From Clostridia bacterium (GTDB lineage Bacteria > Bacillota > Clostridia > Monoglobales > Monoglobaceae), in NCBI GenBank assembly GCA_017546205.1, contig JAFYXJ010000005.1, positions 1-64,000 on the forward strand: DNA of 64,000 nucleotides, read 5' to 3'. Of the stretch, positions 1-64,000 are shown piece by piece (position 1 is the first letter of the stretch; the number at the start of each line of letters is the position of its first letter). A program made the position numbers and the translations under genes. The notes beneath the pieces are model-generated. The model saw only the letters and a list, made by a program, of their open reading frames with translations. It was not told where the DNA came from and ran no database searches.

Positions 1-7
1 ATAATAA

Positions 8-33
8 GAGAAAAGCCTCCCAAATGGGAGGCT
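8..33 (-). terminator. Intrinsic terminator of serS
   Basis: A GCCTCCC/GGGAGGC stem with an AAAT loop lies just past the serS stop. Read on the minus strand it is followed by a T-rich run, as expected of a Rho-independent terminator. Confidence 0.85.
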
Positions 34-38
34 CATTT

Positions 39-1307
39 TTATTTAATAATATCGGTTCCCATATAAGGAATCAAAACTTCAGGAACGGTGACAGAACTAT
101 CTGCATTCTGATAATTTTCAAGAATTGCTGCAGTTGTTCTTCCAATTGCAACACCGGAACCATTGAGCGTGTGAACAAGTTGTGCCTTATCTTTGACAGA
201 ATTCTTATAACGGATATTGGCACGTCTTGCCTGGAAATCTTCAAAGTTACTGCAAGAAGAAATTTCCACAAATCTATTATAACTGGGCATCCAAACTTCA
301 ATATCATATTTCATTGCAGCGGTGAAACCAAGATCGCCAATACAAATTTTTACGACACGATAAGGAAGTTTCAACAGTTTTAATACATCTTCTGCATCTG
401 CAACCAGTTTTTCAAGTTCTTCATAAGATTCTTCCGGTTTTGTAAACTTTACAAGTTCTACTTTATTGAACTGATGCTGACGAATCAAACCTCTGGTATC
501 CCGTCCTGCAGAACCTGCTTCTGCACGGAAACATGCAGTGTATGCGCAGTATTGAATGGGAAGGTCATCGCCGTTCAAAATTTCATCCCGATGCATGTTG
601 GTAACCGGAACTTCAGCTGTGGGAACAAGGAAATACTCTGTGTTTGCAACCTTAAAAGCATCTTCTTCAAACTTAGGAAGCTGTCCGGTTCCTATCATAC
701 TGTTGCGGTGAACCATAAAAGGCGGGAAAATTTCTTTATAACCATGTTTTGCAGTATGAGTATCTAAGAAGAAATTCATAATAGCTCTCTCAAGTCTTGC
801 ACCGAGGTCACTATATACGGTAAAACGGGTACCCGTGATTTTAGCAGCTGTTTCTGCATCCAAAATACCCAAATCTTTACCCAGATCCCAATGTGCCTTG
901 GGTTCAAAATCAAAGGTTGTAGGCTCCATAAAACGACGGATTTCTATATTATCTTCATCGGTATCACCATCCGGAACAGTAGGATTGGGAAGATTGGGAA
1001 TGGTATAAGAAATTGCAGTAATTTTTTCATCCAATTCACGGATTTTATCATCATATTCTTTGATTTCATCAGATAATTTTTTCATTTCTGCAAAAACTTC
1101 GGTGGTATCTTCTCCTGCTTTTTTCATTGCAGGAATTTTTTTAGAAACTGCATTCTGTTCTGCTTTTTTCTGTTCTGCAAGGAATAAAACTTCTCTTTTT
1201 TCTTTATCCAGAGCCAGAAGTCCATCAATATCGACTACTTCTTTTCTTCTTTTTAATGCGTTAATAACAGTTTCAGGTTCGGTTCTTAATAATTTCAAAT
1301 CTATCAT
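39..1307 (-). CDS. serS: Seryl-tRNA synthetase
   Basis: Cytoplasmic class II aminoacyl-tRNA synthetase that charges tRNA-Ser (and tRNA-Sec where present) with serine. The 422-residue product has the family's N-terminal antiparallel coiled-coil arm (about residues 25-110, rich in K and E), which grips the long variable arm of tRNA-Ser. The class II core follows, with motif 2 ([15 protein letters not shown]) and motif 3 ([10 protein letters not shown]). Length is normal for the family. The ATG at 1307 is chosen over an in-frame TTG at 1313 because AAGGAA sits 7 nt upstream of the ATG. The gene starts about 15 nt after the stop of the small membrane-protein gene upstream, so the two may be cotranscribed. 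No T-box-like leader is seen. A tRNA-Ser(GGA) lies at 46.6 kb. Confidence 0.97.
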
Positions 1308-1322
1308 AATCAATTTCCTTTC

Positions 1323-1727
1323 TTATTTAAATAATTTCTGTAATTTTGTGTATGTTTTCTTCTCTTCTTCTGTCATGGAAAAATCTTTGATGGTTTCAAG
1401 AACTTTCATTGCATCCTCTTTTTTATGATCAAGATAATATGTAAACGCAAGATTAAAAGATTCTTTTATTTGTAAAGAGGTTTCCTGCTGAGAAATCTTA
1501 TTTTTCATTTCCTCATTTTCTTGCTTTAATTTATAATTTTCATCGGTGAGTGTAACAATTTGATTTTGAATGGTTGAATTGATTCTTTCTTTTTCTACAA
1601 TCTGTGTTTCAAAATGTTCTTCCCGGCTGTCTGCCATTGCAGCAAATAAAATTAGAATTATAACTGCAAGAATCATACAAAGCGTATAATGAAAAAGATT
1701 TTTAAATTTTTTCTTTTCTTCTGACAT
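1323..1727 (-). CDS. Small membrane-anchored coiled-coil protein, unknown function
   Basis: Not recognised as a named family. The 134-residue product has a lysine-rich cytoplasmic N-terminus, one membrane segment at about residues 14-31 (LCMILAVIILILFAAMA) and a charged coiled coil at about 38-85. A C-terminal helical part (about 92-134) includes AFTYYLDHKKEDAMKVLETI, which resembles a single TPR-like hairpin. The orientation suggests an extracytoplasmic or membrane-proximal coiled coil. AAGGAG lies 9 nt before the ATG. It sits directly upstream of serS in the same direction. A structural or scaffold role is possible but nothing in the sequence fixes it. Confidence 0.7.
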   Translation of the reverse strand: MSEEKKKFKNLFHYTLCMILAVIILILFAAMADSREEHFETQIVEKERINSTIQNQIVTLTDENYKLKQENEEMKNKISQQETSLQIKESFNLAFTYYLDHKKEDAMKVLETIKDFSMTEEEKKTYTKLQKLFK

Positions 1728-1862
1728 CGATAAATTCTCCTTTATGCTTTATAAGTAAAAAAATAGGGTTTAAATACAAAAATAAAAGTTTTAATATACT
1801 TTCATTACCTTATCTTTAAATAAAGAAAATAGAGTATATTTTTTATTTCCATTTTTTACCAT

Positions 1863-2780
1863 TTATCGACGCAATTCAAATAAAATTCTCTCTAAATCAT
1901 CTTTACTATAATAATCAATCTCAATTTTACCTTTTTTGGCACCTTCTTTAATTTTGACTTTGGTACCTAATTTTGATGAAAGAGAATGTTCCACTTCCTT
2001 ATAATATTTCTTCATCATGGGAGAAACAACTTTTTTGGAAGCGGGTGATTTAGGATTTTGAATGGATGCAACCAATGCTTCGGTTTGTCTTACATTATAA
2101 CCATTTTCAGCAACTTTTTTTGCAGTTTCATCCATCAGGTCAGCATCATCAATTCCTAATAACGTTCTTGCGTGGCCTTGGCTTAACATGCCGTCAATGA
2201 CCATGGATTTCACAGTTTTTGTAAGGTTATTCAGTCTTAAAGAATTCGCAACTGCACTTCTGCTTTTTCCTACTCTTTTGCTGATTTCTTCCTGAGTCAG
2301 AGAAAAGGTATCCATCAATTGTTGATATCCCTCTGCTTCTTCAATCGGATTCAAATCTTCTCTCTGTAGATTTTCAACCAAAGCAAGTTCCATCACTTGT
2401 TGTTCTTCAAAACTACGGATAATACAGGGAATTTCTTTGATTCCGGCAAGTTTGGATGCTCTCCATCTTCTCTCACCTGCAACGATTTTATAAGTTCCGC
2501 TGTTGGTGGGGGTTACCAAAATCGGCTGTAAAACGCCGTGTTCCTGAATAGATTCTGCCAATGCCTCCAATTTTTCTTTATCAAACTGTTTACGAGGTTG
2601 TCCTTTGTTTGGCTCTACATCCACAGTTTTTAAAATAACAACTTCTTTTTTATCATTCTTAGAAGTACCAGTTTCCATACTTTCAATCATATCACGGACA
2701 GAATCCGGATTTTCTCCGGTTTTATCCGCAAACAGAGCACCAAGACCTTTGCCCATAGGCTTTTTTTTCTTTTCAGCCAT
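1863..2780 (-). CDS. parB: Chromosome-partitioning protein ParB (Spo0J)
   Basis: DNA-binding CTPase that loads at parS and spreads as a clamp, working with ParA/Soj in origin segregation and with SMC loading. The 305-residue protein starts with a basic tail (MAEKKKKPMGKGLGALF) typical of Spo0J, the segment that stimulates ParA ATPase. Next come the ParB N-terminal domain with the CTP-binding GERRWRA motif (about residue 103), a helix-turn-helix (EEISKRVGKSRSAVANSLRL, about 160-180) and a C-terminal dimerisation domain. It follows parA by 4 nt with AAGGAG 8 nt before the ATG, so the two are cotranscribed. Two parS sites lie upstream of the pair at 3637 and 3682. Confidence 0.97.
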   Translation of the reverse strand: MAEKKKKPMGKGLGALFADKTGENPDSVRDMIESMETGTSKNDKKEVVILKTVDVEPNKGQPRKQFDKEKLEALAESIQEHGVLQPILVTPTNSGTYKIVAGERRWRASKLAGIKEIPCIIRSFEEQQVMELALVENLQREDLNPIEEAEGYQQLMDTFSLTQEEISKRVGKSRSAVANSLRLNNLTKTVKSMVIDGMLSQGHARTLLGIDDADLMDETAKKVAENGYNVRQTEALVASIQNPKSPASKKVVSPMMKKYYKEVEHSLSSKLGTKVKIKEGAKKGKIEIDYYSKDDLERILFELRR

Positions 2781-2784
2781 TCTA

Positions 2785-3558
2785 TCACTCCTTTTTCGCG
2801 TTCATTTTTATTACTTCGGATGCCAGTTTTTTGTATGCCTCTGCACCCTTTGAATTTTTATCAAAGAATATAATAGGAATTCCGTAACTTGGTGCCTCGG
2901 AAAGTCTGATATTACGGGGAATTACCGTTTTGTATACCGTTGCACTAAAATATTTTCTTACTTCCTCTGCTACCTGTACCGATAAATTAGTACGGGAATC
3001 GTACATGGTTAGTAAAATTCCTTCAATTTTCAGGTCAGGATTTAATCCTTGTTTTACCATTTTAATGGTATGTGTCAGTTGCGCAAGTCCCTCCAATGCA
3101 TAGTACTCACATTGAATAGGAATCAATACCCCGTCTGCTGCTGCAAAAGCATTCAATGTAATCAATCCTAGAGATGGAGGGCAATCAATAAATATAAAAT
3201 CATATTTGTCCTTCGCTGAAGCAAGCGCTTCTTTTAAGCGGTATTCGCGATTTTCAGAATCAACCAGTTCCAGTTCTGCACCTGCAAGATTAATATTTCC
3301 GGGACAAAGAGATAAATTTTTATATTCTGTCTTAACAGTTGCAGTTTCAACGGAAACTCCGTTTACCAGACAGTCATAGGTAGAAAATTCAGCCTCTTTT
3401 CCGTTAATTCCAAGTCCGCTTGAGGTATTTCCCTGAGGGTCGCTGTCAATTAAAAGAACTTTTTTTCCTCTCTGGGAAAGGCAGGCACTTAAATTAATTG
3501 CTGTGGTTGTTTTACCAACGCCGCCTTTTTGGTTAATAATTGCGATTACTTTTCCCAT
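2785..3558 (-). CDS. parA: Chromosome-partitioning ATPase ParA (Soj)
   Basis: Deviant Walker-A ATPase of the MinD/ParA family. It forms DNA-bound sandwich dimers on the nucleoid and, in spore formers, also influences DnaA and Spo0J activity. The 257-residue product carries KGGVGKTTTAINL at residues 11-23, including the signature first lysine, then the switch region DSDPQGNTSSGLG and the Walker-B-like FIFIDCPPSLG. GGAGG is 5 nt before the ATG. It forms an operon with parB, while the upstream neighbour is tex rather than the more usual gidA/gidB. parS sites lie between tex and parA. Confidence 0.97.
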   Translation of the reverse strand: MGKVIAIINQKGGVGKTTTAINLSACLSQRGKKVLLIDSDPQGNTSSGLGINGKEAEFSTYDCLVNGVSVETATVKTEYKNLSLCPGNINLAGAELELVDSENREYRLKEALASAKDKYDFIFIDCPPSLGLITLNAFAAADGVLIPIQCEYYALEGLAQLTHTIKMVKQGLNPDLKIEGILLTMYDSRTNLSVQVAEEVRKYFSATVYKTVIPRNIRLSEAPSYGIPIIFFDKNSKGAEAYKKLASEVIKMNAKKE

Positions 3559-3593
3559 AAAATCCTCCGTAAAACTTATGTTTTTACTATTTT

Positions 3594-3621
3594 ATTATAG
3601 CACATATTTTTAAAATTACAA
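3594..3621 (-). promoter_or_regulatory. Promoter of parAB
   Basis: On the minus strand, TTGTAA and TATAAT (3594-3599) are separated by 16 nt, about 35 nt upstream of the parA start codon. One parS site lies 15 nt upstream of the -35, so ParB binding could influence this promoter. Confidence 0.6.
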
Positions 3622-3636
3622 GGGAAAAAGAAAAAA

Positions 3637-3652
3637 TGTTTCACATGAAACA
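3637..3652. other. parS site 1
   Basis: TGTTTCACATGAAACA matches the remembered Spo0J parS consensus TGTTNCACGTGAAACA with one mismatch (CACATG for CACGTG). It is flanked symmetrically by six A and six T, so transcribed RNA would also fold into a terminator-shaped hairpin between tex and parA. Confidence 0.85.
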
Positions 3653-3681
3653 TTTTTTCAGTATATTTATTCAATTATCGT

Positions 3682-3697
3682 TGTTTCACGTGAAACA
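3682..3697. other. parS site 2
   Basis: TGTTTCACGTGAAACA is a perfect match to the parS consensus recognised by ParB/Spo0J. Its centre is 45 bp from site 1. Sites of this kind cluster near the replication origin, so the window is probably origin-proximal. Confidence 0.93.
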
Positions 3698-3716
3698 ATT
3701 TGTAAAAAATTGTAGT

Positions 3717-5867
3717 TTAAAGACCTTTCATAGTAAGACTAATGCGGTTTTTCTTAACATCAACCTCTAAAATTCTTACTTTTACAATATCTCCAATGGA
3801 AACAACATCCATAGGATGTTTTACATATTTATCGGAAAGTTGGGAAATATGAACCAAACCATCTTGATGAACACCGATATCCACAAATGCACCAAAGTCA
3901 ATTACATTTCTTACTGTTCCAGTCAGTTCCATTCCCTCTTTTAAGTCTTCAATGCTCATAACATCACTGCGTAAAATAGGCTGTTCTACCTCATCACGAG
4001 GGTCTCTGCCCGGTTTTTTCAGTTCTTCAATAATATCTTTTAAGGTTGGTACGCCAACAGAAAGTTCTTCTGCCAACTTCTTCATTCCATATGCGTTTGC
4101 ATCATTTTCCAGGGTTTCCAGTTTGTTTGCAGAAATATCTTTTAAGGAATAGCCAAGGATTTCAAGCATACCTTTGGCTGCAGGGTAACTTTCGGGATGG
4201 ACAGATGTGTTATCCAACACGTTTTTGCCGTCTTTAATCCGAAGAAATCCTGCACATTGTTCAAATGCTTTGGGTCCAAGTTTCGACACTTTTTTCAGTT
4301 CACTACGGCTGGTAAAAGCACCCTCTGTTTCTCTGTGGGTGACAATATTTTTTGCAATGGCAGAAGAAATACCAGAAATATAGGTCAAAAGTGGTGCTGA
4401 TGCCGTATTTAAGTCAACACCAACACTGTTTACTGCATCTTCTACCACGCCTCCAAGGGCTTCTCCTAAGCGTTTTTGATTCATATCATGTTGATATTGT
4501 CCAACACCAATGGCTTTTGGTTCAATTTTTACCAGTTCCGCAAGGGGGTCCTGAATACGCCGTGCAATAGAAATAGCACTTCTTTTGGTAACATCAAAAT
4601 CAGGAAATTCCTCAGCGCCCAGTTTGGACGCAGAATATACCGACGCACCTGCTTCATTTGTAATGATATAACGAACTTTGGTACCCGGAATGATTTTTAA
4701 CAATTCTGCGGCAAAAATTTCGGTTTCTTTGGATGCAGTTCCGTTACCGATAGAAATCAAATCCACCTGATATTTTTTTATAAAATCTTTGATTAAGGCT
4801 GCAGCAGACTCTTTTTGGGCTGCAGAATGGGTTACGAAGATAACGCCGGTATCCAGTACCTTTCCGGTTGGATCAACAACTGCAACCTTACATCCTGTGC
4901 GGTATCCGGGGTCCAGACCAATAACGGTTTTTCCGTGAATAGGTGCCTGCATCAAAAGATTTTTTAAATTTACTTTAAAGACCTGAATGGCTTGCTCCTG
5001 TGCGGTTTCTGTCAATTCATTCCGGATTTCCCGTTCAATAGAAGGGGCAATCAAACGATGATAAGCATCCTCGGTTGCCTGTCTTACGTATTCCGTTGCA
5101 GCAGACATGGTGTCTTTACATTCTTTTTTATATAGATAAGAAAGAATTTTATCTACATCGGTTTCAATGCTGACAGACAACATTTTTTCATTTTCACCGC
5201 GGTCAATGGCAAGGGTACGATGGGGAGCCAGTTTTTTGCAAGGTTCCTGAAAATCATAATACATCCGATAGACGCTGTCTTCCTCGATTGCGGCTTTGAC
5301 CGTAACTACACCGGAAGTAAAGGTAATATCCCGAATCCGTTTCCGATAATCTGCGTTATCCGATACCCGTTCCGCAAGAATATCCATAGCACCCTGCAGA
5401 GCATCTTCCGGTGTTTCCACTTCCAACTCTTGGTTTACATAATCTAATGCAAGGGTAAGAGGGTCGCAATCCTTTTCCTGAAGATAAAGAGCATCGGCAA
5501 GAGGTTCCAGTCCTTTTGCCTTTGCAACTGTTGCACGGGTTTTCCGTTTGGGGCGAAAGGGACGGTAAAGGTCCTCAATTTCGGTCAGTTTCTGGCATGC
5601 ATCAATGGCAGCCGCCAGTTCTTCGGTCAGGTTTCCCTGTTCTTCAATGATGCGTTTGACATCTTCTTTTCGCTCCTGCATGTTGCGGAGATAGATCAGT
5701 CTTTCCTCGAAAGTACGAAGAATTTCGTCATTGAGTTCGCCGGTTGCCTCTTTTCGGTACCGGGCGATAAAAGGGATGGTGTTTCCCTCATCAATCAGGG
5801 CGATGGTGTTGTCTACCTGCCATTGTTTAAGGTTTAATTCTTCGGCAAGTTGCTGTGCAATTTCCAT
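3717..5867 (-). CDS. tex: Tex family RNA-binding transcription accessory protein
   Basis: Cytoplasmic Tex/YhgF family protein that binds nucleic acid and affects transcription and translation fidelity; the exact reaction is unsettled. The 716-residue protein has the normal order: an N-terminal helical Tex domain with FIARYRKEATGELND (about residue 33), a YqgF/RNase H-like domain with IGLDPGYRTGCKVAVVD (about 330), a helix-hairpin-helix pair (about 490-560), and a C-terminal S1 domain (about 645-716, GTVRNVIDFGAFVDIGVHQD). It begins 7 nt after rdgB ends, with AAAGGAG 10 nt upstream of the ATG, so rdgB-tex is an operon. The first parS palindrome probably doubles as its terminator. Confidence 0.95.
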   Translation of the reverse strand: MEIAQQLAEELNLKQWQVDNTIALIDEGNTIPFIARYRKEATGELNDEILRTFEERLIYLRNMQERKEDVKRIIEEQGNLTEELAAAIDACQKLTEIEDLYRPFRPKRKTRATVAKAKGLEPLADALYLQEKDCDPLTLALDYVNQELEVETPEDALQGAMDILAERVSDNADYRKRIRDITFTSGVVTVKAAIEEDSVYRMYYDFQEPCKKLAPHRTLAIDRGENEKMLSVSIETDVDKILSYLYKKECKDTMSAATEYVRQATEDAYHRLIAPSIEREIRNELTETAQEQAIQVFKVNLKNLLMQAPIHGKTVIGLDPGYRTGCKVAVVDPTGKVLDTGVIFVTHSAAQKESAAALIKDFIKKYQVDLISIGNGTASKETEIFAAELLKIIPGTKVRYIITNEAGASVYSASKLGAEEFPDFDVTKRSAISIARRIQDPLAELVKIEPKAIGVGQYQHDMNQKRLGEALGGVVEDAVNSVGVDLNTASAPLLTYISGISSAIAKNIVTHRETEGAFTSRSELKKVSKLGPKAFEQCAGFLRIKDGKNVLDNTSVHPESYPAAKGMLEILGYSLKDISANKLETLENDANAYGMKKLAEELSVGVPTLKDIIEELKKPGRDPRDEVEQPILRSDVMSIEDLKEGMELTGTVRNVIDFGAFVDIGVHQDGLVHISQLSDKYVKHPMDVVSIGDIVKVRILEVDVKKNRISLTMKGL

Positions 5868-5874
5868 ATTTGGT

Positions 5875-6462
5875 TTACTCCTTTTCTCTGTTTTTTAAAG
5901 CGTTGAGTGCAGCAAAACGATGGCTGATACTATTTTTGATTTCTGCCGGCAACTCTGCCATGGATTGCTGATACTGGTTTACATAAAATATTGGGTCATA
6001 ACCAAATCCGTTGTCTCCCCGTTTTTCGGTCAGGATGGTTCCTTTGCATTCACCACGGAAGAGTTGGGTTTCTTTTCCCGGTTCTGCGATGGCAATGACA
6101 CAGACAAACTGTGCCCCCCGTTGGTCAGCGGGAACACCATCCAGAGCGGAAAGGAGTTTTTGAATATTGGCATCGTCGGTGGCGTTTTCTCCGGCATACC
6201 GTGCCGTATAGACCCCGGGTGCACCCTCTAAATAATCTACACAAAGTCCGCTGTCATCGGCAATACAGGGTTTTCCTGTTGCCTGCATGATGGTTTCCGC
6301 TTTTTTGGAGGCGTTGGCTTCAAAGGTGTCTCCGTCTTCAATAACGTCGATATCACCGACGCCTGCCTCGGTTTGGGTAATCACGGTGTATCCGTCTCCC
6401 AAAATTGCAGAAATTTCTGCTGCTTTGTGGGCATTTTTGCTTGCAAGAATATAGGTTTTCAT
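5875..6462 (-). CDS. rdgB: Non-canonical purine NTP pyrophosphatase (RdgB/HAM1)
   Basis: Hydrolyses dITP, ITP and XTP to the monophosphates and so keeps deaminated purines out of DNA and RNA. The 195-residue product has the N-terminal nucleotide-binding SKNAHKAAEI, the central DDSGLCVDYLEGAPGVYTAR with the metal-binding acidic residues, and SHRFAAL near the C-terminus. The ATG at 6462 is preferred over a TTG one codon upstream. It is the first gene of an operon with tex and has its own TTGACA promoter in the divergent region shared with the 6592 gene. Confidence 0.95.
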   Translation of the reverse strand: MKTYILASKNAHKAAEISAILGDGYTVITQTEAGVGDIDVIEDGDTFEANASKKAETIMQATGKPCIADDSGLCVDYLEGAPGVYTARYAGENATDDANIQKLLSALDGVPADQRGAQFVCVIAIAEPGKETQLFRGECKGTILTEKRGDNGFGYDPIFYVNQYQQSMAELPAEIKNSISHRFAALNALKNREKE

Positions 6463-6495
6463 CAATATCTTCCCCTTATTTGGTATCTTCTTAAA

Positions 6496-6524
6496 AAAAT
6501 ATCATTCTTTGGTTGGTTTGTCAA
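6496..6524 (-). promoter_or_regulatory. Promoter of rdgB-tex
   Basis: Minus-strand TTGACA (6519-6524) and TATTTT (6496-6501) are 17 nt apart, about 40 nt upstream of rdgB. Confidence 0.6.
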
Positions 6525-6531
6525 CTTTTTC

Positions 6532-6560
6532 TTGAGTTTCTATAGGTCATGTGCTAAAAT
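6532..6560 (+). promoter_or_regulatory. Promoter of the S-layer-like gene
   Basis: TTGAGT and TAAAAT are separated by 17 nt, 32 nt upstream of the ATG at 6592. It is divergent from the rdgB promoter, with 8 nt between the two -35 elements. Confidence 0.6.
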
Positions 6561-6591
6561 AAAGAAAACAAAAGAGAAAGGACAGAAGAAA

Positions 6592-9159
6592 ATGAAAAAA
6601 AGTATTTTTTTGATGACAGTTTTTATGCTCATTTTTTGTTTTAGTATGACTGTTTTTGCCACAGAAAGCAGTTCAGCTGTAGCTGGTGGTAGTTCCGGCG
6701 GCGGTGGAGGTGGAGGCGGTTATGTCGGAGGTGGCGGTAGTTCTGCAGTTGTACCGGTAGCTACCGATTACACTGTGACCAATTTGTATCTTTCCGACCT
6801 TGCAGGAACAACATTGGTGGAAGATGCAGGAATTCCTAAAACGGGAAAGTTTTTTATCAATGCATCCGTGGTGAAAAATGCCGAGACTGCACCGCAGGGA
6901 TATCTGATGCTTACAACCTATACCGAGGAAGGCCAGTTTCTAGATTATTATGTGATGACCGGTACATTTCCTTTGGGGGAAACTATGACCTTTATGGCAA
7001 CCGCAGATAATTCAGACGGTAACATCGGTCAAATCAAGGCGTATGTATGGAATTCTCTTTTCGGCATGACTCCGCTGAGTAACACCAAGGTATACGGCGT
7101 TGAGGATGATACTCCCAGCGGTGGAGACACACCAGTAGTGGATACCAACAAAATCAGTTTTACCTTGGATTTGTATGATGGTTGGGATGCTGCTCTGAAT
7201 GATATTTCTTATCTGGAAAATACAAGCAGTGCGTATGCATCTAGAGTCAGAATCGATGCAGAGCCGGAGATTATTTTTAATGGGGCACAGCAATCTGCTT
7301 GGACTATGAACACCTTTTTTGGCAGTGGTTATACTCAGATTCAACCACACCCCAATGATATTTACAGCGGTAAAGTTACCCTGACAAATAATGATTCCGA
7401 TGCTGCGTATGAAGTAGTAGCAATTGAAATTGCTACTACCGCAGTTGTAGATCAGGTCAATGCGAATGGGACGGTCACCTTTAAGAACAGTGTTGTTTTA
7501 CCCCGTGTAAATAATAACACACTGGTTAACAGCCGAAATTTGCCTTATTTAAATTTTGCATCAACGGATGCAGATTACAGCATTAATTTGACTAAGGGCG
7601 GAAAAAAGATTGGCTATACTGAATTGAATGAATGGGATGTATTGAGTATCATCAATGCAAACGATACCAATGTATATGACGTAAGGGTTTTGTCAGACAA
7701 TAACATTGTTGAAGGAAGTGTTTCTTCGGTCAGAAACAGTAACACGGAATTTCAATTGTCTGATGGCAACTGGTATAAACTGGATTTAAGAGGATATAAT
7801 GTAATCGGATTAAAATCCGGTCATGCCGGTAGTTTTTATATCAATGAGTATGGTCAGATTGTTGCATTCAAAGCCGCTGCTGTTGAACCAAACTATGCTG
7901 TTATCCTGAATGCGGCAGCGGACATGGATACTTGGGGAGGAATTGAAATCAATCTTCAAGTCCTTGCCAAATCAGGGGAAGTTATAGAGTTAGCATTTGC
8001 AGAAGAGGTACTTTATTATAATTTGGACAGCGTAGACGGAGCACCGTATATTAATGGTTACTATAATATGCCGGAAATGATAGTAGAAACGGCATTAATT
8101 CAAAATGCAGGGACCTTTGTGTCTGCTATCATTGGGGAAATGATGACTTATGAAACCGATGATGCAGGCAATATTACATCCATCAAGTTCCCGCAAAATA
8201 TGGATAATGAAGAGGATTTATATATAGACAGCAGAACCGCCTTAAGGGCCGGATATGATGAAGAATCTATGATGTTGGGATATGTTCCGTTGGATGAAAA
8301 TACACTTGTATTTTATATTACCAACGCACCGGGAACCGGTTCTGTCTCTGGTTACTCTGCTGCCGGTGCCAGTGCCGAATATTCCAGAGTAGGCAAAGCG
8401 TCAGAATTGGTTGATGGAAATTACACGTTTGTTGCCTTTGATAATGGAGACGGTGCTGCTAAGGCTGTAATTATTTATAACACCAGAGGGTATAATATTT
8501 CTCCTTCTTCCAATGTGGCTGTCATTGACAGCGTGGGAATGACGACAGTAAAAGGCGACGATGTATTTTTGGTAAGATATTGGATGGAGGGTGAATTACA
8601 AGAGGCCACTACTCATCCGGATTTGTGGGATATTAATCCTCAGAATGCTGTTCGAGGCGACGTATTCCAGATGCGGGTAATCGAAGGAGTGATATATGCT
8701 GCACAAAAACTTATGGATTACAACCGTGCAGTTGGTTCCGGGGTAACACCAAGCGGAGTTACTTTTGGGGTAGACTATAACAGTACAGGTACTATGTTTG
8801 GAGCGGTTAAGGAAATGTCGTGGAGCAATAATCTGACCTTGGTTGACGAAAATGGTAACGAGGCTGGCACTATCGCCGGTACAGATGCACAGACTGCCAA
8901 TGTATATATATTAGACCCGAATAGAATAAGCGGACAGTTACATGCAGGTGTTATTGGAGAAGTGTATGTTGATACAGTTATCACAAGCCATCATGGCAGT
9001 ACGCTGAGTGTCACCTATGATAACGGAACAACGGCAACCATTCCGGTTGATGGTAAATCCGAACTTGTGCTTTTTGATTATGTGTTTGCATATCAGTATC
9101 AGAATGATGTCATTGATATTGTTATTTACAAGGCATATGATTACAGATATACACTGTAG
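6592..9159 (+). CDS. Secreted S-layer-like protein without SLH domains
   Basis: Exported 855-residue protein with a signal peptide (about residues 1-22, ending SMTVFATES) and a glycine/serine-rich stretch at about 28-50. A beta-rich domain covers about 57-180. From about residue 187 (ISFTLDLYDGWD) to the end it aligns by eye with the body of the S-layer protein at 38021: shared blocks include WTM-TFFG, YSGKVTL-NND, VVAIEIATTA, NEEDLYI, LVFY-TN, KAVIIYNT, LMDY-RA and IDIVIYK near the end. It has no SLH repeat, lipobox or LPXTG, so attachment to the wall is unexplained. Codon use is ordinary, unlike the strongly biased S-layer gene. The ATG at 6592 has AGAAAGGA upstream and starts the signal peptide; the longer open frame from 6373 overlaps rdgB and is rejected. 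Confidence 0.85.
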   Translation: MKKSIFLMTVFMLIFCFSMTVFATESSSAVAGGSSGGGGGGGGYVGGGGSSAVVPVATDYTVTNLYLSDLAGTTLVEDAGIPKTGKFFINASVVKNAETAPQGYLMLTTYTEEGQFLDYYVMTGTFPLGETMTFMATADNSDGNIGQIKAYVWNSLFGMTPLSNTKVYGVEDDTPSGGDTPVVDTNKISFTLDLYDGWDAALNDISYLENTSSAYASRVRIDAEPEIIFNGAQQSAWTMNTFFGSGYTQIQPHPNDIYSGKVTLTNNDSDAAYEVVAIEIATTAVVDQVNANGTVTFKNSVVLPRVNNNTLVNSRNLPYLNFASTDADYSINLTKGGKKIGYTELNEWDVLSIINANDTNVYDVRVLSDNNIVEGSVSSVRNSNTEFQLSDGNWYKLDLRGYNVIGLKSGHAGSFYINEYGQIVAFKAAAVEPNYAVILNAAADMDTWGGIEINLQVLAKSGEVIELAFAEEVLYYNLDSVDGAPYINGYYNMPEMIVETALIQNAGTFVSAIIGEMMTYETDDAGNITSIKFPQNMDNEEDLYIDSRTALRAGYDEESMMLGYVPLDENTLVFYITNAPGTGSVSGYSAAGASAEYSRVGKASELVDGNYTFVAFDNGDGAAKAVIIYNTRGYNISPSSNVAVIDSVGMTTVKGDDVFLVRYWMEGELQEATTHPDLWDINPQNAVRGDVFQMRVIEGVIYAAQKLMDYNRAVGSGVTPSGVTFGVDYNSTGTMFGAVKEMSWSNNLTLVDENGNEAGTIAGTDAQTANVYILDPNRISGQLHAGVIGEVYVDTVITSHHGSTLSVTYDNGTTATIPVDGKSELVLFDYVFAYQYQNDVIDIVIYKAYDYRYTL

Positions 9160-9183
9160 AAATATTATGAATTAAAATTTCTG

Positions 9184-9222
9184 GGACTTTGCGTTCAAAA
9201 AGGAATGCAAAGTCCTTTTTTC
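9184..9222 (+). terminator. Intrinsic terminator after the S-layer-like gene
   Basis: GGACTTTGC and GCAAAGTCC form a 9-bp stem followed by T6. Confidence 0.85.
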
Positions 9223-9234
9223 ATCTTTTTTTAC

Positions 9235-9262
9235 TTGATTCTTTTTCTGGTTATGGTATACT
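9235..9262 (+). promoter_or_regulatory. Promoter of ispG-polC
   Basis: TTGATT and TATACT are spaced 16 nt, with an extended -10 TGG directly before TATACT, 34 nt upstream of ispG. Confidence 0.6.
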
Positions 9263-9296
9263 AAATAGGAAGACTAAAAAATAGGGAATGAGAAGC

Positions 9297-10337
9297 ATGA
9301 AAACTGTAAAAATAGGAAATATTGTGATAGGAAACGGAAATCCCATTGCGGTGCAGTCTATGACCAATGTTCCCACCGAAGATGCAGAGAGAGCCATTTG
9401 TCAAGTCAATGAACTGGCTGATGCCGGTTGTGACATTGTCCGGCTTGCGGTGCCTACCGAAGAGGCGGCAAAAGCCATGGAGCAAATTGTCAGCAAAACC
9501 TCGGTACCTTTGGTTGCAGATATTCATTTTGATTATAAACTTGCCCTGATGTGTATGGAGCGGGGGGTACATAAAATCCGTATCAATCCCGGCAACATCG
9601 GCGGAGAGGACAAAGCCCGCGCAGTTGCTGAAATGGCAAAGAAAAAGGGTGTGCCTATTCGGATTGGTGTCAATGGAGGATCTCTGGAAGAGGGACTTTT
9701 GGAACAATGCGGAGGGAATCTTGCCAAAGCCATGGTGGAAAGCGCAAGACGCCATGTGGAAATTCTGAACCGTTGTGATTTTGATGATATCGTGCTTTCC
9801 ATGAAATCATCCTCGGTTAAAACCACCATAGACGCCTATCGTCTGGCACGGGAGACCTTCCCTTATCCTCTGCATCTCGGGGTGACGGAAGCCGGAACCC
9901 TGCAGGCAGGGATTGTCAAGTCGGCCATTGGCATCGGTAGTCTCTTGGCAGACGGTATCGGGGACACCATTCGGGTTTCCCTTACCGACAATCCGGTGCG
10001 GGAACCGGAGGTAGCAAGACGGATTCTTCGCGCCCTCGACCTTGACAAAGACCATGTTGAGGTGGTTTCCTGTCCCACTTGCGGACGGACAAAAATTGAT
10101 TTGATTCCCATTGCGCAGGCGGTATCTGATGCGGTAGAGAAGATACCGGCAAACTTGAAAGTTGCGGTGATGGGATGCGTGGTCAACGGACCCGGAGAGG
10201 CAAAGGACGCCGATGTGGGTATTGCAGGCGGTGACGGATGTGCGGTGCTTTTTAAGAAAGGTGAAATTGTGAGAAAAATTAAGGAGGAAGAGATTGTTTC
10301 CACCCTCCTTGAAGAGATACAGAGGATGGCAGAATGA
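9297..10337 (+). CDS. ispG: 4-hydroxy-3-methylbut-2-enyl diphosphate synthase (IspG/GcpE)
   Basis: [4Fe-4S] enzyme of the MEP isoprenoid pathway that reduces MEcPP to HMBPP in the cytoplasm. The 346-residue product has the TIM-barrel part (VAVQSMTNVPTEDA-type start, then DIHFDYKLAL and KIRINPGNIG). The C-terminal cluster domain carries CPTCGRT (about residue 258) and GCVVNGPGEAKDADVGIAGG (about 293) with the three cysteines and the ligand Glu. The second ATG (9297) is chosen because AGGGA is 9 nt upstream; the one at 9288 would overlap that site. It overlaps polC by 4 nt (ATGA), so they are translationally coupled. dxr of the same pathway lies at 33.9 kb. Confidence 0.96.
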   Translation: MKTVKIGNIVIGNGNPIAVQSMTNVPTEDAERAICQVNELADAGCDIVRLAVPTEEAAKAMEQIVSKTSVPLVADIHFDYKLALMCMERGVHKIRINPGNIGGEDKARAVAEMAKKKGVPIRIGVNGGSLEEGLLEQCGGNLAKAMVESARRHVEILNRCDFDDIVLSMKSSSVKTTIDAYRLARETFPYPLHLGVTEAGTLQAGIVKSAIGIGSLLADGIGDTIRVSLTDNPVREPEVARRILRALDLDKDHVEVVSCPTCGRTKIDLIPIAQAVSDAVEKIPANLKVAVMGCVVNGPGEAKDADVGIAGGDGCAVLFKKGEIVRKIKEEEIVSTLLEEIQRMAE

Positions 10338-13300
10338 GCGGAATTTTGGAATTGTTTGATAAGGTAACCGTATTAGAGGGGTTTGCGGTAAAACTGGAGC
10401 AGACCACTCTGGTTCGGTGCGACCTTTTTATGGAGGAAAACCGGATTGAACTGGAACTTTCTTCCCCGATATACCTGCCGGCACAGGAACTCTTGGAATA
10501 TCGGGACTCGGTGAAAAACACCTACGGGGTACGGGTGGTAGACATTCGGGTAACTTATCCTGATTATGAGCCGGATGTGACCTATTTTGAAGAATTGTTG
10601 TACCGGTTTTTAGAGGAAAACGGGGGTTGCCGTGCGGTATTGAGCGACGCGGAACTCTCGTATGAAAACGAGATTCTGACTGTCAGCAACATCAACGGCG
10701 GTGAGGAACTGCTGAAAAACCGCCGGTTTATCGAATTTCTTACTGAAACGGCAAGACGGGAACTGTGCATGGCACTGACGGTGGACTGTCAATACCGGAC
10801 GGTGGATATGGATGCCTACCTGAAAGAACGGGAAGAGGAACAGCACACATTGGCGGAGCATGTGGCAAAGGAGACGGCAAAGCCGGCAGAAGCCAAAGCA
10901 CCCGAGGCGGTGACATCGGGTACTTTGATAGGAAAAGCCATTCAGCCGGAAGATGTGATGCCGATTTTTGACCTTTCTGAGGGTATGAAAGACTGCGTCA
11001 TAGAGGGCGAGGTCTTAAGCGCAGAATCCCGTGTATTTACCGGAAAAAGCAACCGCGGAGGGGGAGAATATTCCACCACGTCCCTGGAATTTAATCTGGG
11101 AGATGACAGTTGGGGATGTTTCTGCAAACTCCGTGGCAATACGGAACGGATGGGCAAGGCACTCAGCGCCATCAAAGAGGGAAGCCGTGTCCGTTTGCGG
11201 GGCGATTATGACAATGATGAATATGCTCACAAGGTGCTGTTTACGGTAAAATCGGCAGAACTTTTAGACCCTGTTCCGGTGCGTCAGGATACTGCAGAAG
11301 AAAAGCGTGTGGAACTCCATCTCCATACCAAAATGAGTGCATTGGATGCGGTTTCTTCTGCTACGGATTTAATCAACCGTGCGGCAATGTGGGGACACAA
11401 GGCGATTGCTATTACCGACCATGGTGTGGCACAGGCGTATCCTGAGGCGGTAAAAGCAGTAAGCGGAGTACGAAAGAAGACCAACCCCGACTTTAAGATT
11501 CTGTACGGCATGGAGGGGTATCTGATCAACGATACGGATTCTGCGGTACGGAGACTGGCGGCAGCCGGAAAGTCCGGAACCTATGTGGTATTTGATATTG
11601 AGACCACAGGATTAAGCCCTGCACAGGAAGAGATTACCGAAATCGGGGCGGTGAAGATTGCAGACGGGGTGATAACCGAGACCTTTTCTCAGTTAATTAA
11701 CCCCCAAAAATCCATCCCCGATAAAATTGTGCAACTGACCGGAATCACCGATGCCATGGTCGCAGACAAACCGACCATTGATGCGGTATTGCCGGAATTC
11801 CTGGAATTCTGTGCCGATGCGGTTGTGGTTGCCCACAATGCGGCGTTTGACACCGGATTTATCCGGCAGAAAGCGGCACGGTTGAATTTGACATTTGCCA
11901 ACAAGGTGATGGATACCTTGTATCTGTCCAGAGAACTGTTCCCCAAAGAGGAGAAGCATTCTCTGGGGGTCGTGGCAGAGAGGTTGGGGGTTTCTTTAGA
12001 AAATCACCACCGTGCCGTAGATGATGCCACCGCCACGGCAGAAATTTTTATGAAGTTTCAGGATATGGCAATGGAGCAATGGGGCAAGGACACCAAACCC
12101 CAGACCATTGACAACAATCCCGCACTTTTGAAGAGCCCCAGATACCATATTGTGATTCTTGCCAAGAATCCGGTTGGACTGAAAAATTTGTATCAGTTGA
12201 TTTCTAAGTCCAATTTGCAATATTATTATCGCAAACCCCAGATTCCCAAGAGCGTGTTGGAACAGTTCCGTGAGGGGTTGATTTTGGGTTCTGCCTGCGA
12301 GGCAGGGGAGTTGTTCCGTGCTATTGTGGACGGTAAAAGTCAGGGAGAAATCGAGGATATTGCGTCCTTTTATGATTTTCTGGAGATTCAGCCCATCGGT
12401 AACAACCGATTTATGGTGCGGAACGGGTCGGTGAAAGATGATGCCGGCTTGCAGGATTTGAACCGCAAGGTGGTTGCCCTCGGCGACAAGTTGGGAATCC
12501 CGGTTTGTGCCACCTGTGATGTGCATTTTATGGACCCGAAAGATGAGATGTACCGCCGTGTTCTGCAAGGAGCACAGGGATATGAGGATGCCGACCAGCA
12601 GGCACCCTTATATTTGCGTACCACTGACGAAATGTTGGAGGAATTTTCTTATCTGGGCGAGGAAAAGGCGTACGAGGTGGTGGTGAAAAACACCAACCGG
12701 ATTGCCGATATGATTGAGGATATTGCTCCGCTGAAAACCGGATCCTATCCCCCGTCCATTGAGAACTGTGAGCAGGATTTGGTGGATATGTGCCACAAAA
12801 AAGCCCATGCCATTTACGGCGATGTACTGCCCAAAATTGTGCAGGAGCGGATGGACAAAGAACTGGATTGTATTGTGAATTACGGTTTCTCGGTCATGTA
12901 CATGATTGCCCACAAACTGGTGAAAAAGTCCAACGAGGCAGGGTATCTGGTTGGTTCCCGAGGCAGTGTCGGGTCCTCCTTTGCGGCATTTTTGTCGGAT
13001 ATTACCGAGGTGAATGCTCTTTGTCCTCACTATATCTGCCCCAATCCGGATTGTAAGTACAGTGAGTTTTACGAGAACGGCGAATATCAGGTGGGTATGG
13101 ATATGCCGGACAAGGAATGCCCCCATTGCGGAACCAAACTGAAAAAAGATGGTTTGACCATTCCCTTTGAAACGTTTTTGGGTTTCAAGGGTGACAAGGT
13201 ACCGGATATTGACTTGAACTTCTCCGGCGAATATCAGGCAACTGCCCATAAATATGTAGGGGAACTGTTTGGAGAGGAGTATGTGTTCAAGGCAGGTACC

Positions 13301-14653
13301 ATCGGTACCATTGCCGATAAAACCGCCATAGGATTTTACGGAAAGAAATATTATGAAAGCAAGGGAATTGAGGCGCCGGAAGCAGAACTTCTGCGTGTTT
13401 CCAAAGGGTTGATTGATGTCAAACGAACCACCGGTCAGCATCCGGGGGGTATTATTGTCTGCCCGAAAACCATGGATATTCATGATTTCTGTCCGGTACA
13501 GCATCCGGCAGACAAGGCGAATTCGGATATTATTACCACCCATTTTGACTTTCATTCCATCCATGACAATCTGCTGAAACTGGATATTCTGGGACACGAT
13601 GATCCATCGACAATCCGCATGTTGGAGGATTTGACAGGGGTCAATGCCAAAGAGATTCCGTTGGATGACAAAACCACCATGAGCATTTTCTCCGGCACCG
13701 AGGCATTGGGTGTCACGCCGGAGCAGATTCACAGCGAGGTGGGTACATTTGGTGTGCCGGAGTTCGGAACCTCGTTCACCAGACAGATGTTGGTGGATAC
13801 CAAACCCACCACCTTTGTAGAGTTGGTTATCATTGCGGGACTCTCCCATGGTACCGATGTGTGGCTGAACAATGCACAGGATCTGGTCAAGTCCGGCAAG
13901 GCGAATCTGTCACAGGTTATCGGTCTTCGTGATGATATTATGGTCTTTTTGATGCAGAACGGGGTAGAACCGTCTCTGGCGTTTAAGATTATGGAATATG
14001 TCCGTAAGGGAAGAGCCGCAAGAGAGGGTATGCCGCCGGAATATGAAGAGGCAATCAAGGCGCAGCCCACCATTCCCGATTGGTATCTGGAATCCTGTAA
14101 AAAGATTCAGTATATGTTCCCCAAAGCCCATGCAGCAGCCTATGTGATGATGGCATTTAGGATTGCGTGGTTTAAGGTGAATTTCCCCACCGAATTTTAT
14201 ATTGCGTATTATACGGTTCGTGCAGATTTGTTTGATGCAACCATTATGGCACAAGGCAAGGATAAGGTAGAGGCAGAACTGAAAAAACTGAACATGAAAG
14301 GCAATTCCATGACTGCCAATGAAAAATCTCTCCATACCATTCTGGAAATCTGTCTGGAAATGTATGAACGGGGCATTGAATTTTTGCCAGTGGACTTGTA
14401 TCAGTCTCATGCGTCCAAGTTCCAAAAGGTGGGTAATGCCATTCTGCCGCCCCTTAACGCATTTCCCGGCGTGGGAACGGCGGCAGCGGAATCTATTTAT
14501 AAAGCCGCACAGGAGGGGAAATTCCTTTCTCAGGAAGATTTGAAAAACCGCTCCGGTGCCAACAAGTCAGTCATAGAGACATTAAAGGAAAACGGCGTCC
14601 TGAAAGATTTGGCAGAAAGTAGCCAGATGGATATGTTCGGCCTGTTTTCGTAA
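10334..14653 (+). CDS. polC: DNA polymerase III alpha subunit, PolC type
   Basis: Main replicative polymerase of low-GC Gram-positive bacteria, with built-in proofreading. The 1439-residue protein shows an N-terminal domain (1-200), an OB fold (about 220-315) and a PHP domain (VELHLHTKMSALDAV, about 325). The PHP domain is split by a DEDD 3'-5' exonuclease (FDIETTGLSPAQEEITEIGA at about 418, with HNAAFDTGFI and HRAVDDA). The polymerase core has the catalytic region VPDIDLNFSG (about 957) and a four-cysteine zinc site (CPNPDC, CPHCG, about 900-935). The length is usual for PolC. The start overlaps the ispG stop. The ispG-polC order is common in Clostridia, although the dxr-rseP genes that often precede it are here 20 kb away. 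Confidence 0.98.
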   Translation: MSGILELFDKVTVLEGFAVKLEQTTLVRCDLFMEENRIELELSSPIYLPAQELLEYRDSVKNTYGVRVVDIRVTYPDYEPDVTYFEELLYRFLEENGGCRAVLSDAELSYENEILTVSNINGGEELLKNRRFIEFLTETARRELCMALTVDCQYRTVDMDAYLKEREEEQHTLAEHVAKETAKPAEAKAPEAVTSGTLIGKAIQPEDVMPIFDLSEGMKDCVIEGEVLSAESRVFTGKSNRGGGEYSTTSLEFNLGDDSWGCFCKLRGNTERMGKALSAIKEGSRVRLRGDYDNDEYAHKVLFTVKSAELLDPVPVRQDTAEEKRVELHLHTKMSALDAVSSATDLINRAAMWGHKAIAITDHGVAQAYPEAVKAVSGVRKKTNPDFKILYGMEGYLINDTDSAVRRLAAAGKSGTYVVFDIETTGLSPAQEEITEIGAVKIADGVITETFSQLINPQKSIPDKIVQLTGITDAMVADKPTIDAVLPEFLEFCADAVVVAHNAAFDTGFIRQKAARLNLTFANKVMDTLYLSRELFPKEEKHSLGVVAERLGVSLENHHRAVDDATATAEIFMKFQDMAMEQWGKDTKPQTIDNNPALLKSPRYHIVILAKNPVGLKNLYQLISKSNLQYYYRKPQIPKSVLEQFREGLILGSACEAGELFRAIVDGKSQGEIEDIASFYDFLEIQPIGNNRFMVRNGSVKDDAGLQDLNRKVVALGDKLGIPVCATCDVHFMDPKDEMYRRVLQGAQGYEDADQQAPLYLRTTDEMLEEFSYLGEEKAYEVVVKNTNRIADMIEDIAPLKTGSYPPSIENCEQDLVDMCHKKAHAIYGDVLPKIVQERMDKELDCIVNYGFSVMYMIAHKLVKKSNEAGYLVGSRGSVGSSFAAFLSDITEVNALCPHYICPNPDCKYSEFYENGEYQVGMDMPDKECPHCGTKLKKDGLTIPFETFLGFKGDKVPDIDLNFSGEYQATAHKYVGELFGEEYVFKAGTIGTIADKTAIGFYGKKYYESKGIEAPEAELLRVSKGLIDVKRTTGQHPGGIIVCPKTMDIHDFCPVQHPADKANSDIITTHFDFHSIHDNLLKLDILGHDDPSTIRMLEDLTGVNAKEIPLDDKTTMSIFSGTEALGVTPEQIHSEVGTFGVPEFGTSFTRQMLVDTKPTTFVELVIIAGLSHGTDVWLNNAQDLVKSGKANLSQVIGLRDDIMVFLMQNGVEPSLAFKIMEYVRKGRAAREGMPPEYEEAIKAQPTIPDWYLESCKKIQYMFPKAHAAAYVMMAFRIAWFKVNFPTEFYIAYYTVRADLFDATIMAQGKDKVEAELKKLNMKGNSMTANEKSLHTILEICLEMYERGIEFLPVDLYQSHASKFQKVGNAILPPLNAFPGVGTAAAESIYKAAQEGKFLSQEDLKNRSGANKSVIETLKENGVLKDLAESSQMDMFGLFS

Positions 14654-14678
14654 AGAATTACATCAGGAGGAAATACAA

Positions 14679-15698
14679 ATGAAAAAAACTGTTATTATTG
14701 GTTCAATATGTGGGATTTTGCTGTTTGGCACCGTTATTAGTTTTGCTGGTGGAACGGCACAAAAGATAATTGATTCTTTTGAAGAAACCAAACTTTTCGC
14801 ACAATACGAAAAAGAAGATGTAAATGAAAGACTGAAAACAAAAAGGCGAAAAGAAAAGATAGATAAAAGCAAAAAGAACGATAAATGGGGTAAAATGAGC
14901 AAATTTGACCAGATGCTCATTGCAATGGATGCAACCATTGAAAATGCCATTGAATATAATGATGTGCTTTTTAATTATGAGTATTTAAGGCAGGCGTATC
15001 ATTGGTCACAGGAACAACTTGATTATGTTTCTGATTTAATTATTAAAGGTTATCCGGCTATGGATATTATGGATATTTGTTATTTTTGGATGGATACCAA
15101 TGAAGATATCAGTATCATAGAAGAAATTTATCTACATAAAGAAGGTTCTTCTGCGGTTACATGGATTGAGCGTGCATTTAATGATGTCACAAATGATAAA
15201 TGCGGAGTTCTAACCGGAGAGGATGTAGAGGCGTATCTGGAAAACGGGCTAACATTAGAGGATATTGCCTTGGCGAACAAACTTTGCCGGCGTGGATCAA
15301 TGACAATTCAGGAGATTCTCGAAAAGAAAAGAAACGGATTTTCCTTTGCGGAAATTACAACGGAAGTCCATGGAGAAAATATCAATGAATTGCCTGCTGT
15401 TATTTTGAATCAATCAAAAAAGCGGGAAGTTAAGCATGGGAAACCGGAGCAGGATATTATTTCACATCGTGCCGTGGAAAAAGCAGAAAAGCTTTCCAGA
15501 ATCAGCAAGAAATCCCGCAAGGAACTTTATCAAAAAGAATTGGAAGAAGAATCTATCGCTCAGGAATTGGAACTTACTGAAGATGCATTAAGAACGAAGA
15601 TACAGAAAGAGTTAGGGGAAAAAGGTCTTTTTAGGCTTGTAACTACCGAGGATGAAAAGGACAACATGATGCAGGAGGCAAAGTATGAAAATCAATAA
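14679..15698 (+). CDS. Secreted protein of unknown function coupled to the RHS gene
   Basis: Not recognised. The 339-residue product has a signal peptide or N-terminal anchor (MKKTVIIGSICGILLFGTVISFAGG), a very basic segment at about 45-70, and an otherwise acidic helical body. The C-terminal third is lysine/glutamate-rich (about 240-320). The body repeats a motif of the type ISIIEEIYL and LEDIALANKL, suggesting helical repeats. AGGAGG precedes the ATG. Its last 14 nt overlap the start of the RHS gene in another frame, with GGAGG inside its own end, so the two are translationally coupled. An RHS secretion, folding or surface partner is plausible but is inference only. Confidence 0.7.
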   Translation: MKKTVIIGSICGILLFGTVISFAGGTAQKIIDSFEETKLFAQYEKEDVNERLKTKRRKEKIDKSKKNDKWGKMSKFDQMLIAMDATIENAIEYNDVLFNYEYLRQAYHWSQEQLDYVSDLIIKGYPAMDIMDICYFWMDTNEDISIIEEIYLHKEGSSAVTWIERAFNDVTNDKCGVLTGEDVEAYLENGLTLEDIALANKLCRRGSMTIQEILEKKRNGFSFAEITTEVHGENINELPAVILNQSKKREVKHGKPEQDIISHRAVEKAEKLSRISKKSRKELYQKELEEESIAQELELTEDALRTKIQKELGEKGLFRLVTTEDEKDNMMQEAKYENQ

Positions 15699-18600
15699 AT
15701 ATGTTTTTGCAACTGTATTCTTAGTCACAATTTTTTTACTTACTGTTTCGGCATTTGCATCTACTACTGATGTATTAATGGTAAAAGGTTTAGAAAAGTA
15801 CGGAGCCTCTTATAATGCCCCTTTTATGATGCCTGACGGAGATATAGATACCACCATTGGCGCCGTGAATATGATGGTCGCAGACCTTACTCTACCGGGG
15901 AAAAATGGACTGGATTTTACTGTTTATCGCAAGCATAACAGTTTTGATTCATCCAACGATTATGTGCAATATTTTTTCAGCAATCATTCTACACAAATGT
16001 ATATTGGTGTTCCGTATTATGTAACCATCAATGGTGTAACCAGTAGTGAAAAACTTTATATTGCCTATGAAGATGAAAAAGATATTCAAAAAACAATATA
16101 TACTTCTGCTTCAAGCGTTAATAATGCTTACTATGATTACAAATCCCAATTTAAGTATCATTACAGATGGACGCTGGATACAGCTACAGAAGCAATCTTA
16201 ACCATGGATCAAGAGACGCAACCGCGTTCCGTTGATGAGGTCAAGGAAGAATATGCGGTCAGGAGTTCCAATACCAATGATTTATCTATAGGGTTAGGAT
16301 GGCATATTTCTTTGCCACATTCTTTTAACGGCGGGGAAGAAAAGGTTAATGCCTCAAATAACGACAACTATTATACCCGATATGCCGAGATACAGTTTGA
16401 TGATGGGAAAAAGGAAATTGTAAGATATCAGTATGTTTGGAGAAGCGCAACAAATGGAAATGCAGCCTATTATGAATTTACAGAGGCAAAGATGGTTAAT
16501 ACCAGCAGTGAATACACTCCGGAAATGACTTTAGAACCAACTGTGGATTCTCGTGGATTTTCTTATCACCTTAAGCTCACTGACCGGGAGGGAAAGTCAC
16601 ATTATTTTTATTTTGATTCTCCTACCAGTCATGCACATGCAAAAATATCTGCTATCGGAGACCGTTACGGGAATTGTATTGTCTATGAATATGCCAATAA
16701 CGGAACTATAACAGTAACTGACACATATGGCAGAAAAATTATTATTAGCGGCAATGGAATTACTGTACAATCCGGAGATATAAACAAGCATATTGCTTAC
16801 TCCCAGGAAACAAAAATCAATGAGGAAATAGACCCCCACGGATATTACGATACGCTTCATGATCATTTTTTGTATGTAACAGAATATGTAAATGAGGGAC
16901 TGTCTGCAGAAAAAATCGTGACAACGTACGAAATGAAAATGGGATATTTTCGTACATGGACACCCATTAACCGATATTCCAGAACATATTATCGGTTAAA
17001 TGCAATTCAATATCCTACCAATGCACGACGGGAATATATTTACGAAGAAACCGCTACGGCACCACAATATTTTCTTTTTAATTTGGCAGAGATTAGTGGT
17101 GGTAACTATCATATGTATTATGTCACCGGAGAAAGAATCTTTGAAAATGGACATTTGCACAAAACTAGAAATTTTTCATATCAAGGAAGGTGGGGAGATC
17201 GAAGCCAACTCAAAGGCACTTATTGGTGGGATGAAAATAAAAGCTTTGTTAGCACAGAAACAATGGCGAACGGTCATACCAAGCAAACCAGTTTGCATTA
17301 TGATACGCTAGCCCGTTTGATGTCCGAAAAAACCATATATAAAAATGGGAATCAACAACTTCATACAGAGGAAAAAAGGTATTCATACAGCGGCGGCAGC
17401 AGTGCAGATACATATGTATTAACAAGTAACATTATGAAAAGTACTTTGCGTAGGGCACCGATTATGAACATCATGACCTTCCAGGACGGCACTTTGATGC
17501 AATCAGAGGATACCCATTACTACGGGTATACAAGAAATCCTACTTTCCACCGCTTGGGAGGAGTGACCACTAGATACACCTATGATGATACCTTTGCCCA
17601 GACATTGTCAATGACCATAGAAGAATTAGGCAAAGACCCCGTCAAACATATCCATACTTTAACAGAAGATAAAAAAAGCATTGCTCGTACTGATGTTTAC
17701 GAGGGTGATGTTTTGATGCAAACAATTTCATATACCTATTATCCGGACGGCGCTGTCGCAAGTGAAACTGTGACCGATGGGGAACAAACCAATGTGACGG
17801 AATATTTCTATCACTATGCGGATGATAATTCCTATACCGCAACAACCGCCAAACAGGCAACAGACATTGACGGAAACAGCAGAACTGTCAGTGTGGTTAC
17901 GGCATACGATTCCTTGGGAAGACTCTCGGCACAAACGGATGGGAACGGCAATACCACCTCGTATCAGTATAATATGCTCAATCAAATGACCCGCCAACAA
18001 AATCCGGACGGGAGCTATAAACAAATCTCCTATGACCATGCGGAAAACAATCTAACCGAAACAGACGAAAACGGGAACCTGACCACCTATGACTATTCAC
18101 CGCTCGGCAATTTACTCTCTGTTTATCTGGATGGCGATTCTTCCAAGGTAGTTAGCAGTTATACCTATGATACCGATGGCAGAAAAACCTTAGAAACCGC
18201 CCACCAGACAATTGGAGATGCAGGTGTCAGCCAGCACTACACTTATGACGATTTTGGCAGGGTTGCAACCATTACTTCTAAAGAAGGAAATAAAATTCTG
18301 GACGTGGAAACCAATACTTATGCGGTAAAAAATCCTGTTAATGTTTGGCATAGTAATGGGCCGTGGGATGTCTCGGATTATGATGCTGTTGAGTTTATTC
18401 CTTTTGGGGCGTATGTGGATGCAGGAACTTTATCCATGGAAATTTTCGTAGATTATCAGCAGATTGAAGAAGCAACACTATCCGGTCAGGGTGCACGAAC
18501 CTTCCTCATAGATACAAGCAATGCAACAAGCGTAATTGTTTCCAATAAGTATGGGGGATATGACTATTACCTCCGAGGGCATTACCCAACGGACGAAAAC

Positions 18601-21477
18601 AACCTTGCAGGGGGAGTGGCACAGACAGTCACAACCACCTACAGGGGGGATTCTGCCTACATCAAACCCACAAAGGTTACACTTTTGGACGGTTACGGCA
18701 ATATAGCATCGGAGAGTTATTACAACGGTGCGGTTTCTGATGCAAACTTGCTTAACAAAACGGTGTATCGGTATGACTATCGGGGGAATGTCACCCAGAC
18801 GCTGGGCGGCAGAACTTATATGGAACAACTGGCAGATTACACCACCCGCACGGACTATGACTGGCAGAACAATCCGGTCAAGCAATACCGTGCCGATGGG
18901 GCATACACCAGCGCAACCTATGATATGCTGGGGAATCTGCTTACGGAGACCGACTATATGGGGCGTGTGACCACCCATACCTATGACGGCTTAGGTCGCA
19001 GAATCCGTACCATTGCTCCTTTTGCTGACGGAGTTACTACGGAGACCCTGTACTATTATGACAACAACGGCAATATTGTTATGACTAAGCAACAAAACAA
19101 TGCTGTCGGTGAGACAATCTGCTATGCAGTGACGGAGCATGAATACGATAACCGCAACCGTCTTGTTGCCACCAAGGTCAATGACGGCACACGGGATATC
19201 TATACCCAGCATGCCTATGACGCTATGGGAAATATGCTCCGTATGGTAACGGGGCAAACAGAAAAACTGACAGATTTGTACGGGAATCTTCCTGCCGGCG
19301 TCAGCCATGTCAGTTATGAATATGACAGATTCGGCAATGTAATCAAGGAAACAGACAGCGAGGGCAGAACAAAAACTGCAGAATACACCTTGTTTGGTCA
19401 GCCGATTCGGGAAACAGACAAAAACGGTGTAGTGAAAGAAACTGCATACAACGCCTATGGCTCACCGGTTTCTGTTACCAAAGGGAATATGACCCAGACA
19501 TGGCAGTATTCCGGCAATAATCTGCTGACCTCTACCATACAGGGAGACCAGTCTGCATATTATACCTATGACAAACTGGGCAGGATGAAAACAGAGACCA
19601 TTTCCTCCCCGATTCGCAGCAGTAACGCAACCTATACCTACGATGCAAGCGGCAATCGTACCGGTTATACTGCGACTCTGCAGGGGATACAGGTAGCACA
19701 GGCAAATTACAGTTATGATGTGAATGAACGATTGACGGGGGTACAGTTCCCGACAGAGTCCGCATCCTATACCTATGACCAAAACGGCAGACTGCTGACT
19801 GAGACCACTGCCGGCAATACGGCAGAATACGGATATAATCATGCGGGTTTGGTGACATCCCTTACCAACAGTAATGGCGCAGATTATGCTTATACCTATC
19901 GTCTGGACGGAAACCAGATACAAAAGACAGACAGCAGTAACGGCAGTACCGATTATACTTATGACGGAATCGGCCAATTGACGGGTGAAACCACAACGGC
20001 GGGAAGTATTTCCTATACCTATGATACCCGTGGCAACCGGATAGGGATGAATGCAAAAGGTGTGTTGCATCAGTACACCTATGACACAAGTAACCGCTTG
20101 CTGAATTATACGGAATACGAACAAGGAACAGAGACCCACACCAACTATACCTATGACCAAAACGGAAATCTGATTCAGCGTATGACCAGTCTGTTTGCCG
20201 ATGCGGCTAATGCCGGAGACGAACTGGTGTATCTGGAGCCTGTGGAAACAGCAAACAATCTGGATAATTCCATGTATGCCATCTATACCTATGACGCTTT
20301 CGGCAGATTAACAGGAATAGCGGGTGAGGGTATGCAGGCAGGCTATACCTATGATATCAATGGCAGGCGAATCGGCAAGGCGGTCAACGGAGTATACACA
20401 GGGCAACTGTGGGATGGTGATAACGTTGTTGCAGAATTTACCGCAGATAACACCATTACCAACCGCTACCTTCGTGGAGCAAGGCTGATGGCACAGCAGG
20501 CAAACAATACCACAAACTATTACATCTTTGATGCCCATGGCAGTGTTACTGCTATGGATGACGAGGATTATCTCTATGATGCCTTTGGCAATCTGCAAAG
20601 CGAGAATATTGCTGATAATCCTTTCCGCTACTGTGGGGAATATTATGATGCAGAAACAGGCATGATTTACCTGCGGAATCGGTATTATGATCCAAGTATT
20701 GGGCGATTCATAACAGAAGATCCTGCAAGAGATGGTTTGAATTGGTATGTATATTGTGGAAACAATCCTATTATGTTTGTGGATCCTTGGGGATTGGTTT
20801 CCATTATATTTGTTGGAGATGGAATGGAAGGACAAGCTCAAGTTCGTCGAGAACACTATGAAAACTTATATAATACATCCGCATATGTAGTGGAAGTTAG
20901 TTCTGCTAAAGAATTTGTGACGCAATGGAATAATTGGTTTAGTAATTTATCAAAAAACAGTGTTAATATTGATGCGATTGAAATTATATCCCATGGAAGT
21001 ATTAAGGGGAAGGTAGGGAAAAATAGTGATGGAACTGCGTACTCCACAGGATATTTATATTTCACAGATGAAAAGGGCAATAATCTTTATGCGAGAGAAA
21101 TAAAAGGAATGAAGAGTGGTGACAAAGCAATTACAGAATTAAACTCTACTGTTGCAAAAGAGTTAAACATAAATGGTTGTAATGGAGCAAACCCTGATAC
21201 TTATAATGTCGTATATGCTTTTATGCAAAAGGTTAAGGCAGATAGTTATAGCGGTTTTGATGGTGGTTCCGAATGGAACCTAAATGCTAATGGGGTAGGA
21301 AAAGGTGACCATGTTCCAGGGGGAGGATGGTATGTTCCGGATAATGAATTACCAGTGCATGCATTTGGTGATAATTGGTATCTTGCAAAAAGACATCAAT
21401 CTACTTTTTGGAAGTATGTGGAAAAGTCTAACGGCATACCTATTCGCGAACGACAAGGGCGTAGATATTTTAAGTGA
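15685..21477 (+). CDS. RHS/YD-repeat surface protein with a variable C-terminal tip
   Basis: Large (1930-residue) exported RHS protein. A signal peptide (about 1-25, ending VSAFAS) is followed by an N-terminal beta region. Many YD repeats of the form YTYD..GR/N..G run from about 560 to 1590. A non-repeat insert sits at about 870-990. The RHS-associated core ends RYYDPSIGRFITEDPARDG...NNPIMFVDPWGL at about residue 1704. The last ~226 residues differ in composition and are more AT-rich, as expected of exchangeable toxin tips. The tip has IEIISHGS (His 1770) and LNINGCNGA (Cys 1832): hydrophobic strand-HG, then hydrophobic strand-GC. That is the pattern of clan CD cysteine peptidases (caspase, clostripain, C80), but I cannot prove membership. 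A membrane-anchored protein follows 9 nt later, in the position of an immunity gene. Confidence 0.88.
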   Translation: MKINKYVFATVFLVTIFLLTVSAFASTTDVLMVKGLEKYGASYNAPFMMPDGDIDTTIGAVNMMVADLTLPGKNGLDFTVYRKHNSFDSSNDYVQYFFSNHSTQMYIGVPYYVTINGVTSSEKLYIAYEDEKDIQKTIYTSASSVNNAYYDYKSQFKYHYRWTLDTATEAILTMDQETQPRSVDEVKEEYAVRSSNTNDLSIGLGWHISLPHSFNGGEEKVNASNNDNYYTRYAEIQFDDGKKEIVRYQYVWRSATNGNAAYYEFTEAKMVNTSSEYTPEMTLEPTVDSRGFSYHLKLTDREGKSHYFYFDSPTSHAHAKISAIGDRYGNCIVYEYANNGTITVTDTYGRKIIISGNGITVQSGDINKHIAYSQETKINEEIDPHGYYDTLHDHFLYVTEYVNEGLSAEKIVTTYEMKMGYFRTWTPINRYSRTYYRLNAIQYPTNARREYIYEETATAPQYFLFNLAEISGGNYHMYYVTGERIFENGHLHKTRNFSYQGRWGDRSQLKGTYWWDENKSFVSTETMANGHTKQTSLHYDTLARLMSEKTIYKNGNQQLHTEEKRYSYSGGSSADTYVLTSNIMKSTLRRAPIMNIMTFQDGTLMQSEDTHYYGYTRNPTFHRLGGVTTRYTYDDTFAQTLSMTIEELGKDPVKHIHTLTEDKKSIARTDVYEGDVLMQTISYTYYPDGAVASETVTDGEQTNVTEYFYHYADDNSYTATTAKQATDIDGNSRTVSVVTAYDSLGRLSAQTDGNGNTTSYQYNMLNQMTRQQNPDGSYKQISYDHAENNLTETDENGNLTTYDYSPLGNLLSVYLDGDSSKVVSSYTYDTDGRKTLETAHQTIGDAGVSQHYTYDDFGRVATITSKEGNKILDVETNTYAVKNPVNVWHSNGPWDVSDYDAVEFIPFGAYVDAGTLSMEIFVDYQQIEEATLSGQGARTFLIDTSNATSVIVSNKYGGYDYYLRGHYPTDENNLAGGVAQTVTTTYRGDSAYIKPTKVTLLDGYGNIASESYYNGAVSDANLLNKTVYRYDYRGNVTQTLGGRTYMEQLADYTTRTDYDWQNNPVKQYRADGAYTSATYDMLGNLLTETDYMGRVTTHTYDGLGRRIRTIAPFADGVTTETLYYYDNNGNIVMTKQQNNAVGETICYAVTEHEYDNRNRLVATKVNDGTRDIYTQHAYDAMGNMLRMVTGQTEKLTDLYGNLPAGVSHVSYEYDRFGNVIKETDSEGRTKTAEYTLFGQPIRETDKNGVVKETAYNAYGSPVSVTKGNMTQTWQYSGNNLLTSTIQGDQSAYYTYDKLGRMKTETISSPIRSSNATYTYDASGNRTGYTATLQGIQVAQANYSYDVNERLTGVQFPTESASYTYDQNGRLLTETTAGNTAEYGYNHAGLVTSLTNSNGADYAYTYRLDGNQIQKTDSSNGSTDYTYDGIGQLTGETTTAGSISYTYDTRGNRIGMNAKGVLHQYTYDTSNRLLNYTEYEQGTETHTNYTYDQNGNLIQRMTSLFADAANAGDELVYLEPVETANNLDNSMYAIYTYDAFGRLTGIAGEGMQAGYTYDINGRRIGKAVNGVYTGQLWDGDNVVAEFTADNTITNRYLRGARLMAQQANNTTNYYIFDAHGSVTAMDDEDYLYDAFGNLQSENIADNPFRYCGEYYDAETGMIYLRNRYYDPSIGRFITEDPARDGLNWYVYCGNNPIMFVDPWGLVSIIFVGDGMEGQAQVRREHYENLYNTSAYVVEVSSAKEFVTQWNNWFSNLSKNSVNIDAIEIISHGSIKGKVGKNSDGTAYSTGYLYFTDEKGNNLYAREIKGMKSGDKAITELNSTVAKELNINGCNGANPDTYNVVYAFMQKVKADSYSGFDGGSEWNLNANGVGKGDHVPGGGWYVPDNELPVHAFGDNWYLAKRHQSTFWKYVEKSNGIPIRERQGRRYFK

Positions 21478-21486
21478 GGTGGGGAC

Positions 21487-22038
21487 ATGAGAAAAACATA
21501 CTTATACTTGATAGTAATTTGTTTTGTTATAACCCTTGCGTTAATTGCCCTTTATATAACCCCAAAAACATGTTATTTAAATCTTTCTTTTTATAATATA
21601 GCAACCAAGGTTAATTCTGAGGGTGAGGCTGTATATATTCAAACAACACCTTCATATATGGAACTGATAGGTGTAAGTTTAAACGACGGAGAAAACGATG
21701 TAAAGGTTACCGATAAGCAAGTTATAAATTTAGTAATAGATTATCTCAATAACCTGCCTTTAGTTTCAGTTAATGGTTATTTTGATAAAAGCAAGAAAGT
21801 TTTTGTCATTAAAGAACTATATGAACAAGGATATGATTTCATTAAAGGCAATAAAGAGAAAGATGTTTTATTAAGATTTTATAACGACAATCAAAATGAA
21901 ATAGGTAATATAAAAATTTATAATGAAAAATATATATGCGATCCCAATTATAGAGCATATAAAGTTGAGGATGATGTTGTGTCCATAGTTAGCGACCTTA
22001 GAAGATTACTGCAAGAATATTCTCCGCCTACGCATTAG
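21487..22038 (+). CDS. Membrane-anchored protein, candidate immunity to the RHS tip
   Basis: Not recognised. The 183-residue product has one N-terminal membrane segment (about 6-24, LYLIVICFVITLALIALYI) followed by an extracytoplasmic alpha/beta-looking domain. GAGGTGGGGAC precedes the ATG, and the gene lies 9 nt after the RHS stop. Its low GC content matches the RHS tip rather than the RHS core. The position, small size, shared composition and lack of obvious homologues in memory fit an immunity protein that would act outside the membrane, where an exported peptidase-like tip would be met. That role is inference. Confidence 0.55.
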   Translation: MRKTYLYLIVICFVITLALIALYITPKTCYLNLSFYNIATKVNSEGEAVYIQTTPSYMELIGVSLNDGENDVKVTDKQVINLVIDYLNNLPLVSVNGYFDKSKKVFVIKELYEQGYDFIKGNKEKDVLLRFYNDNQNEIGNIKIYNEKYICDPNYRAYKVEDDVVSIVSDLRRLLQEYSPPTH

Positions 22039-22102
22039 CACAGGAAGGCGTAGCGCATATGGACATAGCACAGGGTAACATAGCACAGGGGACGGTTCTG
22101 TG
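22036..22102. repeat. Short REP-like repeats after the RHS module
   Basis: TAGCACAGG occurs three times (22036, 22066, 22081). The last copy runs into an imperfect palindrome CACAG...CTGTG (22084-22102) around GGGACGGTT. Sequence of this kind recalls dispersed REP-like elements of Clostridia, but only one copy of the palindrome is seen here. Confidence 0.4.
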
Positions 22103-22128
22103 TGTTGACAAACCAGAGAGGAGAACGT

Positions 22129-23325
22129 ATGAAACAGAAGAGAAGATATGTTATTTCGTTGATTTGCATTATGCTTGCTTTTCAACTGATAAGCGGAACA
22201 GTGATTTATGCTGAATCGACAATTACAGCAACGGCGAAATCTGATCGCAGAAATGTGACGATTACGGGGTCGATGGGAAGTTCTGAGGGTGGGCAACCGG
22301 TAACCTTACGGGTTGGAAGTGCGGAACAAACTCTATACATAGATCAGAAAAATTGTAATAGTACAGGGAACTTTCAGTTTCAGTTTACAATGCCTGAAAA
22401 TCTGCCTAATGGAGAGTATGACTATTATTTGGGAAGCCGAAGAAACGGAAAATTCAGTGGAAGTTTTTCCTATTATGGTGACACACCGGTGCAGGCCAGA
22501 AAGATTATGGAAACAGACCTTGACATAGTATTGTCCAATTATGTACCCATGGTCAGCGGTACGATAAGTTGCTTTCCGGGAAAAGAAATAGAAATTTATG
22601 CAAAAAATATTACGGACAATAAAGTGATTAAGTGGATATCCATTCAGGCGGAAGATGGAAGTTATCATTTTTCCACAACGCTACCCAGTCTGATATCTGC
22701 AAAAGAATATGAGTTATCCATTGTTTGCAAGGATAGCAGCGGTGTGCTTGCATCTACGAGCGTAGTCATAGATTCTTCTATTATTTTGGTTTCCATTGAC
22801 GGAGCGGTAACAACCGCAGATGGGGTTTATATGGATGTCAGGGCAAAGAGTACCAATACAGGGTTGGTCGACAAAAGCACAACCATTCGCGGGACGGAAA
22901 CGGTATCGGAGACCATTCCCAATTTAATTGCAAATGCAGCATTTGAATTTTCAGCAGTGGGATATGAGGAATACCGACCGGGCGTGGAAGGCGTAACCTG
23001 TTCGGTGGTTGGCGTTGCCGGAGATGTTGTGGACGTGGTGGCAAAGGGGCAAAATATTGCATCCTTTGAGGATAGATTCTTTGTGTTGGAATATGATGCA
23101 TCACAACTGGAATTGGTGGATTTATTCGGATTATCATTGGAATCAACGCAGGATGTCGGTCAGGAGGGAAATGTAGAGATTGTTTCTTTCTCGCCCGGAT
23201 GTATTGTTTTTAAGATTCACAACATTGATATTCCCGACGGCAAGGTGTGGAGCGGTGTTCTGAATTTATTTAAGTTTCAGTTTGCACCCAACCACACGGG
23301 GGGTTCTGTGCTAAGCATTCAATGA
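22129..23325 (+). CDS. Secreted beta-rich protein of unknown function
   Basis: A 398-residue exported protein with a signal peptide (about 1-28, ending GTVIYAES). Two or three beta domains follow; the first (about 30-115) and second (about 130-215) look Ig-like. The C-terminal part (about 300-398, FFVLEYDASQLELVDLFG to IPDGKVWSGVLNLFKFQF) resembles the cohesin or carbohydrate-binding-like fold in general pattern only. The ATG at 22129 has GAGAGGAG upstream; the longer GTG start at 22102 overlaps the repeat and would ruin the signal peptide. A strong terminator follows. It may belong to the RHS surface locus or be independent. Confidence 0.7.
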   Translation: MKQKRRYVISLICIMLAFQLISGTVIYAESTITATAKSDRRNVTITGSMGSSEGGQPVTLRVGSAEQTLYIDQKNCNSTGNFQFQFTMPENLPNGEYDYYLGSRRNGKFSGSFSYYGDTPVQARKIMETDLDIVLSNYVPMVSGTISCFPGKEIEIYAKNITDNKVIKWISIQAEDGSYHFSTTLPSLISAKEYELSIVCKDSSGVLASTSVVIDSSIILVSIDGAVTTADGVYMDVRAKSTNTGLVDKSTTIRGTETVSETIPNLIANAAFEFSAVGYEEYRPGVEGVTCSVVGVAGDVVDVVAKGQNIASFEDRFFVLEYDASQLELVDLFGLSLESTQDVGQEGNVEIVSFSPGCIVFKIHNIDIPDGKVWSGVLNLFKFQFAPNHTGGSVLSIQ

Positions 23326-23365
23326 GGCAATACCAGAGATTTAGAAAAGGATTTTCGATAGCATT

Positions 23366-23405
23366 AAGAAACTGTTGTCTTTTTGGCAACAGTTTCTTGA
23401 TTTTT
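23366..23405 (+). terminator. Intrinsic terminator before mgtE
   Basis: AAGAAACTGTTG and CAACAGTTTCTT form a perfect 12-bp stem, then GATTTTT. Its 3' end overlaps the -35 element of the mgtE promoter. Confidence 0.85.
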
Positions 23406-23425
23406 GTGAAAAAAGGTGCTATAAT
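23397..23425 (+). promoter_or_regulatory. Promoter of the mgtE leader and mgtE
   Basis: TTGATT and a perfect TATAAT are separated by 17 nt. The predicted start of transcription is near 23432, leaving a leader of about 150 nt before mgtE. Confidence 0.75.
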
Positions 23426-23457
23426 AGAAAAACCCAAAATTCCAAGGAGGTGAGCGC

Positions 23458-23556
23458 ATGGACGCGAGCGGTGATACGGGCATGAAACCCGGCGGGCGAT
23501 GGCAAAAAAGCCGACACAGTGCGGCGGCCGTGCGTCTGTCAGGATTTCTTCTTTAA
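23458..23556 (+). CDS. Leader ORF (32 codons) upstream of mgtE, within structured RNA
   Basis: A 32-codon ORF starts 4 nt after AAGGAGGTGA, a 10-nt match to the 16S rRNA anti-Shine-Dalgarno, far stronger than needed for an ordinary gene. The peptide starts MDASGDTGMKPGGRW and ends at TAA 23554, 27 nt before the mgtE start, with a second Shine-Dalgarno site (AAAGGAGGAG) between. The RNA is GC-rich compared with its surroundings and can fold: GACGC (23461) with GCGTC (23532), GGG/CCC around CATGAAA, and GGC/GCC around AAAAAA. I see none of the M-box (ykoK) landmarks. It may be a regulatory leader peptide, a structured RNA that happens to be open, or both. Confidence 0.5.
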   Translation: MDASGDTGMKPGGRWQKSRHSAAAVRLSGFLL

Positions 23557-23583
23557 GATTAAACAAAAAGGAGGAGACCTGCA

Positions 23584-24981
23584 ATGGAGGAAAATTGGAT
23601 GGAATTGGAGGCAGAGGAACTTCTGCAAGAGATGCTGACCCTGCTTCATGAAAAGAAAATCGGTAAACTGAGAGAGATGTTAACCACCCTGAACGCGGTG
23701 GACATTGCTCAGGCTTTATCAGAGGTATCGGAGACGGAATTGCCTCTGCTGTTTCGGATTCTGCCCAAGGAATTGGCTGCAGAAACTTTTATTGAAATGG
23801 ACAATGACAGTCAGGAGTTTTTGATTTCTGCATTCAGCGATAAGGAATTGAAAGAAGTCCTGGATGAAATTTATGTGGATGACGCCGTGGATTTGATTGA
23901 GGAAATGCCGGCTACGGTGGTAAAGCGTATACTCCGCCACACCAATCCGGAGATGCGCAAAGACATCAATCAACTGCTAAAATACCCCAAAGACAGCGCC
24001 GGCAGCATGATGACCACCGAGTATGTGGATTTGAAAAAGAATATGACGGTGGCGGAATGTTTTGCCAGAATCCGTCGAACCGGTGTGGATAAGGAAACCA
24101 TCTACACCTGTTATGTCACCGACCGTGACCGTCGGTTGATTGGTCTGGTGTCTGTGAAAGAGTTGTTGCTTGCCGATGAAGAGCAAGTGATTGAAGACAT
24201 CATGGAGACCAACATTACCTATGTGGGAACATTGGAAGACCGGGAGGACGTTGCAAGAATGTTTGACCGGTATGACTTTCTTGCCATTCCCGTGGTGGAC
24301 GGGGAAGACCGGTTGGTGGGTATTGTCACTGTCGATGACGCGATTGACGTTTTGCAGGAAGAGACCACCGAAGATATTGCCAAGATGGCGGCAGTTGTGC
24401 CCACCGAGGAAAGTTATCTGAAAACCACCGTCTGGACCCATGCCAGAAACCGGTTTTTCTGGCTTTTGTTCCTGATGCTGTCTGCAACGGTAACCGGAGG
24501 CATCATCCAAAAATACGAGGATGCCTTTGTGGCAATCCCCATTCTGGTCGCCTTTGTGCCTATGCTGATGGGAACCGCCGGAAACTGCAGTTCTCAGAGT
24601 TCTACCATGATTATCCGCGGCCTTGCACTGGAAGAGATTAAGTTTAAGGATTTTCTTAAAGTCTTGTGGAAAGAGGTGCGGATTGCCCTTTTGGTAGGGG
24701 TGATTTTGGCGTTGGTCAATGGTGTGCGTCTCCTTTTGATGTACAGCAACAATGCTGAGGTACTTGCGCAGGTGAGTATGTTCCAGTTGATTGTGGTTTC
24801 GGGACTCAGCCTGATTGGCATTGTGGTTCTGGCAAAAAGCATCGGCTGTATTCTCCCTATGCTGGCAAAAAAATGCAAACTGGACCCTGCCCTGATGGCG
24901 GCACCTTTGCTCTCTACCATTCTGGACACCTGTTCGGTATTGATTTTCTTTAGTATTGCTATGGCGATTATTGGAATATAG
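23584..24981 (+). CDS. mgtE: Magnesium transporter MgtE
   Basis: Mg2+-gated Mg2+ channel in the cytoplasmic membrane. The 465-residue protein has the cytoplasmic N domain (about 1-130, helical superhelix with acidic clusters) and two CBS domains (about 135-255, e.g. YTCYVTDRDRRLIGLVSVKELL and FLAIPVVDGEDRLVGIVTVDDAIDV). A plug helix and five membrane segments run from about 285 to 465, with PILVAFVPMLMGTAGNCSSQSST, the conserved pore-region motif. The length is typical. AAGGAGGAG precedes the ATG. It is a single-gene unit with its own promoter, a leader ORF and a perfect terminator. Confidence 0.96.
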   Translation: MEENWMELEAEELLQEMLTLLHEKKIGKLREMLTTLNAVDIAQALSEVSETELPLLFRILPKELAAETFIEMDNDSQEFLISAFSDKELKEVLDEIYVDDAVDLIEEMPATVVKRILRHTNPEMRKDINQLLKYPKDSAGSMMTTEYVDLKKNMTVAECFARIRRTGVDKETIYTCYVTDRDRRLIGLVSVKELLLADEEQVIEDIMETNITYVGTLEDREDVARMFDRYDFLAIPVVDGEDRLVGIVTVDDAIDVLQEETTEDIAKMAAVVPTEESYLKTTVWTHARNRFFWLLFLMLSATVTGGIIQKYEDAFVAIPILVAFVPMLMGTAGNCSSQSSTMIIRGLALEEIKFKDFLKVLWKEVRIALLVGVILALVNGVRLLLMYSNNAEVLAQVSMFQLIVVSGLSLIGIVVLAKSIGCILPMLAKKCKLDPALMAAPLLSTILDTCSVLIFFSIAMAIIGI

Positions 24982-25013
24982 AAAAAATCTCTCACATAGT
25001 GAGAGATTTTTTC
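24982..25013 (+). terminator. Intrinsic terminator of mgtE
   Basis: A perfect 14-bp stem (AAAAAATCTCTCAC/GTGAGAGATTTTTT) with a 3-nt loop, directly after the stop codon. Confidence 0.9.
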
Positions 25014-25032
25014 ATACCCGACAAATCTGTTA

Positions 25033-25061
25033 TAGACAGGGGAAAACCCCGTCGATATAAT
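25033..25061 (+). promoter_or_regulatory. Promoter of the AraC-sialidase gene with a palindrome in the spacer
   Basis: TAGACA and TATAAT are 17 nt apart. The spacer contains the inverted repeat GGGGAAAACCCC (25039-25050), a possible operator for a spacer-binding regulator. Confidence 0.55.
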
Positions 25062-25081
25062 GAACAATAGGAGGTGGAACT

Positions 25082-26785
25082 ATGCTTCGTTATGAAAAGA
25101 ATGCCGAACAATATAAACAATTATCCAATATAGATTTGGCGGAGGTTTTTCTTCGCAGATATGAACCGGAACAGGTAATCGGGGAGGTTTTCCGCTATTT
25201 TTCCATTGATTGTCTGGAGCGGTGCAAACTGGATCCGGCACGGCTGGATGCGTTGACCGAGAAATTTTTTTCCAATGAGGATGCAGTTGCAGCAAAGGCA
25301 CTGGGAGAAATGATAGGAATGTTCCGGGCATTGGGAGAAAGCGAGCAAACCGAGGGGCAGCAATTGGTTGAAAAAATCACTGCCTATGTGGAAAGTCACT
25401 TATGTGAGAATATCCGGCTGGAACAGATTGCAAAAGCGTTGTCTATCAGCTATTTTTATATGTGTCATCTTTTCAAACTGTACACCGGCACAACCCTGAC
25501 TCATTACAGAAACAAAAAACGAGTGCTTCTTTCCCAGAAAATGTTGATTGAAACCGACAAAAAGGTGGCAGATATCGCTGTGGAATGCGGATTTGAGTCG
25601 GTTAGTTATTTTAGTGAGACATTCAAGAAATACGCGGGAGTAACACCGTTAAAATTTCGGGAAGAGCAGAAAGACACGATGTATTTTCCGTGGTATTATG
25701 AAAACGATATCGGCCTTGCCAATATGCTCCCATCCTTGCGTCTTTTGAATCAGGTGAAAGAAGTTCCGGCAGAAACCTGTGCGGAAACCTACGCTGTGCA
25801 TATACCGGAAGATGCATATCAGTTCCTTCACGAAACAGCGATTATTGAATATCACGGAACCTTATTTGCGTCCTGGTATAATTGTCCGGAAACGGAACTG
25901 CACGGCAGAACACCCATCCGTGGCAGACGGTCCAAGGATGGCGGAAAAACATGGGACGATGTGGAAATTGTTGCAGACTGTGCTGATGGGGGGATTCTGT
26001 ATTGTCCTCCGGTTTATGGTGTATGCAATGACAAACTGTATCTGTTTTTGAATGAGATGGTTGGTCCTGATTTGATTCATGCGTTGGATCTGTTTGTGTT
26101 TGATGAGGAAAAAGATGTTTTTGTGAAACTTTGGTCACGGCCTATTCCGTTTAAACTGAACACCAATGTGGTAACCTTGCCCAACGGCAAATTTATGCTC
26201 CCCGGCAGAATCGGAGAGATAGACCGGTTCCCCAACACGCCGGCAGTTTTGATTTGTGACAGCAAAAATATGGAAGAGGAGTGGCGGTTGGTTAAGATTG
26301 CACCGGACGGCAATCTGCCTGACGGCAGTTTCCTGATTCATCCGGAAATCAGTGCCATGATTGCCGATGATACCATATATATGCTGTGCAGAAACGATAT
26401 CCGGATGGTTCCGATTTTGTATTGTTCCAAGGATAACGGAGAGACATGGAGCACCCCGTATGCATATGACATTCCCATGGTCAATTCTAAAATCTATTGC
26501 GGAGACCTGAAAGACGGCAGACACTATCTCGTGGCAAATATTGAGAAAAAGCATCGTGAAAAGTTGGCGCTTTACCTGACCGAGGATGAAAAACCGGTGT
26601 TCACCAAATGTATTATTTTGCAGGATGAAGGAAGCAAGGAATTTCCTGATGCCGGAGCATGGCATTATCCGGTAGCCTGTGAGAGTGACGGGAAACTGTA
26701 TATTATCTACACAGCGCACCTGACCAAAAGTTGGATGAACCCCCGAGGCGCCGTTGTTTCGGTGATTGACTTAAGTAAAATATAA
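25082..26785 (+). CDS. AraC-type regulator fused to a sialidase-like (BNR) domain
   Basis: A 567-residue fusion. Residues 1-95 are helical. About 97-200 is an AraC/XylS DNA-binding domain with two helix-turn-helices (IRLEQIAKALSISYFYMCHLFK and KVADIAVECGFESVSYFSETFKKYAGVTPLKFR). From about 235 to the end is a beta-propeller-like domain with two Asp boxes, SKDGGKTW (about 284) and SKDNGETW (about 449), the hallmark of sialidase/BNR repeats. No signal peptide is present, so the whole protein is cytoplasmic. The propeller may sense a glycan or be a relic glycosidase; the arginine triad of true sialidases cannot be assigned by eye. Usual AraC regulators carry a cupin-like sensor instead. GGAGGTGG precedes the ATG. 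Confidence 0.8.
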   Translation: MLRYEKNAEQYKQLSNIDLAEVFLRRYEPEQVIGEVFRYFSIDCLERCKLDPARLDALTEKFFSNEDAVAAKALGEMIGMFRALGESEQTEGQQLVEKITAYVESHLCENIRLEQIAKALSISYFYMCHLFKLYTGTTLTHYRNKKRVLLSQKMLIETDKKVADIAVECGFESVSYFSETFKKYAGVTPLKFREEQKDTMYFPWYYENDIGLANMLPSLRLLNQVKEVPAETCAETYAVHIPEDAYQFLHETAIIEYHGTLFASWYNCPETELHGRTPIRGRRSKDGGKTWDDVEIVADCADGGILYCPPVYGVCNDKLYLFLNEMVGPDLIHALDLFVFDEEKDVFVKLWSRPIPFKLNTNVVTLPNGKFMLPGRIGEIDRFPNTPAVLICDSKNMEEEWRLVKIAPDGNLPDGSFLIHPEISAMIADDTIYMLCRNDIRMVPILYCSKDNGETWSTPYAYDIPMVNSKIYCGDLKDGRHYLVANIEKKHREKLALYLTEDEKPVFTKCIILQDEGSKEFPDAGAWHYPVACESDGKLYIIYTAHLTKSWMNPRGAVVSVIDLSKI

Positions 26786-26790
26786 AAGAA

Positions 26791-26822
26791 AATGGTGACT
26801 TCATACGAAGTCACCATTTTTA
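26791..26822. terminator. Bidirectional terminator
   Basis: AATGGTGACTTC and GAAGTCACCATT flank ATAC, with A- and T-runs on both sides. It serves the AraC-sialidase gene and the convergent deaminase gene. Confidence 0.85.
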
Positions 26823-27308
26823 ATAACCAAGTGTTCCGTCTAAGGAATCATCATTCTCAATCCAGTCATTGACATTGTATATGGTATAATCGGTAGGGGT
26901 ATTGCGGACAATCACCCGTTCAATCCCTGCATTGATAACCATTCGTTTGCACATGGCACAGCAACAGGCGTTGTTGACCAGTTCTCCGGTTTTGGCATCC
27001 TTTCCTACCAGATACAAATCTCCGCCCAGCATATCTTTACGGGAAGCGGAAATAATGGCATTTGCCTCAGCGTGGACGCTCCGACAGAGTTCATAGCGTT
27101 CCCCTCTGGGAATCTGCAGTTTTTCTCTGGTGCAGTAACCCAAATCCGAACAGTTTTTTCTTCCCCGGGGCGCACCTACATATCCGGTGGATACGATTTC
27201 ATCGTTCTTTACAATGATGGCGCCAAAGTTCCGGCGCAGGCAGGTTCCCCGCTCGATGACAGTCTCTGCAATGTCAAGATAATAGTTGGTTTTATCGACT
27301 CTTTCCAT
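26820..27308 (-). CDS. dCMP/cytidine deaminase family protein (ComEB-like)
   Basis: Zinc-dependent deaminase, probably converting dCMP to dUMP for thymidylate synthesis. The 162-residue product has the zinc motif HAEANAI (about residue 78, His ligand and catalytic Glu) and the second zinc half, with a cysteine pair in ACCCAMCKRMVINAG (about 116-130). The N-terminal CLRRNFGAIIVKNDEIVSTGY is typical of dCMP deaminases. The family's usual PCxxC reads CCAMC here, with Cys where Pro is common. It is a stand-alone gene, divergent from tsaE. Confidence 0.88.
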   Translation of the reverse strand: MERVDKTNYYLDIAETVIERGTCLRRNFGAIIVKNDEIVSTGYVGAPRGRKNCSDLGYCTREKLQIPRGERYELCRSVHAEANAIISASRKDMLGGDLYLVGKDAKTGELVNNACCCAMCKRMVINAGIERVIVRNTPTDYTIYNVNDWIENDDSLDGTLGY

Positions 27309-27342
27309 GGATTTTCAACCCTTTCTTGCAATTACTACCAGT

Positions 27343-27371
27343 ATCATACCAGAAAGAAAGAAATATTTCAA
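27343..27371 (-). promoter_or_regulatory. Promoter of the deaminase gene
   Basis: Minus-strand TTGAAA and TATGAT are 17 nt apart, back to back with the tsaE promoter. Confidence 0.6.
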
Positions 27372-27378
27372 TAGTTTA

Positions 27379-27407
27379 TTGACTTTAGGCGCCGGAATTT
27401 ATATAAT
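27379..27407 (+). promoter_or_regulatory. Promoter of tsaE-tsaB-dacF
   Basis: TTGACT and a perfect TATAAT are 17 nt apart. Transcription would start near 27414, which argues against the upstream ATG at 27417 as the tsaE start. Confidence 0.75.
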
Positions 27408-27437
27408 AGAGGGAGAATGAAAAAATGGAGAGATACC

Positions 27438-27857
27438 ATGAAACGGTTTGAAACATATAGTTCTGAAGAAACCAGAACATTAGGAAAAGACCTTGCCAAA
27501 ACCCTTTCCCCCGGTGCAATCCTTGCATTGGTGGGTGATTTGGGGTGCGGAAAAACTGCATTTGTCAAGGGTATCGTGGATGCGTTTGGCGATGGGGAGG
27601 AGGTTACCAGCCCCACCTTTACGCTGGTGAATGAATATGATGGGACAACCCCCATTTATCATTTTGATGTTTACCGACTGGAACATCCATCCGTTGAGGA
27701 ATGTGACTGGATGGACGATTACTTTTTTTCGGACGGCATCTGCCTGATTGAATGGGCGGATAATATTCGGGAGGTTTTGCCGGACAATACCTTGCGGATT
27801 ACATTTTCCAAAAACCCGGAAAAGGGTGAAGATTACAGGGAGATAACAGTATGCTGA
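27438..27857 (+). CDS. tsaE: tRNA threonylcarbamoyladenosine biosynthesis ATPase TsaE
   Basis: P-loop ATPase needed with TsaB, TsaC and TsaD to make t6A37 in ANN-reading tRNAs. The 139-residue product has Walker A GDLGCGKTAF (about 35) and the following SPTFTLVNEYDG, LYHFD-like YHFDVYRLE and LIEWADN typical of the family. The ATG at 27438 is preferred because GGAGAG is 5 nt upstream and the promoter places the transcript start at the alternative ATG 27417. It overlaps tsaB by 7 nt. Confidence 0.95.
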   Translation: MKRFETYSSEETRTLGKDLAKTLSPGAILALVGDLGCGKTAFVKGIVDAFGDGEEVTSPTFTLVNEYDGTTPIYHFDVYRLEHPSVEECDWMDDYFFSDGICLIEWADNIREVLPDNTLRITFSKNPEKGEDYREITVC

Positions 27858-28543
27858 TTTTTGGAATTGATACATGTTGCATGGCGGCAACTGCCGCTTT
27901 GATGGATGAACATAAACTGGTTGCCCAGACGGTGGTTAACCATAACCGCACCCATTCTCAAAAAATGATGCCTCAGATTGAAACCATGTTTCAGCAGGCG
28001 GAAAAAGAGGTGGATGAGGTGGATTTGTTTGCGGCGGCGGTAGGACCCGGGTCTTTTACCGGCGTCCGTATCGGTGTGGCGACCGTGAAAGCCCTTGCCC
28101 AGGCGGTAGGAAAACCTTGCGTGGCAGTTTCTACACTGGAAGCGTTGGCATTTAACAGCACCGTGTTTGACGGGGTGATTTGTCCCATTCTGGATGCCAG
28201 ACGAAATCAGGTGTACAATGGGTTGTTCCAAGGAGGACGGGAGTTGGTCCGTCTTTGCGAGGACAGGGCACTTGGCATTGACCAATTGTTGGAAGAATTG
28301 AAACATACCGAAGAAAAAATTCTTTTTTGCGGAGACGGTGTTCCGGCATTTCGTGATGTGATAGAGGAAACGCTGGGCGACCAATGTGTGTTTGCAAGCC
28401 GGATGCAAAATCTGAATCTGGCAGGGGCGGTGGCAGAACTTGCCTTGCTTGGACATGGTGAGCAGGTATCCTGTGGGGAACTGGTGCCTCAGTATGTTCG
28501 CTTATCGCAAGCGGAAAGAGAACGGATGGAGGGGAAATTTTGA
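27851..28543 (+). CDS. tsaB: tRNA threonylcarbamoyladenosine biosynthesis protein TsaB
   Basis: Inactive ASKHA-fold partner of TsaD that scaffolds the t6A complex. The 230-residue product starts ILIFGIDTC-like (MLIFGIDTCCMAATAAL) and has NRTHSQKMMPQIE and the signature AVGPGSFTGVRIGVATVKALA. The gene overlaps tsaE and its stop overlaps the dacF start. The rimI and tsaD genes often found next are absent here; dacF takes their place. Confidence 0.94.
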   Translation: MLIFGIDTCCMAATAALMDEHKLVAQTVVNHNRTHSQKMMPQIETMFQQAEKEVDEVDLFAAAVGPGSFTGVRIGVATVKALAQAVGKPCVAVSTLEALAFNSTVFDGVICPILDARRNQVYNGLFQGGRELVRLCEDRALGIDQLLEELKHTEEKILFCGDGVPAFRDVIEETLGDQCVFASRMQNLNLAGAVAELALLGHGEQVSCGELVPQYVRLSQAERERMEGKF

Positions 28544-29901
28544 GACGAAGACTTGGATGGCTGTTAGTCATTTGCTATGTATTTGTCCTGTTGGTGCCGC
28601 AGATGGTGTTGGCAATGCCGGAAACCGCTGAAGAAATTGAGGCGGAGCCGGTTCCTATGACCGATGCACAGGGCAGACCGATTTTATTTGCCGGAGAGAC
28701 TGGTATTGTTATTGACCAGACAAGCGGGGCGGTTTTATATGAATGGGATTGCCAGAAGCGGATGTTTCCGGCGAGCTGTACCAAGGTCATGACCTGTCTT
28801 CTTGCGGTTGAGGCGGTGGAACGGGGAGAAATCTCCATGGAAGAGCCGGTTACCATTACGGCAGAGATGTTGGAAGGTCTGGACATTGACGGAAGCAACA
28901 TGGCGCTCAAAGAGGGAGAAGTTCTGGAGTTTCGGCATTTGCTGTGGGGCTTGATGGTTCCCTCCGGCAATGATGCTGCCATGGCGATTGCCTTTCGGCT
29001 GGCTGGCAGTCAGGAATTGTTTGCAGAACGGATGAACGCCCGTGCCCAGGAACTGGGATTGAAAGAGACTCATTTTGTCAATCCTCACGGACTTCATGAT
29101 GATAATCATTATACCACGGCGGCAGACATGGCAAAGATTGCTTATGTTGCCATGAAGAACGAGGATTTTCGCAACATTGTAGATATTGCCCATGTGAAAA
29201 TTCCGCCCACCAACATGACCGAGAAAGAGCGGTATTACCTGAACACCAACGGGCTGCTTTCGGGTATGCGGTACAGCTGGTATGTGTACAAAGGCGCAAC
29301 CGGAATCAAAACCGGACGAACCACCGAGGCAGGAAACTGTCTGGTATCCTCTGCTACCCGCGGTGGCATGAGTTTGATCGGGGTTTTGTTTGGCGGAGCC
29401 GATGTGGGGGCATCCCATGAAGAATCTGCGCGGATGCTGGATTACGGATTTGAGAATTTTCAGCCGGTGCGGGGCATTGCAAAAGGCGAACTTTTGGGAG
29501 AAAGCAAGGTCAAATACGCCAAACGGAAAGACACCGTGACTTTGGCGGCAGCAACGGATGTGATGGCGGTGGTGCCCAAGGGTGTTGCAAAGGACGCATT
29601 GGAAATCCGTCTGAATCTGCCGGAAAAAGTGTACGCGCCCATCAAAGAGGGGGCGGCGGTTGCTTCGGCGACGGTGTTGTATCAGGGTCAGGAATTGGGA
29701 GAAACCCCCTTGTTGGCATTGGTAGCAGTGAAGAGGAGTTTCTTCTGGCCGATTATGGCGTTGGGAGATTGGCTATGGGGATTTTTGCTAGTGAGAATTG
29801 TGGTATATCTTGTCCTTATTGCGTTGGTGATATTTTTGCTTTTGGTGCTGCGGACGGTCTGGCTGGAAATGCAAAGAATATACCGGAAAAAGAAATCATA
29901 A
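28540..29901 (+). CDS. dacF: D-alanyl-D-alanine carboxypeptidase (DacF-type, S11 family)
   Basis: Membrane-bound penicillin-binding protein that removes the terminal D-Ala of peptidoglycan stem peptides. The 453-residue product has an N-terminal signal (VICYVFVLLVPQMVLA), the catalytic SCTK (about 78, SxxK), SGN (about 143) and KTG (about 257), then the PBP5-like C-terminal beta domain. Unusually for S11 enzymes, the C-terminus is a hydrophobic segment (about 405-440) with a basic tail rather than an amphipathic helix. The start is TTG (TTGA overlap with tsaB), with GGAGGGG 5 nt upstream. Related genes act in the vegetative wall or in the spore cortex. Confidence 0.93.
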   Translation: MRRRLGWLLVICYVFVLLVPQMVLAMPETAEEIEAEPVPMTDAQGRPILFAGETGIVIDQTSGAVLYEWDCQKRMFPASCTKVMTCLLAVEAVERGEISMEEPVTITAEMLEGLDIDGSNMALKEGEVLEFRHLLWGLMVPSGNDAAMAIAFRLAGSQELFAERMNARAQELGLKETHFVNPHGLHDDNHYTTAADMAKIAYVAMKNEDFRNIVDIAHVKIPPTNMTEKERYYLNTNGLLSGMRYSWYVYKGATGIKTGRTTEAGNCLVSSATRGGMSLIGVLFGGADVGASHEESARMLDYGFENFQPVRGIAKGELLGESKVKYAKRKDTVTLAAATDVMAVVPKGVAKDALEIRLNLPEKVYAPIKEGAAVASATVLYQGQELGETPLLALVAVKRSFFWPIMALGDWLWGFLLVRIVVYLVLIALVIFLLLVLRTVWLEMQRIYRKKKS

Positions 29902-29917
29902 GTATGGCAAATTTCTC

Positions 29918-29946
29918 TTGAAATAAGGGAAAGTCTGTGCTATACT
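29918..29946 (+). promoter_or_regulatory. Promoter upstream of the COG2426-type gene
   Basis: TTGAAA and TATACT are 17 nt apart, about 55 nt upstream of the start at 30002. Confidence 0.6.
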
Positions 29947-30001
29947 GAAAGATAAGGATTTTATAGGATACTTACAACCGAAAAATTGAGAGGATAGAAA
30001 C

Positions 30002-30490
30002 ATGCTTGGTAAGATTGGATGGCTTTTTTTGTTGGCGATGCTTCCCGTTTCGGAGATTCGGGGATCTATGATTTATGCCTTTGCCGCTCTTGATGGGTGG
30101 CAACAATTGACGACTGCGTATTTTTTGTCGGTCGTTGCTAATTTCCTGCCGGTGCCTTTTGTGATTCTGTTATTCAGACCCATTGTGAAATGGCTGAAAA
30201 AGACTCGTTTGTTGGGTGGAATTGCCCATTGGATGGAAGAACGGGCAAACCGGAAGGCGGGAAATCTGAAAAAGGCAACCGCAGGTGCATTGATGGTTTT
30301 TGTGGCGATTCCCTTTCCCACTACCGGCGCATGGACAGGTGCGATGATTGCATCGCTTTTGGATATGAGGTTTAAGTATGCGTTGCCTGCAATTTTACTG
30401 GGTATTATGATTTCAGGAGGAATTATGGCATTGTTGCTGACCGGTGTGCTGAATCTGGGTGCATTGGGAGAGTGGCTGATTACCAACTGA
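30002..30490 (+). CDS. Small multidrug-export-like membrane protein (COG2426 family)
   Basis: Integral membrane protein of 162 residues with four to five membrane segments. The family pattern is visible: LLAMLPVSEIRGSMIYAFA at the start, FLPVPFVILLF, and the conserved FVAIPFPTTGAWTGAMIASLL (about 100-120). The family is named small multidrug export protein, but a transport substrate is not established. AGAGGATAGAAAC precedes the ATG, and the next gene follows within 35 nt. Confidence 0.85.
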   Translation: MLGKIGWLFLLAMLPVSEIRGSMIYAFAALDGWQQLTTAYFLSVVANFLPVPFVILLFRPIVKWLKKTRLLGGIAHWMEERANRKAGNLKKATAGALMVFVAIPFPTTGAWTGAMIASLLDMRFKYALPAILLGIMISGGIMALLLTGVLNLGALGEWLITN

Positions 30491-30524
30491 TTTGGGGAAA
30501 TCGCAGGAGAAAGGATGGACTGCC

Positions 30525-30959
30525 ATGAGAATAAAAAAACAAGGCCGGAAAAAATCGAGAGGCCGGGGCATTTTGATGACATTGGGGATTCTCTTTATTA
30601 TTGCAGGAGTATTTACCGCATCTTTTGCCACATCGTTTCAGGTTATGATTCAGGCGGCACAAAGCAAGCCGGATGAAGGTTCGCTGGAAAGCGAAAACCA
30701 GAAATTGAAAGAGGAAAACCAACTGTTGCAGGATAGAATTACCATTCTGGAGACAGAGATAAAGGCGGAAAAGCCTAAGGAACCGGAAACTACAGCAGCA
30801 CAGTCGGGAGAGGAACCGTCTGCTACCAAGAAGCCGACATCTACTTCGAAACCTTCGTCTACACAGAAACCAAAGGCAACCACAAAGCCTGTGGCAACAC
30901 AAAAACCAACAACGACGCAAAACACCGGGTCTGTGCCGGGAAATGCACTTGTAGAATAA
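30525..30959 (+). CDS. Single-pass membrane protein with coiled coil and Thr/Pro/Lys-rich tail
   Basis: Not recognised. A basic N-terminus (RIKKQGRKKSRG) is followed by a membrane segment (about 15-38), a coiled coil (about 50-82) and an outward tail of about 50 residues made almost only of T, S, K, P and A, with KP repeats. The tail looks like a wall-spanning linker without a domain at its end. Translation from ATG 30525 gives 144 residues, with AAAGG 10 nt upstream; a longer start at 30492 is possible. It lies between the small exporter and pyrH. Confidence 0.65.
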   Translation: MRIKKQGRKKSRGRGILMTLGILFIIAGVFTASFATSFQVMIQAAQSKPDEGSLESENQKLKEENQLLQDRITILETEIKAEKPKEPETTAAQSGEEPSATKKPTSTSKPSSTQKPKATTKPVATQKPTTTQNTGSVPGNALVE

Positions 30960-30988
30960 CAGATTGATAAAGAAAGGGAGAGACAAGT

Positions 30989-31699
30989 ATGAAAAAACCA
31001 AAGTACAAGAGAGTTATGCTGAAAGTCAGCGGAGAGGCACTTGCAGGAGAGAAAGGGTTTGGACTTGACCAGCCTACCATTAATGCCATTGCCGGTAAAA
31101 TCAAGGATTGCTACGACATGGGCGTGGAGGTTGCAGTGGTTGTTGGCGGCGGAAATTTCTGGCGCGGACGCACCGGCGAGGGTATGGATCGTTCCCGTGC
31201 TGACCACATGGGTATGTTGGCGACGGTTATCAACTCTCTGGCATTGTTGGATGCATTGGAGCAGTTGGAAGTTCCCGCGCGGGTGCAGACTGCGATTGAA
31301 ATGCGCCAGATTGCAGAACCCTACATTCGTTTAAAAGCGGCTCGGCATCTGGAAAAGGGACGGGTTGTTATCTTTGCCTGCGGTACAGGAAACCCCTTCT
31401 TCTCTACCGATACCACTGCGGCACTGCGTGCAGCGGAAATTGATGCAGAGGTGATATTGCTTGCCAAGAAAGTGGACGGCGTTTATGACAGCGATCCCAA
31501 CATCAATCCTGATGCAAAGAAATTTGATACACTCTCCTTTATTGATGTCCTGAACAAGGGATTGGGCGTTATGGATTCTACCGCAACCTCCCTTTGTATG
31601 GATAATAATATTCCCATTCTGGTCTTCGGTCTGGACGATCCGGAAAACATTACCCGTGCGGTGATGGGCGAAGAGATCGGAACGGTAGTAAGCAGATAA
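30989..31699 (+). CDS. pyrH: Uridylate kinase PyrH
   Basis: Hexameric bacterial UMP kinase (amino acid kinase fold) making UDP from UMP. The 236-residue product has KVSGEALAG at the N-terminus, [11 protein letters not shown] (about 50), [17 protein letters not shown] (about 70) and [15 protein letters not shown] (about 155). AAGGGAG precedes the ATG. It heads the conserved pyrH-frr-uppS-cdsA-dxr-rseP gene order. Confidence 0.97.
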
Positions 31700-31718
31700 A
31701 AAGAAAGGTGATGAAAGT

Positions 31719-32261
31719 ATGCAAAACGCAGAAAACAAAATGAACAAAGCCATTGCGTCCTTGGAGAATGATTTGGCGGCAATCCGTGCAGGTCGTGCCA
31801 ATCCGGCGGTTTTGGACAAAATTACAGTAGAATATTACGGAGCGCAAACTCCTCTTCAGCAGGTTGGTACCGTTTCGGTACCCGAGGCGCGGAGCATTGT
31901 GATTCAGCCTTGGGATATGACTGTACTGAAAGATATTGAACGGGCGATTTTGGCGTCCGATTTGGGGTTGACCCCCAATAATGACGGAAAGGTGATTCGC
32001 CTCAACTTTCCGCCTCTTACCGAGGAAAGAAGAAAAGAACTGAACAAAGGCGTTTCCAAGCGTGGCGAAGAGGCAAAAGTTGCCATCCGTAACATCCGCA
32101 GAGATGCCATTGAGGGATTCAAGAAGCAGAAAAAAGACGGTGAGATTACCGAGGATGACCTGAAAGGCTTGGAAGAGAAAATTCAGAAACTGACCGACAA
32201 GTTTGTCAAAGAAATTGACGGCATCATTGCTGCCAAAGAAAAAGAAATTTTAGAAGTATAG
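31719..32261 (+). CDS. frr: Ribosome recycling factor
   Basis: Splits post-termination ribosomes together with EF-G. The 180-residue product has the expected length and signatures: IRAGRANPAVLDKITVEYYG (about 22-42), SIVIQPWD, IRLNFPPLTEERRKEL and VAIRNIRRDA. It lies 19 nt after pyrH, with AAAGGTGA upstream of the ATG. Confidence 0.97.
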   Translation: MQNAENKMNKAIASLENDLAAIRAGRANPAVLDKITVEYYGAQTPLQQVGTVSVPEARSIVIQPWDMTVLKDIERAILASDLGLTPNNDGKVIRLNFPPLTEERRKELNKGVSKRGEEAKVAIRNIRRDAIEGFKKQKKDGEITEDDLKGLEEKIQKLTDKFVKEIDGIIAAKEKEILEV

Positions 32262-32275
32262 AGAACGGCGGCATG

Positions 32276-32302
32276 GGGAATAGAACAATTGGTTCTATTC
32301 CC
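32276..32302. other. Intercistronic hairpin between frr and uppS
   Basis: GGGAATAGAAC and GTTCTATTCCC form a perfect 11-bp stem with an AATTG loop, 14 nt after the frr stop. No T-run follows, so it is more likely an mRNA-stability or processing element than a terminator. Confidence 0.6.
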
Positions 32303-32332
32303 TGTGCTGTGTTAAGCCGAGGGGGAAACCGT

Positions 32333-33073
32333 ATGTTTTTTAAGAAAAAAGCGCAGACTATACAATTGGATATGGACCGGATTCCTCAGCATATTGGAGT
32401 CATCATGGACGGCAATGGTCGTTGGGCAAAACGGAGAGGGCTTCCCCGCAGTGCAGGGCACAAACGGGGCGCCGATATTCTGGAGGGTTTGTGTGATTAC
32501 TGCAACGGGCTGGGGGTCAAGGTGCTGACGGTGTATGCTTTTTCTACGGAGAACTGGGTCAGACCGCAAAAAGAAATTGATGCTTTGATGGATTTGCTGT
32601 ACGGGTACCTGCTTCAGGTAGAGGAAAAGTTTCGTGGCAGAGATATGAAACTGAAAATCAGCGGGGACATTTCTCCTCTCAGCGATAAAATCAAGGCGGC
32701 AATTGCCCATGCAGAAGAGGTGACGGCACCGGGAAAACGGATGATTCTTAATATTGCGCTGAACTACGGCGGCAGAGATGAGATTGTCCGTGCGGCAAGA
32801 AAACTTGCCAAGGACTGCAAAGAGGGGAAGGTCTCCCCTGATGCAGTTGACGAAGCGGTGTTTGCCTCTTACTTAGATACATACGGACTTCCCGAGGTGG
32901 ATTTGATTATTCGCCCCAGCGGAGAAAAACGGCTTTCCAACTTTATGCTCTGGCAAGCTGCCTATGCTGAATTCTGGTACAGCGATATTTGTTGGCCTGA
33001 TTTTAAGGATGCGGATATGGAACGTGCTATCTATGAATATCAGCAGAGAGACCGTCGGTTTGGAGGTGTCTGA
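32333..33073 (+). CDS. uppS: Undecaprenyl diphosphate synthase (isoprenyl transferase)
   Basis: cis-Prenyltransferase making the C55 lipid carrier for cell-wall synthesis. The 246-residue product has the active-site HIGVIMDGNGRWAKRRG (Asp at about 24), YAFSTENWVRP (about 72) and DLIIRPSGEKRLSNFMLWQ near the C-terminus. The ATG at 32333 is chosen because GAGGGGG lies 7 nt upstream. The alternative at 32273 would add about 20 residues encoded by the intercistronic hairpin. Confidence 0.96.
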   Translation: MFFKKKAQTIQLDMDRIPQHIGVIMDGNGRWAKRRGLPRSAGHKRGADILEGLCDYCNGLGVKVLTVYAFSTENWVRPQKEIDALMDLLYGYLLQVEEKFRGRDMKLKISGDISPLSDKIKAAIAHAEEVTAPGKRMILNIALNYGGRDEIVRAARKLAKDCKEGKVSPDAVDEAVFASYLDTYGLPEVDLIIRPSGEKRLSNFMLWQAAYAEFWYSDICWPDFKDADMERAIYEYQQRDRRFGGV

Positions 33074-33076
33074 TTC

Positions 33077-33886
33077 ATGAAACAGAGAATTTTAACCGCA
33101 ATGGTTGGACTTCCTTTGATTTTATTGGTTTTGTTTTCGCCCATTCCTGCTGTTGTTCTGGCGGTAATGGCCGCGTCCGCTATTGCTCTTTGTGAGTATA
33201 TGAAAGCGGTGGGCATCTGGGAAAACAAGTGGCTCCGTGGGATGGGAATTATGGCGGCGTTGCTGATTCCGTTGTGTTTTCGGATGCCGGTAGGCGTCAG
33301 CCAGACCGTTTTGTATTTATACGTTGCGGTATTGTTTGTACTGATGCTGATGGATCATAAACGAACCACATGGGTACAGATTTCCTGTCTTGCCATGGGG
33401 CTTGTGTATATTCCGTATTTTCTTTCCCATATTTTGTTTATCCGTGATATGGAATTTGGGAAATTCTATATCTGGCTGGTATTTATCGGGGCGTTTATCA
33501 CCGACAGTTGCGCATACTTTGTGGGATGTGGCATTGGCAAAACCAAACTTTGCCCCTCCATCAGTCCCAAAAAGACGGTGGAAGGTGCAATCGGCGGTAT
33601 CATCGGTTGCGGATTGGCGTTCTTGATCTTTGGTGTGATTGTCAATCTTGGATTTTCTGGGGTTACATTCAGCCTGTGGCGGTTGTTTGTTGCAGGTCTT
33701 ATCTGTGCCGTAATCTCCGAGATTGGGGATTTGGTGGCATCCATGCTGAAACGGCAGTTTGCCATCAAAGATTTCGGCACCATTCTGCCGGGACACGGTG
33801 GGATCCTGGATCGATGCGACAGCATCATTCTGGTTGCGCCGGTATTGTTTTTGCTTTTACAGCAAATGGGAGTTCTGGCGGCATAA
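33077..33886 (+). CDS. cdsA: Phosphatidate cytidylyltransferase CdsA
   Basis: Membrane enzyme that makes CDP-diacylglycerol from phosphatidate and CTP for phospholipid synthesis. The 269-residue product has about eight membrane segments. The C-terminal CDS signature is ISEIGDLVASMLKRQFAIKD followed by LPGHGGILDRCDSIILVAPV (about 235-255), with the metal-binding aspartates. It starts 3 nt after uppS, with GGAGGTG 8 nt upstream. Confidence 0.95.
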   Translation: MKQRILTAMVGLPLILLVLFSPIPAVVLAVMAASAIALCEYMKAVGIWENKWLRGMGIMAALLIPLCFRMPVGVSQTVLYLYVAVLFVLMLMDHKRTTWVQISCLAMGLVYIPYFLSHILFIRDMEFGKFYIWLVFIGAFITDSCAYFVGCGIGKTKLCPSISPKKTVEGAIGGIIGCGLAFLIFGVIVNLGFSGVTFSLWRLFVAGLICAVISEIGDLVASMLKRQFAIKDFGTILPGHGGILDRCDSIILVAPVLFLLLQQMGVLAA

Positions 33887-33917
33887 GACAGTACATACAG
33901 TATAAAGGAGAAACATC

Positions 33918-35060
33918 ATGAAATTGGTAATTTTGGGCTCGACAGGTTCGGTGGGAACACAAGCGCTCTCGGTGATAGAGGAGTTAAAGGGAACGGTTGA
34001 CATCGAGGTTGTTGGACTTTCCGGCAACAAAAACCTGAAACTGCTGGAAGAACAAATCCGCAAGTTTTCCCCTGCTTATGCAGCAGTTCCGGAGGAATCA
34101 CTGGCAAATCAATTGAGAACCTCAGTTCAGGATACCGGCTGTAAGGTGCTGTCAGGAGAAGAAGGTCTTTGTTATCTTGCGGCAGAAACTGGCGCGGATA
34201 TGGCATTTTCTTCCATTGTGGGATTTGCCGGACTGGTACCCACCATGAAAGCCATTGAAGCAGGCATTGACATTGCCCTTGCCAATAAAGAAACCTTGGT
34301 AACCGCAGGTAGCATCTTTACCGATGCGATAAAAAAACATAAGGTCAGACTTCTTCCGGTAGACAGCGAGCATTGTGCCATTTTCCAATGCCTGAACTCC
34401 GGCAAAAAGAGTGAGATTTACAAACTGTTGCTGACCGCATCCGGCGGTCCGTTTTTTGGAAAAAAACGGGAAGAACTTATCCATGTCACCAAGGAACAGG
34501 CGCTCAAGCATCCCAACTGGAGCATGGGTGCCAAGATTACGGTAGACAGTGCAACCCTGATGAACAAGGGTCTGGAAATTATGGAAGCGCGATGGTTGTT
34601 CGGCGTGGATATTGACGATATTGAGGTTGTGGTGCAACGGGAAAGCATTATCCATTCTATGGTGGAGTTTCGGGACCACAGCATCATTGCCCAGTTGTCC
34701 CGACCGTCCATGAAACAACCTATTCAATATGTATTTACTTACCCGGAGCGGCTTTCCTCTTTGGAAGAACGGGTGGATTTTCCCGCTTTGGGGAAACTGA
34801 CATTCTCTCAGCCGGATGAGGAAACATTCCGGTGTCTCGCCCTTGCAAAGGAGGCAGGCAGACAGGGGGGCATTATGCCCACGGTCCTGAACGCCGCCAA
34901 CGAGGTAGCGGTGGGAGAATTTTTGAAAGACAAAATCAAATTTTTAGAGATTGCAGAGCGGGTGGAAGCCACTATGGCGGCTTGGGAAAACAAGCAGAAT
35001 CCCTCTTTGCAGGAGTTGATTGCCATTGACAGAGAAATCCGGTCTAAAGGAGTGATTTAA
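33918..35060 (+). CDS. dxr: 1-deoxy-D-xylulose 5-phosphate reductoisomerase
   Basis: NADPH- and metal-dependent second enzyme of the MEP pathway (the fosmidomycin target). The 380-residue product has the NADPH-binding GSTGSVGTQ at the N-terminus, ALANKETLVTAG (about 118), PVDSEHCAIFQCL (about 148, metal-binding D and E), HPNWSMGAKITVDSATLMNKGLE and NAANEVAVG. AAGGAG precedes the ATG. The stop TAA shares one base with the rseP start. Confidence 0.97.
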   Translation: MKLVILGSTGSVGTQALSVIEELKGTVDIEVVGLSGNKNLKLLEEQIRKFSPAYAAVPEESLANQLRTSVQDTGCKVLSGEEGLCYLAAETGADMAFSSIVGFAGLVPTMKAIEAGIDIALANKETLVTAGSIFTDAIKKHKVRLLPVDSEHCAIFQCLNSGKKSEIYKLLLTASGGPFFGKKREELIHVTKEQALKHPNWSMGAKITVDSATLMNKGLEIMEARWLFGVDIDDIEVVVQRESIIHSMVEFRDHSIIAQLSRPSMKQPIQYVFTYPERLSSLEERVDFPALGKLTFSQPDEETFRCLALAKEAGRQGGIMPTVLNAANEVAVGEFLKDKIKFLEIAERVEATMAAWENKQNPSLQELIAIDREIRSKGVI

Positions 35061-36094
35061 TGACCGTCATAACGGTTCTTGCGGCAATTTTGATTTTTTC
35101 GGTGATTATTTTTGTCCATGAATTCGGGCATTTTATCACCGCCCGTATCTTTGGGGTCACGGTGCATGAATTTGCGATCGGTATGGGCCCTGTCCTCTGG
35201 AAAAAACAAGGCAAAAACACACTGTATTCTGTCCGTGCAATTCCCATGGGCGGATTTTGCCAGTTGGAGGGTGAAGATGAGGATAGTCAGGTAGAGGGAG
35301 CATTCCGGACGAAAAAACCCCTGCCCAGAATTATCATTCTGGCGGCGGGGTCGGTGATGAATCTGTTTTTGGGATTTTTGATGGTGTTCTGTCTTGTGAC
35401 TGCAACCACGGCGTTTCAATCGAAGGATATCGCAGGAACTGTCGTGGCAGAGGTCAATCCGGAATCTTCTGCATCGTTTCTTCAGCCGGGAGACAAGATT
35501 GTGGCGGTGGGAGACTACCGTACCCATATTTATCGGGATTTGAATTTTGCCCTTTCCCAGAATGGGAATCAGGAAACCACCCTGACCGTACGCCGCGACG
35601 GAACCACCTTTACGGAGCGGTTTCAACCACTGGAAAAAACCATGGAAGACGGCAGCAAGCGGTATCTGGTAGGATTCCAGATTGCGCCCCAAAAAGCCAC
35701 CTTAGGCGCGATTTTCCATGAATCCTTTTTTGAGACGGTATGGATGGGGAAAATGGTCTTTCTTTCTCTGGGTATGCTGTTTCGGGGTGAGGCGGGAATC
35801 AATGATTTAGCCGGCCCTGTGGGAACGGTGGGGGCAATGACCCAAGTTGCCAGAACCGGTTGGCTGGAACTTTTGTTCTTTGCCGCATTTCTGGCGGTGA
35901 ATATCGGCATTATGAATCTGCTTCCCATTCCGGCATTGGACGGCGGACGAATTCTGTTTGTGTTGATTGAACTGATTTTCCGCAAGCCGATTCCGGCAGA
36001 CAAAGAAGGATGGGTGCATTTTCTGGGATTTGCCCTGCTGATTTTGCTGATGTTGTATGCAACGTATAATGATATTGTACGATTATTTGTATAA
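35060..36094 (+). CDS. rseP: RIP metalloprotease RseP (site-2 protease family)
   Basis: Intramembrane zinc protease that cleaves anti-sigma factors or other membrane substrates (RasP/YluC in Bacillus). The 344-residue product has the catalytic HEFGH in the first membrane segment (about 19-24), a PDZ domain (about 120-200, PESSASFLQPGDKIVAVGD) and the second half-site NLLPIPALDGGRI (about 285). TAATG overlap with dxr indicates translational coupling. It ends the operon at a strong bidirectional terminator. Confidence 0.96.
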   Translation: MTVITVLAAILIFSVIIFVHEFGHFITARIFGVTVHEFAIGMGPVLWKKQGKNTLYSVRAIPMGGFCQLEGEDEDSQVEGAFRTKKPLPRIIILAAGSVMNLFLGFLMVFCLVTATTAFQSKDIAGTVVAEVNPESSASFLQPGDKIVAVGDYRTHIYRDLNFALSQNGNQETTLTVRRDGTTFTERFQPLEKTMEDGSKRYLVGFQIAPQKATLGAIFHESFFETVWMGKMVFLSLGMLFRGEAGINDLAGPVGTVGAMTQVARTGWLELLFFAAFLAVNIGIMNLLPIPALDGGRILFVLIELIFRKPIPADKEGWVHFLGFALLILLMLYATYNDIVRLFV

Positions 36095-36127
36095 AAAAGG
36101 CTTGTGACACAGTCACAAGCCTTTTTT
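36093..36127. terminator. Bidirectional terminator between rseP and the deacetylase
   Basis: AAAAAAGGCTTGTGAC and GTCACAAGCCTTTTTT form a 16-bp stem with an ACA loop. It overlaps the ends of both convergent genes. Confidence 0.92.
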
Positions 36128-37026
36128 TATAAAATTAAGTCCGGTTCGGGCGGAAGATGATCCTCCGTATAATACGGAACTTCGTCCAGCCGCTTGAAGG
36201 TGTAGCCTTTCTCCCGTAAATACTGAATAATGGAAGAAAGTGCCTGCGGGGTGGATTTTTTGGTTGCCGCATCGTGCATCAGCACCACAATATTTTTGGA
36301 GCCGGAGGTTTCGCGGATTCTGGCAAGCAGTTCGCCGGGGGAACGGTTGTGCCCCTCCGCATCGCCGTTCAGGCTGTTCCAATCGGCAAAATAAAATCCA
36401 TTTTCCTGCAACAGCAGTTTATACTGTTGCTTTTGCGCTCCGTAAGTGCCGGCATTCTGGCTGCCGCCGGGGAATCGAATAAGACGAAAGGGTTCTTCCC
36501 CGATAATGTCTTTGATTAAGCCGTTGGTCTTTTCAACCTCTGCGAGGAAGCTTTCGCCGGTGGCATACAGTTCTTCATATTGGTGGGAATAAGTGTGGTT
36601 GGCAAGAAGATGCCCCTCTTCATGCACCCGTTTTGCAATATCGGGATTTTTTTCAATCATTCGCCCCAGCAGAAAAAAGGTGGCTTTTACATTCTCTGCC
36701 TTCAGTGCGTCCAGTACCGCCGGCGTAACCTCCTTGGTGGGACCGTCATCAAAGGTCAGATAACAATATTTTTCGCCGGTATCCGGAACTTCTGTGGCGA
36801 TTTTCAGCAAATCGTTCTGTTCCCGTGCAGGGGGAATGGCAGGTGTGGCTTTTGGCAGAGATGTCGGCTCCGAAGATGTCGTTTTGATAGGTTCTCCAAA
36901 GGAGAACAGCCGAAATCCCAGCCACCCTACCGCAAGAAACAAAAGAATCATTGCGATATATACAATCCCTTTGTATAGATGGCTCTTTTTTTGCATTTCT
37001 TCTTGAGAACTTGTATCCTTGTTCAT
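36127..37026 (-). CDS. Membrane-anchored polysaccharide deacetylase (NodB/PgdA-PdaA type)
   Basis: Carbohydrate esterase family 4 enzyme, probably deacetylating peptidoglycan GlcNAc or MurNAc outside the membrane. The 299-residue product has a membrane segment at about 19-38, a Ser/Thr/Pro linker, then the NodB motifs: TFDDGPTKEV (motif 1), HTYSHQYEEL (motif 2, zinc His pair), RFPGGSQN (motif 3), DWNSLNGDAEG (motif 4) and VLMHDAATKKST (motif 5). All catalytic residues look intact. The ATG at 37026 is preferred over the longer frame from 37077, with AGAGG 6 nt upstream. Its promoter is one copy of the 46-bp duplicated promoter. Confidence 0.92.
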   Translation of the reverse strand: MNKDTSSQEEMQKKSHLYKGIVYIAMILLFLAVGWLGFRLFSFGEPIKTTSSEPTSLPKATPAIPPAREQNDLLKIATEVPDTGEKYCYLTFDDGPTKEVTPAVLDALKAENVKATFFLLGRMIEKNPDIAKRVHEEGHLLANHTYSHQYEELYATGESFLAEVEKTNGLIKDIIGEEPFRLIRFPGGSQNAGTYGAQKQQYKLLLQENGFYFADWNSLNGDAEGHNRSPGELLARIRETSGSKNIVVLMHDAATKKSTPQALSSIIQYLREKGYTFKRLDEVPYYTEDHLPPEPDLIL

Positions 37027-37076
37027 AGAAATCCTCTTTCTTTGACTTGTTGTAAAAATACCTTTGTAGTATGCCA

Positions 37077-37122
37077 CATTTTACAACTTTTTTTCCCGTT
37101 TGTCAACCGAGTAAAAGAAAAA
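37077..37122 (-). repeat. 46-bp direct repeat copy 1 = deacetylase promoter
   Basis: Identical over 46 bp to 37452-37497. On the minus strand it contains TTGACA (37101-37106), a 17-nt spacer and TAAAAT (37078-37083), placing the transcript start near 37071, about 45 nt before the deacetylase ATG. Confidence 0.9.
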
Positions 37123-37163
37123 CAATATCGTCAAGTATATTTTATAAAATTTTTGAAAAATGG

Positions 37164-37193
37164 TTGACAAAACATGGTTTGCCGTATTATAAT
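37164..37193 (+). promoter_or_regulatory. Promoter of a candidate antisense RNA
   Basis: TTGACA and TATAAT, both perfect, with an 18-nt spacer. No protein gene follows in this direction; a terminator lies about 85 nt downstream, so the transcript would be a short RNA. Confidence 0.7.
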
Positions 37194-37199
37194 GAAATA

Positions 37200-37286
37200 G
37201 AAAAAGGCAAGACCTCAAACGGTTATGCCAAGAATGAACTAAAAGATAGCCCTGACTTGGTCGGTGGGGGCTATCTTACTTTTTTT
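37200..37286 (+). ncRNA. Candidate type I antitoxin RNA (antisense)
   Basis: Predicted RNA of about 87 nt from the promoter at 37164-37193 to the terminator at 37243-37286. It is complementary to the 3' part of the convergent transcript that encodes a 24-residue hydrophobic peptide, covering its last codons and stop. The arrangement resembles RatA/txpA-type systems known in Firmicutes. It carries no ORF with a ribosome binding site. Its existence is inferred from promoter and terminator only. Confidence 0.5.
37243..37286. terminator. Shared terminator of the convergent RNAs
   Basis: AAGATAGCCC and GGGCTATCTT form a 10-bp stem, with T7 on the plus side and TTTT on the minus side. A second minus-strand hairpin with TTTTT follows at about 37202-37229. 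Confidence 0.75.
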
Positions 37287-37345
37287 GTAAGTGCTATCAA
37301 AAACACAATAGTTAAAGATAAAATTCTTAATATGTATTTTCCCAT
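37271..37345 (-). CDS. Candidate type I toxin: 24-residue hydrophobic peptide
   Basis: A 24-codon ORF starting ATG 37345 with an excellent Shine-Dalgarno site (AGGAGGGGAGGTGG at 37351-37364; core 8 nt upstream). The peptide begins MGKYILRILSL, has a hydrophobic stretch of about 15 residues and ends with the basic ALTKKVR, the pattern of small membrane-active type I toxins. The mRNA leader can pair CCACCT and TCCTA with AGGTGG and TAGGA, hiding the ribosome binding site. A 10-nt segment (37388-37397) is complementary in the RNA to 37220-37229, allowing 5'-3' end pairing. No family match is claimed. Confidence 0.5.
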   Translation of the reverse strand: MGKYILRILSLTIVFLIALTKKVR

Positions 37346-37426
37346 AACAACCACCTCCCCTCCTAACCATAGGCATAGGAATAAGGTGGCATAACCGCCC
37401 AGCTTTTACACTGTTTTCAGTCTTAC

Positions 37427-37451
37427 CTTTTGTCGGGTTTTCCGACAAAAG
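37427..37451 (-). other. 5' stem-loop of the toxin-type mRNA
   Basis: CTTTTGTCGG and CCGACAAAAG form a 10-bp stem immediately downstream of the -10 element. A 5'-terminal hairpin would stabilise the transcript. Confidence 0.6.
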
Positions 37452-37497
37452 CATTTTACAACTTTTTTTCCCGTTTGTCAACCGAGTAAAAGAAAAA
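37452..37497 (-). repeat. 46-bp direct repeat copy 2 = promoter of the toxin-type transcript
   Basis: Second perfect copy of the 37077-37122 sequence. Minus-strand TTGACA (37476-37481), a 17-nt spacer and TAAAAT (37453-37458) point into the candidate toxin leader. Similarity ends sharply at both sides. Confidence 0.9.
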
Positions 37498-38020
37498 TGG
37501 CATGAAAAATTTCCTTATTTATATATAATATATATTATAAAAGAATTTATCATTCAAAGTACGGAACTTTTCAGAACGGGGCGACGTCTAATAATGTAAG
37601 ATTGCTCAATTATAAAAAAATAAGGAAAAATCCAATTATTTTTGTCAAAAGGGTTGACAGATTGGGAATTTAATATTATAATAAATCGCAATCTAAAATA
37701 GAGTATTTGCGTTCTCACGTGCAAAAAGACTCTGGGTTCTCAGCAAATTGACCAATCCGATGGGCAATTTGTTGATGAAAGTGCTGAATCAGGTTACAAC
37801 ATTTGGTCTTTTTTGGCGTATTTGTTACAAAAGCGTTAAAAATTAGAATAGTTGTTGACATTTAACCTCGTTTAGTGCTATAATTTGAACTAAGTTAGTA
37901 GGTAGATTGTCTTTTTGGCATTTCCTGTCTTACTTAGCCCCGTTGCAGAGCACATAGAAACTGCTTCGGTTAAAGTTGAAAAAAAATTAAACAATTTATA
38001 TTTTTAAGGAGGATTTGAGA
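37498..38020 (+). promoter_or_regulatory. Promoter region and long 5' leader of the S-layer gene
   Basis: There is no gene in this stretch. Two consensus promoters lie in tandem: TTGACA-17-TATAAT (37654-37682) and TTGACA-18-TATAAT (37855-37884), giving leaders of about 330 and 130 nt. The leader has the inverted repeats CAAATTG/CAATTTG (about 37748-37773) and CTAAGT/ACTTAG (37890-37937), the latter close to the 5' end of the shorter mRNA, and AAGGAGG 8 nt before the ATG. The part from 37498 to 37650 is AT-rich with no further pattern that I can name. Confidence 0.75.
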
Positions 38021-41000
38021 ATGAGAAATCTCAAAAAAGTAATTGCTTTGGTAGCAGTTTTCGCTATGCTGGTTAGTACTGTAGCTTTCGCTCAGACTTA
38101 CTCTGATGTAGCAGACACTGACGTATTTGCTGAAGCAGTAGAAACCTTAAGTGCACTCGGCATCCTGACCGGTGACGATGCAGACAACGACGGCGTTATG
38201 GACTTCAGACCGGCTGATACTATCACCAGAGCTGAAGTAGCTGCAATCATTTGCAGAATTCAGAACCTGAATGTAGCAGGTTCCGCTTCCACTCCGTTTA
38301 TCGATGTACCTTCCAGCCACTGGGCTTCCGGTTATGTAGCACAGGCTGCAGGCCAGGGCATCGTTAACGGTTATGGCGACGGCAACTTCGGTCCTGATGA
38401 CAACGTAACTTACGAGCAGGTAATCAAAATGCTCATGGAAACCCTGGGTTACAAACTGTTTGCTGATGCAAACGGCGGATATCCTTCCGGTTACCTGGCA
38501 GCTGCTCAGCGTTACGAAGTTCTTGATGGCGTAGTTGGCGGTGGCGTAGGCGCAGAAGCTAACAGAGGTATGGTTGCTCAGTTGGTTTACAACGCAATCG
38601 ACACACCTTTGATGGAGCAAACCGTTTACGGTTCTGACAACAACTGGTCCATTCTGGACGGCGGCGTTATTTCCGGCGGCGGCTACAGACAGTTCCTCAC
38701 TCTCCTCAAGAGAGACCTGAAGGTTTACAAAGCAACCGGTACTGTTACTGACAACAGCATCACCACCGGTATTGACACCGAAAAAGTAAAGGAAATCACC
38801 TTGACTTTCGATGACAATGAAGTAAATGGTCACTATGGTTTTGTTAACGCTACTCAGAACTTCATTCAGGGCGATGTAGATGCTGATGCTTTCTTGGGTT
38901 ACAATGTAACTCTGTTTGCTAAGAAGAACCTGGATGGTACCTTTACTCTGGTTACTATTGCTAAGGCTACTGGCAACAATGCAGAAATCAGCTTTACTCT
39001 TGACCTGTATGATGGTTGGGATGGTTCCAAGAACGAGATCGCTTACCTGAAGGATGCTAACAGTTCTACTGAAAGCAAAGCTAAGGTAGAAGCTGCTCCG
39101 GTAATCATCTTCAATGGTACCAAGCAGTCTACTTGGACCATGGGCACTTTCTTCGGTGCTGGTACTGACCAGATTAAGGCTAACCCCAACGACAAGTACA
39201 GCGGTAAAGTTACCCTGATCAACAACGATACCGACGCTGCATACGATGTAGTTGCTATCGAGATCGCTACCACCGCTATTGTAAACAAAGTAAATGCAAA
39301 TGGTACTGTTACCATTCTGAATACTACTTTTGTAATGCCCAGAGTACAGGGCGGAACTTTGGTTGCAAGCAGAACTCTGCCCAACCTCAAGTTCGAAACT
39401 GATGCAACTGACTACATCATCAATCTGACCAAAGACGGTGAAGCAATTGACTACACCGAACTGGCTAAATGGGATGTACTGTCCATCATCAATGCAGATG
39501 ACTACAATGTATTCAACATTGAAGTTCTGGGCGAAGCTAACACCGTTGACGGTTATGTTACTGCAACCAGAAACAACAACAGCGAGTACAAACTGTCTGA
39601 TGGTAACTGGTACGAAGTTGCTTCCACCGGTTATCAGGTAGCTGGTCTGAAGACTGGTGAGTCTGGTAGATTCTATATCGACGCTTATGGCAAAATCGTT
39701 GCTCTGGATGACGATGTAGTTGTTGAAGGTGTTGAGGGTAGAGTTGCTGATAACTATGCAGTAGTTCTGCAGGCAGCTGCTGATAATGATACTTGGGGTA
39801 ACCCGACCATCAGTTTTGAGTTGCTTGACAAGACCGGTAACATCGTAGAAATCGATCTTGCTACAGATGTAACTATTTACAATGTAGGCGGTCTGTCTGG
39901 ACACGGTTTGACACTGGATGATTCTGACCCGAACCCCAGCAACAAAGAGAGCAATGTTTTGAAGTTGGATACTACTACTTTGACTCATACTGCTACCAAT
40001 ACTGGTACTGGTGACGTTCTTGCTGCTGCAATGGTTGGTGAGATGATTTCTTACAGCAAGAATTCTACTGGCGCTATCAAGGCTATCACCTTCCCGCAGA
40101 ATGCTGACAATGAAGAAGACCTCTACATTGTTAACACAACTGCTGCAACCGCAACCTATGATCCGGATGACATGAAACTGGGTAACATTCAGTTGGATGA
40201 TGATACTTTGGTATTCTATGTAACTAACCAGGCTGGTAATGGAAATTTGGCTGGTTACTCCGTAGCCGGTGCAAAAGCTGACTACTCCAGAGTAGCAACT
40301 GCTGCTGATTTGGCTGAGGATTCTTACCTCTACGTTGCATTTGACAACGGTGATGAGATTGCTAAGGCAGTTATCATCTACAACACCACTGGTAAGATCT
40401 CCCCGTCTGCTAATGTTGCAGTTATCGAGAGCGTTGGTAACACCGTAGTAAACGGTACTGACGATGTATACATTGTTGAGTACTGGATGAACGGTGAATT
40501 CCAGACCGCTACCACTGCTGTAGATCTGCAGGATATCACCACTTCTAACGCAGCTCGTGGTGACGTATGGCAGATGAACGTAAGCAACGGTGTAATTACC
40601 GCTGCTACTCAGTTGATGGATTACAGCCGTGCATATGGTGCTGCTGCTGTAAACGGTGCTTCTCCTGCAGCTCTTGATGCAAAGGGTACTGGTTCTGTAT
40701 ACGGTGCAGTATTCTCCGTTGCAGCTAAGTCTGGTAGTTTGAACCTGATTAAGGCTGACGGTACTTCCGCTGGTACTATCTCCGGTAAGGACGCTGAGAA
40801 CGCTAACGTATACGTTCTGGATCCCAACCTCAGAGATTCTGCTCAGTTGTATGTAGGTTCTATCGGCGAAGCATTTGTTCCTGAGTATATTACTAAGGCA
40901 GCTTCTGCTCCGTACGTTAAGTTCGATGGTCTGAGTGCATTCCAGATTACTGACTACACCAATGGTGCTTCTGGACAGCTCCAGAAAGTACTTGACTATG

Positions 41001-41128
41001 CATTTGCTTATCAGTATGACGGCGATGCAATTGACATCGTAATCTACAAGACCTATGAGTATGAAGTAGTTGACGCTCCGGCTCCTACTGCAACTCCGGC
41101 TCCGACTGCAACTCCGGCAGCTATCTAA
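38021..41128 (+). CDS. Major S-layer protein with N-terminal SLH domains
   Basis: Exported surface-array protein of 1035 residues. It has a signal peptide (MRNLKKVIALVAVFAMLVSTVAFA) and SLH domains that bind wall polymer: one at about 27-80 (YSDVADTDVFAEAVETLSALGIL...ITRAEVAAIICR), one at about 88-145 (FIDVPSSHWASGYVAQAAGQGIVNG) and a weaker third. The long beta-rich body is homologous from about residue 323 to the 6592 gene product. The tail is PAPTATPAPTATPA. Codon choice is strongly biased to one codon per residue (GGT, AAC, GAC, CTG, GTA), as in very highly expressed genes, and this alone opens a 1046-codon frame on the other strand. Two consensus promoters and a strong terminator fit a dominant surface protein. 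The in-frame TTG at 38015 is less likely as the start. Confidence 0.93.
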   Translation: MRNLKKVIALVAVFAMLVSTVAFAQTYSDVADTDVFAEAVETLSALGILTGDDADNDGVMDFRPADTITRAEVAAIICRIQNLNVAGSASTPFIDVPSSHWASGYVAQAAGQGIVNGYGDGNFGPDDNVTYEQVIKMLMETLGYKLFADANGGYPSGYLAAAQRYEVLDGVVGGGVGAEANRGMVAQLVYNAIDTPLMEQTVYGSDNNWSILDGGVISGGGYRQFLTLLKRDLKVYKATGTVTDNSITTGIDTEKVKEITLTFDDNEVNGHYGFVNATQNFIQGDVDADAFLGYNVTLFAKKNLDGTFTLVTIAKATGNNAEISFTLDLYDGWDGSKNEIAYLKDANSSTESKAKVEAAPVIIFNGTKQSTWTMGTFFGAGTDQIKANPNDKYSGKVTLINNDTDAAYDVVAIEIATTAIVNKVNANGTVTILNTTFVMPRVQGGTLVASRTLPNLKFETDATDYIINLTKDGEAIDYTELAKWDVLSIINADDYNVFNIEVLGEANTVDGYVTATRNNNSEYKLSDGNWYEVASTGYQVAGLKTGESGRFYIDAYGKIVALDDDVVVEGVEGRVADNYAVVLQAAADNDTWGNPTISFELLDKTGNIVEIDLATDVTIYNVGGLSGHGLTLDDSDPNPSNKESNVLKLDTTTLTHTATNTGTGDVLAAAMVGEMISYSKNSTGAIKAITFPQNADNEEDLYIVNTTAATATYDPDDMKLGNIQLDDDTLVFYVTNQAGNGNLAGYSVAGAKADYSRVATAADLAEDSYLYVAFDNGDEIAKAVIIYNTTGKISPSANVAVIESVGNTVVNGTDDVYIVEYWMNGEFQTATTAVDLQDITTSNAARGDVWQMNVSNGVITAATQLMDYSRAYGAAAVNGASPAALDAKGTGSVYGAVFSVAAKSGSLNLIKADGTSAGTISGKDAENANVYVLDPNLRDSAQLYVGSIGEAFVPEYITKAASAPYVKFDGLSAFQITDYTNGASGQLQKVLDYAFAYQYDGDAIDIVIYKTYEYEVVDAPAPTATPAPTATPAAI

Positions 41129-41141
41129 TTGGTTTAATCTT

Positions 41142-41175
41142 AAAAGGGATACCCGAAAGGGTATCCCTTTTTTGC
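41142..41175 (+). terminator. Intrinsic terminator of the S-layer gene
   Basis: AAAAGGGATACCC and GGGTATCCCTTTT form a 13-bp stem closed by a GAAA tetraloop, then T6. Confidence 0.93.
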
Positions 41176-41210
41176 GTATATAGGATGTTGAATGGATAGG
41201 TTCGGGACAT

Positions 41211-41272
41211 CGGAGGGAGAATCCTCCCGTCTCGCGTTTGTGCGAGACACCCCCCTTTAGGCAAGGAGGGCA
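41211..41272. repeat. Solo repeat related to the DUF559 element ends
   Basis: Contains GGAGGGAGAATCCTCCC, a GTCTCGC/GCGAGAC hairpin (41229-41248), then ACCCCCCTTTAGGCAAGGAGG. This is the same layout as the right end of the element at 50.7 kb (TCCCTCCGTC, hairpin, ACCTCCCTTTAGGCAAGGGAGG). No gene is attached. Confidence 0.65.
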
Positions 41273-41290
41273 GATAGGCGGAATCAATTC

Positions 41291-42178
41291 CTACGGTGTT
41301 TGTTTGGGAATCACGATGGTGTATTCAATAGAGGTCTCATTCTCTCTTTTATTCGCTGATGCCTCAATGCCGGATTTTCGCATCATGTCCACCGCCTGAC
41401 GGATGGTGTTATGAAAAATCCGCATATCCCGAAAAACCCGTCCGTCTCCCTTTCGTGCAGGGTCGATATTCTGGGGTGCTTTTAATAGTTTATCCACCAA
41501 TTCTTCTGTCTTTGCAACATTAAATCCCCGATCCGCAATAACCTTGGCGGCTTTCAGCCGTTGCCGCTCTTCCGGCAGTCTGAGCAATGCCCGTGCATGC
41601 CGTTCGGTCAGGTTATGTTCGGTCAGTATCTGCCGAACCTTGGGGGAAAGTTTTAAAATCCGTATTTTGTTGGCAATGGTGGATTGGCTTTTTCCCAACT
41701 TATCCGCAAGTTCTTCTTGAGTCAGTCCGTGTTCGCAAATTAAATTGCTGAACGCCTCTGCCTCCTCCATGTAATTCAGGTTTTCCCGCTGAATGTTTTC
41801 CACCAGTGCAAGCACCGCACTATCGGTAGGATTTGCTGTCATGACAATGGCGGGTATGTAGGTCATGCCTAAGTTCTTGCAGGCAGTCAGACGGCGCTCT
41901 CCGGCAATCAATTCATAATCAAAGGGTCCGATTTGCCGAACGGAAATAGGCTGCATCAATCCGTATTCCATAATGGAAATTGCCAAATCCTGCAGAGCCG
42001 CTTTATCAAATTCCTGCCGTGGCTGATGGGGGTTGGGCAAAATATTTTTGATGGGGATGGTTCGTGTTTCTCCGCATCGTGTAAAATTCCGGCTTTGTTC
42101 CAACGCCTCCGCCTCTTGTTGCGGGGTGGCTCTTCGCACCTCTTTGACCGCACTTTCTCGTTTGTAGTCTAAAAACAT
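41291..42178 (-). CDS. noc: Second ParB-family protein, nucleoid-occlusion (Noc) type
   Basis: ParB/Noc family CTPase and DNA clamp. The 295-residue product has the ParB N-domain (IPIKNILPNPHQPRQEFDKAALQDLAISI, about 45-75), the CTP motif GERRLTA (about 108; GERR then LTA, as in Noc, rather than WRA) and a helix-turn-helix (LTQEELADKLGKSQSTIANKIRI, about 155-178), plus a C-terminal domain. No parA partner is next to it, and a full parAB pair exists at 2-3.5 kb, which favours Noc over a second ParB. I see no Noc-binding-type sites in the window. The ATG at 42178 is preferred: AAAGGAG lies 7 nt upstream, formed by the alternative ATGAAAAGGAG start at 42196. Confidence 0.85.
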   Translation of the reverse strand: MFLDYKRESAVKEVRRATPQQEAEALEQSRNFTRCGETRTIPIKNILPNPHQPRQEFDKAALQDLAISIMEYGLMQPISVRQIGPFDYELIAGERRLTACKNLGMTYIPAIVMTANPTDSAVLALVENIQRENLNYMEEAEAFSNLICEHGLTQEELADKLGKSQSTIANKIRILKLSPKVRQILTEHNLTERHARALLRLPEERQRLKAAKVIADRGFNVAKTEELVDKLLKAPQNIDPARKGDGRVFRDMRIFHNTIRQAVDMMRKSGIEASANKRENETSIEYTIVIPKQTP

Positions 42179-42199
42179 AAAGTATCTCCTTTTCATAAA

Positions 42200-42243
42200 T
42201 TACCATTATATCCATATTATAACATATAATGGTAAATATGCAA
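42200..42243 (-). promoter_or_regulatory. Promoter and palindromic operator candidate of noc
   Basis: Minus-strand TTGCAT (42238-42243) and TATAAT (42216-42221) have a 16-nt spacer. An inverted repeat TTACCATTATA/TATAATGGTAA (42200-42210, 42225-42235) overlaps the spacer and the start site, consistent with autoregulation. Confidence 0.55.
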
Positions 42244-42294
42244 AAGATTTCCATCGACGGGATGTGACAATCTTTTTGGGAGTCCCCGATTTTC

Positions 42295-42323
42295 TTGACA
42301 AATAGGGTGTCAGGCTTTATAAT
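42295..42323 (+). promoter_or_regulatory. Promoter of glnN
   Basis: Perfect TTGACA and TATAAT with a 17-nt spacer, about 57 nt upstream of the start at 42380. Confidence 0.8.
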
Positions 42324-42379
42324 ATATAGAATGGAAACAAAGGTGCAAAATGCGTTTCCGGTAAGGAGAGTATGCCTCG

Positions 42380-44476
42380 ATGCTACATATGGATGAACTT
42401 TTTGGGTCTCTGGTTTTTAATGACCGGGTGATGAAAGAACGGTTGCCGGAGGATATTTATAAGCAAGTCAGACAAACCAAGGAAAAAGGCGTGCCTTTAA
42501 CCCGTGAAGTGGCGGATGTTATGGCAAACGCCATGAAAGACTGGGCGATTGAACGGGGGGTTACCCACTTTGCCCATTGGTTCCAGCCTATGACTGGGGT
42601 AACTGCGGAAAAACACGATAGTTTTATTACTCCTTCCGGTGTGGATCAGGTGATTATGGAGTTTTCCGGCAAGGAACTGATTAAGAGTGAGCCGGATGCG
42701 TCCAGTTTCCCGTCGGGCGGTCTCCGTTCCACTTTTGAGGCACGGGGATATACCGCGTGGGATCCTACCGTCAATGCATTTATCAAAGACAACATTCTTT
42801 GCATTCCCACCATTTTCTGTTCTTACACGGGAGAGGCGCTGGATAAAAAGACGCCGTTGATGCGGTCTTTAGAAACGTTGAACACTCAGGCACTCCGTGT
42901 CCTGCGTTTGTTTGGAGATACCGAGACCAAGCGGGTAGAAACCACCGTTGGCCCTGAACAGGAATATTTTTTGATTGACAGAAAAGTTGCGGCAAAACGC
43001 CGTGATTTGACCTTTACCGGCAGAACCTTATTTGGTGCCATGCCCCCCAAAGGACAGGAACTGGATGACCATTATTTTGGCGTGGTTAAGGAACGGGTTT
43101 CTGCTTATATGCGGGATTTGGATCAGGAACTCTGGAAGTTGGGGATTCTGGCAAAGACCAAACACAATGAGGCGGCACCCTCTCAGCATGAACTTGCGCC
43201 TATTTACTGTCCCGGCAACATTGCGACTGACCACAACCAGTTGACCATGGAACTGATGAAAAAGATTGCAGAAAAGCATTCCATGAAATGTCTGCTCCAC
43301 GAAAAACCGTTTGCCGGCGTTAACGGAAGCGGTAAGCACGACAACTGGGCGGTTTGTACCGACCGTGGAGAAAACCTGCTGAAACCGGGGAAAAGGCCAC
43401 ATGAAAATTTGCGGTTTTTGACCTTCCTTTGTGCCGTCATCGGTGCGGTGGATGAATATCAGGATTTGCTCCGGGTGACCGTTGCCACAGCGGGGAATGA
43501 CCACCGTCTGGGTGCAGCGGAAGCACCCCCTGCTATTATCTCCATCTTTTTGGGGGATGAGTTGACGGAGATTCTGACCGCATTGGAATCCGGAAGTGAT
43601 TATAGCGAGCACAAGAAAGAAATTATGGAGACCGGCGGTGTAGATGCGCTTCCCAATTTTGTTAAGGATACCACCGACAGAAACCGGACCTCCCCCTTTG
43701 CCTTTACCGGTAACAAGTTTGAGTTCCGTATGCCCGGGTCCAGCCTTTCTGTGTCCGGTCCTAACTTTATTTTGAATACTGCGGTTGCAGAATTCTTAAA
43801 ACGGTTTGCGGACCAACTGGAGGGGAAAGAGAATTTTGAGGAATCCTTAAAAGAGGTTTTGCGGGAGACCTTGAAAGAACATAAACGGATTATCTTTAAC
43901 GGCAACAACTATTCCGAGGAATGGAAAAACGAGGCTGAGCGGAGAGGTCTTTCCAACCGACCCAGCACCCCCGAGGCGTTGCCGGCATTTATGGATGAAA
44001 AGAATCTGAAACTGTTTGCTGACCATCACATTCTGACCCGTGATGAGGCACATTCCAGATATGAGATTAATCTGGATAATTACAGCAAGGTTATTAATAT
44101 CGAAGCCATGACCATGATGGAGATGGTGCGTCAGGATATTTTGCCGGCGGTGGAGGGATACCTCAAAACCCTCAGCCAGACCTTGCTTGCCAAAAAGCAA
44201 GTTTGCCCCGATGCAGAAACCGGCATGGAAGATACGCTGATTCGCAAACTTTCCGACCTTTCATGGAAACTGTTTACGGTGACCGAAGAACTGGAAGCAA
44301 GCGTTCGTCTTGCCAAAGCCATTGAAAATAAGCAGATTCAGGCGGAAGCGTACCGAGACCAGGTGCTTTCCAAGATGGAAACCATGCGGAGCCTTGCGGA
44401 CACCATGGAACTGTACACACCCAAAGAGGCATGGCCTATGCCCACTTACGGAGATTTGTTGTTCAGTATTCAATAA
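42380..44476 (+). CDS. glnN: Glutamine synthetase type III
   Basis: Makes glutamine from glutamate, ammonia and ATP. At 698 residues it has the length of the GSIII class, much longer than GSI. Visible motifs are [34 protein letters not shown] (about 193, metal-binding glutamates), [13 protein letters not shown] (about 263), [16 protein letters not shown] (about 312) and [17 protein letters not shown] (about 435), the GSIII counterparts of the ammonia- and ATP-binding segments. It is a monocistronic unit with a consensus promoter. No nitrogen-control site is recognised. AAGGAGAG is 9 nt upstream; an in-frame ATG at 42389 is possible. Confidence 0.95.
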
Positions 44477-44491
44477 AAAGGAGTGTTTGAT

Positions 44492-45667
44492 ATGAAAAAG
44501 TGGAGAATTGTCAGCGTCATTTGTCTTTTGGCATTGAGTTGTGTTTTGCTCAGCGGTTGTATGGCTGAGGTTATGAATGTGGTAATCCATGAAGACGGTT
44601 CGGGAACAGCCAAAATTCAGGTCGGGTTTACCGAAGAAGCCTTGGAGAGTATGAAGCAGGCACAGCAGATGACTGAGGAAGAAGAAAAGGAACTGGTGCC
44701 GTTTACCTATAACGGGGCAGAGTATTTTGGCAATGTAGAAGACTACACCTTTGCAGACCTTGAGGAATTGAATGTGATATTGCAGGGGGGCGAGGAAGCA
44801 GAAGACGGAGATTTGGTGATGTTCTTTGCCAAGAATGAGGACGGCAGTATGAATATGCGGATTCGTGCCGGACAGATAGAGGCGGATAACGAGCAGATTG
44901 CCCAGCAGTATATGTACGAAATGGGTCTGGATGAGGAAACCGCAACCGAGTTGGCAGAATCCATGGTGATGCTGTATGAGTTTACTTTCCCGGAGCCGGT
45001 GGTTCAGGTTGCCGGTGCAACCGAGGGTATTACCATTGATGGAAATGTGCTTTCCATTACCGCAACTGAAATGAATACAAGTGCGGCAGGAATGCCTGAC
45101 TATGAATTTTCTACTGCAAAAGAACCCAAACGGGTACTGGGCGTCTATTTTGAGGATGTGAAAGCAGGAGACTGGTTTGCACCTGCAGTTTACAATATGG
45201 CAAGAGTCGGTCTGGTGCAGGGAGTCGGCAACCATCTGTTTGATCCGGAGGGAATTCTGACCTATGCGGAGTTTTGTCAGATTCTTGCACGGGCGTTGAG
45301 CATGGAAACAGGAGAAGAAAACGGATACTGGGCGGCAAAGGCAATCAAAAGTTGTATTGACGCCGGATGGATGACTTCTCTGGGCGATATCAAAGAAGAG
45401 GTTTATGATGTTGCAATCTCCCGCGAAAACGCCATTGCGGTTGTTGCAGAAATCAACGGTGGATATCTCCTTACCAAAGCGGACGAATCCATTACCGAGG
45501 AACAGATTCCGGATTTTGCATCCATTGCGCCTGAGTATCAGGAAAAGATTCTGGATGCTTACCGTGTGGGAATCACACAGGGCGTTGACGAAAGCAAAAC
45601 CTTTGACCCCAAGGCAACTCTGACCCGTGCAGAGATTTGTCAGTTACTTTACAACATTGCAATTTAA
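44492..45667 (+). CDS. SLH-domain lipoprotein
   Basis: Surface lipoprotein of 391 residues. The signal peptide ends in a lipobox LLSGC (Cys about 19). An N-terminal domain (about 20-200) contains MNVVIHEDGSGTAKIQVGF, a pattern seen in LppM-like lipoproteins, and is strongly acidic. The C-terminal part (about 216-391) holds SLH repeats: YFEDVKAGDWFAPAVYNMARVGLVQG, a degenerate middle repeat, and YRVGITQGVDESKTFDPKATLTRAEICQLL. Both anchors, lipid and SLH, are present, which would tie membrane and wall polymer together. AAAGGAG is 8 nt before the ATG. Confidence 0.85.
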   Translation: MKKWRIVSVICLLALSCVLLSGCMAEVMNVVIHEDGSGTAKIQVGFTEEALESMKQAQQMTEEEEKELVPFTYNGAEYFGNVEDYTFADLEELNVILQGGEEAEDGDLVMFFAKNEDGSMNMRIRAGQIEADNEQIAQQYMYEMGLDEETATELAESMVMLYEFTFPEPVVQVAGATEGITIDGNVLSITATEMNTSAAGMPDYEFSTAKEPKRVLGVYFEDVKAGDWFAPAVYNMARVGLVQGVGNHLFDPEGILTYAEFCQILARALSMETGEENGYWAAKAIKSCIDAGWMTSLGDIKEEVYDVAISRENAIAVVAEINGGYLLTKADESITEEQIPDFASIAPEYQEKILDAYRVGITQGVDESKTFDPKATLTRAEICQLLYNIAI

Positions 45668-45670
45668 CAA

Positions 45671-45722
45671 AAAAGACGTCGAAAGCCCGTCACTTATAAG
45701 TGACGGGCTTTCGTCTTTTTTA
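45671..45722. terminator. Bidirectional terminator
   Basis: A perfect palindrome, 45680-45713 (CGAAAGCCCGTCACTT and its complement), inside A- and T-runs, between convergent genes. Confidence 0.92.
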
Positions 45723-46538
45723 TATTTGATAAATACCGGCATCCAGATCTTCAATGATTTTCCGAATGGCGTGTTCTTCATTGCTGACGGTGATGTGATT
45801 CGCTGCGGCTTTTGCGGCAGGCGATGCATTGGAAACTGCAAACCCCAACCCCGCCATTTCGAGGAGAGATACGTCGTTGTCGTTATCTCCTGCGGCGATG
45901 GTGCGGGCAGGGTCCATGTGCAGAAGTTCTGCAAGATGCAAAAGCAGGTTTCCTTTGGTGGCACCCTTGGGAAGAATTTCGTAATACTCTTTATCGGAGC
46001 GTATAAAATCAAATTCATTTGCCCGGGGGTGAGACTGCAACAAGTTTGCGACAGGTTCCATGTATTCTTCATCGCCGGCAAACAGAATTTTTGCAATGGG
46101 TTCCGTCACTTCGGTGTAATGACAGGTCAAATCAGGAAACTTCTCATCCGTACGATGTTTTTCGGTGGAACGGCTCTTTTTGCAGAAATAAATTTTATCG
46201 GCAAGGTTTACCTCAATACCCATTTGGGGAATACTCTCATCCACTGTTTTGACAAGTTCTATGACGCTTTTATCCAGGGGAAGAAACCAAAGCATTTCTT
46301 CTGTTCGGTGGTCATAGATGCCGCCGCCGTTGATACAGCCGAAGGGGGCATTGGGGGTAAACTGATTGAGAATAGGTGCGGCACCCATGGGAATCCGCCC
46401 GGTAATAAAGGTAAAGATGCCACCCTCTTCCATAAAATAAGAAATAGCTTCCTTATTCTCAGGAGAAATGGTTTTGTCTTTCCGGAGCAGGGTTCCGTCA
46501 AGGTCGGTTGCAAATAAAATTCCTTCAAATTTTTTCAT
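45720..46538 (-). CDS. HAD-superfamily (Cof-type, IIB) phosphatase
   Basis: Cytoplasmic sugar-phosphate-type hydrolase of the Cof subfamily; the substrate is unknown. The 272-residue product has motif I DLDGTLL (about 10-16), motif II TG (FITGRIP), motif III Lys (ILPKGATKGN) and motif IV GDNDND (about 222). Its closest relative in the window is the protein at 51352, similar along its length (PNAPFGC-NG, EFDFIRS-K-YEILPKG, TVSNEEHAI). The ATG at 46538 has GAGGTGA 5 nt upstream. Confidence 0.92.
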   Translation of the reverse strand: MKKFEGILFATDLDGTLLRKDKTISPENKEAISYFMEEGGIFTFITGRIPMGAAPILNQFTPNAPFGCINGGGIYDHRTEEMLWFLPLDKSVIELVKTVDESIPQMGIEVNLADKIYFCKKSRSTEKHRTDEKFPDLTCHYTEVTEPIAKILFAGDEEYMEPVANLLQSHPRANEFDFIRSDKEYYEILPKGATKGNLLLHLAELLHMDPARTIAAGDNDNDVSLLEMAGLGFAVSNASPAAKAAANHITVSNEEHAIRKIIEDLDAGIYQI

Positions 46539-46560
46539 AGGAATCACCTCAGTTCAAAAA

Positions 46561-46588
46561 GAAAAACCCCGCACCAAAGTACGGGGTT
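46561..46588 (-). terminator. Terminator after tRNA-Ser
   Basis: AACCCCGTAC and GTGCGGGGTT (minus strand; near-perfect 10-bp stem), then TTTC, 5 nt past the tRNA end. Confidence 0.8.
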
Positions 46589-46592
46589 CTTA

Positions 46593-46684
46593 TGGAGGAG
46601 AGGATGGGATTCGAACCCACGGTACGCTATAAACGTACACAGCATTTCCAATGCTGCGCCTTAAACCATCTCGACCACCTCTCC
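46593..46684 (-). tRNA. tRNA-Ser (anticodon GGA)
   Basis: A 92-nt cloverleaf including encoded CCA. The acceptor GGAGAGG pairs with CCTCTCC. The anticodon loop TTGGAAA gives GGA. A long variable arm (GTACG...CGTAC) is as expected of class II tRNA-Ser, and the T-loop is GTTCGAATC. It reads UCC and UCU codons. Confidence 0.97.
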
Positions 46685-46707
46685 AGGTGTCTTAAAGGCA
46701 CTTGTTT

Positions 46708-46735
46708 ATTATACCATGTTTTTTGAAAAATGCAA
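46708..46735 (-). promoter_or_regulatory. Promoter of tRNA-Ser
   Basis: Minus-strand TTGCAT and TATAAT with a 16-nt spacer, 23 nt upstream of the tRNA. Confidence 0.65.
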
Positions 46736-46823
46736 GTGTTTTTTCAAAAATTTTGAAATCTTTTTCTCAGAAAGTATACCCCATCCATTTCCTGCCAATA
46801 CTAGTATCAAAGGAGGCAGTAGG

Positions 46824-47153
46824 ATGAAAGACAAGCAACCGAGAAAAGTGGTCATTATCCACGATATTGATTCCAGAGAAATTGAAAAGGCAATCCTGAT
46901 TTTGCGAAACGGAGGTGCAGTGACCCCTGCCCCTGCCAAATACCAGATTGTTACCGAAGCGGAAAAAATTATCCGCGCATACAGCCGGACTGTGGAAAAA
47001 GAACTGGAACAGAAAAAAGAACCGGAACAACTGCGGGAGAAAGCGGCAAATACCTTGTTGACACTAGGCTTTGGTATTGCGGTTTTGCTTAGCGTGGCGC
47101 TGAGCGGATACGGGGTTTTGCGCCTAATACAATTTATATTGGAAAAATTTTAA
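46824..47153 (+). CDS. Small C-terminally anchored protein upstream of spoIIE
   Basis: Not recognised. The 109-residue product has a soluble N-terminal part (KVVIIHDIDSREIEKAILILR) and a charged helix at about 50-75. One C-terminal membrane segment (about 80-105, TLLTLGFGIAVLLSVALSGYGVL) ends in EKF. AAGGAGG lies 7 nt before the ATG; the longer frame from 46716 lacks a site. A weak promoter (TTGAAA, 16 nt, TATACC at 46753-46780) is upstream. It sits 77 nt before spoIIE and could be sporulation-linked by position only. Confidence 0.7.
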   Translation: MKDKQPRKVVIIHDIDSREIEKAILILRNGGAVTPAPAKYQIVTEAEKIIRAYSRTVEKELEQKKEPEQLREKAANTLLTLGFGIAVLLSVALSGYGVLRLIQFILEKF

Positions 47154-47166
47154 ATTGTCTCCGCCT

Positions 47167-47200
47167 TTCGACAGAAAAATTGGAAGAAAATGGTTATACT
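47167..47200 (+). promoter_or_regulatory. Spo0A-type box and -10 element of spoIIE
   Basis: TTCGACA (47167-47173) is the reverse complement of the 0A-box core TGTCGAA. It lies 21 nt upstream of TATACT (47195-47200), where no normal -35 is present, so the box occupies the -35 region. Bacillus spoIIE is known to be activated by Spo0A~P. Confidence 0.6.
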
Positions 47201-47230
47201 ACTGGTATGAACCAAACGGAGGCGGATACC

Positions 47231-49549
47231 ATGAGAGAGTATAAAGAAACAGATTTGATGATACTTCCCCAATCGGGGACAGAGAAAAAAACAATATGGA
47301 GAACAAATGTGGAGCCGGCAGAATGGCTGGTGCGAGCTGCGGGATTCTTTCTTGCCCGGGCAATGCCGGTGGGAGGACTTGCACCTTTTGGATTGGCGTT
47401 TCTTGCCATGGAACGGCAACCGTCGGTCAGGAGTTTGATTTCTCTGGCGTGGGTAATGCTGGGGTATATCAGCCTTGCCCGTGCAGATGCCATGGGATAC
47501 ATAGTGGGGTGCGGAATTTATTACCTTAGTTTGTGGTTTTTCAGGGAGCAAAAGGGGACAAGCCTGAAAGGTGCGGTGATTTCTTCTGTGCTGGCAATTG
47601 TTCTTGCAGATCTGGCGCAAATACTGGTTTCCGGTGCGGAACTGTTATTTTTTGCAAGAATTCCTGTAGACGGGGGATTGGTTGCACTGGGAGTTTTGGT
47701 CTTTGACCGATGCAGAGGGTATCTGGAGGGGAGAAAATTCCTGGCAGGAAAACCTTCCAAGGAAGAAAAGTTTGCCCTTTGCGTCATGGCAGGGGTGGTG
47801 CTGTTGAGTTTTCAGAATCTTCCCATGCCCTTTGCCTTTTCCGTTGCCAATATGCTTGGGATTCTGGCGGTAGGCATGGTGGCAGTTGCCAACGGACCCT
47901 TGTCCGGAGCAGTTGCCGGTGTTGTAACGGGCGTTGTATTGGGCCTTAAGGGGGATTGCTTGATTTTCTTAAGTGTGTTTGGATGTTGTGGGATTGCTGC
48001 CGGCATGGTCAGCAAGTATGGAAGATGGCCGGTGGTACTGGTGCTGACCGGCGTGGGCACCGTGCTTTCCGGTATGGCAATCGGAGACGGAAGTCTTGCG
48101 GTACGGTTTTACGAACTGACGCTGGGAGCGGTGATTCTTGCATTTTTGCCTGAGAAAATGATACGGATTGTAGGTAAGTTTACCGAGTTTGGGGTTGCCG
48201 AAGGCGAGGCAAGCCGAATTTGTAAGGTACATATCAAGGAAAAATTGGACCTTGCGGCGGGTTCCTTTGAAACCTTGGCAAACCGGTTCACCGAAATTTC
48301 GGACAAGCGGGATCAACTGGATATGGAAGAGGTGTCTATGTTATTTGACACCGCGTCGGAACGGGTTTGCCGACATTGCAGTAAGGTACAGGAATGCTGG
48401 AAAATCCGGTTTACTGACACCTATAAATCCATGCTCCGGTTTCTGGATATCCTGGAGAGGAAAGGGGCTCTGGAACCGGAGGATGCCGGACATGTGTTCT
48501 ACGGGAAATGTCTGCGGATTGAGATGCTGGTTAAGGAAATCAATCGGCTGTACGAAATTTATAAAATCAATCAGGTCTGGAAGAATAAACTGTGCGAAAA
48601 TCGAGAACTGGTCAGCCAGCAGTTTCGGGGCGTGGGAGAAATTCTGAAACGCATTGGGGCACAGGTCGAGGAAACGGCGGTGTTTGATTTTTTGGCAGCG
48701 GACGAAATTGCCGCTCGGCTGAGGAGCCGAGGGATTGCCCTGACACGGGTGCAGGTGTTTACTATGCCTCAGGGCAGACGGACGGTGGAACTCATTAGCC
48801 CTTTTCCCTTAAGCGAATCGGTGCGTTTGGTAATTCCCAGCGTGCTGAAAGGGGTGCTGGGCGGATCGTTTCTGGCGGCGGAGGGGTGTGACAACCGCTA
48901 TTATGAGATGCCCCGTCTTCAGGTGGCGGCAGGATTTGCTACCACCTGTAAGCAGGAGGAAAACGGGGATTCCCACGCCTTACATCGGCTAAGAAGCGGG
49001 AAGTTTTTGGCGGTGCTCAGCGACGGTATGGGGTGCGGATATCAGGCAAACCGGGAAAGCAGTACCATTGTGACTTTGCTGGAGGATTTTATGGAGGCGG
49101 GGTTTGACAAAGGGGTTGCGGTGAAACTCATCAATTCGGTGATGGTAATGAAATCTGCCAATGAAGCCTTTGCCACCGTGGATATGTGTATGATAGACTT
49201 GGATAGCGGAGAGGCGGAGTTTATTAAAAACGGTGCCGAGGCAAGTTACATCAAGCATCTGGATCGGGTTGAGACGGTGCGGAGCAGTTCCCTTCCGGTG
49301 GGGGTGGTTTCCGGGGTGGAGATTGCCTCTTTTGCCCATCAACTGGAGCGGGGAGATGTGGTGGTTATGGCAAGCGATGGATTGGAAATGAAACAAGGCC
49401 ATGAGGGATGGATTCGCCATACGGTGGAGCATATGTCCGGTGATTTGCCCGTTCAGGAAATTGCGGACAGGGTCATGGAAAAGGCACTTTGCCTGAAAGA
49501 CGGAACGGTGGATGATGATATGACTGTTCTGGTGTTGAAAGTCATGTAA
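47231..49549 (+). CDS. spoIIE: Stage II sporulation protein E (PP2C phosphatase)
   Basis: Membrane phosphatase that dephosphorylates SpoIIAA and so activates sigma-F in the forespore; it also acts at the polar septum. The 772-residue product has about ten membrane segments (about 25-310), a cysteine-containing central region (VCRHCSKVQECW, about 378) and a C-terminal PP2C domain (about 555-772). The metal-binding motifs are FLAVLSDGMGCG (about 592), VVMASDGLEMK (about 714) and DDDMTVLVL (end). The ATG at 47231 is chosen: GGAGG is 8 nt upstream, and earlier frames (TTG 47180, ATG 47207) precede or coincide with the predicted transcript start. It shows that the host makes endospores or descends from a spore former. 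Confidence 0.95.
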   Translation: MREYKETDLMILPQSGTEKKTIWRTNVEPAEWLVRAAGFFLARAMPVGGLAPFGLAFLAMERQPSVRSLISLAWVMLGYISLARADAMGYIVGCGIYYLSLWFFREQKGTSLKGAVISSVLAIVLADLAQILVSGAELLFFARIPVDGGLVALGVLVFDRCRGYLEGRKFLAGKPSKEEKFALCVMAGVVLLSFQNLPMPFAFSVANMLGILAVGMVAVANGPLSGAVAGVVTGVVLGLKGDCLIFLSVFGCCGIAAGMVSKYGRWPVVLVLTGVGTVLSGMAIGDGSLAVRFYELTLGAVILAFLPEKMIRIVGKFTEFGVAEGEASRICKVHIKEKLDLAAGSFETLANRFTEISDKRDQLDMEEVSMLFDTASERVCRHCSKVQECWKIRFTDTYKSMLRFLDILERKGALEPEDAGHVFYGKCLRIEMLVKEINRLYEIYKINQVWKNKLCENRELVSQQFRGVGEILKRIGAQVEETAVFDFLAADEIAARLRSRGIALTRVQVFTMPQGRRTVELISPFPLSESVRLVIPSVLKGVLGGSFLAAEGCDNRYYEMPRLQVAAGFATTCKQEENGDSHALHRLRSGKFLAVLSDGMGCGYQANRESSTIVTLLEDFMEAGFDKGVAVKLINSVMVMKSANEAFATVDMCMIDLDSGEAEFIKNGAEASYIKHLDRVETVRSSSLPVGVVSGVEIASFAHQLERGDVVVMASDGLEMKQGHEGWIRHTVEHMSGDLPVQEIADRVMEKALCLKDGTVDDDMTVLVLKVM

Positions 49550-49592
49550 GTAACGGCGGGGAAAGAGATTTCCTCGCCGTTACTTGCTTTTT
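49548..49592 (+). terminator. Intrinsic terminator of spoIIE
   Basis: AAGTAACGGCG and CGCCGTTACTT form the outer stem with an inner GGGAAA/TTTCCT helix, followed by GCTTTTTT. Confidence 0.85.
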
Positions 49593-49612
49593 GTAGTATT
49601 GTGTAGTATAAT
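49584..49612 (+). promoter_or_regulatory. Promoter of the YgjV-family gene
   Basis: TTGCTT and TATAAT, 17 nt apart, 30 nt upstream of the ATG. It overlaps the tail of the spoIIE terminator. Confidence 0.6.
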
Positions 49613-49641
49613 ATTCGCTGATACTTAGGGAGGGATTGGAT

Positions 49642-50148
49642 ATGGCGTACATGATAGGACAGTTGTTGGGCGGTGTTGCGGTGGTATTGGGCTTTCTTGC
49701 TTTTCAAAGAAAGACTCAGTTGGGTATTATTCTGTTTCAGCTTGCCGGAGCGTTGACTTTTTCTGCTCATTATTTTTTGATTGATGCCCCTACAGCAGTG
49801 GTGTTGAATATGCTATCGGCGGGGATATGTATAGGATTTGGAATTCGGAATAAGCAGAATCGAACCGGAAAGGCGGTGACGGTCATCAGTGTATTGCTGA
49901 TAACCATTGCCGGTATTTTGGCGTGGGAGAGCATCTATTCTGTTTTCTTGATTGCAGGTCTTGCGGTCAATGTGATCAGTCTTTCTTTTTCCAACCCCCA
50001 AAAGACCAGACGGGCGATGCTCTTAAAGTCTCCCCTTTGCATGATTTATAATATAGCGGCAACCTCTCTGGGCGGCGTTGTTTTTGAATGTGCAGTATTA
50101 ACGTCAGCGATTCTTGGATTGATGAAAAATAAGGAAAAAACGGAATGA
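49642..50148 (+). CDS. YgjV-family inner membrane protein
   Basis: Integral membrane protein of 168 residues with about six hydrophobic segments. It fits the YgjV (Imp-YgjV) family by its start IGQLLGGVAVVLGFLAFQRKTQ and the central LAGALTFSAHYFLIDAPTAVVLNML. The function is not established; family members are membrane proteins of unknown substrate. AGGGAGG is 8 nt upstream of the ATG. It is the last conserved gene before the accessory island. Confidence 0.8.
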   Translation: MAYMIGQLLGGVAVVLGFLAFQRKTQLGIILFQLAGALTFSAHYFLIDAPTAVVLNMLSAGICIGFGIRNKQNRTGKAVTVISVLLITIAGILAWESIYSVFLIAGLAVNVISLSFSNPQKTRRAMLLKSPLCMIYNIAATSLGGVVFECAVLTSAILGLMKNKEKTE

Positions 50149-50229
50149 CCTAAACCTGTCATAGTGGAAGTTGCTTGGACGACTAAAAGTTTTGATGACT
50201 ATATCAAATAAGAATTTTAGGGTGAAAAC

Positions 50230-50290
50230 GGCATCTGGTTTTTTGTTTTAACCTGATATGGGAATAGTAAGAATGTCGAATATTGTCGAA
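50230..50290 (+). repeat. Intergenic repeat copy a with tandem 0A-like boxes
   Basis: GGCATCTGG...AATAGTAAGAA followed by two exact TGTCGAA boxes at 50274 and 50284 (10 bp apart). It is followed directly by the left end of the DUF559 element. Confidence 0.65.
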
Positions 50291-50294
50291 ATAA

Positions 50295-50744
50295 AAAGCC
50301 TCCCTTGCCTAAAGGGAGGGGGACCGCTTTAGCGGTGGAGGGATAGATGGAAAGAAAACACAATACAGAATTAACAACAAATGCAAAAATTCTGCGTAAA
50401 AATATGACAAAAGAAGAACGACATCTTTGGTATGATTTCTTGAAAAGTTATCCCATTAGATTTTTAAGGCAAAAGGTGATTGATAATTATATAGTTGATT
50501 TCTATTGCCATAGCGCAAGGTTGATTATTGAACTTGACGGTTCACAGCATTATGAAGAAAAAGGTTTGCTGAAAGATAAAATCAGGACAGAAAAAATAGA
50601 ACAAAGAAATTTGACTGTTATAAGAATACCTAACAACGAAGTAAACAGAAACTTTGAGGGAGTGTGCCAGTACATAGATAATGTTGTTAAAGAATCCCTC
50701 CGTCAGCCTACGGCTGCCACCTCCCTTTAGGCAAGGGAGGCTTT
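50295..50744. mobile_element. Inverted-repeat-bounded DUF559 element
   Basis: A 450-bp unit with perfect 25-bp terminal inverted repeats (50295-50319 and 50720-50744). Each end is itself a hairpin (CCTCCCTT/AAGGGAGG) and is followed inside by a second small hairpin (CCGCTTTAGCGG at 50324; CAGCCTACGGCTG at 50704) and a GGAGGGAT-type block. One ORF fills the interior. There is no obvious target-site duplication. Relatives of these ends are common intergenic repeats in Clostridia as I recall them. Confidence 0.7.
50347..50730 (+). CDS. DUF559 (Vsr-like, PD-(D/E)XK-related) protein
   Basis: The 127-residue protein matches DUF559 proteins: an N-terminal ARILRKNMT-type segment (AKILRKNMTKEERHLWYDFL), FLRQKVIDNYIVDFYCHSARLIIELDGSQH (about 42-71, with the D...E.D-type nuclease residues) and RTEKIEQRNLTVIRIPNNEV. 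The family is related to very-short-patch-repair endonucleases; its role is unknown. The Shine-Dalgarno GGAGGGA is part of the left repeat, and the final ~12 codons and stop (TAG 50728) lie in the right repeat, so the gene and the repeats are one unit. Confidence 0.85.
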   Translation: MERKHNTELTTNAKILRKNMTKEERHLWYDFLKSYPIRFLRQKVIDNYIVDFYCHSARLIIELDGSQHYEEKGLLKDKIRTEKIEQRNLTVIRIPNNEVNRNFEGVCQYIDNVVKESLRQPTAATSL

Positions 50745-50751
50745 GATGCAC

Positions 50752-50801
50752 GGCATCTAGATTATACAGTCTTTATAGTAAGAGTGTCGAATATTGTTGA
50801 G
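50752..50801 (+). repeat. Intergenic repeat copy b
   Basis: GGCATCTAG, ACAGTCTTTATAGTAAGAG, then TGTCGAA (50785) and TGTTGAG (50795), 15 nt before the start of the 50816 gene. Confidence 0.65.
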
Positions 50802-50815
50802 GGGAGAGAAAGAAA

Positions 50816-51286
50816 ATGTTGAATCGAAAAAGTTTTATATCTTTGCTTATTGCTTTGATTTTAGTTGCTTCGGGAATGCTCTATGTCGATTATTTAGAGG
50901 GTGAACGTATTCAAGCAGATATTGATACAAAGTTTGTCAGCGATTATGGGAATTTGATAATTGGTATGCTTAATAAGAGTATACAAACAGAAGAAATTGC
51001 GATACATAGATATGATGCTGAAAATACAAAATACGGCTATCGTTTAGTTGAACTATATCCGCACAATTCGTATCTAAAAGACCGTAGATTTAATGATATC
51101 ATACTATTGCTTGATCAAGCTTCTGGATGCGATGCATGGTATGAAATTGATATGAATAAAGAATTATATGATAAATTGAATGAACTTGGTCAAGCGGTAT
51201 TTAGCAGACCGCAAGAATATACAGAAAAAATGCTAGAAGAAACATGGGGCGCATTAAGTATGGCGGTCGATTTTGAAGTAAAGTAG
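50816..51286 (+). CDS. Membrane-anchored or secreted small protein, unknown function
   Basis: Not recognised. The 156-residue product has an N-terminal membrane segment (about 6-25, FISLLIALILVASGMLYVDYL) and a hydrophilic, mostly helical extracytoplasmic domain of about 130 residues with no cysteine pattern beyond one Cys. GGGGAGAG is upstream of the ATG. The gene is AT-rich compared with the core genes and stands between repeat copies b and c, suggesting an acquired gene. Confidence 0.65.
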   Translation: MLNRKSFISLLIALILVASGMLYVDYLEGERIQADIDTKFVSDYGNLIIGMLNKSIQTEEIAIHRYDAENTKYGYRLVELYPHNSYLKDRRFNDIILLLDQASGCDAWYEIDMNKELYDKLNELGQAVFSRPQEYTEKMLEETWGALSMAVDFEVK

Positions 51287-51289
51287 CCT

Positions 51290-51338
51290 GGCAACCAGAG
51301 CATACAGTCTTTATGTAAGACTGTCGAACATTGTTGAA
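51290..51338 (+). repeat. Intergenic repeat copy c
   Basis: GGCAACCAGAG, the perfect palindrome ACAGTCTT-TATGT-AAGACTGT (51304-51324), then TGTCGAA (51322) and TGTTGAA (51332), 14 nt before the HAD gene. Confidence 0.65.
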
Positions 51339-51351
51339 AGGAGTTTGAAAT

Positions 51352-52173
51352 ATGGGTAAATTTGATGGAGTATTGATTTGTACGGATCTTGATGGTACGT
51401 TGTTGAAGAATGATAAAACCATATCTGGCGAGAATGTTAAAGCAATAGAATATTTCAAAAGAGAAGGTGGATACTTTACTTTTGTTACCGGAAGGATGCC
51501 ATTCTTTGTATCATATGTTTTTGATACAGTAAAGCCCAATGCTCCTTTTGGCTGTGTTAACGGAGCCGGACTTTTTGATGGAAATAAAGGCGAATATGTT
51601 TGGAAAGCAGATATGCCGGATAATGTCATTGAACTTGTTCAATATATCGATGATAGTTTTGATGATGTAGGAATACAAGTTAATACATTTTATAAAACAT
51701 ACTTTTGCAGAGAAAATAAAACAATGGAAAATTTCAGGAAAGTAACGAATCTTGAAAATCTTGTTTGTGACTATCATGACGTGAAAGAAGCGATAGCAAA
51801 AATTGTTTTTGGCAGTGAAAGTGATGAAGAAATTAGGCGTATAGAAAAAATGTTACTAGTGCATCCTTTGGCGAAGGAATTTGATTTTATCCGCTCTGAA
51901 AAAACGCTGTATGAGATTTTGCCCAAAGGTATCGGAAAAGGTACTTCCATTATCAATCTTTGTAAACACTTGAATATTGATGTTCATAACACTCTTGCAG
52001 TTGGTGATTACAATAATGACATTTCTATGTTTCAAGCGGCAGGAGTTGGGATTGCGGTTTCCAATGCGAGCAAAGAGGCTTTGGACGCGGCTGACTATAT
52101 GACGGTGAGCAATGAGGAACATGCCATTGCAAGAGTTATCTATGATTTAGAAAACGGAACATATAAACGATAG
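51352..52173 (+). CDS. HAD-superfamily (Cof-type, IIB) phosphatase, paralogue
   Basis: Cytoplasmic Cof-like hydrolase of 273 residues; the substrate is unknown. It has motif I DLDGTLLKND (about 11), FVTGRMP (motif II), ILPKGIGKGT (motif III) and GDYNNDISM (about 220, motif IV; GDYNND where the paralogue has GDNDND). Strong full-length similarity to the 45720 product suggests duplication or acquisition of a close homologue. It is more AT-rich than that copy. AAAGGAG is 9 nt upstream. Confidence 0.9.
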   Translation: MGKFDGVLICTDLDGTLLKNDKTISGENVKAIEYFKREGGYFTFVTGRMPFFVSYVFDTVKPNAPFGCVNGAGLFDGNKGEYVWKADMPDNVIELVQYIDDSFDDVGIQVNTFYKTYFCRENKTMENFRKVTNLENLVCDYHDVKEAIAKIVFGSESDEEIRRIEKMLLVHPLAKEFDFIRSEKTLYEILPKGIGKGTSIINLCKHLNIDVHNTLAVGDYNNDISMFQAAGVGIAVSNASKEALDAADYMTVSNEEHAIARVIYDLENGTYKR

Positions 52174-52225
52174 AGATAGAATGATTTTCTGTCCTGTCTT
52201 GACATGAACCACCACCCACAGGATT

Positions 52226-52275
52226 GGTATCCAGATGATACAGTCGTTATGGTAAGAGTGATGAAATTTGCTGAA
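52226..52275 (+). repeat. Intergenic repeat copy d (degenerate)
   Basis: GGTATCCAGATGATACAGTCGTTATGGTAAGAG, then TGATGAA (52259) and TGCTGAA (52269), again 10 bp apart. It lies just upstream of the phd-doc promoter. Confidence 0.55.
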
Positions 52276-52286
52276 AAATAAATAGA

Positions 52287-52331
52287 TTGACAATATCCTG
52301 CAATTTGTATATAATATAAATTGTAGGATAT
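52287..52331 (+). promoter_or_regulatory. Promoter and operator of phd-doc
   Basis: Perfect TTGACA and TATAAT (52287-52315, 17-nt spacer). An inverted repeat ATATCCTGCAATTT/AAATTGTAGGATAT (52293-52306, 52318-52331; one mismatch) covers the spacer and the start region, as expected for autorepression by a Phd-type antitoxin. Confidence 0.75.
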
Positions 52332-52360
52332 ATTTATTGTATAAATAATAGGAGGTAGTT

Positions 52361-52603
52361 ATGAATATAAATACCGAAACAATTACAACAATGACAGAAG
52401 CAAATCAGAATTTTTCAAAAGTTGCTAAAGTTGCAGAAAATAATGGTCAGGCAGTTATCTTCAAAAACAACAAGCCCAAATTTTTGCTTATTGACGTTGA
52501 CTCAAATTCATACTTTGATATTACTGATGATGAAAAAATAGATGTGGCGGCAAAAAGAATTATGCAAAGATTCAAACCTGCTTTTGAGGAGTTGGCAAAA
52601 TGA
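52361..52603 (+). CDS. phd: Phd/YefM-family antitoxin
   Basis: Antitoxin and autorepressor of 80 residues. The N-terminal part matches the Phd/YefM DNA-binding fold (TMTEANQNFSKVAKVAENNGQAVIFKNNKPKFLLI, about 10-45), with a C-terminal acidic tail that would wrap the toxin. AGGAGGTAG precedes the ATG. The stop overlaps the doc start by 4 nt (ATGA). The operator palindrome upstream supports autoregulation. Confidence 0.88.
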   Translation: MNINTETITTMTEANQNFSKVAKVAENNGQAVIFKNNKPKFLLIDVDSNSYFDITDDEKIDVAAKRIMQRFKPAFEELAK

Positions 52604-52977
52604 TTAAACTGAGCAAAGAAAAAGTTTTGCTGTTGCATCAATTAATAGCAGAAGAAACGGGCGGCAGTGTCGGTGTAAGAGATGTTGGACTTTTAGAAAG
52701 TGCACTTAATAATGCGTATGCTACATTTGGCGGAGAAGAACTTTATAAAACCAAAGAGGAAAAAGCAGCAAGTCTTGGATTCTCATTGATATCCAATCAT
52801 GCTTTTGTTGATGGTAATAAGAGAATAGGTGTATATGTTATGCTGACATTTTTGGAAGCAGAGGGAATAAAAGTGACTTGTACCAATGCAGATGTTGTTG
52901 ATTTTGGACTGTCTGTTGCATCGGGCAATATGAAATATGATGATATTTTAAATTGGATCAATAAATTCAAAAAGTAA
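52600..52977 (+). CDS. doc: Doc-type Fic-fold toxin (death on curing)
   Basis: Kinase-like Fic-fold toxin which in phage P1 phosphorylates EF-Tu. The 125-residue product has the active loop HAFVDGNKRIG (about residues 67-77), matching HxFx(D/N)xNKR, and the N-terminal VLLLHQLIAEETGGSVGVRDVGLLESAL typical of Doc. All key residues (His, Asp, Asn, Lys, Arg) appear present. It is translationally coupled to phd. Confidence 0.92.
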   Translation: MIKLSKEKVLLLHQLIAEETGGSVGVRDVGLLESALNNAYATFGGEELYKTKEEKAASLGFSLISNHAFVDGNKRIGVYVMLTFLEAEGIKVTCTNADVVDFGLSVASGNMKYDDILNWINKFKK

Positions 52978-53138
52978 GTTTTTGTACTAATTTGATATGA
53001 AGTTCTGCGGTGCGGTATGTCCCTTCGGGACGAGAAAAAAATCCCGTGTGTAGGGGAACCGGGTCGCATTTAAACCTTATACCCCTTTAAAAAAGAGTGA
53101 TGATAGCCGGAGGACATATCAAAACGGAAAGGATTTCT

Positions 53139-53819
53139 ATGAAAAATTATGCAAAAAAAGCAACCCTTATGGTTGCGCTTATCATACTGTTTTGTGTTTT
53201 TATGGCGGTCATTGACGGTATCCTGAAAGCAAATTACTTTATCAAATCCATGATAAAGGTTGTGTTGTTTTTTCTATTGCCGGCGGTATATGCGCTGTAC
53301 GATAAGGATGTAAGAATCAAAGAACTGTTTATTCCGGAGAAACGTGGCATCAAATTGGCATGCCTTTTGTGTGTGTCGGTCTATGTGATTATTTTAGGCG
53401 GATATTTGTTGCTGAAAGATATTTTTGATTTTTCGGCAATTACAGGTGCGCTGACAAAAAACATTGGTGTTTCGGGAGAAAATTTCATTTTTGTTTCGTT
53501 GTACATATCGTTTGTGAATTCTCTTCTGGAAGAGTTTTTCTTCCGCGGCTTTGCTTTTATAACGCTGAAAAGGATAACGAGCAGACTCTTTGCCTATACT
53601 TTCAGTGCGGCTGTTTTTGCCATTTACCATATTGCAATGATGATTGGCTGGTTTCAGATGGATATATTCCTGATTGTTATGGCGGGTCTTTTTGCAGGTG
53701 GTTTGCTTTTTAACTATCTTAACGAGAGAAGTGCAACGATTTATCCGTCATGGTTGGTACACATGTTTGCCAATTTTGCCATCAACACAGTAGGGTTTCT
53801 TTTATTTGGTATCCTTTGA
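53139..53819 (+). CDS. CPBP-family intramembrane metalloprotease
   Basis: Abi/CAAX-like (CPBP) membrane protease of 226 residues with about six membrane segments. It has the motif EEFFFRGF (about 131, EExxxR), a second motif with AIYHIAMM (about 164, conserved His) and a later ANFAINT (motif with Asn). The substrates of this family in Firmicutes include bacteriocin-related peptides, but none is known here. AAAGGA is upstream of the ATG. The 160-nt space before it has a GTCCCTTCGGGAC hairpin and no gene. Confidence 0.85.
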   Translation: MKNYAKKATLMVALIILFCVFMAVIDGILKANYFIKSMIKVVLFFLLPAVYALYDKDVRIKELFIPEKRGIKLACLLCVSVYVIILGGYLLLKDIFDFSAITGALTKNIGVSGENFIFVSLYISFVNSLLEEFFFRGFAFITLKRITSRLFAYTFSAAVFAIYHIAMMIGWFQMDIFLIVMAGLFAGGLLFNYLNERSATIYPSWLVHMFANFAINTVGFLLFGIL

Positions 53820-53857
53820 TGAACCAAACCACAAGTAAGCAGATAAGGAGAGACAGA

Positions 53858-55222
53858 ATGAAGCGTATTTACAAACAAACCATACAGATTGCGATTCCTG
53901 TGATGGTACAGAACCTGATTACCAATTTTGTTGCCATGATTGACAACCTGATGGTGGGAATGGTAGGAACGGAACAGATGTCCGGCGTTGCCATTGTCAA
54001 CCAACTGTTGTTTGTCTTCAATATCACGGTGTTCGGTGCGGTTTCCGGTGCGGGAATCTTCTGTGCCCAGTTCTTTGGTAAAAAAGACATGGACGGGGTG
54101 CGGCACACTTTTCGGTATAAATTATTTTCTACGGCAGGAATTGTGGTGTTGGGCATTGCAATTCTTGTTCTGGCAGGAGAGACCCTGATATCTTTCTACC
54201 TTCATGATGCGGACAAGGGTATTGACTTGATGAAAACCTTTGACTATGCAAAAGACTACCTTGGGATTATGCTTTTGGGTTTGGTTCCCTTTGCATTGGA
54301 GCAGGTGTATTCCGGCACCCTCCGGGAGGGCGGCATTGTGCTGACTCCCATGGTTGCAGGTATTACGGCGGTGGTTACCAACACCGTGCTGAATTATTTG
54401 CTGATTTTCGGTGTGGCAGGATTTCCTGAACTGGGGGTTCGGGGTGCTGCCATTGCAACGGTGATTTCCCGTTATGTTCAGGTGGGGATTGTGGTACTCT
54501 GGTCGCATTTCAGCAAGAACCGTCCCGAATTTATACGGGGTATCTATCGGTCCCTGCGGATTCCTATGGCGTTGGTCAGAAAGATCACGATTCAGGGATT
54601 GCTCCCGTTGATGGCAAACGAATGTTTGTGGTCGGCAGGGGTTGCCATGCTGGGACAATGTTACTCGGTACGAGGGATTGATGTGGTTGCCGGACAGAAT
54701 ATTTCTACCACGGTGGTCAATCTTTTTAATGTGATATTCATTGCATTCGGGGCAGGAGTTTCGGTGGTCATCGGGCAACTGCTTGGTGCCAATGAGTTAA
54801 AGACCGCAAAAAAAGCCGCCCCCCGTTTGATTGGGATGGCTGGCTTGATTTGTGTGGTTGTAGGTGTGGTTATGGCGGCAACTTCAGGATTGATTCCTAA
54901 AATTTATAATACCACCCAGGATGTAAGAGACCTGGCTACTGCTTTTATCTTTATTTCGGCGGTGACGATGCCCATACACGGCATGTTGCATGCGACCTAC
55001 TTCACCCTCCGTTCCGGAGGAAAAACATTGATTACATTTTTGTTTGACAGTGGATTTTCGTGGTTGGTCAGTGTTCCTTTGGCATTTTGTCTGGTGCACT
55101 ATACCGGTATGAATATTATTTACATTTATCTTTGCTGTCAGTTGGCAGAGGGCATAAAATGTCTGGTGGGATTTTATCTGATTCGCCGTGGCATCTGGTT
55201 ATCTAATATTGTAGGAAATTAA
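53858..55222 (+). CDS. MATE-family efflux transporter
   Basis: Na+- or H+-driven multidrug and toxin extrusion protein in the cytoplasmic membrane. The 454-residue product has about 12 membrane segments in two related halves, with the typical PVMVQNLITNFVAMIDNLMVGMVG start and, in the second half, ANECLWSAGVAMLGQCY. The substrate is unknown. The ATG at 53858 has AAGGAGAG upstream, while the longer frame overlaps the CPBP gene. The 3' end overlaps the convergent thiT by 20 bp. Confidence 0.93.
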   Translation: MKRIYKQTIQIAIPVMVQNLITNFVAMIDNLMVGMVGTEQMSGVAIVNQLLFVFNITVFGAVSGAGIFCAQFFGKKDMDGVRHTFRYKLFSTAGIVVLGIAILVLAGETLISFYLHDADKGIDLMKTFDYAKDYLGIMLLGLVPFALEQVYSGTLREGGIVLTPMVAGITAVVTNTVLNYLLIFGVAGFPELGVRGAAIATVISRYVQVGIVVLWSHFSKNRPEFIRGIYRSLRIPMALVRKITIQGLLPLMANECLWSAGVAMLGQCYSVRGIDVVAGQNISTTVVNLFNVIFIAFGAGVSVVIGQLLGANELKTAKKAAPRLIGMAGLICVVVGVVMAATSGLIPKIYNTTQDVRDLATAFIFISAVTMPIHGMLHATYFTLRSGGKTLITFLFDSGFSWLVSVPLAFCLVHYTGMNIIYIYLCCQLAEGIKCLVGFYLIRRGIWLSNIVGN

Positions 55223-55751
55223 ACCGACGCAGACAAAAGAGAACCGCGGTGGTAAGCAGGATTTCCGGTATCATATAGGAACCGTTATAGAGAATGGAAT
55301 ACGTCAGCACAGTTTGTCCCTCTTCTGCATAAACGCCCCAGATGAGAATGCCGGAGGCAATATGGCAAAGATACCTCAGCGAGGCAACCAGAAAGCCGGA
55401 GACAGGAACTGCCCAGGATTTTTTTCCAAGCAGCCGATAAAATGCTGATGCGGTGCCCAACACACCGAATGCCAGAAGATAATCCAGAACAATAACCAGA
55501 AGAAAGGCGGGAACCGTCTGGGTTGGTGGCGGATAAAAGCCGGTAAGCATCTGGATGATGCCAAAAACGATTCCGGCAAAGACACCCCATTTGATGCCCA
55601 GCATCAAAGAGAGCAAAACCAGAGGCACCATAGAGGCAAGGGTGACGGAACCGCCCCAAGGCAGGGACGGCAACAGTTTGGAAAGCAACATCAGGACGGT
55701 GGATGCGGCAATCATAATTGCCGAGGTGGTTAGTTTTCTGGTTTTGGTCAT
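55203..55751 (-). CDS. thiT: Thiamine transporter ThiT (ECF S component)
   Basis: Membrane-embedded substrate-binding subunit of an energy-coupling-factor thiamine importer. The 182-residue product has six membrane segments and family hallmarks: LPSLPWGGSVTLASMVPLVLLSL (about 30), GIKWGVFAGIVFGIIQML and LDYLLAFGVLG (about 88). The shared EcfAA'T module is not in the window. The ATG at 55751 is favoured (AGGAG 7 nt upstream); the one at 55757 is too close to that site. A TPP riboswitch and terminator control it. Confidence 0.93.
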   Translation of the reverse strand: MTKTRKLTTSAIMIAASTVLMLLSKLLPSLPWGGSVTLASMVPLVLLSLMLGIKWGVFAGIVFGIIQMLTGFYPPPTQTVPAFLLVIVLDYLLAFGVLGTASAFYRLLGKKSWAVPVSGFLVASLRYLCHIASGILIWGVYAEEGQTVLTYSILYNGSYMIPEILLTTAVLFCLRRFNFLQY

Positions 55752-55766
55752 ATTCATTCTCCTAGG

Positions 55767-55803
55767 TAAAAAATACGGCGGAACCTCTGAGAGGAACCGC
55801 CGT
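55767..55803 (-). terminator. Riboswitch-controlled terminator before thiT
   Basis: Minus-strand ACGGCGGTTCCTC and GAGGTTCCGCCGT form a near-perfect stem followed by ATTTTTT. Its 5' arm contains GGTTCC, complementary to GGAACC at the 3' end of the TPP aptamer, giving a plausible antiterminator. Confidence 0.8.
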
Positions 55804-55823
55804 TTTTTACACAAAAAGATGAT

Positions 55824-55907
55824 GGTTCCTACGACGGCATTATCCGTATCAGGTTCTCGGGTCGAAATCCAACTTTCCTCTCAGCCTGTTAAAGCTCCCC
55901 GTATCTT
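55824..55907 (-). ncRNA. TPP riboswitch (THI element)
   Basis: Read on the minus strand it has the conserved segments in order: ATACGGGGAGC, GGCTGAGAGG (CUGAGA), GACCCGAGAACCTGAT, CGGATAATGCCG and CGTAGGAA. Thiamine pyrophosphate binding would turn off thiT by favouring the terminator. Confidence 0.95.
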
Positions 55908-55969
55908 CGATTTTGTTCATTGTAACACAGGACAGAAAAAAATGCAAGAAAAAATTAGATAAGTTACCG

Positions 55970-55998
55970 TTGACAAAATAGGCGAACCATAGTATACT
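55970..55998 (+). promoter_or_regulatory. Promoter of the glycerol-3-phosphate operon
   Basis: Perfect TTGACA and TATACT with a 17-nt spacer; the transcript would start near 56005. Confidence 0.75.
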
Positions 55999-56004
55999 GT
56001 CTAC

Positions 56005-56068
56005 GATGCAGAGAAATGGAGACGCATCAAAACAAAAGGAATACCCTTTTGTTTTGATGCGTTTTTTT
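56005..56068 (+). terminator. Leader terminator, candidate GlpP antitermination site
   Basis: ACGCATCAAAACAAAAGG and its exact complement (56022-56039, 56045-56062) form an 18-bp stem followed by T7, all before the first gene. An upstream GATGC (56005) can pair with GCATC (56024) as a competing structure. The operon encodes GlpP, whose known role is antitermination at the glpD leader. Confidence 0.75.
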
Positions 56069-56091
56069 ATTTGGAAAAAGGAGTGTAGCCA

Positions 56092-57525
56092 ATGTATGAT
56101 GTAGCAATTATCGGTGCCGGCGTCGTAGGCGGCATGATAGCACGAAAACTGTCTGCCTATCAATTGAAGATTTGTATTCTGGAAAAGGAACATGATGTGG
56201 CGATGGGCGCGACCAAGGCAAATTCTGCCATTGTGCATGCAGGGTTTGATGCCAAAGAGGGTTCCTTAAAGGCAAAACTGAATGTACAAGGGTCTGTGAT
56301 GATGGAGCAGGTTGCCAAAGAACTGGGGGTCAAATACAAGAACAACGGTTCCTTGGTTATTGGATTTGATGATGCAGACCGACAGACGCTGGCAGAACTG
56401 TATACCCGCGGAAAAAGCAACGGGGTCAAGGACTTGCAACTTTTAGGCGCAGAAGAAGTACATAAATTGGAACCTGCCCTTTCTTCCAAGGTGGTATGTG
56501 CGCTGTATGCACCCACCGGTGCGATTATCTGTCCTTATGAACTGACGGTTGCTGCCATCGGTAATGCCATGGATAACGGGGCAGAATTAAAGTGTGATTT
56601 TGAGGTAACCGATATCCAAAAAACGGATGAGGGATATCAACTGGTGTCGGGAAAAGAAACGGTGTCTGCCCGATATGTAATCAACTGTGCCGGTCTTTAT
56701 ACCGACCGGATTGCATCTATGATAGGAGATGATTCCTTTTCGGTGCATCCCAGACGGGGCGAGTATCTTTTAATGGATCGAGAGTGCGGAACCCTGGTTT
56801 CTCATACGGTGTTCCGGACTCCCAGCAAGATGGGAAAAGGAATTCTGGTTTCCCCTACCGTAGATGGGAATCTGTTGTTGGGACCTACCTCGGTGGATAT
56901 GGAGGATAAGGAAGATAAAGAGACTACCGCCGAGGGATTTGCACACATTATTCGGGAAGCCAATGAAAATGTGGACGGAATCCCCATGGGTAAAACCATC
57001 ACCTCGTTCTGCGGTTTAAGAGCGGTGGGAAGTACCGGTGATTTTATCATTACCGCACCGGAGACCGGATTCATTCATGTTGCCGGCATTGAATCTCCGG
57101 GACTTTCGGCGTCGCCTGCCATCTCTGAATATGTAGCAGACATGTTGAAGGAACAGGGGCTTTCCCTTAAAGAAAATCCCGACTACAATCCCAACAGAAA
57201 ATCCGCTTACGCTTTTCGTGAGGCGTCTTTAGAGGAGAAAAACCGGATGATAAAGGAAAACCCTGCTTACGGCAGAGTGGTTTGTCGTTGTGAGACGGTG
57301 ACCGAAGGGGAGATTCTGGATGCCATCCGCACCAATCCCAAAGCGAAAGATTTAGATGGTGTCAAACGGAGAACCAGAGCACAGATGGGACGGTGTCAGG
57401 GCGGTTTTTGCGGACCGTATATTACCGAACTCCTGGCAAAAGAGATGGGAATTCCGTATGAGGGAGTCACCAAGTTTGGCGGTGAGTCCATGATTAACGT
57501 AGGCGTTACCAAGGAGGGAAAATAA
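56092..57525 (+). CDS. FAD-dependent glycerol-3-phosphate dehydrogenase-like protein (GlpA type)
   Basis: Flavoprotein oxidoreductase of 477 residues. The FAD-binding motif is DVAIIGAGVVGGMIARKLS at the N-terminus, and GATKANSAIVHAGFD matches DAO/GlpA enzymes. A C-terminal BFD-like [2Fe-2S] domain (about 395-465) has CRCE, MGRCQGGFCGPYI with four cysteines. Together with the two following genes it resembles the GlpABC-like set seen in Clostridia, oxidising glycerol 3-phosphate to dihydroxyacetone phosphate. L-2-hydroxyglutarate oxidase-like proteins share the fold, but the GlpP gene in the operon favours glycerol 3-phosphate. AAAAGGAG precedes the ATG. Confidence 0.88.
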   Translation: MYDVAIIGAGVVGGMIARKLSAYQLKICILEKEHDVAMGATKANSAIVHAGFDAKEGSLKAKLNVQGSVMMEQVAKELGVKYKNNGSLVIGFDDADRQTLAELYTRGKSNGVKDLQLLGAEEVHKLEPALSSKVVCALYAPTGAIICPYELTVAAIGNAMDNGAELKCDFEVTDIQKTDEGYQLVSGKETVSARYVINCAGLYTDRIASMIGDDSFSVHPRRGEYLLMDRECGTLVSHTVFRTPSKMGKGILVSPTVDGNLLLGPTSVDMEDKEDKETTAEGFAHIIREANENVDGIPMGKTITSFCGLRAVGSTGDFIITAPETGFIHVAGIESPGLSASPAISEYVADMLKEQGLSLKENPDYNPNRKSAYAFREASLEEKNRMIKENPAYGRVVCRCETVTEGEILDAIRTNPKAKDLDGVKRRTRAQMGRCQGGFCGPYITELLAKEMGIPYEGVTKFGGESMINVGVTKEGK

Positions 57526-58761
57526 ATGACAGATTTGGTCATTATCGGCGGCGGTCCTGCCGGCATGAGTGCGGCAGTTGCCGCATACGAGGCAGGCATC
57601 CGTGATATTTTGATTCTGGAGCGGGACAGTGCTCTGGGAGGGATTTTGCAACAGTGTATTCACAACGGGTTTGGTCTTCATCGGTTCGGGGAAGAATTGA
57701 CCGGACCGGAATATGCATGGAAATATGAGAAAAAAGTACGGGAGTTAGAAATTCCGTTTAAGTTGGACACCATGGTTCTGGATATTACTCCGGATAAGGT
57801 GATTACTGCCACCAACAGTGAGGACGGAATTTTCCAGATACAAGCGAAGGCAATCATTCTTGCCATGGGTTGCCGTGAGCGGGCGAAAGGCGCATTGAAT
57901 ATTGCAGGCAGCAGACCTGCGGGTATTTACAGCGCCGGTACAGCGCAAAAATATGTCAACATGAAGGGTTATATGCCGGGAAAGAATGTGGTCATTCTTG
58001 GATCGGGAGATATTGGGTTGATTATGGCAAGACGGATGACGCTGGAGGGGGCAAAGGTGCATGCGGTATGCGAACTGATGCCCTACTCGGGCGGTCTGGC
58101 GCGAAACATTGAACAATGTCTCAATGACTTTGATATTCCGTTGAAACTCAGCCATACCGTGGTAAAAATTCACGGAAAAGAGCGGGTTTCCGGTGTTACC
58201 ATTGCACAGGTGGATGCCGGACGCAAGCCGATTGCGGGGACGGAAGAGTTCATTCCCTGCGACACTTTGCTTTTGTCGGTTGGGTTGATTCCGGAAAATG
58301 AACTTTCCAAGAGTGCAGAGGTAGAACTGTCGCCTATTACTTCCGGTGCGGTGGTAGATCAGGACAGACAGACCTCGGTGCCCGGTATTTTTGCCTGCGG
58401 AAATGTGCTCCATGTTCACGATTTGGTGGACTTTGTATCGCAGGAAGCAGAAATTGCAGGAGCAAGTGCTGCCGCATACATTCGGGGAGAACAAGGTGAG
58501 GCCGTTTCCATTCCGTTGGAGACAGACGGAATTATCCGTTACACGGTGCCCCAGATTTTAACGGCGAAGAAAGATGTGACGGTGTATTTCCGTGTGGCAG
58601 ATGTGTATAAGAATGTGAAGATTAAGGTTCTGGACGGGGGACGGGAGGTTCTGACCAAGAAACGGCAGAAAGTTGCACCGGGAGAGATGGAAAGCATCAC
58701 CCTGAAACAGGAACAGTTGGAGGGCGTCAAGAGATTGCGTCTGGAATTGGAGGTGCTGTAA
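57526..58761 (+). CDS. FAD/NAD(P)-binding oxidoreductase subunit
   Basis: Pyridine-nucleotide-disulphide-type flavoprotein of 411 residues that likely passes electrons to NAD or another carrier for the GlpA-like partner. It has LVIIGGGPAGMSAAVAAYEAG at the start, the second dinucleotide motif VVILGSGDIGLIMARRM (about 150) and GIFACGNVLHVHDLVDFV (about 290). The start codon follows the previous stop without a gap, and its own stop is directly followed by the next ATG, so translation is tightly coupled. Confidence 0.9.
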   Translation: MTDLVIIGGGPAGMSAAVAAYEAGIRDILILERDSALGGILQQCIHNGFGLHRFGEELTGPEYAWKYEKKVRELEIPFKLDTMVLDITPDKVITATNSEDGIFQIQAKAIILAMGCRERAKGALNIAGSRPAGIYSAGTAQKYVNMKGYMPGKNVVILGSGDIGLIMARRMTLEGAKVHAVCELMPYSGGLARNIEQCLNDFDIPLKLSHTVVKIHGKERVSGVTIAQVDAGRKPIAGTEEFIPCDTLLLSVGLIPENELSKSAEVELSPITSGAVVDQDRQTSVPGIFACGNVLHVHDLVDFVSQEAEIAGASAAAYIRGEQGEAVSIPLETDGIIRYTVPQILTAKKDVTVYFRVADVYKNVKIKVLDGGREVLTKKRQKVAPGEMESITLKQEQLEGVKRLRLELEVL

Positions 58762-59109
58762 ATGAAGCGGGAACTGACATGTATTATCTGCCCCTTGGGG
58801 TGCAGTCTGGTTGCGGAACTGGAAGACGGACAGGTGACTGCGGTTAAAGGAAATACCTGCCCTCGGGGTGCGGTTTATGCCCGGGAGGAGTGCACCAATC
58901 CCAAACGGACGGTGACCTCTACCGTGCGGTGCAAGGATGGGAGCATGGTTTCGGTCAAGACCGACGGCACCATCCCCAAGGAAAAGATGGCAGAATGTAT
59001 GGATGCCATCAATCATGTGATTTTGGACTTGCCTGTATCGGTAGGAGATGTTATAATAGAAGATATTTTCGGGTGCAACGTGGTTGCAACCCAGAACAAA
59101 AGGGTGTGA
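58762..59109 (+). CDS. DUF1667 protein
   Basis: Small cysteine-rich protein of 115 residues with CIICPLGCSL (about 7-16) and CPRGAVYAREEC (about 33-44), four or five cysteines suitable for an iron-sulphur cluster or metal. DUF1667 proteins nearly always accompany this pair of flavoproteins in Clostridia, so it is probably a third subunit. It has zero-gap coupling to the preceding gene. Confidence 0.88.
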   Translation: MKRELTCIICPLGCSLVAELEDGQVTAVKGNTCPRGAVYAREECTNPKRTVTSTVRCKDGSMVSVKTDGTIPKEKMAECMDAINHVILDLPVSVGDVIIEDIFGCNVVATQNKRV

Positions 59110-59113
59110 AACA

Positions 59114-59671
59114 ATGAGACTGGCAGAGGGAAGCCGTGTGATTGCTGCGGTAAGAAACGATGCTGATTGGGAAACGGCGCTTAGGTCGCAGGTGTCTACG
59201 ATTTTTGATTTAAGTCCGGAACTGTTTTCGCTGAAACAACGGGTAGATGACGCCCATAAAGCCGGGAAACAGGTGTTTATCCATCTGGATTTGGCAATGG
59301 GTATCGGCAAAGACCGGACGGGCATCCGCTATGCCAAGGAAACCGGTGTGGATGGAATCATCAGCACCCGTGTCAACATCATCAAAACCGCAAGAGAACA
59401 CGGATTGTTTACCGTGCAGCGGGTGTTTGTCGTGGATGCGCAGTCGGTGCAAACCACGGTGGATTCTGTCAAGGCATCCAAGGCGGATATGGTGGAGATT
59501 ATGCCCGGGGTTGTAGGCAAAGCCACAGAAAAATTGAAGCAACGGCTGGAAATTCCCGTGATTGCGGGAGGATTGATTGAGACCGAGGAAGAAGTGCAGA
59601 TGGCACTTAACAGCGGTGCTTCGGCGGTTTCTACCGGAAAAAAGGAATTGTGGCAGATGGGGGGCAGATAA
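59114..59671 (+). CDS. glpP: Glycerol-3-phosphate-responsive antiterminator GlpP
   Basis: RNA-binding antiterminator that, with glycerol 3-phosphate, lets transcription pass a leader terminator. The 185-residue product shows the family pattern: RVIAAVRNDADWETAL, HLDLAMGIGKDRTGIRYAKE (about 62), DGIISTRVNIIKTARE, EIMPGVVGKATEKL and PVIAGGLIETEEEV. The ATG at 59114 is chosen over a longer frame that overlaps the DUF1667 gene. The 18-bp leader terminator at 56022 is its likely target, a feedback loop in its own operon. Confidence 0.94.
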   Translation: MRLAEGSRVIAAVRNDADWETALRSQVSTIFDLSPELFSLKQRVDDAHKAGKQVFIHLDLAMGIGKDRTGIRYAKETGVDGIISTRVNIIKTAREHGLFTVQRVFVVDAQSVQTTVDSVKASKADMVEIMPGVVGKATEKLKQRLEIPVIAGGLIETEEEVQMALNSGASAVSTGKKELWQMGGR

Positions 59672-59674
59672 ACC

Positions 59675-60466
59675 ATGAGTGACTTGAATAAAAAACGGCT
59701 ATTTCTTCTGGATATGGACGGAACTATTTATCTTGATCATGATTTGTTTGACGGTACGCTGGATTTTCTCCGGTATGTGAGAGAGACGGGTGGCAGATAT
59801 CTGTTTTTGACCAACAACTCGTCCAAAAGCGTCAACAAATACATTGAAAAACTGGCAGGCATGGGCATTGCGGCGACGGCAGATGATTTTCTTACCTCCA
59901 CCGATGCAACCGTGATTGATTTGAAAAAGCAGAATTATAAAAAGATTTATGCTTTGGGAACCGCTTCCTTTCAGGAACAGTTATCCGGTGCGGAACTTCC
60001 GGTGACCAATCAGCTTTCTGATGATATTGATTGTCTTTGTATGGGATTTGATACCGAACTGACCTTTCAAAAACTGGAAGATGCCTGCATTTTGCTCAAC
60101 AGAGGGGTGGATTATATTGCTACCAATCCCGATTGGGTTTGCCCCACATGGTACGGGTTTGTGCCGGATTGCGGTTCCATCAGCCAGATTCTGGAGACGG
60201 CAACCAAACGGAAACCCCGCTTTATCGGAAAACCGCAACCGGATATGGTGTACCTTGCCATGGCGAAGACCGGATTTTCCAAAGAGGAGACCGTGATTGT
60301 GGGCGACCGGCTTTATACCGATATTGCCTGCGGTGTCAATGCGGGAATCAGCAGTATTTTTGTGCTCAGCGGGGAAGGAACGCTGGAGGATCTTGAAACC
60401 AGCGACACCAAACCGGAGTTTGTGTATGAGAATATCCGGAAAATTTATGAAGATTTGAGAAAATAA
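59675..60466 (+). CDS. HAD-IIA (NagD/PGP-like) phosphatase
   Basis: Cytoplasmic HAD phosphatase of 263 residues with motif I LLDMDGTIY (about 11), motif II LTNNSSKS (about 45), GFDTELTFQKL, motif III IGKPQPDM (about 185) and motif IV VGDRLYTDI (about 208), in the order of the NagD/phosphoglycolate-phosphatase subfamily with a C2 cap. It starts 3 nt after glpP, so the substrate may be glycerol 3-phosphate or a related triose product (inference from context). The final gene of the operon. Confidence 0.9.
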   Translation: MSDLNKKRLFLLDMDGTIYLDHDLFDGTLDFLRYVRETGGRYLFLTNNSSKSVNKYIEKLAGMGIAATADDFLTSTDATVIDLKKQNYKKIYALGTASFQEQLSGAELPVTNQLSDDIDCLCMGFDTELTFQKLEDACILLNRGVDYIATNPDWVCPTWYGFVPDCGSISQILETATKRKPRFIGKPQPDMVYLAMAKTGFSKEETVIVGDRLYTDIACGVNAGISSIFVLSGEGTLEDLETSDTKPEFVYENIRKIYEDLRK

Positions 60467-60470
60467 CATT

Positions 60471-60508
60471 GGCGGGGGAAATGTAATGTTTTCCTCGCCC
60501 TTTTCTTT
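60471..60508 (+). terminator. Intrinsic terminator of the glycerol-3-phosphate operon
   Basis: GGCGGGGGAAA and TTTTCCTCGCC form an 11-bp stem with one wobble, then CTTTTCTTTT. Confidence 0.75.
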
Positions 60509-60510
60509 TG

Positions 60511-60539
60511 TTGACAAGAGAAGGGAAAGGGTGTACAAT
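60511..60539 (+). promoter_or_regulatory. Promoter of hydE-tcdA
   Basis: TTGACA and TACAAT with a 17-nt spacer, 24 nt upstream of the hydE ATG. Confidence 0.65.
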
Positions 60540-60563
60540 TTCTATGAAAGAAAGAGGATGCCT

Positions 60564-61601
60564 ATGGAATCATTGATTGCAAAACTGAAACAGGAAAAAA
60601 ATCTTACCGATGCCGAATTTAAGGCAATTCTTCAACAGGACTTTCCGGAGTCGCTGTTATTTTCTGTTGCCGATGCGGTGCGGAGAGAGGTCTACGGCGA
60701 TGCAGTGTTTATTCGTGGCTTGATAGAGGTCTCCAATTATTGTAAAAACAATTGTTATTATTGTGGGATTCGCGCAGGAAATTGCAAAGCAGAGCGGTAT
60801 CGGCTGACGGAAGAACAAATTCTGGATTGCTGTGAGACGGGACACGCTTTGGGCTTTCGCACCTTTGTTTTGCAGGGTGGCGAGGACCCCTATTTTGATG
60901 ATGCCTTGATTTGCAAGGTGGTATCGGCGATCCGTGAAAAGTTTCCCGATTCTGCCATTACGCTATCCTTGGGGGAAAAATCCAAAGACAGTTATCGGCG
61001 TTATTTTGAGGCAGGTGCCAATCGGTATCTGCTTCGGCACGAAACTGCCACGGCAGAACATTATCGTCTGTTACACCCGGATGACCTGACATGGGAAAAC
61101 CGGAAACGGTGTCTTTTTGACTTGAAGGATATTGGATATCAGGTAGGTGCCGGATTCATGGTGGGGTCCCCTTATCAGACGGTTCATCACCTGATTGCAG
61201 ATTTGCGGTTTTTACAGGAGCTGATGCCGGATATGATAGGAATCGGCCCTTATTTAACCCATAAAGACACACCTTTTGCCAACCATCCTAATGGCAGTAT
61301 GGAAACAACGCTGCGGTTGATTGCGGTTCTTCGGCTGATGTTTCCTTATGCATTGATTCCGTCTACTACGGCGCTGGGGACTATTCATCCGCAAGGGCGG
61401 GAATTGGGACTGAAAGCAGGTGCCAATGTGGTGATGCCCAATCTTTCTCCCGGAGATGTACGGGCGCTTTATACGCTGTATGAAAACAAGCGGTACAGCG
61501 GTTCGGAGGCGGCAGAAAGTCTGGAGTTATTAAAAAAGCAGGTTGCAAATGCCGGATATCAGGTGGTTTGCGACCGTGGAGATGTCAGGAGGGACGGTTG
61601 A
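60564..61601 (+). CDS. hydE: [FeFe]-hydrogenase maturase HydE (radical SAM)
   Basis: Radical SAM enzyme that helps build the H-cluster of [FeFe] hydrogenase. The 345-residue product has the CxxxCxxC cluster NYCKNNCYYCGIR (about 56-68), LQGGEDPYFDD (about 110) and RYLLRHETATAEHY (about 155), matching HydE rather than BioB or PylB. The ATG at 60564 has AGAGG 6 nt upstream. HydF, HydG and the hydrogenase are not in the window. The stop shares one base with tcdA. Confidence 0.9.
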   Translation: MESLIAKLKQEKNLTDAEFKAILQQDFPESLLFSVADAVRREVYGDAVFIRGLIEVSNYCKNNCYYCGIRAGNCKAERYRLTEEQILDCCETGHALGFRTFVLQGGEDPYFDDALICKVVSAIREKFPDSAITLSLGEKSKDSYRRYFEAGANRYLLRHETATAEHYRLLHPDDLTWENRKRCLFDLKDIGYQVGAGFMVGSPYQTVHHLIADLRFLQELMPDMIGIGPYLTHKDTPFANHPNGSMETTLRLIAVLRLMFPYALIPSTTALGTIHPQGRELGLKAGANVVMPNLSPGDVRALYTLYENKRYSGSEAAESLELLKKQVANAGYQVVCDRGDVRRDG

Positions 61602-62317
61602 TGGAAGTGTGGGACAGAACCCGGCAGATGCTGGGGGATGAAGCAATGGAACGGCTGAACAATGCCCGTGTGGCGGTGTTTGGTATTGGCGGCGTAGGCG
61701 GCGCTTGCGCTGAGGCTCTGGTCCGGGGCGGAATCGGTACTCTTGATTTGATTGATAAAGACGAGGTCAGCATAACCAATCTGAACCGACAGATTTTTGC
61801 CACAATGGATATGGTGGGAAAACCCAAAGTGGAGGCGGCGAAAACACGGCTTCTTGCCATCAATCCGGACTTGACCCTGAATTTGTATCAGACCTTTTAT
61901 CTGCCGGAGACGGCGGATACTTTTGACCTTAGCCAATATGACTATATTGTGGATGCGGTGGATACGGTGACCGCAAAACTGGAACTGGCGGTGCGTGCTC
62001 ATAACGCAGGTGTTCCGCTGATTTCTGCCATGGGAGCGGGAAATAAGCTGGATGCAACCGGATTTTGTGTGGCAGATATTTATGAGACGTCGGTCTGCCC
62101 TTTGGCAAAGGTGATGCGGAGAGAGTTGAAACAACGGGGAATTAAAAACCTAAAAGTGGTGTACTCTAAAGAAGAACCTTTTTCTAAGGGGGCTGTGGAC
62201 GCAGACGGGAAGCGGATCCCTGCCAGCGTTTCCTTTGTTCCTCCGGTGATGGGCATGATTCTGGCGGGGGAAGTGATTACGGAGATTGCGAACTTGCACA
62301 AAAAAGCGATAAAATAA
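61601..62317 (+). CDS. tcdA: tRNA threonylcarbamoyladenosine dehydratase (TcdA/CsdL, ThiF-like)
   Basis: E1-like enzyme that cyclises t6A to ct6A in tRNA. The 238-residue product has the ATP-binding VAVFGIGGVGGACAEALVRGGIG (about 26-48), DEVSITNLNRQIFA (about 57) and the CPLAKVMRRELKQ segment (about 165) with a conserved cysteine. The start overlaps the hydE stop, with AGGAGGGA upstream. Together with TsaE and TsaB at 27.4 kb, two steps of the same tRNA modification are in the window. Confidence 0.9.
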   Translation: MEVWDRTRQMLGDEAMERLNNARVAVFGIGGVGGACAEALVRGGIGTLDLIDKDEVSITNLNRQIFATMDMVGKPKVEAAKTRLLAINPDLTLNLYQTFYLPETADTFDLSQYDYIVDAVDTVTAKLELAVRAHNAGVPLISAMGAGNKLDATGFCVADIYETSVCPLAKVMRRELKQRGIKNLKVVYSKEEPFSKGAVDADGKRIPASVSFVPPVMGMILAGEVITEIANLHKKAIK

Positions 62318-62349
62318 TGTTACAATTTGGATAAATTTTTGGAAAAAGA

Positions 62350-62378
62350 TTGCTTTTGCAAAAAGAATATGATACACT
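62350..62378 (+). promoter_or_regulatory. Candidate promoter of the purine permease operon
   Basis: TTGCTT and TACACT, 17 nt apart, about 70 nt before the GTG start. I see no purine riboswitch in the leader. Confidence 0.45.
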
Positions 62379-62451
62379 ACCCTCAGGATGGTTTGTCCGC
62401 TTAAAATTGGAAAAAAATAATTATATAAATTTTTTCCGGGAGGGAAATAAA

Positions 62452-63816
62452 GTGGAAAAGTTGTTTAAATTAAAAGAAAGAGGAACCAATGTCCGCACCG
62501 AAATCATTGCAGGTATTACTACATTCCTGGCAATGGCGTACATCCTCGCAGTAAACCCGAGTATGTTGGGAATCATTCCTGATGGACCCGGTGCACCGGC
62601 TATTTTTATGGCTACCGCATTGTCCGCAGCAATTGCTACTATTTGTATGGCATTCTTTGCCAACTATCCTGTAGCATTGGCATCCGGTATGGGTCTCAAT
62701 GCATTCTTCACCTACACCGTTTGTCTGACCATGGGATATTCCTACAAAGTAGCGCTTACCACCATCTTAATTGAAGGTATTATCTTTATGCTGCTGTCTT
62801 TGTTTAAGTTCAGAGAAGCGCTGGTTAACACGATTCCTAAGAACTTGAAACTTGGTATCACTGCAGGTATTGGTTTGTTTATTACCATTATCGCATTGAT
62901 TAACGCAGGCGTTGTTGTCAACAATGATTCTACTTTGGTAGGTCTTGGCGATCTGGGTTCTCCTCAGGTTACACTTGCAATTGTCGGCCTTCTCGTGATT
63001 GGTATCTTGCATCACTACAACGTTAAGGGTGATATCCTGCTTGGTATTCTGATCACATGGGTTCTTGGTATCATTGCAGAACTGACCGGGTGGTATGTTC
63101 CCAATCCGGAAGCAGGCGTTTATTCTATCATTCCCAACCTTTCTTGGGAAGCAATCAAGTCAAACTTTGCAGCACCTGCGCTTTTCCAGTTTGACTTTGG
63201 TTACATCAAAACTGATTTTGTTGGATTCTTGATTATTATCTTTACATTCCTTTACACCGATATTTTTGATACCGTAGGTACATTGATCGGTGTTGCACAG
63301 AAGGGTAATCTTCTGGATGAAGATGGTACTTTGCCCAACGCAAGCGGTGCGCTGATGGCTGACGCAGTTGGTACCGTTGTAGGTGCATGTCTGGGTACTT
63401 CTACCGTTACCAGTTATGTAGAATCCAGTGCAGGCGTTTCTGCAGGTGGTAGAACAGGTCTGACCGCGCTGGTAACCGGTATCTTGTTCCTGGTTGCGAT
63501 TCCTTTGGCACCATTCTTCCTTGCAATTCCCAGTTTTGCAACCACGCCGGCAATGCTTTTCGTTGGTTTGCTGATGCTTTCTTCCGTAAAGGAAATGGAA
63601 TTTGACGGTGATATTGCAGATGCAATCGGTGGATTTCTTGCAATTGCTATGATGCCTTTGACTTACTCCATTGCAAATGGTATTATGTTTGGTATTCTGG
63701 CTTGGGTTATCCTGAAACTGACCACCGGTAAAGTAAAAGATATCAGCGGCGTTATGTGGGTATCTGTTGTTCTGTTTGCCGTTTATGTTGCATTAAAGAT
63801 TATGGGCTTGGCATAA
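62452..63816 (+). CDS. NCS2-family purine permease (AzgA/PbuG type)
   Basis: Proton-coupled guanine/hypoxanthine or adenine permease with about 12-14 membrane segments. The 454-residue product has RTEIIAGITTFLAMAYILAVNP (about 13), the signature NAFFTYTVCLTMGYS (about 83), FLYTDIFDTVGTLIGV (about 268) and GTSTVTSYVESSAGVSAGGRTGLTA (about 318), which fits the AzgA branch. It starts at GTG, with GGGAGGGA about 7 nt upstream. Codon use is more biased than in its neighbours (many GGT, GTA and ACC), suggesting good expression. A phosphoribosyltransferase gene follows. Confidence 0.92.
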   Translation: MEKLFKLKERGTNVRTEIIAGITTFLAMAYILAVNPSMLGIIPDGPGAPAIFMATALSAAIATICMAFFANYPVALASGMGLNAFFTYTVCLTMGYSYKVALTTILIEGIIFMLLSLFKFREALVNTIPKNLKLGITAGIGLFITIIALINAGVVVNNDSTLVGLGDLGSPQVTLAIVGLLVIGILHHYNVKGDILLGILITWVLGIIAELTGWYVPNPEAGVYSIIPNLSWEAIKSNFAAPALFQFDFGYIKTDFVGFLIIIFTFLYTDIFDTVGTLIGVAQKGNLLDEDGTLPNASGALMADAVGTVVGACLGTSTVTSYVESSAGVSAGGRTGLTALVTGILFLVAIPLAPFFLAIPSFATTPAMLFVGLLMLSSVKEMEFDGDIADAIGGFLAIAMMPLTYSIANGIMFGILAWVILKLTTGKVKDISGVMWVSVVLFAVYVALKIMGLA

Positions 63817-63843
63817 ATCTGTCTTGACAGAAGGAGTTTTACT

Positions 63844-64000
63844 ATGAAATATACCATGGAAATTGCGGGTCTTTCCCGTGACTTGCCTTTGTGCAAGGTG
63901 AATGACAATCTCTACATCGGTGCGTTTATTATGTTTGGTGATGTGGAGGTTACACGGGCGGCAGCAAAAGAATTGCTTGCCCTTGCACCTGAGTATGATA
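63844..64000 (+). CDS. Phosphoribosyltransferase (adenine-type), 5' part only
   Basis: The first 52 codons are present and the window ends inside the gene. The N-terminus (MKYTMEIAGLSRDLPLCKV, then LYIGAFIMFGDVE) matches a clostridial adenine phosphoribosyltransferase-like family that salvages purine bases with PRPP. GAAGGAG lies 7 nt before the ATG, 27 nt after the permease gene, so import and salvage appear to be cotranscribed. The PRPP-binding motif lies beyond the window. Confidence 0.75.
   Translation, partial: MKYTMEIAGLSRDLPLCKVNDNLYIGAFIMFGDVEVTRAAAKELLALAPEYD

What the first reader, a model, noticed from the sequence alone, without database searches (positions are those of the whole stretch)
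50295..50744. DUF559 gene enclosed by perfect 25-bp inverted repeats: possible new minimal mobile element
The 450-bp unit has perfect terminal inverted repeats, each a hairpin, with subterminal hairpins at both ends, and holds one nuclease-related gene. No transposase is present. DUF559 proteins are related to Vsr endonucleases, which act on DNA with strand specificity, so the protein could process the hairpin ends in a REP/RAYT-like or homing-like way. That last step is inference.
Basis: partly seen in the sequence, partly recalled or inferred. Interest (0 to 1): 0.75.

Follow-up and report, generated by a model that had tools for sequence, protein, structure and literature searches.

The report
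Nuclease gene between mobile DNA hairpins
This is a roughly 450-base mobile DNA element whose only gene makes a small DNA-cutting protein (DUF559) and whose two ends are paired DNA hairpins; gene-less copies of it are scattered through related bacteria, so a nuclease that is not a known transposase probably moves hairpin repeats in many bacteria.

Summary
Confirmed: 50295-50744 holds a DUF559 gene between perfect 25-bp inverted repeats. Each end is a unit of two hairpins. It is not a one-off. Around about 106 related DUF559 genes, hairpin 1 sits within 100 bp upstream in one orientation (68) and within 100 bp downstream in the other (72), over a background near 1. In relatives, all nine unit pairs 435-490 bp apart enclose DUF559 and no other gene; shorter pairs are gene-less, and in one genome at least 8 are internally deleted DUF559 copies. 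Empty sites exist. End type follows protein clade, even for two elements in one genome. Hairpin 2 covaries freely and half its loops are GNA, the loop of very stable DNA mini-hairpins. The protein is under purifying selection (dN/dS about 0.16) and folds like the homing endonuclease I-Bth0305I and Vsr. No target duplication was found, and no Y1 transposase examined carries these ends. Inverted repeats also flank about half of the DUF559 genes seen in Alphaproteobacteria, Deinococcus and others, but not divergent DUF559 genes. Best reading: an autonomous transposase-free element, REPtron-like in layout, with a homing-endonuclease-like enzyme. Mobility is well supported; that DUF559 drives it is inferred.

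The parts
50295..50344 (+). left end unit (type A): hairpin 1 at 50299-50319, hairpin 2 at 50323-50336, tail GGAGGGAT
   Evidence: same unit before the start codon of most related DUF559 genes
50347..50730 (+). DUF559 gene, 127 aa, PD-(D/E)XK fold; conserved D51, E62, D64, H68, D77, N96
50694..50744 (-). right end unit in inverted orientation: hairpin 1 at 50720-50740, hairpin 2 at 50704-50716; encodes the last residues and stop of the gene
50295..50319 (+). left arm of the perfect 25-bp terminal inverted repeat
50720..50744 (-). right arm of the perfect 25-bp terminal inverted repeat
41219..41271 (-). solo (gene-less) two-hairpin unit of the same family elsewhere in the window
   Evidence: fold z -4.9

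Best explanation
The 450-bp unit is an autonomous, transposase-free mobile element. Its only gene encodes a small PD-(D/E)XK nuclease (DUF559, Vsr/EDxHD-like). Its ends are two inverted units, each made of a family-specific hairpin 1 and a freely covarying hairpin 2. Shown: multi-copy dispersal, gene-less and internally deleted derivatives with matching ends, empty sites, co-inheritance of end type with protein clade, purifying selection, no detectable target duplication. Inferred: the nuclease recognises the hairpin ends, probably when they are extruded or single-stranded at replication. It would nick there, and repair or replication would then copy the unit to a new site, working like a REPtron but with a homing-endonuclease-like enzyme in place of the HUH transposase. 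Gene-less pairs and solo units would be non-autonomous copies moved in trans.
For: Position: 68 hits within 100 bp upstream and 72 inverted hits within 100 bp downstream of about 106 DUF559 genes. Unit pairs of 435-490 bp are 9 of 9 DUF559; shorter ones 0 of 13. The order sample has 10 of 10 clade-DUF559 genomes with units against 7 of 41 others, p = 1.5e-6. G015 carries 43 units but one full DUF559, and its ~250-bp copies keep the gene's 3' part. Empty sites. End class follows protein clade: 12 changes against 32.3 shuffled. dN/dS median 0.16. Invariant D51, E62, D64, H68. Fold: 3hrl Z 14.8, I-Bth0305I Z 12.1, Vsr Z 10.1. GNA loops in 69 of about 145 hairpins. No TSD. No units around 12 Y1 transposase loci, and no Y1 match in G008 or G020. 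Same layout in other phyla.
Against: No transposition, cutting or binding has been observed. A factor encoded elsewhere could move both forms and DUF559 could be cargo. Units occur in 7 genomes without a detected DUF559 (MAGs, partly incomplete). Some DUF559 genes lack one or both ends, and divergent DUF559 genes lack them altogether. The G015 empty site concerns a block of nested repeats, so its exact boundaries are unclear. A known DUF559 protein, Caulobacter VsrA, has been interpreted as mismatch repair (PMC12907096).
Confidence: 0.64

Rival explanations
1. Hitchhiker: the hairpin units are MITE-like or REP-like repeats moved by a transposase encoded elsewhere in the genome, and DUF559 is cargo kept for another use such as DNA repair or defence.
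For: Units exist in genomes without a detected DUF559. Many genomes carry other transposases, for example Y1 in 11 of 16. Non-autonomous elements with cargo are common (established knowledge).
Against: The only cargo seen between closely spaced units is DUF559. End type tracks DUF559 clade even within one genome. 12 Y1 loci carry no units. No target duplication of the kind DDE transposases leave. Same layout with other end sequences in other phyla.
Confidence: 0.2
2. Homing-type parasite: DUF559 cuts other copies of the hairpin unit (an empty solo unit or pair), and repair by recombination copies the gene into it. The repeats came first and the gene spreads among them.
For: The closest solved enzyme of known role is the homing endonuclease I-Bth0305I. 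Units are often nested inside other units. Gene-less pairs with both ends exist.
Against: The ~250-bp gene-less copies of G015 contain a DUF559 remnant, so they descend from the gene-bearing form. Left and right ends are of the same class and gene-specific. Elements insert where relatives have no unit at all, as in Deinococcus operons.
Confidence: 0.11
3. Ordinary gene with flanking terminators or RNA hairpins: DUF559 is a resident Vsr-like repair gene and the hairpins are regulatory or terminator elements kept for expression.
For: Caulobacter VsrA (DUF559) acts in a DNA-damage context and is proposed as mismatch repair (PMC12907096). Hairpins lie close to the gene's start and stop.
Against: Units occur alone and in gene-less pairs. 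Related genes sit in unrelated neighbourhoods. Empty sites. Strict inverted orientation and fixed element length of about 441-448 bp. DNA-type GNA loops.
Confidence: 0.05

Closest known systems
REPtrons (RAYT / TnpA-REP gene between two inverted REPs; PMC2817692, PMC8266576)
   Same: One gene between two inverted hairpin repeats; same repeats dispersed alone and as inverted doublets; gene and repeat co-inherited; 3' part of the gene captured in gene-less copies
   Different: The enzyme is a PD-(D/E)XK nuclease, not an HUH Y1 tyrosine transposase; the units have two hairpins and no GTAG tag
EDxHD/Vsr-like homing endonucleases (I-Bth0305I, PDB 3r3p; PMC3943268)
   Same: Catalytic-domain fold (Z 12.1) and selfish spread of a lone nuclease gene
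   Different: Here 127 aa with no extra DNA-binding domain; hairpin-bounded element with non-autonomous copies; inserts at unrelated sites rather than into one allele
CGTC-tagged REPs (Di Nocera 2013, PMC3733652), reported to lack a dedicated transposase
   Same: Hairpin 2 of several units fits CGTC-stem-loop-(G)CCA; in Novosphingobium pTHN the only two copies of such a repeat in 1.16 Mb flank a DUF559 gene
   Different: Clostridial units carry an extra hairpin 1, and most do not start the stem with AT; most other DUF559 flanks examined are not CGTC-type
MITEs / insertion sequences with DDE transposases
   Same: Terminal inverted repeats; internally deleted non-autonomous copies
   Different: No DDE gene inside, no target duplication detected, ends are double hairpins
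Vsr / VsrA mismatch-repair endonucleases (PMC12907096)
   Same: Fold (Vsr Z 10.1) and DUF559 domain
   Different: Not next to a methyltransferase gene in this window; bounded by mobile hairpin ends
Mobile palindromic GC clusters / double-hairpin elements of mitochondrial DNA (PMC4478555)
   Same: Short palindromic repeats that multiply, merge and shuffle
   Different: Organellar, no gene inside, flanked by short direct repeats; mechanism there is also unsettled

Membership tests
REPtron (RAYT + REP) | gene flanked by two inverted palindromic repeats that also occur dispersed | tested here: met
REPtron (RAYT + REP) | gene and repeat sequence co-inherited | tested here: met
   12 changes against 32.3 shuffled; four genomes with two clades, each with its own ends
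REPtron (RAYT + REP) | HUH Y1 tyrosine transposase encoded between the repeats | tested here: not met
   gene is PF04480; fold is PD-(D/E)XK; Y1 loci of 11 unit-bearing genomes carry no units
REPtron (RAYT + REP) | GTAG tag beside the hairpin | tested here: not met
   end units 50295-50344 and 50694-50744 read directly; unit list
EDxHD homing endonuclease | catalytic domain fold | tested here: met
   3r3p E 3e-4, TM(target) 0.81; Z 12.1
EDxHD homing endonuclease | EDxHD active-site motif | tested here: inconclusive
   invariant D51, E62-x-D64, H68 found; not superposed residue by residue on 3r3p
EDxHD homing endonuclease | extended extra DNA-binding region for long target sites | tested here: not met
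   127 aa, a single domain; last residues low confidence
EDxHD homing endonuclease | cuts and converts the cognate empty allele | not testable with these tools
   needs enzyme assay or crosses
CGTC-tagged REP | CGTC tag, 8-9 bp stem starting AT, 4-5 nt loop, CCA tail | tested here: inconclusive
   near-complete fit in Novosphingobium L190 (shorter stem); near fit in L045/L050/L051; the window's right unit has tag and (G)CCA tail but stem AGCC
DDE insertion sequence / MITE | target-site duplication | tested here: not met
   35 non-redundant elements, z 0.9 for direct repeats
DDE insertion sequence / MITE | DDE transposase with the same ends in the genome | tested here: inconclusive
   no gene other than DUF559 between close unit pairs; the one 2.4-kb pair is an ABC-transporter operon; not all transposases of a genome were examined
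Vsr mismatch-repair endonuclease | Vsr fold | tested here: met
   1cw0 Z 10.1, 1vsr Z 9.7
Vsr mismatch-repair endonuclease | linked to a cytosine methyltransferase gene | tested here: not met
   neighbours are YgjV-like, an ORF without family and a HAD hydrolase; the distant VsrA/ScmA pair shows that linkage is not always required (PMC12907096)

The most novel reading that the evidence does not exclude
DUF559 nucleases are the dedicated mobilisers of a whole superfamily of bacterial hairpin repeats that has had no known enzyme (double-hairpin units in Clostridia, CGTC-tagged REPs and long-palindrome elements in Alphaproteobacteria and Deinococcus). They would form a new enzyme class of mobile element, moving structured DNA by hydrolytic nicking and repair rather than by a transposase.
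Probability: 0.33. Interest if true: 0.92.

Novelty: categorically new. Interest (0 to 1): 0.82.

Why it matters
REP-like hairpin repeats are among the most common repeats in bacterial chromosomes, but only the GTAG superfamily has a known enzyme; a 2013 survey (PMC3733652) concluded that CGTC repeats apparently lack one. A one-gene, roughly 450-bp element whose protein is a hydrolytic nuclease would be among the smallest autonomous mobile elements and would need a mechanism different from HUH and DDE transposition. It would give a widespread 'protein of unknown function' a testable role and could offer a compact DNA-hairpin-specific nickase.

Tried and rejected
Target-site duplication and palindromic-target signals at 35 non-redundant insertions: neither exceeds mispaired controls. 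RAYT/Y1 as driver: Y1 genes in 11 of 16 unit-bearing genomes, none with units nearby. A hidden larger transposon bounded by the units: the only 2.4-kb pair is a zinc-transporter-like ABC operon. Rfam: no RNA family matches the units. Whole family mobile: rejected, since 0 of 19 divergent DUF559 genes in a phylum-wide sample are flanked. Phage and viral carriers: only 2 loci in viral contigs and 2 phage records, not enough for empty-site work. Literature: no paper found joins DUF559 (or COG2852/PF04480/ycjD) to repeats or transposition. One 2022 paper assigns a DUF559 gene to the EDxHD homing family (PMC9403480), and one mentions a DUF559 gene next to mam in Faecalibacterium (PMC8836110). The first tree label for L007 was wrong because two genes lie on one locus; corrected.

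Full report
1. The observation. The 450-bp unit at 50295-50744 is real. A perfect 25-bp inverted repeat (28 nt at 96% when extended) bounds one gene, 50347-50730, a DUF559 protein (PF04480, E 1e-28). Each arm is a hairpin followed inward by a second hairpin; both ends fold far better than shuffled DNA. The end core matches the window three times within 3 mismatches, with none expected. The third match, near 41219-41271, is a complete solo two-hairpin unit. No Rfam family matches these sequences.

2. It is a family. 80 related DUF559 loci from Clostridia and further ones from relatives of the genome show the same anatomy: GCCTCCCTTG-loop-AAAGGGAGG, then TGG, then a variable hairpin 2, then ACGGAGGGAT, before the start codon, and an inverted copy after the stop. 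Relative to about 106 genes, hairpin 1 occurs 68 times within 100 bp upstream in the forward sense and 72 times within 100 bp downstream in the reverse sense. The background is about one per 100-bp bin. Element length is tight, mostly 441-448 bp.

3. Solo and gene-less copies. A pattern for the whole unit finds about 140 sites in the relatives, against 4 for the reversed control pattern. Inverted unit pairs fall into size classes: 108-139 bp without a gene, 247-253 bp without an intact gene, and 435-490 bp, all nine of which hold DUF559. Two gene-less pairs lie in the window's own genus. In genome G015 there are 43 units but one intact DUF559. Its ~250-bp copies share the ends of that element and retain the 3' part of the gene. 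These are internally deleted derivatives, as expected of a mobile element. The same thing is reported for rayt genes in BIMEs (PMC2817692).

4. Empty sites. A ~510-bp block of G015 that contains one such copy, nested in another repeat, is missing from the same intergenic place in four congeners. In Deinococcus the DUF559 element with a 56-bp, 98% inverted repeat lies between paaD and paaZ in D. psychrotolerans and is absent in strain QL22. Another lies beside hpaB in D. proteolyticus and is absent in D. radiodurans, D. deserti and D. ficus, while D. wulumuqiensis has a shortened copy there. In strain NW-56 the element sits at a different junction of the same gene cluster.

5. Ends go with the protein. 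By the loop of hairpin 1 the elements fall into classes (CCTA, GTGT, GTGC, GTCA). Left and right ends agree in 56 of 61. On the protein tree the class needs 12 changes against 32.3 for shuffled labels, 0 of 200 as low. Four genomes hold two DUF559 elements of different clades, each with its own clade's ends, including the window's genome (50295-50744 and L001). This separates the effect from host ancestry. In the order sample, 10 of 10 genomes with a clade DUF559 carry units, against 7 of 41 others.

6. The protein. Median dN/dS over 227 pairs is 0.16. D51, E62, D64, H68, D77 and N96 are invariant in 49 sequences. The model (mean pLDDT 88.6) matches N. gonorrhoeae 3hrl (Z 14.8), the homing endonuclease I-Bth0305I (Z 12.1) and Vsr (Z 10.1). 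So this is most likely an active nuclease of a kind already known both in mobile (homing) and repair settings.

7. The hairpins look like DNA signals. In 179 distinct hairpin-2 regions the stem is 6 bp (median) against 3 in shuffles, and all four Watson-Crick pairs occur at stem positions, so structure rather than sequence is kept. About half of the loops are GNA, mostly closed by C-G (69 of about 145; 1 in 16 expected). From established knowledge, d(GCGAAGC)-type GNA loops are the exceptionally stable DNA mini-hairpins, whereas RNA prefers GNRA tetraloops. This suggests recognition as single-stranded or extruded DNA (inference).

8. Other phyla. In an independent collection, inverted repeats directly flank DUF559 in Deinococcus (56 nt), Sinorhizobium (114 nt, 96%), Sphingomonas (between sufB and sufC; between pnt genes), Sphingobium, Novosphingobium, Azospirillum and Qipengyuania: about 12 of 22 loci by inspection. 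An automatic test gives 7 of 19 against 2.8% in mispaired controls. The hairpin arrangement is not identical everywhere; in Deinococcus the order looks reversed. A phylum-wide sample of divergent DUF559 genes shows none (0 of 19).

9. A lead on CGTC repeats. In Novosphingobium plasmid pTHN the sequence CGTCATTTGCTGGCGCAAATGCCA occurs only twice in 1.16 Mb, inverted, on either side of its DUF559 gene. This closely fits the CGTC-tagged REP formula of PMC3733652 (its stem is shorter), a superfamily said to lack a dedicated transposase. Some clostridial hairpin-2 units fit the same formula. Three further alphaproteobacterial loci did not show it, so this remains a lead.

10. Mechanism. Shown: dispersal, deletion derivatives, empty sites, matched ends, selection, no detectable target duplication, no Y1 transposase with these ends among those examined. 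Inferred: DUF559 nicks the hairpin ends, probably at replication, and repair copies the unit elsewhere; non-autonomous units use the same protein in trans. The main rival is that another enzyme moves the units and DUF559 is cargo. The restriction of cargo to DUF559 and the coupling of end class to protein clade argue against it but do not exclude it.

11. Placement. It works like a REPtron (layout, solo units, co-inheritance) but fails that family's defining enzyme. It has a homing-endonuclease-like catalytic fold, but no homing has been shown and it lacks the extra DNA-binding region. No paper found joins DUF559 to repeats or transposition. 'Categorically new' rests on this combination; the enzyme's role is the untested step.

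Noticed in passing
window 50264-50289, 50775-50800, about 51293-51337: A second dispersed repeat (GGCATCT..TATACAGTCTTTATA..TGTCGAATATTGTCGAA, with an AGTCTTTATATAAAGACT palindrome) flanks the element on both sides and precedes other genes; its TGTCGAA parts resemble Spo0A boxes. Elements of this clade often sit next to it.
   Followed up: partly
window 52361-52977: Two overlapping small ORFs look like a Phd-type antitoxin and a Doc/Fic toxin (HAFVDGNKR motif).
   Followed up: no
window 55808-55911 (-): TPP riboswitch (RF00059) above the gathering score; tRNA at 46596-46684.
   Followed up: no
L008, L010, L012, L014 near the element ends: Units nested inside the hairpin of another unit, suggesting self-insertion or a preference for hairpins.
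   Followed up: partly
L087, L088, L097, L099, L110 (genus g7): DUF559 genes with dense two-hairpin units of different sequence (e.g. CCTTCCCCTTGAGGGGAAGG...CGGATGAGGTGT).
   Followed up: partly
L194 (Neisseria), around 600-1300: DUF559 gene (same family as solved structure 3hrl) lies between direct, not inverted, copies of a palindrome-containing sequence.
   Followed up: no
G015 contigs C17, C24, C65, C158, C161, C166: Many contigs end at or just beyond these units, so short-read assemblies undercount them.
   Followed up: no
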